Origin: Pirellulaceae bacterium
Lineage (GTDB): Bacteria > Planctomycetota > Planctomycetia > Pirellulales > Pirellulaceae
Assembly: GCA_030748485.1 (NCBI GenBank)
Contig: JASMLW010000620.1
Coordinates: forward strand, 1 to 34,466
Direction of reading: 5' to 3'
Length of the DNA stretch: 34,466 nucleotides
The notes under the pieces were generated by a model. It ran no database searches, was not told where the DNA came from, and saw nothing but the letters and a program-made list of their open reading frames with translations. This document shows positions 1 to 34,466 of the stretch, in pieces; position 1 is the stretch's first letter, and each line of letters starts with the position of its first letter. The translations under genes were made by a program, and so were the position numbers.

Positions 1-2
1 CT

Positions 3-158
3 GACAAGCGTTCGAATACCGTTTCCATCGTGGATGACTCAACGTTGTTTGGAGAATCCGGGATCGTCGCCGCGGACGACGAAGCGACCGCCGCGGCCGG
101 ATCGATGATCGAGACGCATTGTATGTCGTTTCGTATTGGCCCGGTGCTTCACCGCTGA
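3..158 (+). CDS. possible C-terminal fragment of an upstream protein
   Basis: An open frame enters from the left edge of the window and stops with TGA at 156-158, giving 51 residues without a start. The piece reads as a plausible soluble protein tail (acidic, with a DDSTLFGES stretch and an alanine-rich AADDEATAAAG stretch). Codon third positions are mostly G or C, as in the neighbouring genes. No family can be recognised from so little. The other two forward frames close early (frame 2 at the second base, frame 1 near 110), which favours this frame. It could still be chance. Confidence 0.3.
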   Translation, partial: DKRSNTVSIVDDSTLFGESGIVAADDEATAAAGSMIETHCMSFRIGPVLHR

Positions 159-329
159 GGACGAGCGCAATCTGGAGCGGCCGGCGCCCTGCCGGCGACG
201 CTGACTGGATTCTAGCGACCGCTCAAATCGACGGGCGGTTGGCTGACCGCCTTGCATTGGGCCTTCGTTCGCTTATGCTTGGACTTTGCGCAATGTCGCT
301 TGCCATACAGACTTACACTCGCGAAACAG
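159..329. other. intergenic stretch with a short hairpin
   Basis: This is non-coding sequence between the possible upstream fragment and the membrane protein gene. The only structure I see is an inverted repeat, GCCGGC at 180-185 and again at 191-196 around a five-base loop. It could end the upstream transcript but has no T-run. No convincing promoter boxes were found. Confidence 0.3.
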
Positions 330-1964
330 ATGAGCGAGATTCTCTTTCACTACAAGCGCGTCGACCCGACGACGTGGGCCTACTTGTCGTCGCTCCTGAT
401 GATCGGTTTGTTCTTCAAGTTCAACCGTTGCTGGAGTGTTCGAAATCTGGACCTCGTGCTCTTAATGCTGCTCGGTCCCGGCCTGCTGTTGGTCCAACAC
501 GGCCAAGCCACGAAGTACGCAACGGTGGTCGAGTATTCTCAGTTCGAACGCCCCGATGAACCCACCGACCCGATCGACACGCCCACGCCCGCGGCAGGAG
601 ACGTGGTGACTCCAGTGGGAGGCCAGGAGGTCGAGCCGCCAAGCGGCGAAGCGGCAAGCGACCCAAAGACCGATGGGGAATCGGCCGACGAGCCCCCAGA
701 CGCGACAGGCGACAATGACGCGACAGGCGACAATCCCGACAACGGCGCCGCTGGCGAAAGCGTCCCCGCCGATGGTGCAGCCGGCAGTAGCGAATCCGAA
801 TCGCTGACGCCCGTAGAAAAAATCCGCACCGAGTTTGATAAGGCGCAGTCGATCGAACGACTGGGGTTCATCTGGCTGTTGTCCGCAGCGGGACTGTTGT
901 GCATTCGACTGTTGATCGACCCGAACATGGTGCGCCGCCCGTTGCTCGAGCCGAACCTAAACTCACCTGGGCTGTTCTTCCTCTGCCTCTGGCTATTCAT
1001 CTTCTTGATGGCGAATGTGGTGACGAGCCCGGTCGGCGGTGGACAGGAATCATCTGAGACGATCAAGGAAGCGTGGGCCGAATTGCGCGGCGAACTGCTG
1101 GAGGACATCGAAACTCGATCGAGCGGACCGCAGCACGCAGTCCTGATTCTCTTTCCGAGCATTCCCACCGCGCCGCTGGCCAGACCTGATTCATCGGATC
1201 AAGCGACGTTCGTGAATACGGCCCGAGCGCTGGCGATCTGCTCCCACCTGGCCATCGTGTTGGGGATCGCCGGAATCGGGTATCGACATTTTGACAGTCT
1301 GCAAATGGGTGTCGGCGCCGCCACGCTCTATTTGATGCTGCCGTTTACCGCCCAAATGACTGGTCACATCGATCAGTCCATTCCGGGTGCGCTGCTGATC
1401 TGGGCCGTGCTGTTTTATCGTCGACCCGTTTGGGCTGGACTTTTTCTGGGTCTGGCGGCGGGCGGCTATTACTATCCGCTATTTCTGTTGCCGCTGTGGA
1501 TCAGCTTCTATTGGCAGCGTGGCCTGAAGAGGTTCCTGTTGAGCTTCCTAGTGATGCTGGCCGTCCTGATCGGCTTGTTGATCTTCCGCTCGCCCGATTT
1601 CGCCACATTCCTGGCTCACGTGCAGAGCATGTTTGGCCTGTGGACGCCGCTGATGTCCGGATTGGGAGGAATCTGGGGTCTCGGCTGGGACCCGTGGTTC
1701 CGTGTGCCAATTGTCGCCCTGTTCGTCGGGCTCAGCGGCACTCTGGCGATTTGGCCCGCGCAAAAGAACTTGGGAACGCTGCTGAGTTGTTCGGCCGCCG
1801 TGATGGCGGCAACCCAGTTCTGGCACGGGTTCGGCGGGGGCCTGCACCTCGGCTTGTTCATGCCCTTGGTCCTCCTGACATTCTTCCGACCCAACCTGGA
1901 AGATCGCATCGCCCTCGCCGTGCTGGGCGAGGGATGGTTTCCCCGGCGTCGCGCCCCAGCTTGA
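330..1964 (+). CDS. multi-pass inner-membrane protein, possibly GT87/DUF2029-like
   Basis: This 544-residue protein has two N-terminal membrane segments (about residues 20-55), then a long acidic, Pro/Gly/Ala-rich insert (about 70-165, including a perfect DATGDN duplication). At least seven further hydrophobic segments run to the C-terminus. The segment around GLFLGLAAGGYYYPLFLLPLW and a preceding HIDQSIPGALL resemble multi-pass GT-C type glycosyltransferases of the GT87/DUF2029 kind, but I see no firm catalytic motif, so function is unassigned. The frame is open from 252, but the ATG at 330 (MSEILFHYKR) is the more natural start because the 26 residues before it are cysteine- and arginine-rich and look like translated leader. 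The 3' end faces the CoA-binding gene 28 bases away. The family guess is inference; the membrane topology is directly visible. Confidence 0.75.
   Translation: MSEILFHYKRVDPTTWAYLSSLLMIGLFFKFNRCWSVRNLDLVLLMLLGPGLLLVQHGQATKYATVVEYSQFERPDEPTDPIDTPTPAAGDVVTPVGGQEVEPPSGEAASDPKTDGESADEPPDATGDNDATGDNPDNGAAGESVPADGAAGSSESESLTPVEKIRTEFDKAQSIERLGFIWLLSAAGLLCIRLLIDPNMVRRPLLEPNLNSPGLFFLCLWLFIFLMANVVTSPVGGGQESSETIKEAWAELRGELLEDIETRSSGPQHAVLILFPSIPTAPLARPDSSDQATFVNTARALAICSHLAIVLGIAGIGYRHFDSLQMGVGAATLYLMLPFTAQMTGHIDQSIPGALLIWAVLFYRRPVWAGLFLGLAAGGYYYPLFLLPLWISFYWQRGLKRFLLSFLVMLAVLIGLLIFRSPDFATFLAHVQSMFGLWTPLMSGLGGIWGLGWDPWFRVPIVALFVGLSGTLAIWPAQKNLGTLLSCSAAVMAATQFWHGFGGGLHLGLFMPLVLLTFFRPNLEDRIALAVLGEGWFPRRRAPA
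699..734 (+). repeat. 18-bp tandem duplication inside the membrane protein gene
   Basis: Two exact 18-base copies (699-716 and 717-734) encode the residues DATGDN twice. The duplication lies in the acidic low-complexity insert and is in frame, so it changes only linker length. Confidence 0.85.
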
Positions 1965-1992
1965 GCGCGGGTCTGGGCCGCCCTCTGGCCAG

Positions 1993-2352
1993 TCAGCCGA
2001 GGTCGACAATGCTGCACGCCTGGATGGGGTCGAGCCCCAACTGCTCAGCCCGCTCGACCAACTCGGGACTCGCGCTGCCGGGATTCAACCAAAGCTGACC
2101 GCAGCCGCGGTCGGCGATCTCGGAAAGTAACTCCAGGCCGATGTGTGGCGGTAGATATACGCTAATGCGGTCGAGCCGTCCGTTCGGGACGTCCGCCAAG
2201 GTGGGGTAGACTTTGAGACCTGCGATTTCGCCACCCTTCGGATTCACTGGAAAAACTTCGTACCCCTTGCGCAGATGAGCGTGAATCGACTTGTTGCCGA
2301 ACTTGGCCGGGTCGCTGCTGGCTCCCAGTATCGCCACAGTGGGTGCTGTCAT
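1993..2352 (-). CDS. CoA-binding domain protein (YccU-like)
   Basis: This 119-residue protein matches the single-domain CoA-binding family, a Rossmann-like fold related to the N-terminal part of succinyl-CoA synthetase alpha. The N-terminus reads VAILGASSDPAKFGNKS, the nucleotide-binding loop. It is followed by GYEVFPVNPKG, a central DRISVYLPP strand and GCGQLWLNPGSAS, all in the order expected for the family. The length is close to the usual 120-140 residues. I take the ATG at 2352 (MTAPTVAILG); an upstream in-frame start at 2370 would add six residues that are unlike the family. The cellular role of these proteins is poorly known. The gene is alone on this strand and converges with the membrane protein gene. 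Confidence 0.88.
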   Translation of the reverse strand: MTAPTVAILGASSDPAKFGNKSIHAHLRKGYEVFPVNPKGGEIAGLKVYPTLADVPNGRLDRISVYLPPHIGLELLSEIADRGCGQLWLNPGSASPELVERAEQLGLDPIQACSIVDLG

Positions 2353-2404
2353 GGCGCCGTCACAAACCAAGGTGTCTGGGGAGCGTCAAGAGGCGAAGCG
2401 CTGG

Positions 2405-3691
2405 TCACGAACCGCGCCGCACGCTAATCGACTGTCCACTCTTTTGAGTGTCCCACCAGCGACGCCAGGCTACGCGGTTGAACCCGTAACTCTGACCTGT
2501 CAGGTTGACCAGCGCCTGCAGGACGTCCTGGTTGGGAACATCTTGAGCCAAGACGATCGTCTTCGAACCTGTCGACATGCCGCTGCAGGTCGGCTGCGGC
2601 AATCCGGCGATCGAACCGCACGCTCCGCTCGACCCAATCCCGCTGCTGCTGAATGTCGACGTGATCTTGTCCTTCGATCCCTGACGGAACACGAAGTGGT
2701 GACGGCTCACCAGCCGATCAATCAAGGCGGGGATCGCCGACGACTCTTCCATTTGACCAAGCACCACAGCGGCTCGATTGATCTGTCCGTTGTGGTTGCT
2801 CTTCAAAGCCGTAATGAAAGAATCGAGTGTCTTGCCTCGTTGGTTGGCGACAATCTTGCGAGCCGCTTCGTGAAAGACTTCGGTGTCGGGATCGCGCAGT
2901 GAAATGTGGATCAACCCGGCGATCGCATCGTCACTGCCGATCCGCTCCAGCGCTTCCAAATAGATGAACTTCATCGGCCGCGCCGACTCAACCAACCACA
3001 ATTGCATCAAGGCCGGCACGGCTTCCGGGTCTTGCAGTCGATGAAATTGCCGCAATGCGATCGCAAATCGCTTGCGGTTGTTGATGTCTTTTCGCCATTG
3101 TTTGAGCTGGCGGAGCCACTTCTTCTGCCGTTGATTGGCCGCATCCTTTTCCGCCAATACGGTGACTTCCTGCTTCGTTAACCAACGACCCCGGTAGAAC
3201 TGCAGTCCCTCTTCGTCGCGAAACTGGTCGCGCGTTATCCAACGACCGTCGACACGCGAATACCCCAATGCGTGCCGCGCCTTGAGATGATCGGTTTCCA
3301 ACTCAATCACTCGCCGCAGATGAATCTTCCGCGCCGACGTCAGACCGCGATCGGCGCACCACTCGGCCAACCTCCACTGAGCACTCACCGTGTCGGCGAA
3401 CAACGGCGCGATCTGACGATACTCTAATTGGGCGCTCGTCTCCGTCTTTAGCTCGTGCACTCGCTCGCGACCCACGACCAGTCGCACGCCGACCAGCGTG
3501 CGGAACTCGTAGTCGTCGGCGCCCTGGCGATCTCGATTCAGCAAGGCGCCCCGCAAGCGACCGCCGTCTTTCAACAGCAATTCGTCCGCTCCCGCGCTCG
3601 CCGCAACAAGCAGCGCGCCAACCACGATGGCCAGGCGATACCATGGCCTGTGCCTGCGAACAAACGCTGTGGGGGGTGAGTGAATCCGCAT
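2405..3691 (-). CDS. secreted HEAT-repeat-type protein
   Basis: This 428-residue protein has a basic-then-hydrophobic N-terminus (HRPWYRLAIVVGALLVAASAGADE) that looks like a Sec signal peptide, so the mature protein is probably periplasmic or exported. The start of the mature part (ELLLKDGGRLRGALLNRD) resembles the short beta-strand segment found at the front of many planctomycete exported proteins. A helical middle follows, then HEAT-like units such as AVPALMQLWLVES, DAIAGLIHISLRDPDTEV and SAIPALIDRLVSRHH. The C-terminus has an ALVNLTGQSYGFNRVAWRRWWDT motif, a pattern I associate with planctomycete HEAT proteins. I chose the ATG at 3691 because it places the signal peptide at the N-terminus; the frame stays open to 3802. 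The role is likely binding or scaffolding, with no enzyme motif seen. Confidence 0.75.
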   Translation of the reverse strand: MRIHSPPTAFVRRHRPWYRLAIVVGALLVAASAGADELLLKDGGRLRGALLNRDRQGADDYEFRTLVGVRLVVGRERVHELKTETSAQLEYRQIAPLFADTVSAQWRLAEWCADRGLTSARKIHLRRVIELETDHLKARHALGYSRVDGRWITRDQFRDEEGLQFYRGRWLTKQEVTVLAEKDAANQRQKKWLRQLKQWRKDINNRKRFAIALRQFHRLQDPEAVPALMQLWLVESARPMKFIYLEALERIGSDDAIAGLIHISLRDPDTEVFHEAARKIVANQRGKTLDSFITALKSNHNGQINRAAVVLGQMEESSAIPALIDRLVSRHHFVFRQGSKDKITSTFSSSGIGSSGACGSIAGLPQPTCSGMSTGSKTIVLAQDVPNQDVLQALVNLTGQSYGFNRVAWRRWWDTQKSGQSISVRRGS

Positions 3692-3933
3692 TGAAGGGCA
3701 GTCCAAAGGGAACGAGCGACGAAAGCTGATTTCAGTATAGGGACTCGCGGTGACGATCGAAAACGGCTTTTCTGCTGAACTTGGCTGTGGATGTCCAGCC
3801 ACCCGTCCTCAAAAGAGCCAACGAGGGGGGCCCATTGCCGCTTGCGCCAGATTGAACCGATGGTCGTTCTAGTACGAGCCATTAGCGAGAGCCGCAACTC
3901 GGACACGAAATCCCGCCGGCAGTCAGGACCTAC

Positions 3934-4443
3934 TTACCGACGCGCTTCGCGAACAAGGTGAGTCAGTTCGGGAAGGATGATCCTGTCCATCGCCAAATGA
4001 ACGGCCGCTCTCGATCCAGGCATCGTCAGCAACACGGTCCGACCGGCCAGCCCGCCCGCCGCCCGCGATAACATGGCGGCCGCGCCGATCTCCTCATAGC
4101 TGAGCATCCGAAACAACTCACCGTATCCGGGGAGGGGTTTGTCGAGCAACGACGAGACCGTTTCGTAGGTTTGGTCGCGGTGGCTCAACCCGGTCCCGCC
4201 GGTCATCAGGACCACATCGACCGCAGCCTCGTCGCGCAGGTGCTCCAACAATGGAAGCATCCGCGCCGGCTCGTCTGGAATAATCTCCCGCTCCAACACA
4301 CGGTGCCCAGCAGCCGTCAGCAAGTCGACGATCGTCTGACCGCCCGTGTCGGTCTCCAGCGTGCGCGTATCGCTCACCGTCACGACCGCGCAGCCGATCA
4401 CCGTCGGCGCCGACTGGCGATGTTCTTCAGGTACGCTACTCAT
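3934..4443 (-). CDS. moaB: molybdenum cofactor biosynthesis protein MoaB/Mog-like
   Basis: This 169-residue protein belongs to the MoaB/Mog (MoCF-biosynthesis) family, which in Mog adenylylates molybdopterin before metal insertion. The family signatures are in order: VVTVSDTRTLETDTGGQ near the N-terminus, the substrate-binding MTGGTGLSHRDQT loop, the PLPGYGELFR segment and a C-terminal LLTMPGSRAAVHLAMD. The ATG at 4443 is preceded by a good GGAGAG ribosome site six bases away; a longer frame to 4497 lacks one. No other molybdenum-cofactor gene lies in the window, so the gene is isolated. Family membership is clear, but MoaB and Mog cannot be separated by eye. Confidence 0.9.
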   Translation of the reverse strand: MSSVPEEHRQSAPTVIGCAVVTVSDTRTLETDTGGQTIVDLLTAAGHRVLEREIIPDEPARMLPLLEHLRDEAAVDVVLMTGGTGLSHRDQTYETVSSLLDKPLPGYGELFRMLSYEEIGAAAMLSRAAGGLAGRTVLLTMPGSRAAVHLAMDRIILPELTHLVREARR

Positions 4444-4508
4444 CAACTCTCCTTCGCTCGAGCGCTGAGCGATCACCTTCGCGACTGAGTGGATCACCGC
4501 CGATCCGC

Positions 4509-4574
4509 AGTTGGGGCGACGAGAAACTACAATTCTGCCCCAACTGACAACTCGCTGCTAGCTTGAGAGCTAGC
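4509..4574. promoter_or_regulatory. two adjacent inverted repeats upstream of moaB and the DNase I-like gene
   Basis: AGTTGGGGC at 4509-4517 pairs perfectly with GCCCCAACT at 4537-4545. GCTAGCT at 4557-4563 pairs with AGCTAGC at 4568-4574 around a four-base loop. Both lie in the 275-base gap between two divergent genes, where promoters or operators are expected. They could be protein-binding sites or RNA hairpins; no T-run follows either. Confidence 0.4.
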
Positions 4575-4718
4575 TAAACGTCGAACATGGCGTTGAGTTG
4601 AGGATTCGTCTAGCTGTCGGGCGGCCATATCGATTACTCTTCCGCCGATTTTGGCGGCGCGTCGGCGACGATCTCGGTCCGCCGCTGCCGTTGCGTTTTC
4701 GCGCCCAAGGAGGGGCTC

Positions 4719-5711
4719 ATGCGCAAGTTGATTGGTTTGGTGCTCACCGTCATCGCGGCTACGGCCGTTTGGACGTTTTGGAAGCATTACCGGATTGAAG
4801 GCTTGACGACGATCAAGCTGATGAAGCGGGACGAATCGGAATCGGCGGGAGGCTCCTCATACGTCTCGGTCGACGCGCCGGCAGTTGATCGGCAGGGCGA
4901 TTCCATTCGCATCGCTTCGTTCAACATTCAGACGTTCGGCAGTACGAAGTTGAGCAAGCCTCATGTTCTCGCCGCATTGGCGCGGATCGTCCGGCAGTAC
5001 GATGTAATCGCCATTCAGGAAATCCGAGCGAAGGAACAGGACATCCTGCCGCGGTTCATTGCGAAGATAAACGAGGAAGGGTTGAGTTACGACTATGTGA
5101 TCGGCGAGCGACTGGGACGAACTCACAGCAAGGAGCAGTACGCATTTGTTTTCAATCGCGCGAGCGTGGAGGTCGATCGCAACCAGATGTACACGGTGTC
5201 GGATCCCGACGACCTGCTTCACCGCGAGCCATTGGTGGCTTGGTTTCGTGTCCGCGGCCCAGACCCTGAGGCGGCCTTTACGTTCACGCTGATCAACATC
5301 CACACGGATCCCGATGAGGCCGGCTCGGAAGTGGCCGCTTTGCGCGATGTGTTCGACCTGGTGCGCAACGATGGCCGCGGTGAGGATGACGTCATCTTGC
5401 TCGGCGATCTGAACGTCGACGATCAGCATCTGGGTCCGCTCGCGGAGAACGCCAACATTGAGTGGACCGTTTCGGGAACGCCGACCAACACGCGCGGGTC
5501 GGCGCAGTACGACAACGTGTTGTTCGATCGGCTGGCGACGACCGAGTTCACGGGCGTGTCGGGTGTATTCGACTTCCTGCGGGAGTTCAACTTGAGCATG
5601 GACGAAGCGCTGGAGGTCTCCGACCATCTGCCTGTTTGGGCGGAGTTCAGCATCTATGAAGGCGGTGCGGGAGGAAGGGTTGCGGAGCGTCCGCGGACGA
5701 GCGAACGGTAG
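4719..5711 (+). CDS. membrane-anchored DNase I-like endonuclease/phosphodiesterase
   Basis: This 330-residue protein has one N-terminal membrane segment (about residues 4-20) and a linker, then an endonuclease/exonuclease/phosphatase domain (about 62-313). The match to animal DNase I is unusually close: RIASFNIQTFG, YDVIAIQEIR, GERLGRTHSKEQYAF, INIHTD, ILLGDLNVD and SDHLPVW all appear in order. Residues equivalent to the DNase I active site are present: Glu101, Glu130, His195, Asp230, Asn232, Asp265 and His303. No cysteine is present, so the disulfides of animal DNase I are absent. The expected activity is metal-dependent hydrolysis of phosphodiesters, probably DNA, on the outer face of the membrane; this is inference. 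The ATG at 4719 follows an AAGGAGG ribosome site. The gene precedes the vWA gene by 150 bases. Confidence 0.9.
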   Translation: MRKLIGLVLTVIAATAVWTFWKHYRIEGLTTIKLMKRDESESAGGSSYVSVDAPAVDRQGDSIRIASFNIQTFGSTKLSKPHVLAALARIVRQYDVIAIQEIRAKEQDILPRFIAKINEEGLSYDYVIGERLGRTHSKEQYAFVFNRASVEVDRNQMYTVSDPDDLLHREPLVAWFRVRGPDPEAAFTFTLINIHTDPDEAGSEVAALRDVFDLVRNDGRGEDDVILLGDLNVDDQHLGPLAENANIEWTVSGTPTNTRGSAQYDNVLFDRLATTEFTGVSGVFDFLREFNLSMDEALEVSDHLPVWAEFSIYEGGAGGRVAERPRTSER

Positions 5712-5861
5712 CTCAAACGAGGAGCAGAACACCTCAACCTTCCTTGACACTTGGCGAACGGGCCAGTCAGAATGCAGAGAGTGGCGTTTGCGTTTCGCCG
5801 CCAGGGCGCGGGGCTCCCACTTTCGAATATGGACTGACTCCATCTCGAGTCGCACTTCACT

Positions 5862-7010
5862 ATGCAAATCTCCTGTTTCCACTGCGGCAAGACGTTCGCC
5901 ATTCGCCCTGAGCAGCTCGGCCACCGAGGTCATTGCCCGCATTGCAACGGTGAAGTCCAGCTCCCCAAGTCGGAGGACGACTCGGATGCCAAGGCGACCC
6001 CGGCTCAAGGCCGTTGGATGGAGAATTCGCTTTCCACCATGGTGTCGTTGGTGCTGCATTTGGCGCTGGTTATGATTGCGGCGTTCATCACGTTCGGCGG
6101 AGTCGGCGGGGACGGGACAGTCGCCGAAGCGGTGCTGATCGGTGAGCTTCCGTCGGAGCAGTTGAGTACAAATCAGAGCGATGAATTGGACGCCGAGGAG
6201 GTCGAACAAGACGCCTCGGACGTGTCCGACGAATTGGAAGTCGACCCCAGCATCGAGCCGGCGTCCGACACACTATCGGATCAGGCGTTTGCGGTGACCG
6301 CGCCGTCAGCGGGTGGGGACAGTGAGTCGTTCGACATCGGATCGTTGAACGCCGGCGGAGGGTCGATGGCCGGCGGCGGTTGGGACGGCTTGATCCAGTC
6401 GCTTCGCCGCAATGGCCTGGACATCGTCGTCGCCTTCGACAGTACGGGCAGCATGGGCGGCGAGATCCGGCAGGTCAAAGGTCAGATCGGCCGCATCGGT
6501 TCGACACTGGTGAAGTTGGTTCCCAAAGCGCGAATCAGCATCGCCACCTACCGCGACGACAGCGACTCGTACGTCGTCAAGGGTTTGCCGCTAACGAACG
6601 ATATCGAACAGATCGACGCCTATCTGCGGTCGATTACAGCCGGCGGCGGCGGCGATCACCCCGAAGCTGTGCACGAGGGCCTGTCATGGTCGGTGGACAA
6701 GAATGAATTCCGCCCGAAGGCGAGAAAAGTGATCTTGTTGTTTGGTGACGCCCCTCCGCACCCGCAGTTTCTCAGCGAGTGTTTGAGCACGGTCTCCGAC
6801 TTTCGCGGGCAGCAAAACGGCATCGTCAGCACGGTGACGTGCCGAAGCTCGCGTCGCATTCCCGAGTTCATCGAGATCGCGCAGACGGGCGGCGGCGAGG
6901 CGTTTCTAACCGCCGACGAGCGCCAGATCATGACGCAGCTGTTGGTGCTCGTTTTCGGCAGCCGGCACCGCGCCAAGGTGATGGAGGCGTTCGACCTGCT
7001 CGGTCGATGA
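5862..7010 (+). CDS. zinc ribbon - membrane segment - vWA domain protein
   Basis: This 382-residue protein starts with a zinc ribbon (Cys5, Cys8, Cys25, Cys28; pattern CxxC...CPHC). A single membrane segment follows (about 58-80), then a long acidic Ser/Glu/Asp linker (about 85-160), a glycine-rich patch and a von Willebrand factor A domain (about 186-375). The metal-ion-dependent adhesion site is intact: AFDSTGSMGG around Asp193. YRDD and GGGGDHPEAVHEGL, typical of the bacterial metal-binding vWA family, follow. The ribbon is on one side of the membrane and the vWA domain on the other, presumably the periplasm. The likely role is protein-protein interaction at the envelope; no partner is evident. 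The start is the ATG at 5862, fixed by the first cysteine pair; no strong ribosome site is seen. Confidence 0.85.
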   Translation: MQISCFHCGKTFAIRPEQLGHRGHCPHCNGEVQLPKSEDDSDAKATPAQGRWMENSLSTMVSLVLHLALVMIAAFITFGGVGGDGTVAEAVLIGELPSEQLSTNQSDELDAEEVEQDASDVSDELEVDPSIEPASDTLSDQAFAVTAPSAGGDSESFDIGSLNAGGGSMAGGGWDGLIQSLRRNGLDIVVAFDSTGSMGGEIRQVKGQIGRIGSTLVKLVPKARISIATYRDDSDSYVVKGLPLTNDIEQIDAYLRSITAGGGGDHPEAVHEGLSWSVDKNEFRPKARKVILLFGDAPPHPQFLSECLSTVSDFRGQQNGIVSTVTCRSSRRIPEFIEIAQTGGGEAFLTADERQIMTQLLVLVFGSRHRAKVMEAFDLLGR

Positions 7011-7069
7011 GCCGCGTCGCGGCGCTCGCTCTTCCGTCGCAGCCGCCACTCTGCTCCGTCTCAGCCTGC

Positions 7070-8884
7070 TCAATTCGGCTCGGCGACGGCGATCGGCTGC
7101 GAGTTGATGTGTTGCAGGTTGCCGGCGTAGTCCTTGCCGACGAACGCCGCCACGCGAACTGACTTTTTCAGCTGAGCCGTTTTCTTGAACGTCACAACCA
7201 CTTTGCCCTCGCCGCTGATCTTGACGACCTGGCGTTCGATGCGCTGCTGCGTGTCCCCTTGTTTCAACGTGACGTGCAGTAACTGCTCGCCCAGCTTCTC
7301 GGGCAGCCGATGGCGGATGGTGACGGCGAACGGTTTGTCCGCAGTCGCCCGCGCCCCTGGCGCGAGAGAAATCAGATTGGTCTGACGGCGCTGCTTGGGT
7401 CTCTTCCTCCGGTTGGCGCGGCGCGCGGCGGAGGCCTTTTCGACGCCTTCCATGTACTTTTGTATTCGCGCTTCGTCGGCGCGGTCCTCGAACGTCACCA
7501 GCGCGTGGTCTCCTGTACGTTTCATCCACCGCAGCAGCTCACCGCGCATCTTGGCGATCTCCGCTTGGTGCTGAGGATCGTCGATCAGATTGTGGAGGGC
7601 GTCGGGGTCGTTCTCGTAATCGTAGAACTCCTCGCGAACGCGATGGTCGAACAACTCAAGTCGTTTGGCGACATTCTTGTCGGTGGCCGCGAGCCGCTTC
7701 ATTTCGCGGTAGGTGGCCGTGCCGGTCGTCGCCGTTTTGAAAACGCGCTCACCATCTGACCACGGGTTGTAGATGTAACCGAATCGCCGCGACTGAACGC
7801 TGCGCATCGGATGGCGTCCGCCGCCGGCGTTCTCGTTGTACTCCTTAAAGACGAGTTCACGCCCCCCCTGCGACTGGCCGCGCAGCAACGGTTCGAAAGA
7901 GTGACCGTCGAGATTCTTGGGATGGTCCAAACCGGCGATGTCCAATAGCGTCGGCAGCAGATCGACGCCGGAGATCATGTGCCGCTTGTCGATCGAGTCG
8001 GGTTGAGTGACTTGCGGCCAGCGGACGATCCACGGCGTGCGCGTGCTGTGGTGGTACAGTTGTGTCTTCGCGAACGGCAGCGGCATCCCGTGGTCCGACA
8101 AAAAGAAGACGACCGTGCGCTCGGCGAGCCCAGATTCGTCGAGCGCCTTGAGGACGGCTCCCACGCAGTCGTCGGCGCGGCGAACCGACGAATAGTACTG
8201 CGCCAACTCGCTGCGGACGGCGGGAGTGGCCGGGATAAACTTCGGCACGGGGACTTCGTCAGCCGTAAAAACTCGCGACGGTTTGTTGGGGTCCCGCCCG
8301 CCTCGCACGACACCATAGAACGGTTTGTGGGGGTCGGAGACGTTGATCAACAAGCAGAACGGCTTCTTCGCCTTCACGCTGGCCGCGATGCCGGCGGTCG
8401 TCGATTGATAATACGACTCGATGTTCTTCGGATGAGCCTTTTCGCCAGTGACGTTGTCCAAAACCAAATCCCAAGTGAACGGCAGGTACGGCGACGAGTG
8501 CGATACTTTGCCGCGAATACCTGTGAAATACCCGCCCGCCTTCATCAGATCCGCGAGCGACGGATACTTGACATCTTTCACTTGGTAGAAACCCTCAACG
8601 CGATTGTTGTGGGGGTAGCGCCCGGAGAACATCACATTGCGGCAGGGCATGCAGTTGCCCACCTGCATATGCGCGTACTCGAATCGCAGACCTTGCGTCG
8701 CCAACCGATCGATGTGGGGCGTCGTATCCGCCAACTCACAGCCAAACGCGCCAACCGAGTCGCAGCTCATGTCGTCCACCGAGATAAACAGGATGTTGGG
8801 ACGCTCCTCGGACAAGCTGGCCCGACAGCAAACGAGTACTGCGCAGACGAACGCGGCGATTCGCAAACGACATGGAAAACGCAT
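7070..8884 (-). CDS. secreted sulfatase (arylsulfatase A-like)
   Basis: This 604-residue protein belongs to the formylglycine-dependent sulfatases, which remove sulfate esters from polysaccharides or glycans. A signal peptide (about 1-25) precedes RPNILFISVDDMS, whose two aspartates (37, 38) bind calcium. The active-site segment is Cys78-Met-Pro-Cys81-Arg82, followed by FSGRYPHNN. The Cys to be converted and the Arg are kept, but the usual Ser two residues after the first Cys+1 is Cys. FFLSDHGMPL supplies further metal ligands and PWIVRWP is typical. After the catalytic domain (to about residue 470) comes a Lys/Arg-rich stretch and a beta-rich C-terminal extension of about 100 residues. The ATG at 8884 was chosen over an upstream TTG because it starts directly at the signal peptide. 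No sulfatase-maturing enzyme is nearby. Confidence 0.92.
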   Translation of the reverse strand: MRFPCRLRIAAFVCAVLVCCRASLSEERPNILFISVDDMSCDSVGAFGCELADTTPHIDRLATQGLRFEYAHMQVGNCMPCRNVMFSGRYPHNNRVEGFYQVKDVKYPSLADLMKAGGYFTGIRGKVSHSSPYLPFTWDLVLDNVTGEKAHPKNIESYYQSTTAGIAASVKAKKPFCLLINVSDPHKPFYGVVRGGRDPNKPSRVFTADEVPVPKFIPATPAVRSELAQYYSSVRRADDCVGAVLKALDESGLAERTVVFFLSDHGMPLPFAKTQLYHHSTRTPWIVRWPQVTQPDSIDKRHMISGVDLLPTLLDIAGLDHPKNLDGHSFEPLLRGQSQGGRELVFKEYNENAGGGRHPMRSVQSRRFGYIYNPWSDGERVFKTATTGTATYREMKRLAATDKNVAKRLELFDHRVREEFYDYENDPDALHNLIDDPQHQAEIAKMRGELLRWMKRTGDHALVTFEDRADEARIQKYMEGVEKASAARRANRRKRPKQRRQTNLISLAPGARATADKPFAVTIRHRLPEKLGEQLLHVTLKQGDTQQRIERQVVKISGEGKVVVTFKKTAQLKKSVRVAAFVGKDYAGNLQHINSQPIAVAEPN

Positions 8885-9042
8885 GGCGGAGGACCTCAAG
8901 GTTGAGCGAGTTCGGCGAAGACGACCAACCGCCTATCATAGCTGCGCGAGTCCTGCTCGTGTCGCTTCATCAGGCCTTGGTCGTGCGCGATGGCTCAGGG
9001 CCGCGTGAGTGTGGATCGCGGTGGCGCTGGGCAACGCGAGTG

Positions 9043-9346
9043 TGGAACGCGATGGCGAGGCGCGACGCGGGAATGGGGCGTTGGATGCAGCCGGCACGAG
9101 ATCGTTGGAACGCGATGGCGCGGGGCGACGCGGGAATGGGGCGTTGGTTGCAGCTGGAACGCTTGGTTCACCCGTGCTCAAGCACGGGCCTATGACCGCC
9201 TGCGGCGGCGGAGGGCGTAAACGCCCTCGTGTCGTTGGAACGCGATGGCGCGGGGCGACGTGGGAATGGGGCGTTGGATGCAGCCGGCATCAGGTCGTTG
9301 GAACGCGATGGCGCGGGGCGACGCGGGAATGGGGCGTTGGATGCAG
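9043..9346. repeat. four copies of a 48-bp core, mostly at 63-bp spacing
   Basis: The near-identical 48-base cores lie at 9043-9090, 9106-9153, 9236-9283 and 9299-9346. Copies 1-2 and 3-4 are 63 bases apart; copies 2-3 are 130 apart because of a 67-base insertion. The core begins TGGAACGCGATGG and ends GGCGTTGGATGCAG. Degraded partial copies can be read upstream from about 8988 to 9042, suggesting an older, decaying array. Confidence 0.85.
9171..9228. repeat. triple-hairpin element inserted in the tandem repeat
   Basis: Three perfect inverted repeats lie nearly end to end: CCCGTGCT/AGCACGGG at 9171-9188, CCGCC/GGCGG at 9196-9208 and GAGGGCGT/ACGCCCTC at 9211-9228. Loops are 2, 3 and 2 bases. 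The compact form is like REP or small palindromic intergenic elements. It is the extra sequence that separates tandem copies 2 and 3. Confidence 0.75.
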
Positions 9347-9414
9347 CAGCAACGCCTTGATCCTTCAGGCGCGCCAGACGCTCTCGCCGTCGAGAATCCG
9401 GCGCAGTTTGGCCC

Positions 9415-10533
9415 TCAGCGCGCGTTCAGCTTTCCATCGCGCAGCTCGCGGTGGTGCTGGCCGAGTTTCCGCAGAGTTGTCAGCACGGCGGGCGGGATGC
9501 GCCCGTCCGCGGAAATCGGGGTGTCGAGCGTCACAGCGCCGCCTTGAGCATTGATCTCGTCGATTCTCTCTCTCAACAAGGCGACGTCAAACCGCGGCTT
9601 CGTGCCCGCTCCCCACCCGTCGCTGACCGGGAGCAAGAGGTGCCAAACGACATCTTCGGGCGCCGGAAAGTTCTCCGGCGTCAGCCGCTTTGTTTTGAAT
9701 TTGAAGTCGTGTTGCTCGCCCGCGGTGAACGTCTGGTGCGGGCAAAGCTTTCCGCGATTGCAAAGCGACAAGATCGGGTGCGCGCCGGCGTTGAAGGCGA
9801 GTTCGGCGGCCGGGTTTCCCGAGCGCACAGCGGCCAGCCAGGTGTCGATGTTGTACTTCTCTTTCCGCAAGGCTTCGTAGGAATCCTTCATCTCCATCTT
9901 GTACCCATCAAACCACCAGCCTGAAACGAGCTCTCCATAACGCCGCGACCACTCACCGCAAACGTCGCCCCAGTTCTTCAAGAAGACTGGAGTCGGCGGT
10001 TGGTTTTCGCTGCGGCGAAAGCCCTTCAACTTCCGCGGATGAGACATCGTGTCGACCTTGGGGCCGGCCGGTTTGCCGTTGATGGTGGGCAGGGCGTCGC
10101 CCATCGCTTTGATCACTCGGTAGTGACGCATCGGAGCGCGAGCTGTCATGTAGAGGATCAGCCGAATTCCGCGTTCGTTCAACGCTTCGGCGATCTCCAT
10201 GATCAGGTCGCGACGCGACGTCCACTCGCCGTTCTCGACGCCGAGCAGTCTTTCGTAGGCGCTGTTGGGAGCGCAGTACCTTCCCCAGTGCTGGCCGATC
10301 ACGAAGATCACATGTCCCGCCTTGGTGCTGGCGACCGCGTCGGCGAACAACTCGACATCAAACGAATCGATCGCCTCGTTGTAGTTGCGCGCGCTGTGGT
10401 TCTTGAAGCACTCGTAATGGAACATCAATCCGTATCCGCTGGCACGCAACCAGGACTCGCGGCCGCCGGCGTGCGCAGCGCTCGCCGCACCGGCGACGAG
10501 AACCACAGCGATGAAAAACGGGTGTCGATTCAC
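9415..10533 (-). CDS. secreted GH29-like (alpha-L-fucosidase-type) hydrolase
   Basis: This 372-residue protein has a signal peptide (about 1-22, ending AASAAHA) and a TIM-barrel domain like that of family 29 glycoside hydrolases. GYGLMFHYECF near the N-terminus corresponds to the GWFxH-type start of the family. VIFVIGQHWGRYCAPNS follows the family pattern, and SGWWFDGYK carries Asp209 where GH29 enzymes have the catalytic nucleophile. It is shorter than classical fucosidases and lacks an obvious C-terminal beta domain, so substrate is uncertain. The start is GTG at 10533, with a GGAG site about nine bases upstream. The stop lies just beyond the repeat region. Fucosidase-like proteins beside sulfatases would suit breakdown of sulfated, fucose-containing algal polysaccharides, but the two genes are separated by 530 bases. 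Confidence 0.8.
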   Translation of the reverse strand: MNRHPFFIAVVLVAGAASAAHAGGRESWLRASGYGLMFHYECFKNHSARNYNEAIDSFDVELFADAVASTKAGHVIFVIGQHWGRYCAPNSAYERLLGVENGEWTSRRDLIMEIAEALNERGIRLILYMTARAPMRHYRVIKAMGDALPTINGKPAGPKVDTMSHPRKLKGFRRSENQPPTPVFLKNWGDVCGEWSRRYGELVSGWWFDGYKMEMKDSYEALRKEKYNIDTWLAAVRSGNPAAELAFNAGAHPILSLCNRGKLCPHQTFTAGEQHDFKFKTKRLTPENFPAPEDVVWHLLLPVSDGWGAGTKPRFDVALLRERIDEINAQGGAVTLDTPISADGRIPPAVLTTLRKLGQHHRELRDGKLNAR

Positions 10534-10721
10534 CAGGGCAACTCCAGTTGTTGAGTGTCGGACTGATCATCAATTGGGATCACGGGTCGGACCGTCTACC
10601 CAATCTACTCAAACCGCGCGCCGGAGAAAGCAACGAATGCCGGGAGTAGGGAACTTTCTTTGACGCGTGCGGGTTGATAGGTTGGTCGCTCGCCGTTGTC
10701 GCACTTCCACAGGACTCGACC

Positions 10722-11672
10722 ATGACCGATTCGCTGCCGCGCGTTGTTGCCGATGGGCCTCTCGCCGAGAACATTACCGGACCGCTGGCCGGTCGAGTTG
10801 AGTTGCTTCCTTGGCAAGTCGGTTTGGACGGTTCCGCCGAAACGGTCGATGCTATCTACACCTACGGGCACCCGACGGTCGACGGCCCGATGATGGATCG
10901 TTTGCCCGGTCTCCGCGTGATCAGCAACTACGGTGTCGGCGTGGACCACATCGACGTCGCCGCGGCGACTGCGCGGGGCCTACCGGTCGGCAACACGCCG
11001 ACGATCCTCAACGGCGCCACCGCGGACATGGCGTTCGCCTTGCTGCTGGCCGCCGGTCGGCGCCTGGCCGCGGGCGACCGCTACGCGAGATCGGCTGAAT
11101 TCACCGTGTACGATCCGGGGTACATGCTGGGGCGGGAGATCCACCACGCGACGTTGGGCATCGTCGGCATGGGCGGCATCGGTCAGCAGATTGCTCGCCG
11201 TGCACGGGGATTCGACATGAAGGTCCTCTACCACAATCGCAATCGCCGAACGCAGGCGGAGGAGGTTTTGCAGGCGAGCTACGTCAGCTTCGATCGGCTA
11301 CTGACGAGTTCGGACTACGTCGTGGTGAGCACTCCGCTGACCGAAGAGACTCGGGGGCTCATCGGCGCCCGCGAGTTGGAGTTGATGAAAGAGACCGCAA
11401 CGCTCGTCAACATTGCTCGTGGTCCCGTGGTGGACACCGATGCACTGACGGCCGCCCTGCAATCTCGTTCCATCTATGCGGCGGGGGTCGACGTGACCGA
11501 TCCCGAGCCGCTGCCGCGCGATCACCCGCTATTGGGACTCGACAATTTCACCGTGGCTCCGCACTTGGGGAGCGCGACCGTCGAGACGCGCGGCCAAATG
11601 GCCGACCTGTCGATTCAAAACCTACTCGCCGGACTGGCCGACCAACCGCTCGTGCATCGAGTGCTTACTTGA
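10722..11672 (+). CDS. D-isomer-specific 2-hydroxyacid dehydrogenase
   Basis: This 316-residue NAD(P)-dependent enzyme reduces a 2-keto acid to the D-2-hydroxy acid (or the reverse). The N-terminal substrate domain contains VISNYGVGVDHIDV. The nucleotide-binding domain has GIVGMGGIGQQIARR (about 147-161). The catalytic residues are in their expected places: Arg233 in NIARGPVVD, Glu262 in DPEPLP and His281 in PHLGSAT. The HNRNRR segment after the second beta strand suggests a preference for NADPH, as in glyoxylate/hydroxypyruvate reductases; this is inference. The ATG at 10722 gives the family's usual length. The stop overlaps the stop of the convergent VIT-vWA gene by eight bases. Confidence 0.93.
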   Translation: MTDSLPRVVADGPLAENITGPLAGRVELLPWQVGLDGSAETVDAIYTYGHPTVDGPMMDRLPGLRVISNYGVGVDHIDVAAATARGLPVGNTPTILNGATADMAFALLLAAGRRLAAGDRYARSAEFTVYDPGYMLGREIHHATLGIVGMGGIGQQIARRARGFDMKVLYHNRNRRTQAEEVLQASYVSFDRLLTSSDYVVVSTPLTEETRGLIGARELELMKETATLVNIARGPVVDTDALTAALQSRSIYAAGVDVTDPEPLPRDHPLLGLDNFTVAPHLGSATVETRGQMADLSIQNLLAGLADQPLVHRVLT

Positions 11673-14031
11673 TCAAGTACAACTCGCCGCGGAGCCGAAT
11701 CAACAGCTCTTGTCCGGTTTGTTGCTGCGCGAACAGAGCATTCTCGGCGGCCGAGTTGGCGGCGACCAATTTGAAGTAGTCTTCGGAGAACCGAGTAACT
11801 TGCTTCATCTTGGCTTTGTCTTTGGCCAGATCGACGTCCTTGGCGTTGGAAGCCACCCAGACTTTTCCGCGGCGATAGAGCGCTTCGTTGCCGATTCCGA
11901 GCACGGTCTCCTCGTAAGCCAACTTGGCTCCCGCCTCTTTGGCGTCCGCCGCCGTACCGCGTCCGGCGCCGCGCGAGTTAGGTCTAAACGCACCTGGAGC
12001 ACCGGGGAGTCCGCCGAACGAGCCGCCGCCGCCCACTCCACCAGATGCGGGGCGGTCGAGCGCGTCGCCCAGCGCCCGGCGAATCGAAGATTGAGAGGCA
12101 ATCGCGTTGCCTTGCAACGCCTTCTTTTGAGCTCGCTGATAGAACCCTTCCGCACCGTCGGCGCGCTCCAGTTGACGGAGCCGCATGCGAGTGGCGTTGA
12201 AGTTCGCCGAACTGCTCAAGGGGGCCGTACCCTGATCGTCAGCCAGGAAGGCCGTGTAGGGCGTCAATACTCCGTGCTTGGTGGAGAGAGCCAACAGCTC
12301 CTGAACCAGTTCGTCGTTTTTGCCCTTCAAGTCCAGTTCGTCGATGATCTCACCAATTCGACGCACGGCCCACAGCTTTTCGACAAACCCGTAAGACTGA
12401 TCGGGACTGCCCTTGATCAATTTGGCGGGAAAGTCGAACTTCTGCTTCTTGTCGCCAACCGTGCCCCTGATCACCACCTTGGCGTTGCCCGCCAGGCGGT
12501 AGCGGCCCGCCAACACCAGTTGCTCGCCTTCGAACAGATCGTGCACTTCGCGCGGGTAGATGCGGTTGATCGTCTTGCCGTTCTCGACCTTCTCGTCGTC
12601 CACCTCAACGCGGATCGAAACGTTGGTCATCACGGGCGAGCTGATTCGGCGGTACAACCGGGCGACGTGGTCTTCGATGTCTTCGTTCGGCCGCACGTAT
12701 TCGCTGCGGCCGTAATTGTCGTGAGTTAGTCGATCGAGCAGCCGGCTGTTCACATCAAACCCAACGCCGAAACTGACGATGCGGGTATGGTGCTTGTTCC
12801 GCTTCTTCGCGTTCATGGCGATGGCCAGCTCTTTGGTCTCGCCGGCGGTCGGTTTTCCGTCCGTCAAGAAGAGCACGTAACTGGGACGCTCGTTGTCCTG
12901 AATCATACTCAGCGCCGATTTCAAGGCGCCATCGATATTGGTGCTGCCGCCCGCATAGATTCCTTCGATAAATCCGAGAGCCGCTTTTCGCGAGTCGCCG
13001 TCCATGCGCTGCAACTCCGGTCGGAATGACTCAACCGAACTGTCGTACGCGATGATGTTGAACGTGTCTTTCTCGTCGAGGTTGTTGAGGACGAAACGAA
13101 TCGCCTCCTTCGCTTGGTCGATCTTCTTTCCCGTCATGCTGCCGGATCGATCGGCGACGATGATTACCGTCTTCGGTTGCTTCTCCTGCTTGTTCCATTT
13201 GAACTGAGGACTGGCCAATAGCAGGAAGTAACCGTCTTCATCGACGTTCGGCCGGAAGCTCAGCAAGCTCGCGCCCAACTTCGTCGGAGCTGTGTCGAAG
13301 AACAGTCGGAAATCGTCCGACGGCGTTTGGTTCTTCACCTCGTACGTCACCAACGCGTGCTTCTCATCACTGCGTTTGATGTTGACCGAGTGGCTGGGAC
13401 TGTAAACACTCTTCAGCTTTTGCGACGATTCGATCGCGACCCGGAACGACACTTTCTCGACCGGATGAGACGTGAACTTGGCGGTGGACAGTGGGAACAG
13501 GAAATCGGTCAGCTGGCGATCTTTGCGAAGCACCTGGTTGTAGCGGAGCGAAACCTTCCGCTCGGCCCCGGGAGGAACGGGGAATACGCTGGTCTTAAAC
13601 ATCCCCTTGCCCATCCACTCCAGCAGCGCCGGGTCTTGGTTGCGGCGGATGAACGACTCGTAGATCGAGCGGGCTTTCTTCGCCGGCAGCAATTGCCCTT
13701 CGTATTCCTTGCCGTCGACGAGGAAGGTGAGCTGGTCGATCGCTCCGTCGTACGGGAGGGGGAATACAAAGCAGACTTCCATCTGCCGATTGCCCGTGTT
13801 CACGAACGACTGCGAGACCTGCACGCGCGCCACCTGATCGGTAACGCGAGCATTCATGGACAGCTCTTTGATCTTGTAGGACATGCGGGGTGGAGCCGGT
13901 CGCGGAATCGGTCGCGGCAAAACGATTCGGCGTTCGTTCGTGACGATCAGAACGCCTTGAGCCCACGCGGATGTGGCGAACGCCGTGAGCACAACCCAGG
14001 CCGCCAAAACTCGCCATTTCGCCATATTCAT
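11665..14031 (-). CDS. secreted VIT and vWA domain protein (inter-alpha-trypsin inhibitor heavy chain-like)
   Basis: This 788-residue protein has a signal peptide (about 1-25, ending SAWAQG), a proline/arginine linker, a VIT domain (about 50-180) and a von Willebrand factor A domain (about 287-460). VIT signatures include QSFVNTGNRQMEVCFVFPLP and SIYESFIRRNQDPALLEW. The vWA metal site is intact: ADRSGSMTG around Asp294, GGSTNIDGAL and FLTDGKPTAG. A beta-rich stretch follows, then a glycine-rich spacer (GGVGGGGSFGGLPG) and a helical C-terminus. Bacterial VIT-vWA proteins are thought to act in envelope or extracellular binding; no enzyme activity is expected. The ATG at 14031 follows a GAGG ribosome site. 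Some relatives carry a C-terminal sorting signal; none is seen here. Confidence 0.92.
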   Translation of the reverse strand: MNMAKWRVLAAWVVLTAFATSAWAQGVLIVTNERRIVLPRPIPRPAPPRMSYKIKELSMNARVTDQVARVQVSQSFVNTGNRQMEVCFVFPLPYDGAIDQLTFLVDGKEYEGQLLPAKKARSIYESFIRRNQDPALLEWMGKGMFKTSVFPVPPGAERKVSLRYNQVLRKDRQLTDFLFPLSTAKFTSHPVEKVSFRVAIESSQKLKSVYSPSHSVNIKRSDEKHALVTYEVKNQTPSDDFRLFFDTAPTKLGASLLSFRPNVDEDGYFLLLASPQFKWNKQEKQPKTVIIVADRSGSMTGKKIDQAKEAIRFVLNNLDEKDTFNIIAYDSSVESFRPELQRMDGDSRKAALGFIEGIYAGGSTNIDGALKSALSMIQDNERPSYVLFLTDGKPTAGETKELAIAMNAKKRNKHHTRIVSFGVGFDVNSRLLDRLTHDNYGRSEYVRPNEDIEDHVARLYRRISSPVMTNVSIRVEVDDEKVENGKTINRIYPREVHDLFEGEQLVLAGRYRLAGNAKVVIRGTVGDKKQKFDFPAKLIKGSPDQSYGFVEKLWAVRRIGEIIDELDLKGKNDELVQELLALSTKHGVLTPYTAFLADDQGTAPLSSSANFNATRMRLRQLERADGAEGFYQRAQKKALQGNAIASQSSIRRALGDALDRPASGGVGGGGSFGGLPGAPGAFRPNSRGAGRGTAADAKEAGAKLAYEETVLGIGNEALYRRGKVWVASNAKDVDLAKDKAKMKQVTRFSEDYFKLVAANSAAENALFAQQQTGQELLIRLRGELYLIK

Positions 14032-14362
14032 GATTCACCTCGTTCCGAATCCGACCCAATCTCGACCGTGAAACCCAAGTGGGTGCTTACCACCGCTCTT
14101 TTCAAAACGACGATGCCCCAACATCGATAGTTTTGCAAAACGAGGGAAAGTAGCCAAGGAAATTCCGGTCGGAAGTCCCCGCGAAGCGCACCTGCCGCAG
14201 GGCGGATCAACCCAGTCCGGACCGGCGCGCCGGACCGGCGGCTTGCGCCGGCCGAGATAACTTGGCGATGTTGAAGTGAGCCTTCTGGCGATGTTGAATC
14301 GAGCCCCTTGCCGGAGCGGCGTCGCTGCGCTCCTGGATCCGGGCTACTTTTCTGGATCCGGC
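14032..14362. other. 331-base intergenic region with short direct and inverted repeats
   Basis: The region lies between the start of the VIT-vWA gene and the stop of the PspB-like gene. It holds a hairpin CCGGCG/CGCCGG (14235-14251), two copies of TGGCGATGTTGAA (14263-14275 and 14286-14298) and two copies of CTGGATCCGG (14333-14342 and 14352-14361). The hairpin could end the PspB-like transcript, but no T-run follows on that strand. No gene is supported here. Confidence 0.5.
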
Positions 14363-14575
14363 CTACTTCTCGGCGACCGCGTCTTCTACGTCGTCTAGTT
14401 GACTTCGCTGGCGCTCAACTCGACGACGGATTTCGGGAAGAAACTGTTGTTCTTCGACGACGGCCGCTTTTTCTCTCGAATTCGCCCAACCCATCATGCG
14501 AGCGGGCGCCAGCAACGAGCCGGAGAAGACGCTCGAAATAATGATCAGACTGATGACGGTGGTCATGCAATGCAT
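14363..14575 (-). CDS. small PspB-like membrane protein
   Basis: This 70-residue protein has one N-terminal membrane segment (about 3-24), a short basic turn and a highly charged C-terminal helix (EEQQFLPEIRRRVERQRSQL, then DDVEDAVAEK). This layout matches phage-shock protein B, a small inner-membrane partner of PspC and PspA in envelope stress, both in length and in the coiled-coil-like tail. The match is structural rather than a strong sequence match. The ATG at 14575 has an AGG site seven to eight bases upstream; the frame stays open to 14629, but the extra residues look untranslated. No pspA or pspC is visible nearby. It could instead be an unrelated small helical membrane protein. Confidence 0.55.
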   Translation of the reverse strand: MHCMTTVISLIIISSVFSGSLLAPARMMGWANSREKAAVVEEQQFLPEIRRRVERQRSQLDDVEDAVAEK

Positions 14576-14816
14576 AGCGGCGCCTTTCACCGAGCTGGAA
14601 GGAGAGACACGAGTGCGGCACCCAACCATAGAGCGCGGGCGAGCGAAGGGGTCTGTGCGGTCTCCGTCCGGCGCGTCAAAATCACGGCCCCCGGCCGGCC
14701 AATCGTTACAACCAGCCGGACCGTCCGCCCACGATCGCCGACAAGATGACGCCGTTGTCGGCGAACACGCTGGCTGAAATCATCCGACCCCAACGAAGAC
14801 CGCGGCGATAATCCAT

Positions 14817-15944
14817 ATGACGATCGTTTTGTTTGTCGTCGGCGTCGGGCTGCTCATCGGTGGAGCCGAGCTGCTGGTGAGAGGTTCCTCGCGGCTCGCC
14901 ACAGCGATGGGAATCTCGCAACTCACCGTCGGGCTCACCGTCGTTGCTTTCGGAACTGGATCGCCCGAGTTGGCGGTGACATTGCGGTCGTCACTCACCG
15001 GTCAAGGAGACCTGGCGCTCGGCAATGTGATCGGCAGCAACATTTCCAACGTTCTGCTCGTACTGGGAATCAGCGCCGTACTGGGACCGGTCGCCGTATC
15101 GCGGCAGATGGTGCGCGAGAGCGTCCCGATCATGATCCTGGTGTCGGCCGCTCTGTTTGGCCTGTCCGCGGACGGGGACCTCAGTCGCAACGATGGCCTG
15201 ATCCTCATCGCCGCCGGCGTGGGGTACATCATCTTTTCCCTGCTGCGCAGCCAGGGGAGAACTGATGAGAAGAACGACGCGAGCGACCGCGGTCGTCGCG
15301 TGATGGCCCGTTCGAGCGCGATGGCGTTGCTCGGCTTGGTAATCCTGGTGATCGGCGCGAATTTCGTCGTCAAAGCGGGTGTCGCCGCCGCCCACTACCT
15401 AGGCATCGACGAGCTCGTCATCGGCTTGACGATCGTCGCCGTGGGGACGTCGCTACCGGAGATCGCCACGTCGGTGATGGCCGCGATGCGCGGCGAGCGG
15501 GACATCGCCGTGGGCAATGCTGTCGGCAGCAACATCTTCAACATTCTGTTCGTGCTGGGCGTTGCCGCGGTCGTTTCCGGGGTCGACGTGCCGGAGGCTG
15601 TGTATCGATTCGACCTCCCAGTGATGACCGTCGTCGCGGTCGCTTGCCTGCCCGTCTTTTTCACGGGTTTCGCCATCGCGCGATGGGAGGGCCTGATGTT
15701 TCTGGCGTATTTCGCCTGCTACACGACTTACCTGATCCTCAAGGCGACCGACCACACCGCGTTGGCTCCCTTCAGCGGCGTGATGCTAATCTTTGTATTC
15801 CCGCTGACATTGGCCACACTGGCCGTGTTCACATTCCAGGCAATCCGAGACAGGAGGAGCGGCGCGAAGGCGGACGAAGATGCAGGGCCTGAGAAGAACC
15901 CCGCATCGACCGCCGGCACGAATGGCGACTCCGACGGCGAGTAA
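14817..15944 (+). CDS. calcium/sodium antiporter (CaCA family, YrbG-like)
   Basis: This 375-residue, about ten-segment membrane protein belongs to the Ca2+/cation antiporter superfamily, which exchanges Ca2+ for Na+ or H+ across the inner membrane. The two internal alpha repeats are clear. The first has AFGTGSPELAVT and GNVIGSNISNVLLVLG; the second has AVGTSLPEIATS and GNAVGSNIFNILFVLG. Each keeps the acidic ion-binding residue in the [ST]xPE motif. A hydrophilic loop (about 145-165) separates the halves. Most relatives end near residue 320; here one more membrane pair and a short acidic, disordered tail are added. The start is ATG at 14817; no strong ribosome site is visible. The gene runs away from the PspB-like gene, with a 240-base gap that may hold both promoters. 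Confidence 0.95.
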   Translation: MTIVLFVVGVGLLIGGAELLVRGSSRLATAMGISQLTVGLTVVAFGTGSPELAVTLRSSLTGQGDLALGNVIGSNISNVLLVLGISAVLGPVAVSRQMVRESVPIMILVSAALFGLSADGDLSRNDGLILIAAGVGYIIFSLLRSQGRTDEKNDASDRGRRVMARSSAMALLGLVILVIGANFVVKAGVAAAHYLGIDELVIGLTIVAVGTSLPEIATSVMAAMRGERDIAVGNAVGSNIFNILFVLGVAAVVSGVDVPEAVYRFDLPVMTVVAVACLPVFFTGFAIARWEGLMFLAYFACYTTYLILKATDHTALAPFSGVMLIFVFPLTLATLAVFTFQAIRDRRSGAKADEDAGPEKNPASTAGTNGDSDGE

Positions 15945-16030
15945 TGGGGAGCGGGCCCGCCACTTGTTGCGATCACGCGCTCGTTCTGTTCTGATAGCGC
16001 TCACCGATTCAGATCAACCCTGGACCTCAC

Positions 16031-16972
16031 ATGGACTCATCCCTCAACCGCCGCCAAGCGCTGTCCGTCGCCGCTGTCGCCGCGCTCGCCTCCTCGACGT
16101 CGCTGTGTGGATCCGCCAATGCGGATCAACCGGCGGGTGGTGAAATCCGCTTCTGTCTGAACACCAGTACGATCCGAGGCCAGAAGCTCTCGCTGGTGGA
16201 GGAGGTCGAGATCGCTGGTAAAGCTGGGTACAGCGGCATTGAGCCGTGGCTGCGGGAGATCCGCGAGTACGAGAAGCAGGGCGGCGACTTGGGCGATCTG
16301 AAGAAGCGAATTAAGGACGCCGGCCTGCGGGTCGAAAGCGCCATCGGATTCGCCGGCTGGATCGTCGACGACGACGAGAAGCGGGCCGCCGCGTTAGAGT
16401 CAGCGAAGCGGGATATGGAAGCCGTTCGAGCGATCGGCGGCTCCCGGATCGCCGCGCCCCCCGTCGGCGCGACGAGATCGGACGTCGACTTATTCAAAGC
16501 GGCCGAGCGTTACGCAGCGCTGCTGCACGTCGGAGCCAAAGTGGGCGTCACCCCACAGCTCGAACTCTGGGGATTCTCACAAACGCTGCATCGTCTCGGC
16601 GAGCTGTTATTGGTGGGAATCGAATCAGCTCACCCCGACGCCTGTCTGCTGCCCGACGTTTACCACATCTTCAAAGGCGGCTCGGAGTTCGATGGTCTCA
16701 AACTAATCAACGGCAGCCGGATTCATTGCTTTCACATGAATGACTACCCGGCCGAGCCTCCGCGGGCGGAGATGCGCGACGCGGATCGCGTCTACCCGGG
16801 TGACGGCGTCGCCCCACTCAAACAGATCATCAGCGATCTGCACATCGGCGGATTCCGTGGCGCGTTCTCGTTGGAATTGTTCAATCCGACGTACTGGGGT
16901 CAGGATGCAGCTCTGGTCGCCCGGACCGGCTTGGAGAAGATGAAACAGGCTGTCTCCGAGGCGCTCGGCTGA
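16031..16972 (+). CDS. Tat-exported sugar phosphate isomerase/epimerase (AP endonuclease 2 fold)
   Basis: This 313-residue protein has a twin-arginine signal (NRRQAL, then an alanine-rich hydrophobic stretch to about residue 32), so it should be exported folded. The rest is a TIM barrel of the xylose isomerase-like/AP endonuclease family 2 group. Recognisable pieces are FCLNTSTIRGQ at the first strand, AGYSGIEPWLREI, PQLELWGF, LLPDVYHIFKGG, HCFHMNDYPAE, YPGDGVAPL and FSLELFNPTYW; the Glu, Asp, His and Glu residues in these strands would bind the metal. Substrate is unknown; planctomycetes carry many such proteins. The small zinc-ribbon gene follows 15 bases after the stop, so they are probably co-transcribed. 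Confidence 0.88.
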   Translation: MDSSLNRRQALSVAAVAALASSTSLCGSANADQPAGGEIRFCLNTSTIRGQKLSLVEEVEIAGKAGYSGIEPWLREIREYEKQGGDLGDLKKRIKDAGLRVESAIGFAGWIVDDDEKRAAALESAKRDMEAVRAIGGSRIAAPPVGATRSDVDLFKAAERYAALLHVGAKVGVTPQLELWGFSQTLHRLGELLLVGIESAHPDACLLPDVYHIFKGGSEFDGLKLINGSRIHCFHMNDYPAEPPRAEMRDADRVYPGDGVAPLKQIISDLHIGGFRGAFSLELFNPTYWGQDAALVARTGLEKMKQAVSEALG

Positions 16973-16987
16973 ACCGGGAGGTGGGTG

Positions 16988-17191
16988 ATGTCGCGTGAAA
17001 AGATCGTCTGCCAGTGCGGCCACCCGCTGAGCCGCCCGTTACCCAAACAGTGCCCCGGTTGCCATGCGACGCTGACCGGCATACGTCGCCCATGGTGGCC
17101 CGCGGTAGTGCCTGTCGTCAGCATTCTGCTGCTCTTCAGCATCGCCCTGCTCTACGCCTTGTGGCTGACCGGCGCTCCCCTGCCGTTTTAG
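16988..17191 (+). CDS. small zinc-ribbon membrane protein
   Basis: This 67-residue protein has two cysteine pairs (CQCG and CPGC), forming a likely zinc ribbon, then one C-terminal membrane segment (about 36-60). The ATG at 16988 has a GGGAGG ribosome site about seven bases upstream, a strong argument that it is translated. It follows the isomerase gene by 15 bases. I do not recognise a family; the ribbon would face the cytoplasm if the positively charged RRPWW lies inside. Its function is unknown. Confidence 0.7.
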   Translation: MSREKIVCQCGHPLSRPLPKQCPGCHATLTGIRRPWWPAVVPVVSILLLFSIALLYALWLTGAPLPF

Positions 17192-17302
17192 CCGGACAGG
17201 GTGCGACCACTTCCATAAGGGGGCAAAGGCGGTTTGGCTTTGGAGTTCCTCGCGGAGATGGCCTACACTGGCCACCTGACTCGAACCGCGAGGAGCACTT
17301 TC

Positions 17303-18016
17303 TTGGCCAACGACAACCGACCAACCGACCAGCCGAGTGACGAGCGAGTTAGTGTCGATCAAGCGAGCGGTGGCGAAGTCGACGACGCGGCGAGCCCAGA
17401 TGCGTCCACTGGTCGCTTCATTGCGATTCGGCGGAATTGCATGTTGTCGCTGCTAGGTTTCATTTCCTGCGCGGCCGCGTACGACTACGCGGTTGCCCGT
17501 CGCCAACCAGCGCAACTGAACAACGCGCTGGTCACTTACGCGAGCGGACGCGCGAATCAGCGGGGCCGCCAAGCAAACTCGGCCGACATCCGGGATGTCG
17601 CCCAGCGCAAACCAACGCGAACTTTGCGCGGCTACATGTACGACGTCGAATATTTTGAGTGGCAGTCAGCCGTTCCTTGGCGGCAATATTATTGCGCCGT
17701 CGTCTACACGAAGTATGCGGACAAGCGCACCTACTACACGCACTTCTTCAACCAGCCGATCCCCAATGAATTCCTGCCAAAAGAGATGCGGAAATCGCAA
17801 CCGCGGCGTCAGCCCCACCCACAGTTGAGTGAAGATGAGAAGCGGGAGCAGATGCAGATGATGATGCATCGCGACGCGCAGTACATGGACTTTTACACCA
17901 AGCCGCCGCCGGACATCGCCGAAGAACTGCAGAGGAAGAAAGAGGAGGCCGAAGAGCGGGCCGAGCCGCAAGAGTCCGACGAAACTCAACAAACTCTTTG
18001 CGGTCTGGATAGTTAG
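17303..18016 (+). CDS. hypothetical single-pass membrane protein
   Basis: This 237-residue protein has no recognised family. A polar, acidic N-terminus (1-38) leads to a membrane segment (about 47-64), followed by a mostly hydrophilic domain with aromatic clusters (YDVEYFEWQSAVPWRQYYCAVVYTKY) and a charged, glutamate/arginine-rich C-terminal helix likely to form a coiled coil. I chose TTG at 17303 because an AGGAG site lies seven bases upstream (17291-17295); an in-frame TTG at 17234 lacks one. The orientation of the segment is uncertain. The gene converges with the YiiX-like gene, overlapping it by four bases at the stops. Confidence 0.6.
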   Translation: MANDNRPTDQPSDERVSVDQASGGEVDDAASPDASTGRFIAIRRNCMLSLLGFISCAAAYDYAVARRQPAQLNNALVTYASGRANQRGRQANSADIRDVAQRKPTRTLRGYMYDVEYFEWQSAVPWRQYYCAVVYTKYADKRTYYTHFFNQPIPNEFLPKEMRKSQPRRQPHPQLSEDEKREQMQMMMHRDAQYMDFYTKPPPDIAEELQRKKEEAEERAEPQESDETQQTLCGLDS

Positions 18017-19353
18017 GCTATCGCTTCGCTGATCAGGCTGCGGGCCTGACCGTCGCGCTGAATGGTGGGATTCAGTTGAGGCGCGTAGCAGAGGATGGGA
18101 TCAAACCGCAAGCGGTCGACCCCCATGCGGACGAGGTCAAACCCGGCCAGCGTCGGTCTCCCCGCTCGCCGTTTCAGCGGTATCTCAAACTCGCCCATGC
18201 CATCGAACGAACGATAAACGACTTCCGTGCAGACCAGGCGGTCGGAACGTCGAAAGTCAAAATCGAAGTCGTACCCCTTCCCTTCGTGCGCGATACCCCG
18301 CGCCAAGCCGGCGGCGATCTGCGGCGCACTCATTTGCGGGCGCAGCACGACGATCGAGTCCGAACCGAACGGCGAAGCCATCGGGCGGATACGGACGCCG
18401 TCTTTCTGAGACTCGAGCACCCGCGGCGCGTTGTCGTCATCCGCCAGTTGGCTCCACCGCGAAACAACGTTCTCGTGGTCGCTGATGCCCAGATCGACCA
18501 GGTCGCTGGCGGCTCCTAAATAGAGCGCGGCGTGCGGCCAGTAGCCGGGCAGGAAATAGTTCGTCAGCGCGTACTCCTTGCGGACAACCAGGACGTCGCC
18601 GGGGCGCAATTGGTCCTGCACGGCGGTCGCAATCTCATCGGGCAGCCGCGGCCGATGCCCGCGGCGCAAATATTTTTCCGCCATCAACTCGCCGCTCAAC
18701 CGTTGCAGCCCATACATGGCTTGGTGGAAAACTGAACGCACCGTGCGGCGCGCTTGAGCGGACCGCATGCGAACTCTCGCCTTGGTGAAATCGGCGACTG
18801 TCACATCGACCCGGTGTCGCAGCCGCTCGACAATCTCAAACACCTCGGCGAGCGGACTGCGGCTCGCCAGCCCGCGGAGCGTTTGCTCTTCCTTTTGGAA
18901 ATACCGAATCGCGTGGTACATCCGCCAAGCGTGGCGAGTACTGACCAGCGATCGCTGCACCGTGTCGTAGACCCCTGGCGGAATACCAAAAGTCGGTGCG
19001 GGCTGGTTGAGTTTGGCCCGCACCAGCGGAAACGGATGGATGGTCTCGCGAAGAAAGCGAGCCGCATCGACCAGCAACAGGCCGGCTCCAAACGCGGTCA
19101 GCAGGGCTTCCGGCCAAGCCTCCGAATCGTCCGACACCTCCTCGCTGAGCGTGTCGATGACCTCCCAGAGCGCATTGCGCGTCTGCCAGTAGGAGACGAG
19201 CAGACCGAGCGATTGTTCTTCTTCGACCGGAGTGAAATACCCACGCCCCTGCGGATCCATGCCGTCGACCAGTTGTTCCGCGGCCGTTTGCAGACCTGCG
19301 AAGTATCGCGCGATGTCGACGACGGCTCGAGCACTGTCGCAGATCAACTCCAT
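18013..19353 (-). CDS. YiiX/YebB-like permuted papain-fold protein with long helical N-terminus
   Basis: This 446-residue protein has a C-terminal domain (about 245-425) like the YiiX/NlpC-P60 circularly permuted papain superfamily, whose members cleave amide or ester bonds. RPGDVLVVRKE opens the domain, GYWPHAALYLG carries the catalytic His (about 274) and LVCTEVVYRSFD carries the catalytic Cys (about 375), in the His-before-Cys order that marks the permuted group. The N-terminal half is helical with no recognised family. The substrate could be a lipid or peptide amide; this is not shown. I chose ATG at 19353, with GTGGAG six bases upstream, over a TTG at 19452: the longer version would run through the end of the upstream gene and its extra 33 residues look like an out-of-frame reading of it. 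Confidence 0.82.
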   Translation of the reverse strand: MELICDSARAVVDIARYFAGLQTAAEQLVDGMDPQGRGYFTPVEEEQSLGLLVSYWQTRNALWEVIDTLSEEVSDDSEAWPEALLTAFGAGLLLVDAARFLRETIHPFPLVRAKLNQPAPTFGIPPGVYDTVQRSLVSTRHAWRMYHAIRYFQKEEQTLRGLASRSPLAEVFEIVERLRHRVDVTVADFTKARVRMRSAQARRTVRSVFHQAMYGLQRLSGELMAEKYLRRGHRPRLPDEIATAVQDQLRPGDVLVVRKEYALTNYFLPGYWPHAALYLGAASDLVDLGISDHENVVSRWSQLADDDNAPRVLESQKDGVRIRPMASPFGSDSIVVLRPQMSAPQIAAGLARGIAHEGKGYDFDFDFRRSDRLVCTEVVYRSFDGMGEFEIPLKRRAGRPTLAGFDLVRMGVDRLRFDPILCYAPQLNPTIQRDGQARSLISEAIA

Positions 19354-19378
19354 CGCATGCTCCACGAGTTGCCAGCCG

Positions 19379-20167
19379 TTAACCGGGCGGAGCGCATTCG
19401 GCGACCCGCCAGTGCGACTCACTGATCTCGCCACCGTAGAAGTCGCGCTCAAGTTTTACCTCAATCGCGACGGTGCGGCGAGCGCCATTCTCCTCGAACG
19501 AGTAGTGGTAGAGTTGCAGAATCTTGTCGCGGCGGAGTCCCGTCTTTCGCTCGATCCGGAGATTGCGGACGAACTGGATCTCGCCGTTCGGGTGTTCCGC
19601 GACATACTTGAGCGGGGGCCGGGCGAAGAACGACTTCATCCGCACGTAGGGGTCTGGAGTGGCCATCATCCGAGTTTCCAGATCCATATCCTTGTCACTG
19701 CCCGGCATCTTCATGGCGGGTGTCTCGGCGTAGTAGTTCTCGAGATTCGATCCTTGCGGCTGCCGTTCGTGGTAATAGAGCTGGAATTCAAACGCCTCGA
19801 TAAACTCCTGCTGTTGCACCATCTCAAACCAGTCCACGGCGTGACCGCGAGCCTGTGAATAGAGTGCTTGCTGACGGCTAAAGTGCCGCACGGGAGCGGA
19901 AGCCAGCACGAAGCAGCTGACCGTCATGCCAATGTAGGCGGCCGTCGCGCCCATCAGTCGGTGGTCCCGGCGGACGCGGAGAATGGCGATGATCGACACG
20001 ACGATGCCGATCATCGGCAAAGACCACAACAGCGGACTCACAAACCCAGAGAAAGAGAGCAGCCCGAGGATTAGCGAGACAATGCAGAACGCACTGATAG
20101 CCTGGTAATCTTCTTCAAAGCGGTCTTCGATTCCTTTGACCGTGACTTGATTCTCAACCACTGACAT
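19379..20167 (-). CDS. hypothetical membrane protein with extracytoplasmic domain
   Basis: This 262-residue protein has about three membrane segments in its first 95 residues (ISAFCIVSLILGLLSFSGF, LLWSLPMIGIVVSIIAIL and TAAYIGMTVSCFVLASA), resembling the DUF4190-type membrane module. A soluble C-terminal domain of about 165 residues with no recognised family follows, probably extracytoplasmic. The ATG at 20167 has a GGAG site; an upstream in-frame start at 20191 is possible. It is followed 25 bases later by the YiiX-like gene, and the pair is probably co-transcribed. The upstream CvpA-like gene ends 100 bases before it, so this may be a separate unit. Confidence 0.65.
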   Translation of the reverse strand: MSVVENQVTVKGIEDRFEEDYQAISAFCIVSLILGLLSFSGFVSPLLWSLPMIGIVVSIIAILRVRRDHRLMGATAAYIGMTVSCFVLASAPVRHFSRQQALYSQARGHAVDWFEMVQQQEFIEAFEFQLYYHERQPQGSNLENYYAETPAMKMPGSDKDMDLETRMMATPDPYVRMKSFFARPPLKYVAEHPNGEIQFVRNLRIERKTGLRRDKILQLYHYSFEENGARRTVAIEVKLERDFYGGEISESHWRVAECAPPG

Positions 20168-20267
20168 GAACTCAACTCCGCTTGACGCCAACCAAACTCA
20201 CCGGCCGCGACGGGGCATTCAACGGGCCGCGGCAATCTCTTTCCTACGCTACCCTCATAGATCGGGT

Positions 20268-20861
20268 TCATTCGCTTGCGCGAACACGGAACTCCTCTTC
20301 ACCTTCGAAGTTTTTGCGACGATGAAAGTGTTTGGCCGTCCAAGTCTTCCCTTCGTCAAAGGTGTCGCTACCCGCAAAAACGCCGGTTGAGCGACTCCGC
20401 ATGAATCCCACCCACAAGCGATCGGGGGCCATGCCCAGAAAAACACCCGCATTACTGCTGGCGAAGGCTCCGCCGAATGGCGTTGACTGCACCGGGGCGG
20501 TGTGCAACGTCATGGTTGTGAAGCAGATCACAATCCAGGCGAGCCAGATAGCCAAGATAGTGCGGCCGGCCATTTCGATCGGCATGATGAACTTCACCCG
20601 TTCGAGGCTGGCGAACTCTGAAATCAAGCGGAACAGAATGAGCGAGATGGCGAACAGGCCCCACATGATCAGGAAGTCGTAAAGGTAGGTGAACGACGCC
20701 TCTTGGTTGGCAATCGCCGTCGCGATCGGTTCGTAAAAACTGACAGCGATCATCGCTGCAAACAGCACATTGATCAGCGTCAACAGATTGTTCCACAGCC
20801 CCTGGAACCAGGAGAGCCCCAGAACGACGAGAAAGATCAGCAGCAGGACAAGAGTTAACAT
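20268..20861 (-). CDS. CvpA-like membrane protein
   Basis: This 197-residue protein has about four membrane segments within its first 125 residues and a polar C-terminal tail. The spacing of hydrophobic segments and the pattern LGLSWFQGLWNNLLTLINVLFA at the front resemble the CvpA family (named for colicin V production), small membrane proteins whose role is only partly understood. The similarity is moderate and no diagnostic motif settles it. The ATG at 20861 opens 34 bases after the GspE-like gene, suggesting it belongs to the same transcript as the two secretion-type ATPase genes. Confidence 0.6.
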   Translation of the reverse strand: MLTLVLLLIFLVVLGLSWFQGLWNNLLTLINVLFAAMIAVSFYEPIATAIANQEASFTYLYDFLIMWGLFAISLILFRLISEFASLERVKFIMPIEMAGRTILAIWLAWIVICFTTMTLHTAPVQSTPFGGAFASSNAGVFLGMAPDRLWVGFMRSRSTGVFAGSDTFDEGKTWTAKHFHRRKNFEGEEEFRVRASE

Positions 20862-20895
20862 GTATGGATCCTACGCCGGCGGCGTCATTGGATTG

Positions 20896-22671
20896 TCAGG
20901 CCTTGAGGACTCGTTGCAGTTCATTCAGCGACGTCACGCCTTGGGCGACGAGCAGGATGCCTTCTTCCTGCAACGTGCGATTGCCGCCCTGGCGAGCAAG
21001 TTGGCGGAGGACTTCCAGTTTTGGTTGACTGACAAGCGCCTGTCGAATGCGGTCGTCGACCTCCAGGAATTCGAAGATCCCCGTCCGCCCGGAATAGCCG
21101 ATGCCGCCGCACTTGGGACAGACTTCGGGTTGTCCTCTTTTCTCCTCACCAGGAGCCGGCGGTTGCCATTCCTGGTAGAGGTGTTGGACGCGGCCCGGCG
21201 GGATGCCGAGTTTCTGCAGCAGTTGGGGCGGCGGCTCAAACGCCTGCTTGCACTCCTCACAGAGTTTGCGAACCAACCGCACATTGACAACGGCTGTAAT
21301 CGATTTCGCGAACAGAGCGGCGTCCGCCTTCAGCAGCAACACCCGCAACAACGCCTCGACCGATTCCTTGGCGTGCACGCCCGCCATGATCACGCGTTCT
21401 TCTTCAGTCGCTTCCACACACAGCATGCGGACCGTCTCGGCGTTGTGCAGTTCCGGAACAACGACAGCGTCCGGTTGCTTCAGCATCAAGCCGGGAATCA
21501 TCGTGTCGGGCGTTTCCCCGGCCGCCGCATTGAACGTGTTCACACCGAGATTCTCGACGTAGGGATTTGAAGTCCCCACGTTTTCGATGGAGATGAAATC
21601 TCGCAGCATGCGGTCGGCGGCGTTGATCGACGCGGCCCAGGTGGTCGTGAATCCACCTTGGGGCATGGACGAGATCAGCACCATGCTGCCTTTCGAATTG
21701 AGCACGCCTTTGAGTTTCTCGGCCATCTTCTCGCGCATGCCGAGTTGTTCGAGCGTCTTCAGATCTTTGCGCTCGTAGAGCACGTGCAGGACGACGCGTT
21801 CGCCGGTCTGTGTGCCCTGCGTCTTGAGTTCAGCCTTGTGTTTACCCTGGTACTTGATGCCCATCTGCGCCTCTTGGCGCGACCTGCGGTCCTCCGGATT
21901 GAGATTGCAGATCAGCTTCAGAATCGCCAGCATCACGTCCGAGCTTTCGCGATCGCGGGGATCGACGTTGTGCCAAACGCCGTCGATCTCGTACCGCACG
22001 GCGACCGACTCCTGGGTGTAGTCCAACATGGCCCGCTCGGCGCCGCGCGCGAACAAGTCGGCGATCAGCTCCTTCGCCGTGACGTAGCCCTCGGACTGAC
22101 GAGCCTGAATGAGGTTGGATTGATTCTCTGGCCCCGTGGGAGCGGCGATGGCTTGGATTTCGACAGGCGGTCCTTCCTCGTAGGCCATCTTGACTTGCTT
22201 TTGCTTCCGTCGCCCGCGTCGGCCGAAGTTCGCAAAGTACTCCTTGATGTGGCTGGGCGTCAGCACTTTTTGGTCGCTGACAACGCGCGCGTTGCGCATG
22301 AAGATGTAAATCATCAGCGGGACGATATAGGCGAGCAGGACGACGGCGAAACCGGCAAAGAAGATCGGGATCAACATGCCGGCGATCAGAAACGCCGCCA
22401 GAAACGAAAACACAACAATCGGATTCCACACGGTGTGCGGCATCTGAATGCCGGGTCCGATCTCCTGTGAGTCGCGGTTGATCCAGTCGGTCGAGCAGAC
22501 CCAGCAGATGAAGACGAGCCAATAGAGCAGCAGCTTCCACCAGGCCAGATAGAAGCCGGGGCCGCGACTGAGCGGATCGCCGCTGTAGGCCGGCCAATCC
22601 TGCGCGCCGGCTGTCGAGGCGACGAGCAGAACGAAGGAGGCGCCCAGCGCCAAGATCAAAGTGCGTTTCAT
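20896..22671 (-). CDS. membrane-anchored GspE/PilB-like protein with degenerate ATP-binding motifs
   Basis: This 591-residue protein has a signal-like N-terminal segment (1-23), further membrane segments (about 45-60 and 85-125), then a GspE/PilB-type domain (about 190-591). The tetracysteine zinc site (CEEC at 471-474, CPKC at 518-521) and GYSGRTGIFEFLEVDD are typical. The nucleotide site is eroded. Where the family has GPTGSGKTTT, residues 335-344 read SMPQGGFTTT, with Phe341 in place of the essential lysine. The Walker B region reads VVVPELHN instead of VGEIRD-like, and the Asp box reads IENVG. His433 remains. ATP hydrolysis therefore looks unlikely; a scaffold or regulatory partner of the preceding PilT-like ATPase is more likely. 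The ATG at 22671 shares its A with the preceding TGA, so translation is probably coupled. Confidence 0.88.
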   Translation of the reverse strand: MKRTLILALGASFVLLVASTAGAQDWPAYSGDPLSRGPGFYLAWWKLLLYWLVFICWVCSTDWINRDSQEIGPGIQMPHTVWNPIVVFSFLAAFLIAGMLIPIFFAGFAVVLLAYIVPLMIYIFMRNARVVSDQKVLTPSHIKEYFANFGRRGRRKQKQVKMAYEEGPPVEIQAIAAPTGPENQSNLIQARQSEGYVTAKELIADLFARGAERAMLDYTQESVAVRYEIDGVWHNVDPRDRESSDVMLAILKLICNLNPEDRRSRQEAQMGIKYQGKHKAELKTQGTQTGERVVLHVLYERKDLKTLEQLGMREKMAEKLKGVLNSKGSMVLISSMPQGGFTTTWAASINAADRMLRDFISIENVGTSNPYVENLGVNTFNAAAGETPDTMIPGLMLKQPDAVVVPELHNAETVRMLCVEATEEERVIMAGVHAKESVEALLRVLLLKADAALFAKSITAVVNVRLVRKLCEECKQAFEPPPQLLQKLGIPPGRVQHLYQEWQPPAPGEEKRGQPEVCPKCGGIGYSGRTGIFEFLEVDDRIRQALVSQPKLEVLRQLARQGGNRTLQEEGILLVAQGVTSLNELQRVLKA

Positions 22672-23843
22672 CAAAGGATTCCAGGCTGGGAGACGTTGAT
22701 ACCCTTCAGCGCCATCTTCAACGCGTCCGGGTTCGGCGCCACTTCAAAGGCCGTCGGTCGGTCGATCAGTTGGTCGTCGATCAGTTGCTTCAAACTCATC
22801 GTAAAGTCCTGCATGCCCTCGGCGATGCCGATGCGGATCGCGTCCGGCAACTTGTGGTCATCGCCTTCGAGCACCAGTTTGCGGATCGTCGGCGAGAAGA
22901 ACATGATCTCCACCGTCGGCACGCGGGGCACATCGTCGCGAATCGATCGCAACAGCTTTTGCGAAACGATGCCCTTCATGTTGAACGCGATCGCGCTGCG
23001 AATCGCACTGTGCATCTCCTCGGGGAAGAGGTCGAGTATCCGGCCGATCGTCGTCGACGCGCTCGAAGCGTGGATCGTTCCGTAGACCAAGTGACCCGTC
23101 TCGGCCGCGTGGATCGCCGTCATGAACGTCTCCTCGTCGCGCATTTCGCCGACCAGCATCACGTCCGGGTCTTCCCGCACCGCGTGCTTCATGCCGATCG
23201 AAAAGTCCTTCACGTCCATCCCGACTTCGCGCTGATTGATCAGGCACTTGTCCTGAGTGAAGACGTATTCAATCGGGTCTTCGAGCGTCAGGATGTGCTT
23301 GCGGTATTTCGAGTTGATGTAGTTGAGCATCGAGGCGATCGTGGTCGACTTGCCCGAGCCCGTCACGCCCGCCAGCAACACCATTCCTTGATCGTAGTTG
23401 CAGAGACCTTCGACGGCGGCCGGCAGATACAGTCCATCGAACGGCGGGATGTAGTTATTGATCCGCCGAGCAACCAGACCCATGCGGCCCAGCTGCGTCA
23501 GCATGTTGACGCGGAAACGCCACTCCGTCCCCTCCACATCGCAAACGTGGGCGAAGTCGCAGCCGCCGTCTTCGTCGAAGATCTTCCGATTCCGTTCATC
23601 CATCATCGGGAACAGCAACTCGACCATTTCCTCCGCGTCGATCTCCGCGCGATTGAGCGGGCGCAGTTCGCCGCGGACACGCACCATCGGCGGCGCGTCG
23701 ACTTTCATGTGAAGGTCGCTGCCCTCCAGCTTGACCAACGCGCGAAAGTACTTGTCAACCTCGAGCTCTTCCCTTTTAGAAATGAGCCGAGCCTTCATCG
23801 CTTCGGCTTGAGAGATCATTTGGTTTTGTTCGGTTGTCGCCAT
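22671..23843 (-). CDS. PilT-like secretion/twitching ATPase
   Basis: This 390-residue cytoplasmic ATPase belongs to the PilT branch of the type II/IV secretion ATPase superfamily, which in type IV pili drives filament retraction. All nucleotide motifs are intact: GVTGSGKST (Walker A, 159-167), TLEDPIEYVF (Asp box), DPDVMLVGEMRDEET (Walker B) and VYGTIHASS (His box). The N-terminal domain has the usual SDLHMKVDAPPMVRVRGEL. The length is slightly above the typical 340-370. The ATG at 23843 has a GGAG site six bases upstream; ATG at 23858 is possible but lacks one. The gene sits 20 bases after hisF and overlaps the GspE-like gene by one base. No pilin, prepilin peptidase or secretin gene is in the window, so a standard pilus role is not established. 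Confidence 0.93.
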   Translation of the reverse strand: MATTEQNQMISQAEAMKARLISKREELEVDKYFRALVKLEGSDLHMKVDAPPMVRVRGELRPLNRAEIDAEEMVELLFPMMDERNRKIFDEDGGCDFAHVCDVEGTEWRFRVNMLTQLGRMGLVARRINNYIPPFDGLYLPAAVEGLCNYDQGMVLLAGVTGSGKSTTIASMLNYINSKYRKHILTLEDPIEYVFTQDKCLINQREVGMDVKDFSIGMKHAVREDPDVMLVGEMRDEETFMTAIHAAETGHLVYGTIHASSASTTIGRILDLFPEEMHSAIRSAIAFNMKGIVSQKLLRSIRDDVPRVPTVEIMFFSPTIRKLVLEGDDHKLPDAIRIGIAEGMQDFTMSLKQLIDDQLIDRPTAFEVAPNPDALKMALKGINVSQPGIL

Positions 23844-23863
23844 GCTCTGCTCCGCCATCAACG

Positions 23864-24631
23864 TTAGGTTCGTACAGGAATGCCGCGCTCGGCCATCACC
23901 TGCTTGGTTTCCTGGATCGTGTATTCGCCGAAGTGAAAGATGCTGGCCGCCAAGGCGGCGTCCGCTTTGCCTTCACTGATCGCGTCCGCCAAATGCTCCG
24001 GCTTGCCCGCGCCGCCGCTGGCGACGACGGGAATCGTCACCGCCTGGCTGACAGCGGCCGTCACCTCCAAATCGTAACCCTCTTTGACGCCGTCGCAATC
24101 CATTGAGGTGAGGACTATTTCACCCGCGCCGAGCCGTTCCACCTCTTGCGCCCAGGAAACCGCCTCCAGACCGGTCGGCTGGCGGCCGCCGTTGATGTGG
24201 ACTTCCCACACCTCCTGGCCGTCGCGTTCGACCCGTTTGGGATCAATATTGACGACGATGCACTGGCTGCCGAATCGCCGCGCCGCCTCAGCGACGAATG
24301 GGGGGTTCTGGCAGGCCGCCGAATTGATCGAGACTTTGTCGCTGCCGGCGTTCAGCAGAGCTCGAATGTCGTCCGCCGTGCGGATCCCGCCGCCAACGGT
24401 CAGCGGCATGAATACCTGCTCAGCCGTCCGCCGCACCACGTCGATCATGATGTCGCGGCCTTCATGGCTGGCGGTGATGTCGAGAAACACCAATTCGTCC
24501 GCGCCTTCTTCCTCATAGCGCGCGGCTACCTGCACCGGGTCGCCGGCGTCGCGCAGATTGACGAAATTTGTCCCCTTCACAACGCGACCACGATCGACGT
24601 CTAGACAGGGAATCACACGCTTCGCGAGCAT
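23864..24631 (-). CDS. hisF: imidazole glycerol phosphate synthase subunit HisF
   Basis: This 255-residue cyclase subunit of the histidine pathway uses ammonia from HisH to make imidazole glycerol phosphate and AICAR from PRFAR. The TIM barrel starts with [20 protein letters not shown], with catalytic Asp11; the second catalytic acid, Asp130, is in IVVNID. The phosphate-binding loops TVGGGIR and VASGGAG are intact, as are [14 protein letters not shown] and a C-terminal [12 protein letters not shown]. The length is normal. The start is ATG at 24631. No hisH or hisA is next to it; instead it is followed 20 bases later by the PilT-like gene. Splitting of the his pathway into scattered genes is common in planctomycetes; the transcript link to secretion ATPases is more surprising. 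Confidence 0.97.
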
Positions 24632-24821
24632 GCTGGAAGTCGCGCCTGGATTGAAGGGCTACAGGGACCGAGCGTCCCAGACTGAGCAAGCCTTTACTGT
24701 AAGCTGGGCAAAACAGGCGGTCAACCAATCAACGCACCACCCGTCGGCAGGAGGAGATCGGCCCGCGATTGCCCAATGGCTGATTGGCGCTGACCAAATC
24801 GAAGCGGGCGAGAATCCACTC

Positions 24822-24842
24822 CGGGACGGAAAATTCGTCCCG
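24822..24842 (-). terminator. hairpin just downstream of the Gfo/Idh gene
   Basis: CGGGACG at 24822-24828 pairs perfectly with CGTCCCG at 24836-24842 around a seven-base loop. It begins eight bases beyond the stop of the minus-strand oxidoreductase gene, the right place for transcript termination. There is no downstream T-run, so it may be a weak terminator or only an RNA-end stabiliser. Confidence 0.45.
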
Positions 24843-24849
24843 CCCACCA

Positions 24850-26046
24850 TTACCGGCGAGCCCGATCGTGGCTCATTTGCAGCCAAGCGGCGTCCTGTTG
24901 GCTACTGGCCACGCACTGCTGGATAAAGTGCATTCCGTCAACGCCGTCGTGGACGTTCGGGTAGACCGTGTCGCGACGTTCCACGGCCTGCCCGCTGGCG
25001 CGGAGCACGATGGCGTCGTAAGCGGAGCGATAGACGTTGGCGAACGCTTCGAAGAAGGCCTCGGGGTGTCCGCTGGGAAGACGGCAAGCGGCCCGCCCCG
25101 ACTCGTTCATGAACGGCGCGTTGGGGTCCCGGGTGTAGATCTTGTGGGGTTCGCCATTGCAGCGGACGATCATCTGGTTTGGCTCCTCTTGTCGCCATTG
25201 CAAGGCGCCTTTGGTGCCATCGATTTCGATGAACAGATCGTTCTCACGGCCGTGGCTGATTTGCGAGGCGGTTACGGTGCCCAAGGCGCCGTTTTGATAA
25301 CGAATGACCGCCGTGCCGTAATCGTCCAATTCGCGGCCCGCTTCGAATGTCTTGAGATGGCAACTGACCGCATCGGGCAACAGCCCGGTCATGTATCGGC
25401 CCAAGTTGTAGGCGTGTGTTGCGATGTCTCCGAAGCACCCGGCGGCTCCACTGCGGCTGGGATCCGTTCGCCAGGCGGCCTGCTTCTGATCATCAGATTC
25501 CAGGCGAGTCCGCAGCCAACCTTGGATGTAGCAGGCGCGGATCGCTTGGATCTCGCCCAACTCGCCGTTGAGAATCATCTCGCGGGCCTGCCGCACCAAC
25601 GGGTATCCGGTGTAGTTGTGAGTCAGCGCGAAGACGACGGGTGAATCGTCGACCGCGGCGGCGAGTGTTTCGGCTTGCTCGAGGTCAAAAGTCATCGGCT
25701 TGTCGCAAATGACGTTGAAGCCGGCGTCGACGGCCGCTTTCGCGATTTCGAAATGCGTGTGATTGGGTGTGGCCACGGAGACGAAATCGATCCGCTCGCC
25801 CTCGGGCAATTGGGCCTCTTTCTCCAGCATCTCTCGATACGAACCGTAGGCGCGATTGTCGGCGATATCGTAGTCCGGGGCGGACGCTTTGGCCCGCTCG
25901 GGATTGGAAGAGAGAGCGCCGGCGACCAAGGCGGCCCGGTTGTCCAATACGGCGGCCGTGGCGTGGACACGACCGATGAAGGAGCCCTGCCCTCCGCCAA
26001 CCAAGGCCATGTTCAACTTGCGATTGAGTGGTTCGTTCGTCCCCAT
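24850..26046 (-). CDS. Gfo/Idh/MocA family oxidoreductase
   Basis: This 398-residue NAD(P)-dependent sugar or sugar-derivative dehydrogenase is of the glucose-fructose oxidoreductase type. The N-terminal Rossmann domain has MALVGGGQGSFIGRVH (about 13-28), FVSVATPNHTHFEIA and ICDKPMT (the EKP-like motif with the catalytic lysine, about 113-118). The C-terminal alpha/beta domain includes YTGYPLVRQAR, CFGDIATHAYNLGRY (catalytic His region) and a hydrophobic beta sheet. Unlike many planctomycete relatives it lacks a Tat signal, so it should act in the cytoplasm. Substrate cannot be read from sequence. The start is ATG at 26046. The gene is divergent from the next one, with a 322-base gap between. 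Confidence 0.93.
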   Translation of the reverse strand: MGTNEPLNRKLNMALVGGGQGSFIGRVHATAAVLDNRAALVAGALSSNPERAKASAPDYDIADNRAYGSYREMLEKEAQLPEGERIDFVSVATPNHTHFEIAKAAVDAGFNVICDKPMTFDLEQAETLAAAVDDSPVVFALTHNYTGYPLVRQAREMILNGELGEIQAIRACYIQGWLRTRLESDDQKQAAWRTDPSRSGAAGCFGDIATHAYNLGRYMTGLLPDAVSCHLKTFEAGRELDDYGTAVIRYQNGALGTVTASQISHGRENDLFIEIDGTKGALQWRQEEPNQMIVRCNGEPHKIYTRDPNAPFMNESGRAACRLPSGHPEAFFEAFANVYRSAYDAIVLRASGQAVERRDTVYPNVHDGVDGMHFIQQCVASSQQDAAWLQMSHDRARR

Positions 26047-26368
26047 GAATAGCTCCGATGGCGATGTGCTGTTGAGTTGGGCTTGGATGGCTGTCGCTTG
26101 AGAGCTTCAAAAATAGCAAATCGCCAGTCCATCGCAACGGAGCGCCCACGACCTCCGTTCCGGTTAGGGAAACCAGGAAACTGCGGAGATCGGCAAGGGA
26201 TTTGCCGATCAAAACCGCCATTTTCAGCGCGTCAACTTTTGTTGCCCGACAACGCAGAGAAGCCTAAAATGGCTGTTTAGACATTGCCAATCCTCGTCCC
26301 TTCCGCGCCGCCGCGAAGAAACAATCCCGGTGGTGGGCACGTGGGAACAATCAAAAAAGGACAATCTC
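26047..26368. other. 322-base divergent intergenic region
   Basis: This region between two divergent starts should hold both promoters. A good sigma-70-like promoter is visible on the plus strand (26242-26270, described separately). On the minus strand I see no clear pair of boxes. No gene is supported here. Confidence 0.5.
26242..26270 (+). promoter_or_regulatory. sigma-70-like promoter for the gene at 26369
   Basis: TTGCCC (26242-26247) and TAAAAT (26265-26270) are 17 bases apart, the optimal spacing. The -10 box differs from consensus at one position and the -35 box at two. Transcription would start near 26277, leaving a leader of about 90 bases. Planctomycete promoters are poorly characterised, so this is a sequence-based guess. 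Confidence 0.4.
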
Positions 26369-26932
26369 ATGTCGCGATGGCTTAACAAACAATCACCTCT
26401 CGCCACCCTGGTGCTCGGCCTTTGCGCCGGCCTCCTTGTCGCCGGAGGCGCCGTCGTGGGATCGATCTTCTCGCGGCAAGAGATGTCGCTGACTCTGCCG
26501 CCTTCCGCGCTCAACGCGACGGCGACCCACGGGGCGGACACCTTCGCGATCGCGACGGGCCCCATCGCGGACGGCGTCGAGGGCATCTTCTTCCTCGACT
26601 TCCTGACCGGCGAGCTTTCCTGCTGGGTGCTCAATCCGCGATCTGGTAAACTGGGAGGTCACTTCAAACAGAACGTCGTGAACGACTTGAGTGTCGAGCG
26701 CGGCAAGAAGCCCTCATATCTAATGGTGACCGGTCAAGCTAGTTTTCGCTCGACAGGCGGCGGTTACCGGCCGGCGGAATCGGTCGTCTACGTGTTGGAC
26801 GCCAATACGGGACGATTCGCCGCCTACAGTCTGCCCTGGAACCGCCAAGCAGCCGCCTCCGGCGCGGCTCAACTGGCTCCCATGGTCAACATCGGCAAAG
26901 GTTCGGCTCGCAACCTGGAGATTCGCGAATAA
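26369..26932 (+). CDS. hypothetical membrane-anchored protein
   Basis: This 187-residue protein has one N-terminal membrane segment (about 10-34) and an extracytoplasmic domain of about 150 residues. The domain shows two similar strand sets ending in GIFFLDFLTGELSCWVLN and SVVYVLDANTGRFAAYSLPW, which look like two beta-propeller-blade-like repeats, too few for a full propeller. I do not recognise a family; no catalytic motif is seen. The ATG at 26369 follows an AAGGAC site; the frame stays open to 26330. It stands alone between a promoter-like sequence and a strong terminator, so it is probably a single-gene transcript. Confidence 0.68.
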   Translation: MSRWLNKQSPLATLVLGLCAGLLVAGGAVVGSIFSRQEMSLTLPPSALNATATHGADTFAIATGPIADGVEGIFFLDFLTGELSCWVLNPRSGKLGGHFKQNVVNDLSVERGKKPSYLMVTGQASFRSTGGGYRPAESVVYVLDANTGRFAAYSLPWNRQAAASGAAQLAPMVNIGKGSARNLEIRE

Positions 26933-26974
26933 CACGTCGCGAGAATCCTCCCCGCGAAACTCAATTGTGATTTC

Positions 26975-27004
26975 AAGCCTCGCCAGGTTTTGGCGAGGCT
27001 TTTT
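26975..27004 (+). terminator. rho-independent terminator
   Basis: AAGCCTCGCC (26975-26984) pairs perfectly with GGCGAGGCTT (26992-27001) around a seven-base loop and runs into a T-tract ending at 27004. It lies 43 bases after the stop of the preceding gene. This is the clearest intrinsic terminator in the window. Confidence 0.85.
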
Positions 27005-27107
27005 CATTGCCGCCCGCACCACACCTACTCACCGGCTCGGCGAACTCTAAAATCAGGAGGTCGCACGAGAGCGGCGAAATCGTCAGGCGCCCGGTGAGCT
27101 GAGTCGC

Positions 27108-27308
27108 ATGCAGGTCCATTTGAACGGCCAGTCGGAATCGATCGAGGAAGCCGAGTCGCTCGCCGACTTGCTCGCCCGCCTCAATCTGGCGGACGCTCCA
27201 ATCGCGGTTGAAGTCAATATGGAGCTGATACCGCGCGAGGATCATGCGCAGCACATCTTGCGGGACGGCGACGAGTTGGAGGTTGTCAAATTCGTGGGAG
27301 GAGGATGA
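27108..27308 (+). CDS. thiS: sulfur carrier protein ThiS
   Basis: This 66-residue ubiquitin-fold protein carries sulfur as a C-terminal thiocarboxylate for making the thiazole ring of thiamine. The features are typical: [12 protein letters not shown] at the front, [11 protein letters not shown] in the helix, [12 protein letters not shown] in the middle, [14 protein letters not shown] at the end, with the required Gly-Gly C-terminus. The start is ATG at 27108. The stop overlaps the ATG of thiG by four bases (ATGA), so the two are translated together. Upstream there is no match to the TPP riboswitch pattern, so regulation is not evident. Confidence 0.95.
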
Positions 27309-28162
27309 TCGTGGCAACGGATGCAAACGCGGACGTGACCGAATTTGACGCGGCGTGGCGATTGGGCAGCCACACCTTGGCCAGCCGGCTGATCGTCGGT
27401 ACGGGCAAGTACGATGACCTCGAGCAAATGCGCGAGTCGATCGAAGTGTCGGCGGCCGACTGCGTCACAGTCGCCGTGCGGCGGGAGCGACTCTACGACG
27501 GTCAAGGCAACAACATCCTCGACTACCTCGACCTCGAACGCTGTCTGCTGCTGCCCAACACGGCCGGTTGCTACAACGTCCAGGACGCTGTTCGCACAGC
27601 CAAGATGGCTCGCGAGATTCTTCGCAACTTGGGCAACGCCGGAGCCAATTGGGTCAAACTCGAGGTGCTCGGCGACAGCAAGACCTTGCTGCCCGATCCA
27701 GTGGCGACGGTCGCCGCGACCGAGCAACTTGTCGATCTCGGATTCGAAGTGCTCTGCTACACGACCGACGATCCCGTCACGGCCCGTCGACTCAAGCAAG
27801 CCGGGGCCACGGCCGTGATGCCCGCCGGCAGTCCCATCGGATCCGGCCAGGGAATTTTGAATCCCAACAACATCAAGATCTGCATGGAGTACTTGAAGGA
27901 CGACGATCCGGATTACCCGGTTATCGTCGACGCCGGCGTCGGCACGGCCAGCGATGTCGCGGTGGCGATGGAGTTGGGTGTCGACGGCGTGCTCTTGAAC
28001 ACGGCGATCGCCCACGCCCGTCACCCGATCGGAATGGCCCGCGCGATGCGCGGAGCCGTCGAAGCCGGGCGGCTCGCTTACCTCTCCGGACGCATTCCCA
28101 AACGGCTCTACGCGACCGCCAGCAGCCCCACCGATGGCGTCATCTCGACGCGACCTTGGTAG
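27305..28162 (+). CDS. thiG: thiazole synthase ThiG
   Basis: This 285-residue TIM-barrel enzyme joins 1-deoxy-D-xylulose 5-phosphate, dehydroglycine and the ThiS thiocarboxylate to form the thiazole phosphate of thiamine. Lys118 in [10 protein letters not shown] is the Schiff-base lysine. Other family signatures are [42 protein letters not shown] and [11 protein letters not shown]. The length is a little above the usual 255-270 because of about 20 extra N-terminal residues. The ATG at 27305 overlaps the thiS stop. No other thiamine gene is in the window. This is a confident call. Confidence 0.97.
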
Positions 28163-28224
28163 CAGGGCGTCGGGTAGCAGGGTACCGTAGCAGGTGGAAC
28201 AAGACTCGCTCTCGAGCATCACAG

Positions 28225-30279
28225 CTATTGCATCTGCTGCATCTGTTGCATCTGCGCCTCGCGGACTTGGTCCATCACCTCAGACATTGACGCGCCGACA
28301 ATCGCGACCCCGGCGCCGACGATCCCCGCGCAGACACAGCACGTCAGGAAATAGGTCAGGAAGACCGCTCCAAATGAACGGCCGACGCCAATACCGTGAG
28401 CCCGGTCGAATCCAATTCCGAGCAGGACGAAGTGCCAAAAGAAACCGGCTAGTCCGACAAGTTGCGCGACGATCGGTATCGGCGGAATGACTGCCAGCGC
28501 GGGTTGCATTGAGCCAGAGACATAACAGACGACACGCAGCGTTCGCTCAAAATCTCCCTTAGCTCCAAACGCCATCAACATGACATGAAGCATGGCTGAA
28601 AGAATCATGACGCCAACGATCCAAGCCACAAACCCAAAGATCAGTCTAATACCGACGCCAACGATCATCGACACAAACGCGCCGCCGGCTTGCGCAATGT
28701 CTCCACCTCCCAACAACAACAACGGCACGACGAGCACAAGACTCCAAACAGTCCCGATCACTGCGGAGATCCCGAAACCGGTGAGTCCGTAGCCGATTGG
28801 GCCACCCATTCCGCCGCTAAGCCGCATTGCCGAGAACGCTTCCATCGGATTGAAAAGCACAGCGGTCAGCGTCGCTAGAAAACCTTCGCCTCGCTCCCAG
28901 GGCAAACCGGACCGGCTGCCCATGCTGCGTTTCTTTGTGGGCTTTGGCGCGGCGGCGGGAAGGGGAGCCGGCGACAAAGTCGACCCGCCGGCAGCCGGCG
29001 TGTCGCCCCAGATATCGTCGCCGCCCTGACCGGATCCGCCGAGCGGCGTGAGATCGCCCGATCCGCCAAGTGGCGTGAGACCGCCCGATCCGCCGAGTGG
29101 CGTGAGCCCATCAGATTCTCCGAGCGGCGTGAGTCCGTCGTCCGTTCCCAGCGGCGTGAGACCTCCGCCGCCCAGCGGAGTCAAGCCGCCTCCACCGCCA
29201 CCGCCCAGAGGCGTGAGTCCCGACTCCGATCCGCTGTCGCCTAATGGTGTCAGACCGGGCGACGGACCCAAAGGTGTCAGTCCGGAACCAGGTGATTCGC
29301 TGGGTGGAGCCAGCCCCATCTCTTGGTCGCCGCCGAGCGGTGCGAGTCCTCCGGCTAAACCTCCAGCGGCCGCGCTACTGCTCGGCTGCGGAATTTCGAA
29401 GATCTGCGAGCACTTGGGGCACTTTCCCTTCTTGCCGGCGGACGATGCGGGCGAACGAACTTCGTGAGAGCAGCCCGGGCAAGCAAAGACGATCGCGCCA
29501 CCCGCTGGAGCGGCCGGCGCGGGCAGCGGAGCCTCGGTCGCCAGCGGTTGCGACTTGTCGGGGATCTTTACGACCAACTGGCAGTGCGGACACTTGCCTT
29601 TCTTGCCGGCGGTCGATGCGGGAGAACGCACCGTGCCGCGACAACTGGGACAAGGGAATTCGATCGGGCTTGCTGAACTGGCCTCCTGGACAACGTTCGA
29701 CTTGAGGGGAATCTGCACGACCGATCCGCAGTGCGGGCACTTCCCTTTCTTGCCGGCGGCCGAGCCGGGCGTCTTGACGACCTTTGCGCACGAGCCGCAA
29801 TGGAACTCGATCTTGTTCGGCTTGGAGGCGACCGATGATTCTTTCAGCGGGGCGCTGGTTGAGGTGAGCGGAATCTGCACCACCGCTGTGCAGTGCGGGC
29901 ACTTTCCCTTCTTGCCAGCGGCGGCGGCCGGCGTCTTCACGGTTGAGCCGCAGTGCTCGCAGGCAAATTCAATCTGGCCGCCCGCCGCGGCCGGAGCCGG
30001 CTTCGCAGCGGCCGACGTCTTGGGGATTTGGACGACCGCCTGGCAGTGCGGGCACTTGCCCTTCTTGCCCGCGGCGGAGGCCGGAGTCTTCACCGACTGG
30101 CCGCACTCTCGGCAAGGAAACTCAATCGTCTTAGAACTCGACGCCGGTGAAGGCGCAGAAGAAGCGGACGGAATCTGAACCACCGCCTGGCAGTGCGGGC
30201 ACTTGCCCTTCTTACCCGCGGCGGTGTCTGGAGTGCGCACCGTCTTCGCACACTGGGCGCATTGAAATTCGATCGGCAA
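28225..30279 (-). CDS. six-zinc-ribbon, LTPLG-repeat, Yip1-like membrane protein
   Basis: This 684-residue protein is built from three parts. First come six zinc ribbons of about 35 residues (at about 3-37, 52-86, 103-137, 157-191, 206-240 and 263-297), each reading IxFxCxxC...AGKKGKCPxC...IP. Second is a low-complexity stretch (311-415) with nine LTPLG units and one LAPLG. Third is a membrane domain (about 465-665, five or so segments) like the Yip1/YIF family, ending in a short MQQMQQMQ tail. The start is TTG at 30279 with an AGGAG site seven bases upstream, and the first ribbon then begins immediately; an in-frame extension to 30447 lacks these. The ribbons may bind nucleic acid or protein from the cytoplasmic side. 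Function is unknown. Confidence 0.85.
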   Translation of the reverse strand: MPIEFQCAQCAKTVRTPDTAAGKKGKCPHCQAVVQIPSASSAPSPASSSKTIEFPCRECGQSVKTPASAAGKKGKCPHCQAVVQIPKTSAAAKPAPAAAGGQIEFACEHCGSTVKTPAAAAGKKGKCPHCTAVVQIPLTSTSAPLKESSVASKPNKIEFHCGSCAKVVKTPGSAAGKKGKCPHCGSVVQIPLKSNVVQEASSASPIEFPCPSCRGTVRSPASTAGKKGKCPHCQLVVKIPDKSQPLATEAPLPAPAAPAGGAIVFACPGCSHEVRSPASSAGKKGKCPKCSQIFEIPQPSSSAAAGGLAGGLAPLGGDQEMGLAPPSESPGSGLTPLGPSPGLTPLGDSGSESGLTPLGGGGGGGLTPLGGGGLTPLGTDDGLTPLGESDGLTPLGGSGGLTPLGGSGDLTPLGGSGQGGDDIWGDTPAAGGSTLSPAPLPAAAPKPTKKRSMGSRSGLPWERGEGFLATLTAVLFNPMEAFSAMRLSGGMGGPIGYGLTGFGISAVIGTVWSLVLVVPLLLLGGGDIAQAGGAFVSMIVGVGIRLIFGFVAWIVGVMILSAMLHVMLMAFGAKGDFERTLRVVCYVSGSMQPALAVIPPIPIVAQLVGLAGFFWHFVLLGIGFDRAHGIGVGRSFGAVFLTYFLTCCVCAGIVGAGVAIVGASMSEVMDQVREAQMQQMQQMQ

Positions 30280-30466
30280 TGTCGTTCTCCTGACCGAGCC
30301 GCACCCCGAGTACGGCGAATCGCAATCCCCAGTCGCGTCCTTTAGATTTCCAGAATACCAAGCAACTCGGCGCGGGTGAACACATCTTCCGGAACAAAGA
30401 ATCGAAAACGTTGTCGTGGAATCGGGCGCCCTCGCGATGACCGACATCGACTGCTATGGTTGCGGG

Positions 30467-32491
30467 ATGCCGTTGACTCACCACGACATACTGGCTGCGG
30501 GAGGTCGCATCGAGGCTCGACTGCCGCACTACGAGGAGCGTCCTCAACAACTGCTGATGGCCGATGCGGTGGCGGAGAACATCAGCGAGGGTGGCGTGCT
30601 GCTGGCCGAGGCGGGGACGGGCGTGGGGAAGAGTTTCGCCTACCTCGCGCCGGCGATTCTGGCGGCGACCGAGCCCTCAAAGAGCGACGAGCCGCGGCGT
30701 CGCATCGTCGTCTCGACTCACACCATCAGCCTCCAAGAGCAGCTGATGCGGAAGGACCTGCCGTTGCTCAACAGCGTCATTCCCCGCGAGTTCTCAGCCG
30801 TGCTGGTCAAGGGACGCGGCAATTATCTGAGCTTGCGGCGGCTGGACAAGGCGGTGCAACGCACCAGCACGCTGTTCGACGTGGAGGAGGATTTCGAACA
30901 CCTGGACGCGCTTCGGCATTGGTCGAAACGCACGCGCGATGGATCGCTCAGCGACTTTCCATTTCGCCCCCGCGCGCGCGTTTGGGACGAGGTGGTGAGC
31001 GATGGGGGGAATTGCCTGGGCCGCAAATGTGAAACGCACGGCGAGTGCTTTTACTACATGGCTCGTCGGCGAACCCGAAACGCGCAGATACTGATCGTGA
31101 ACCACGCGCTGTTCTTTGCGGATCTGGCGCTGCGCCGCATGAATGTCAGCATCTTGCCCGATTACGACGTGGCCATCTTCGACGAGGCCCACACGCTCGA
31201 GTCCGTCGCCGGTCAACATCTGGGCGCGTCTGTGAGTCTCGGACAGCTGAACTACCTGCTGAACCGCCTCTACAACGATCGCACCAACAAGGGTTTGCTC
31301 CGCACGCACGGTGTTGTTGACGCGGAACGAGAAGTGGACTCCTGTCGAACATTGGCTGATACGTTCTTCAAGAGTATTGGCGAATGGGCGCTGAGCGACC
31401 GGGGAGGCAACGGCAGGATCCGCGAACCGGGCGTGTTCGACGATCGGCTGACGGCGTCGTTGGTGAAAATCGCCGGCCTGATCAAGCAGTTCGCCAACGG
31501 CTTGAGCGATGAGTCGGAACAGTTGGACCTGCAGGCGGCGGAAACCAAACTGATCGTATTCGCCGACAACATCAAGAGCTGGCTCGATCAATCGATCGCC
31601 GATTCGGTCTATTGGGTGAACGCCAGCCGGACGGAGCGGATGTTCCGGGTCGCGCTCGTCTCAGCTCCACTCGACGTGGGGCCGACGCTGCGAAAGGAAC
31701 TGTTCGGCAAGACGCGATCGGTGATTCTGACCAGCGCGACAATGGCGGTGGGCGGCGATCGGCCGTTCGACTTCATGCAGTCGCGCATTGGGCTGACCGA
31801 GTCGCAGACGGTGCAGCTTGGCAGCCCATTCAACTTTCGCGAACAGGTGACTCTCGTCGCCGTGAAGGGCATTGCCGACCCCAATCGCGACCCGAGTGGA
31901 TTTGAGCGCCAGTGTGGGAACATGGTGCGGCGATACGTGGCTCGCACCGATGGCCACGCCTTCGCCTTATTCACCAGTTACGCCATGATGCAACGGGTCG
32001 CCAAGCAGCTCACGCCCTGGTTGCGCGAGCAGAAATTGGCGCTGATTTCACAGGCCGACGGGTTGCCGCGATCGCAGATGATCGAGCGGTTCAAAGCCAA
32101 TCCCCGCGCGCTGCTGCTCGGCGTCGATAGCTTCTGGCAAGGCGTCGACGTACCAGGCGACGCGCTGCAGAACGTGATCATCCTCAAGCTGCCCTTCTCC
32201 GTTCCCGATCAACCGCTGCTCGAAGCTCGTCTGGAGGCGATACGTGAAGCGGGCGGGCGACCATTCACCGATTATCAATTGCCCGAAGCGGTCCTCAAAC
32301 TCCGGCAGGGGTTCGGCCGACTCATCCGCTCGCGGCGAGACCGCGGCTACGTTGTGATTCTCGATCCGCGAATCCACACCAAGCCCTACGGACGCGCATT
32401 TATCAACGCCCTGCCCGAATGCAAATTCGTCATCGATGAATACGACGACGAGTCATCGGAGCACGCGCAAAGCGAACCGTCGTTCGACTAG
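30467..32491 (+). CDS. DinG/XPD-family superfamily 2 helicase
   Basis: This 674-residue ATP-dependent DNA helicase, by homology to DinG, would move 5' to 3' and resolve structured DNA or R-loops. The motifs are in order: HYEERPQQ (Q-like), AEAGTGVGKSFAYL (Walker A), VVSTHTISLQEQL, FDEAHTLE (DEAH box), ILTSATM, GVDSFWQGVDVPG and QGFGRLIRSRRDRG (motif VI). Three cysteines of the iron-sulfur cluster are present as CLGRKC and ETHGEC, matching the DinG spacing. The first, expected in GRGNYLC, is Ser (codon 30830-30832). I chose ATG at 30467 (MPLTHHDILAAGGRI), which fits the usual N-terminus; ATG at 30437 and GTG at 30416 are alternatives. It diverges from the zinc-ribbon gene. Confidence 0.92.
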   Translation: MPLTHHDILAAGGRIEARLPHYEERPQQLLMADAVAENISEGGVLLAEAGTGVGKSFAYLAPAILAATEPSKSDEPRRRIVVSTHTISLQEQLMRKDLPLLNSVIPREFSAVLVKGRGNYLSLRRLDKAVQRTSTLFDVEEDFEHLDALRHWSKRTRDGSLSDFPFRPRARVWDEVVSDGGNCLGRKCETHGECFYYMARRRTRNAQILIVNHALFFADLALRRMNVSILPDYDVAIFDEAHTLESVAGQHLGASVSLGQLNYLLNRLYNDRTNKGLLRTHGVVDAEREVDSCRTLADTFFKSIGEWALSDRGGNGRIREPGVFDDRLTASLVKIAGLIKQFANGLSDESEQLDLQAAETKLIVFADNIKSWLDQSIADSVYWVNASRTERMFRVALVSAPLDVGPTLRKELFGKTRSVILTSATMAVGGDRPFDFMQSRIGLTESQTVQLGSPFNFREQVTLVAVKGIADPNRDPSGFERQCGNMVRRYVARTDGHAFALFTSYAMMQRVAKQLTPWLREQKLALISQADGLPRSQMIERFKANPRALLLGVDSFWQGVDVPGDALQNVIILKLPFSVPDQPLLEARLEAIREAGGRPFTDYQLPEAVLKLRQGFGRLIRSRRDRGYVVILDPRIHTKPYGRAFINALPECKFVIDEYDDESSEHAQSEPSFD

Positions 32492-32535
32492 CCGATCACC
32501 CAAGTCAACGCACAGCCGGTGATGAGACGATCGAA

Positions 32536-33402
32536 TCAGGCGATCTTCGCGATCGCGTCGCGGGCCGCCACCAGACATTGTTTCATGTCGTCGATCGGGT
32601 TGTCCGCGTTCGCTTCGTATTCCAACGACAGCGCGCCGTCGGCGGGGAACTTGATCTTCTTGAGCGCCTTGAAGAGGTTGACCAGGTCGAGATGGCCGGA
32701 GCCGATGATCACGTTGCGGGAACGCTGCTCCATCTTCTCCTCGTCCTTGACATGCAACCCGAACACGCGTGGTCCCAATTCGTGAACGGCCTTGACCGGA
32801 TCCTCTTTGCTGCGGATGAAGTGCCCCGTATCCACGCAGGCGCCGACCAGCGGGTGATGGTCTTTCACCGCTTTCACGACGTCGCTGATCTTGTCGTACA
32901 AGGCGCCGGGACCGTGGTTGTGAATGGCGATGCGAATCTTGAACTCGGCGCACAGTTTGTCGAGGCTATCGAATGAGTCGGGTTGCGGGTTGGCGGAAAT
33001 GTTCTTGATGCCGGCTCGTTTGGCGAACTCGAACACCCGGCGGTTCGCCTCGTGGTTCTTCGTGAATCCGCTGACCCCGTGCGCGCTCGGCGACAACTCG
33101 GCCTTCTTCAACACGGTGTTCATTTCGGCGATCTGTTGATCGCTCGAGTTGAGTGGATAGTGGCCGGGAAAGAACTCGACGTAGTGCAATCCCATTCCCT
33201 GGAGATGGCGAACCGCCTGCACAGCCGAAAACTTTCTCAATGAGTAGCTCTGAGCTCCCATGGGAAAACCGCCGTAGGGGTCGGCGGCAAGGTTCAACTT
33301 GGCCGCTTGAAGGATGGCCGGCGCGTCCCAAAACGTGGCGCCTGCGGCGGCAGCGGCGGACAGCGCCAACATGCGTCGACGTGAAAAGGATGGGTGTGTC
33401 AT
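32536..33402 (-). CDS. Tat-exported sugar phosphate isomerase/epimerase (second copy type)
   Basis: This 288-residue TIM-barrel protein is of the AP endonuclease 2/xylose isomerase-like group. The N-terminus has a twin-arginine signal (SRRRMLALSAAAAAG, residues about 6-20). Family pieces are MGAQSYSLRKF, LHYVEFFPGHYPL, AIHNHGPGALYDK, CVDTGHFIRS, FGLHVKDEE and ALSLEYEANADNP; the His, Asp and Glu residues here should bind a divalent metal. It is not a recent duplicate of the isomerase at 16031, as their sequences differ throughout. I chose ATG at 33402 because it sets the signal at the N-terminus; the frame remains open to 33471. Substrate unknown. Confidence 0.88.
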   Translation of the reverse strand: MTHPSFSRRRMLALSAAAAAGATFWDAPAILQAAKLNLAADPYGGFPMGAQSYSLRKFSAVQAVRHLQGMGLHYVEFFPGHYPLNSSDQQIAEMNTVLKKAELSPSAHGVSGFTKNHEANRRVFEFAKRAGIKNISANPQPDSFDSLDKLCAEFKIRIAIHNHGPGALYDKISDVVKAVKDHHPLVGACVDTGHFIRSKEDPVKAVHELGPRVFGLHVKDEEKMEQRSRNVIIGSGHLDLVNLFKALKKIKFPADGALSLEYEANADNPIDDMKQCLVAARDAIAKIA

Positions 33403-33483
33403 GGAGGATTTCCTGAGGCTAAACCGAATCGGTGGTGTGCTAACCAGAGTGTGTATCCTGGCATTCTGCATTCCCGCGCCGTC

Positions 33484-33511
33484 GATTCCAAGATCCTGAT
33501 TCCAAGATCCT
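33484..33511. repeat. 14-bp tandem duplication
   Basis: GATTCCAAGATCCT occurs twice in a row (33484-33497 and 33498-33511) in the gap between the isomerase start and the TM2-protein gene. It may be a replication-slippage product; no function is evident. Confidence 0.8.
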
Positions 33512-33609
33512 GATGCGGCGAGCGAATACGGTCCCTTGAGAACGTTGCCCGCCGGGCTCTCATCGGCTAACCTGTAATGCAGTGCTAACTACGGACTCTG
33601 AGGTAACTT

Positions 33610-34215
33610 ATGGCAATCGAACTCGCCTGTTCTCAATGCGCCAGTGCACTGCGGGTCGGCGACGATTCGCGGGGAAAACGGGTTCGTTGTCCCAAATGTG
33701 AAGAGATCATGTACGTCCCGGCCAGCGAAACGGCCGAGTCGTGGCGGCTGCGGGGCGAAGACGGCGATGAGTACGGCCCGATCTCTCGCCCGCAACTCGA
33801 GCAATGGGTTCAAGAGGGTCGCGTCAGTGCGAAGTGCCAAGTGATTCGCGACGGCGACAATCAATGGCAGTGGGCGGTCAACGTCTTTCCTCATCTCGGC
33901 TCAACTGCCGGGCGCGGCAACGCCAATGGCCGCGCGGTAGGGGCGACGGCGGTGGCCGGCGGCACGGCCTACTCACAGCACCGGGCGACCAGTTTTGCGC
34001 CGGCCGGCAAATCGAAAATCGCCGCCGGCATGTTGGCCCTGATGGGGCTCCCGCTGGGCATCCACGGGATCCATCGCTTCTACTTGGGCTATCCGGGCAC
34101 CGGCATTCTGATGCTGCTGACCTTCGGTGGTTGCGGAATCTGGACAATCATCGACGCGATCTTGGTCTTCGCCGGCTCGATGCCTGACGGAGACGGTCGC
34201 CCCCTCACCGACTGA
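33610..34215 (+). CDS. zinc ribbon - GYF_2 - TM2 domain protein
   Basis: This 201-residue protein has an N-terminal zinc ribbon (Cys7, Cys10, Cys27, Cys30), a GYF_2-type domain (about 45-95; YGPISRPQLEQWVQEGRV and QWAVNVFPHL), a flexible Gly/Ala linker and a TM2 domain (about 134-190) with GIHGIHRFYLGYPGTGILMLL and IWTIIDAILVF. TM2 domains are two-helix membrane modules of unclear role; GYF_2 domains bind proline-rich peptides in eukaryotic relatives. A role as a membrane adaptor is inference. The ATG at 33610 follows a GAGGT site. It is the last gene before the terminal repeats. Confidence 0.88.
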   Translation: MAIELACSQCASALRVGDDSRGKRVRCPKCEEIMYVPASETAESWRLRGEDGDEYGPISRPQLEQWVQEGRVSAKCQVIRDGDNQWQWAVNVFPHLGSTAGRGNANGRAVGATAVAGGTAYSQHRATSFAPAGKSKIAAGMLALMGLPLGIHGIHRFYLGYPGTGILMLLTFGGCGIWTIIDAILVFAGSMPDGDGRPLTD

Positions 34216-34231
34216 TGATCGACCGCCGGTT

Positions 34232-34445
34232 CGGACTTCTGGCGAAGCAGTCCCACGACGTGCAGTCGTTACGTAGTGGACTTCGCCAGAAGTCCGGCTG
34301 ACGATTGAAATGAAACAGGGGAATTCTGGCGGAGCAGTCCCACGACGTGCAGTCGTTACGTAGTGGACTTCGCCAGAAGTCCGGCCCAGAAGTCCGGCAG
34401 ACGATTGAAATGAAAAAGGGACTTATGGCGAAGTCCACTACGAGT
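34232..34445. repeat. palindromic intergenic repeats in both orientations
   Basis: Copy A (34232-34296) has perfect 16-bp arms, CGGACTTCTGGCGAAG and its complement at 34281-34296, around a loop with a smaller ACGAC/GTCGT hairpin. Copy B (about 34321-34384) is nearly the same with two mismatches in the left arm, and is followed by a 13-base duplication of its right end. A common tail GACGATTGAAATGAAA follows each (34300-34315 and 34400-34415). Copy C (about 34419-34445) matches the complement of the right arm, so it is inverted and truncated. This looks like a REP/MITE-type element. Confidence 0.8.
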
Positions 34446-34466
34446 CGTCTCTTGATTGGCCGGCGA

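Follow-up and report, generated by a model that had tools for sequence, protein, structure and literature searches.

The window, the whole 34,466-nt stretch of Pirellulaceae DNA analysed here, encodes a GspE/PilB homologue whose ATP site has been lost throughout the order Pirellulales, and whose gene has stayed under strong purifying selection and overlaps that of an intact PilT-type ATPase (Table 1). This combination suggests that the protein is probably a fixed scaffold or regulator and not an engine. The reading preferred here, held at about even confidence, is of a GspE/PilB family member that is anchored in the inner membrane and catalytically dead, descended from an active-looking ancestor of the type seen in sister orders and serving as scaffold or allosteric partner of PilT and, in its anchored form, of a CvpA-like membrane protein. 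An earlier note on this DNA had proposed a pseudo-ATPase; the order-wide loss, the selection, and the intact neighbour bear this out, and the term is used below.

Table 1. Features of the pseudo-ATPase and its neighbours, by position in the window.
Feature	Position	Strand	Basis or remark
DUF4190-like membrane protein	19379..20191	(-)	second gene downstream; PF13828 weak, under cut-off
CvpA-like membrane protein	20268..20861	(-)	downstream neighbour; PF02674 2.2e-6, just under cut-off
Pseudo-ATPase, membrane-anchored degenerate GspE/PilB homologue	20896..22671	(-)	591 aa from ATG 22671; Pfam T2SSE 5.5e-44
C-terminal metal-binding domain, tetracysteine C472/C475/C519/C522 intact	21109..21261	(-)	CEEC...CPKC
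His-box relic RVIMAGVHAKE (canonical HMVFSTVHAND)	21364..21396	(-)	sequence comparison
Walker B relic PDAVVVPELHNAET (canonical PDVVMIGEIRDxET)	21433..21474	(-)	reads PDAVVVPELHN
Asp-box relic ISIENV (canonical ITVEDP)	21577..21594	(-)	sequence comparison
Walker A relic SSMPQGGFTTTW, Lys replaced by Phe	21637..21672	(-)	P-loop SSMPQGGFTTT
Three membrane helices, residues 45-71, 80-101, 105-130	22285..22542	(-)	AF2 helices, hydropathy, alignment
Signal-peptide-like segment ending in A-x-A-Q type site	22603..22671	(-)	consensus AQ; helix in model
PilT/PilU-family ATPase	22671..23861	(-)	TIGR01420 379.9 bits vs cut-off 319.1; GVTGSGKST, GEMRDEET intact
hisF	23864..24631	(-)	conserved upstream neighbour; mostly 75-88% identity in Pirellulales loci

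The pseudo-ATPase gene is an uninterrupted frame at 20896-22674(-) if a TTG at 22674 is counted (592 aa), but the ATG at 22671 is the better start; it shares one base with the stop codon of pilT (TTGATG). Tabulated residue numbers such as G341 and P338 are counted from the TTG and are one higher than in the ATG numbering, in which the Walker A Phe is F341. In other orders, too, hisF precedes many of the loci, and its linkage is probably a matter of synteny only; the DUF4190-like gene is a neighbour in part of the Pirellulales loci.

In a Pfam scan, residues 201-588 match the T2SSE profile (PF00437) with 150.8 bits against a cut-off of 24.9. The match spans the N2E and RecA-like core domains that define the superfamily, whose solved members include Thermus PilF, Vibrio EpsE, and Geobacter PilB. 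Scores against the narrower NCBIfam profiles fall far below their cut-offs, both for the GspE equivalog TIGR02533 (170.5 vs. 630.25) and for the PilB equivalog TIGR02538 (145.5 vs. 675.65); the PilT/PilU profile TIGR01420 gives 31.6 against 319.1, the protein having a CM domain and a lost Walker A. On sequence grounds it is a member of the GspE/PilB superfamily by descent, and lies outside the GspE/PilB ATPases by the catalytic motifs that define them.

An AlphaFold2 model (monomer, from an alignment of 27 homologues; mean pLDDT 85.8, pTM 0.66) has a hydrophobic helix at the N-terminus, then three helices long enough to cross a membrane, and a PilB/GspE core. Its top PDB matches are Thermus PilF/PilB structures, with a TM-score of up to 0.86 on the target for the Thermus PilB core. 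Of the segments that the earlier note had placed ahead of the core, the membrane helices are found in model, hydropathy, and alignment alike and the signal-like segment in model and alignment; the profile match, the model, and the CEEC...CPKC cysteines agree with its statement that the fold and zinc tetracysteine are kept. A24 of the signal-peptide-like segment is almost invariant among the 27 long homologues. The membrane helices carry conserved WV-x(3)-DW-x-N-x-D and WN motifs and are followed by a basic stretch, a topology compatible with a cytoplasmic core. The metal-binding domain is the best-kept part of the protein relative to its intact homologues, with the four cysteines present in 69-72 of 72 homologues.

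The catalytic motifs are degenerate throughout. The P-loop (SSMPQGGFTT) does not fit GxxxxGK[ST], PELHN stands where Walker B should read GE[IVM]RD, and the Asp box (SIENVG) and His box (GVHAKE) depart from their consensus; these sites are lost order-wide, and the second arginine is degenerate too. With all of these affected, normal ATP hydrolysis should be impossible as far as the sequence can tell, and catalytic death is strongly supported. We infer that ATP binding has been lost together with hydrolysis; some residual nucleotide binding may persist. The replacement of the GKT lysine by Phe341 had been read correctly from the letters. The accompanying statement that the Walker A glycines are mostly lost fits the degenerate P-loop but not its last glycine, which is practically invariant (G341 in 71 of 72), and PELHN was likewise a correct reading, though of a motif that still has its glutamate. 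Both this glutamate and the His-box histidine (GVHAK) are retained in the window protein and lost in most relatives.

The relic P-loop is itself under constraint, with P338 in 60 of 72 homologues and residue 342 nearly always L, F, M, or Y, which suggests a structural role. The same constraint, together with the GK[ST] kept by two short tandem copies in the order, could be taken to mean that a remodelled loop still binds nucleotide in another way, through the conserved SxPxGGLTTT. This we consider very unlikely, as Walker B, the Asp and His boxes, and the second arginine have degenerated along with it.

Within Pirellulales, the Walker A lysine position was read in 117 homologues: L occurs in 90, F in 10, M in 8, Y in 5, T in 1, and K in 2, with one gap, so that 114 of 116 members have a residue other than lysine. 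Both of the K-bearing members (2 of 116) are short tandem copies without the membrane segment, in which Walker B is also altered. Thirty more loci, from a class-wide draw with partly overlapping genomes, give the same Walker A picture. Of the family's 241 genomes, 235 have a homologue, and the named relative Bythopirellula polymerisocia groups inside the order, which identifies it as Pirellulales. Because the substitutions recur throughout the order, they are more than chance, and a local mutation or sequencing error is ruled out. Two GspE-like proteins of one genome (G043; L057, 10431-12302, and L058, 9024-10775), with hydrophobic N-termini and intact motifs, were considered as intact orthologues from the order and rejected: they are other, non-orthologous GspE proteins, and the true orthologue in that genome (L222) is degenerate. 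Short tandem second copies are seen at L076 (9273-10604) and L077 (10758-12119); two copies retain GDGK[ST] with an altered Walker B, and the adjacent long partner is degenerate.

Of 121 sites conserved at 95% or more in 23 intact homologues from sister orders, Pirellulales has lost 74 and kept 27. Those kept are mainly in the C-terminal/zinc region, including all four cysteines and the surroundings of RxxRxLC and GxGxxGR. Mean conservation in the RecA part is 0.75 among the intact sister homologues and 0.50 in Pirellulales; for the C-terminal part the values are 0.63 and 0.60. Missing catalytic residues and a less conserved RecA part might point to an ordinary paralogue decaying without function, a reading that is scarcely credible given a frame open across the order, its near-universal presence in the family, the retained cysteines, and dN/dS values of 0.06-0.17 in close pairs (0.27 and 0.34 in two more distant ones; the pair L235/window was left out for a wrong ORF). 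The dN/dS values and open frames rule out a decaying gene, as the earlier note had maintained.

The probable origin of the pseudo-ATPase is visible in other orders of the class, where a hisF-pilT-gspE-cvpA locus encodes the same anchored architecture, with a recognisable membrane segment and intact motifs (GPTG[AS]GK[ST]TTL, GE[IV]RD, and HxND); GK[ST] and GE[IV]RD are present in 42 of 42 such anchored homologues. No published name was found for this intact form. Intact relatives also occur in other classes (L185, L187, L192, L193). The anchor is therefore ancestral, with catalysis lost later, and membrane fusion is ruled out as an innovation of the pseudo-enzyme, of which it had been taken to be a part. 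An intact GKT in the same architecture, which had been expected to signal a local mutation or sequencing error, does exist, but it is confined to other orders and classes and so points to neither.

Eleven relatives from other classes are degenerate in different ways (SGVTTT, SGRTTT, GQTTTL, GRTTLL). When built without the motif columns, the protein's own gene tree unites the two degenerate clades, a grouping that is distrusted because of possible long-branch attraction. In the PilT tree, Pirellulales and its sister orders are together (99% SH-aLRT) with the other classes outside, and the alternative that holds the degenerate clades together is borderline rejected (p-AU 0.055). Catalysis was likely lost independently in Pirellulales and in the other classes. 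One protein from another order (L177, 9493-11358) keeps the lysine (GPKESGKTTTV) and has altered Walker B (DELRD), Asp, and His boxes; its lineage is a possible intermediate.

The neighbouring PilT retains GxTG[SC]GK[ST], EDP[IV]E, GE[MLIV]RD, and the His motif in all loci where these are readable. With the first ATG taken as start, the pilT stop overlaps the pseudo-ATPase start in 34 of 41 Pirellulales loci with the membrane form, in 0 of 18 with the short form, and in 0 of 33 outside the order. This restriction argues for coupled translation in the lineage whose catalytic function was lost. Genes may, of course, also overlap or stay syntenic for reasons besides complex formation. In the genomes checked where the two genes are unlinked, a pilT orthologue with 57-75% identity lies elsewhere (G006, G044, and others), except in G057, which has the pseudo-ATPase and no orthologous PilT (best match 39%; assembly 92% complete). 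The suggestion that the protein serves as a membrane dock for another ATPase is plausible on the gene order, the overlap, and the unlinked orthologues, and is weakened by G057.

In the preferred reading, the ancestor would have been a membrane-anchored, active-looking GspE-like ATPase of the kind still present in sister orders. Its dead descendant would be made together with the active-looking PilT-type ATPase, and its membrane segment would mediate work with the CvpA-like protein. It might hold the PilT-type hexamer at the inner membrane near CvpA, or share a pilus or secretion platform with PilT, acting as a scaffold or as an allosteric subunit without ATP turnover of its own. Contact with PilT and with CvpA is putative, as is the process served.

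A second possibility is that the pseudo-ATPase docks through its conserved C-terminal part on a platform of PilC/GspF type whose gene lies elsewhere. It would block or reset this platform and so restrain pilus extension or type II secretion, instead of partnering PilT. The surviving constraint is indeed mostly C-terminal, and the genome has 18 T2SSF-domain matches and several intact GspE/PilB paralogues. However, the locus has no PilC/GspF (T2SSF) platform gene in any of seven genomes examined, and the tight pilT linkage would be left without explanation, making this unlikely. As a third, the protein might mimic nucleotide-free PilB as a sensor or relay, much as the Myxococcus PilB Walker A mutant does for exopolysaccharide. 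ATPase-deficient PilB can signal independently of pilus assembly (PMC5544727, PMC11656802), but the Pfam scan reports no MshEN-type c-di-GMP domain and no signalling genes were recognised beside the pseudo-ATPase; we regard a signalling role as quite improbable.

The partnership with PilT and CvpA, as preferred here, has to accommodate the loss of the anchor in many genomes of the family. A cvpA-like gene is next to the anchored form in 56 of 60 Pirellulales loci and adjacent in 38 of 39 loci outside the order; it accompanies the unanchored form in just 1 of 41, and this locus (L228) ends at a contig edge. Nearly all genomes with the unanchored form have a separate, general CvpA copy. A membrane subunit supplied by another gene was considered for the short-form genomes, in which no separate membrane module was found. 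By count the association of anchor and cvpA is strong, but independent losses are few: three to four well-supported pairs show the co-loss and no pair shows the reverse, and a sign test does not reach significance. Since homologues without the membrane segment also lack cvpA, the anchor is dispensable and travels with CvpA. The lysine loss is conserved across the order, but the membrane fusion is not, and tethering, which the earlier note had made part of the role, is not essential to what the dead domain does.

Among known systems, GspE (the type II secretion ATPase) and PilB/PilF (the type IV pilus extension ATPase) share the T2SSE fold, the N2E and RecA-like core, and the CM tetracysteine. 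The pseudo-ATPase differs from them in its degenerate catalytic motifs, its N-terminal signal peptide and three membrane helices, and its position outside any pilus or secretion operon. From the intact anchored ATPases of other orders, which lack the pilT overlap, it differs in its motifs. PilU is a PilT-dependent accessory retraction ATPase (PMC6762196, PMC6821130), and so resembles it as a second ATPase-family protein with PilT, although for the pseudo-ATPase the dependence is only supposed. The CM zinc domain is absent from PilT and PilU (PMC5061722); PilU is an ATPase without it, whereas the pseudo-ATPase is GspE-like, degenerate, and membrane-anchored. The Myxococcus PilB Walker A mutant, which still signals without ATP hydrolysis (PMC5544727), is a laboratory construct, while the pseudo-ATPase is a natural, order-wide state.

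More tentatively, PilT-type ATPase, anchored GspE-like protein, and CvpA-like protein could form a phylum-wide planctomycete module in which the second ATPase has repeatedly been made structural and non-hydrolysing, a natural live/dead hetero-motor apart from the canonical operons for pili and type II secretion. A search of the open-access literature gave no account of a GspE/PilB pseudo-ATPase or of the hisF-pilT-gspE-cvpA locus, subscription journals being mostly outside the search. GspE, PilB, and PilT have been studied as homohexameric engines, and a conserved, naturally dead and anchored member working with a live PilT would show the fold to have a structural or regulatory role apart from ATP hydrolysis. 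Planctomycete envelope and surface machines are poorly understood, and such a module would offer a defined test object; as intact and dead orthologues share one architecture and one locus, the transition is directly testable by comparing orders.

Two other genes in the window may be mentioned. A YaeF/YiiX C92-type amidase is encoded beside the cluster (18013-19452), as it is in some relatives (L059, L060, L071, L086). At 28225-30447, a 740-residue protein has a Yip1 membrane domain preceded by several zinc-ribbon-like stretches.
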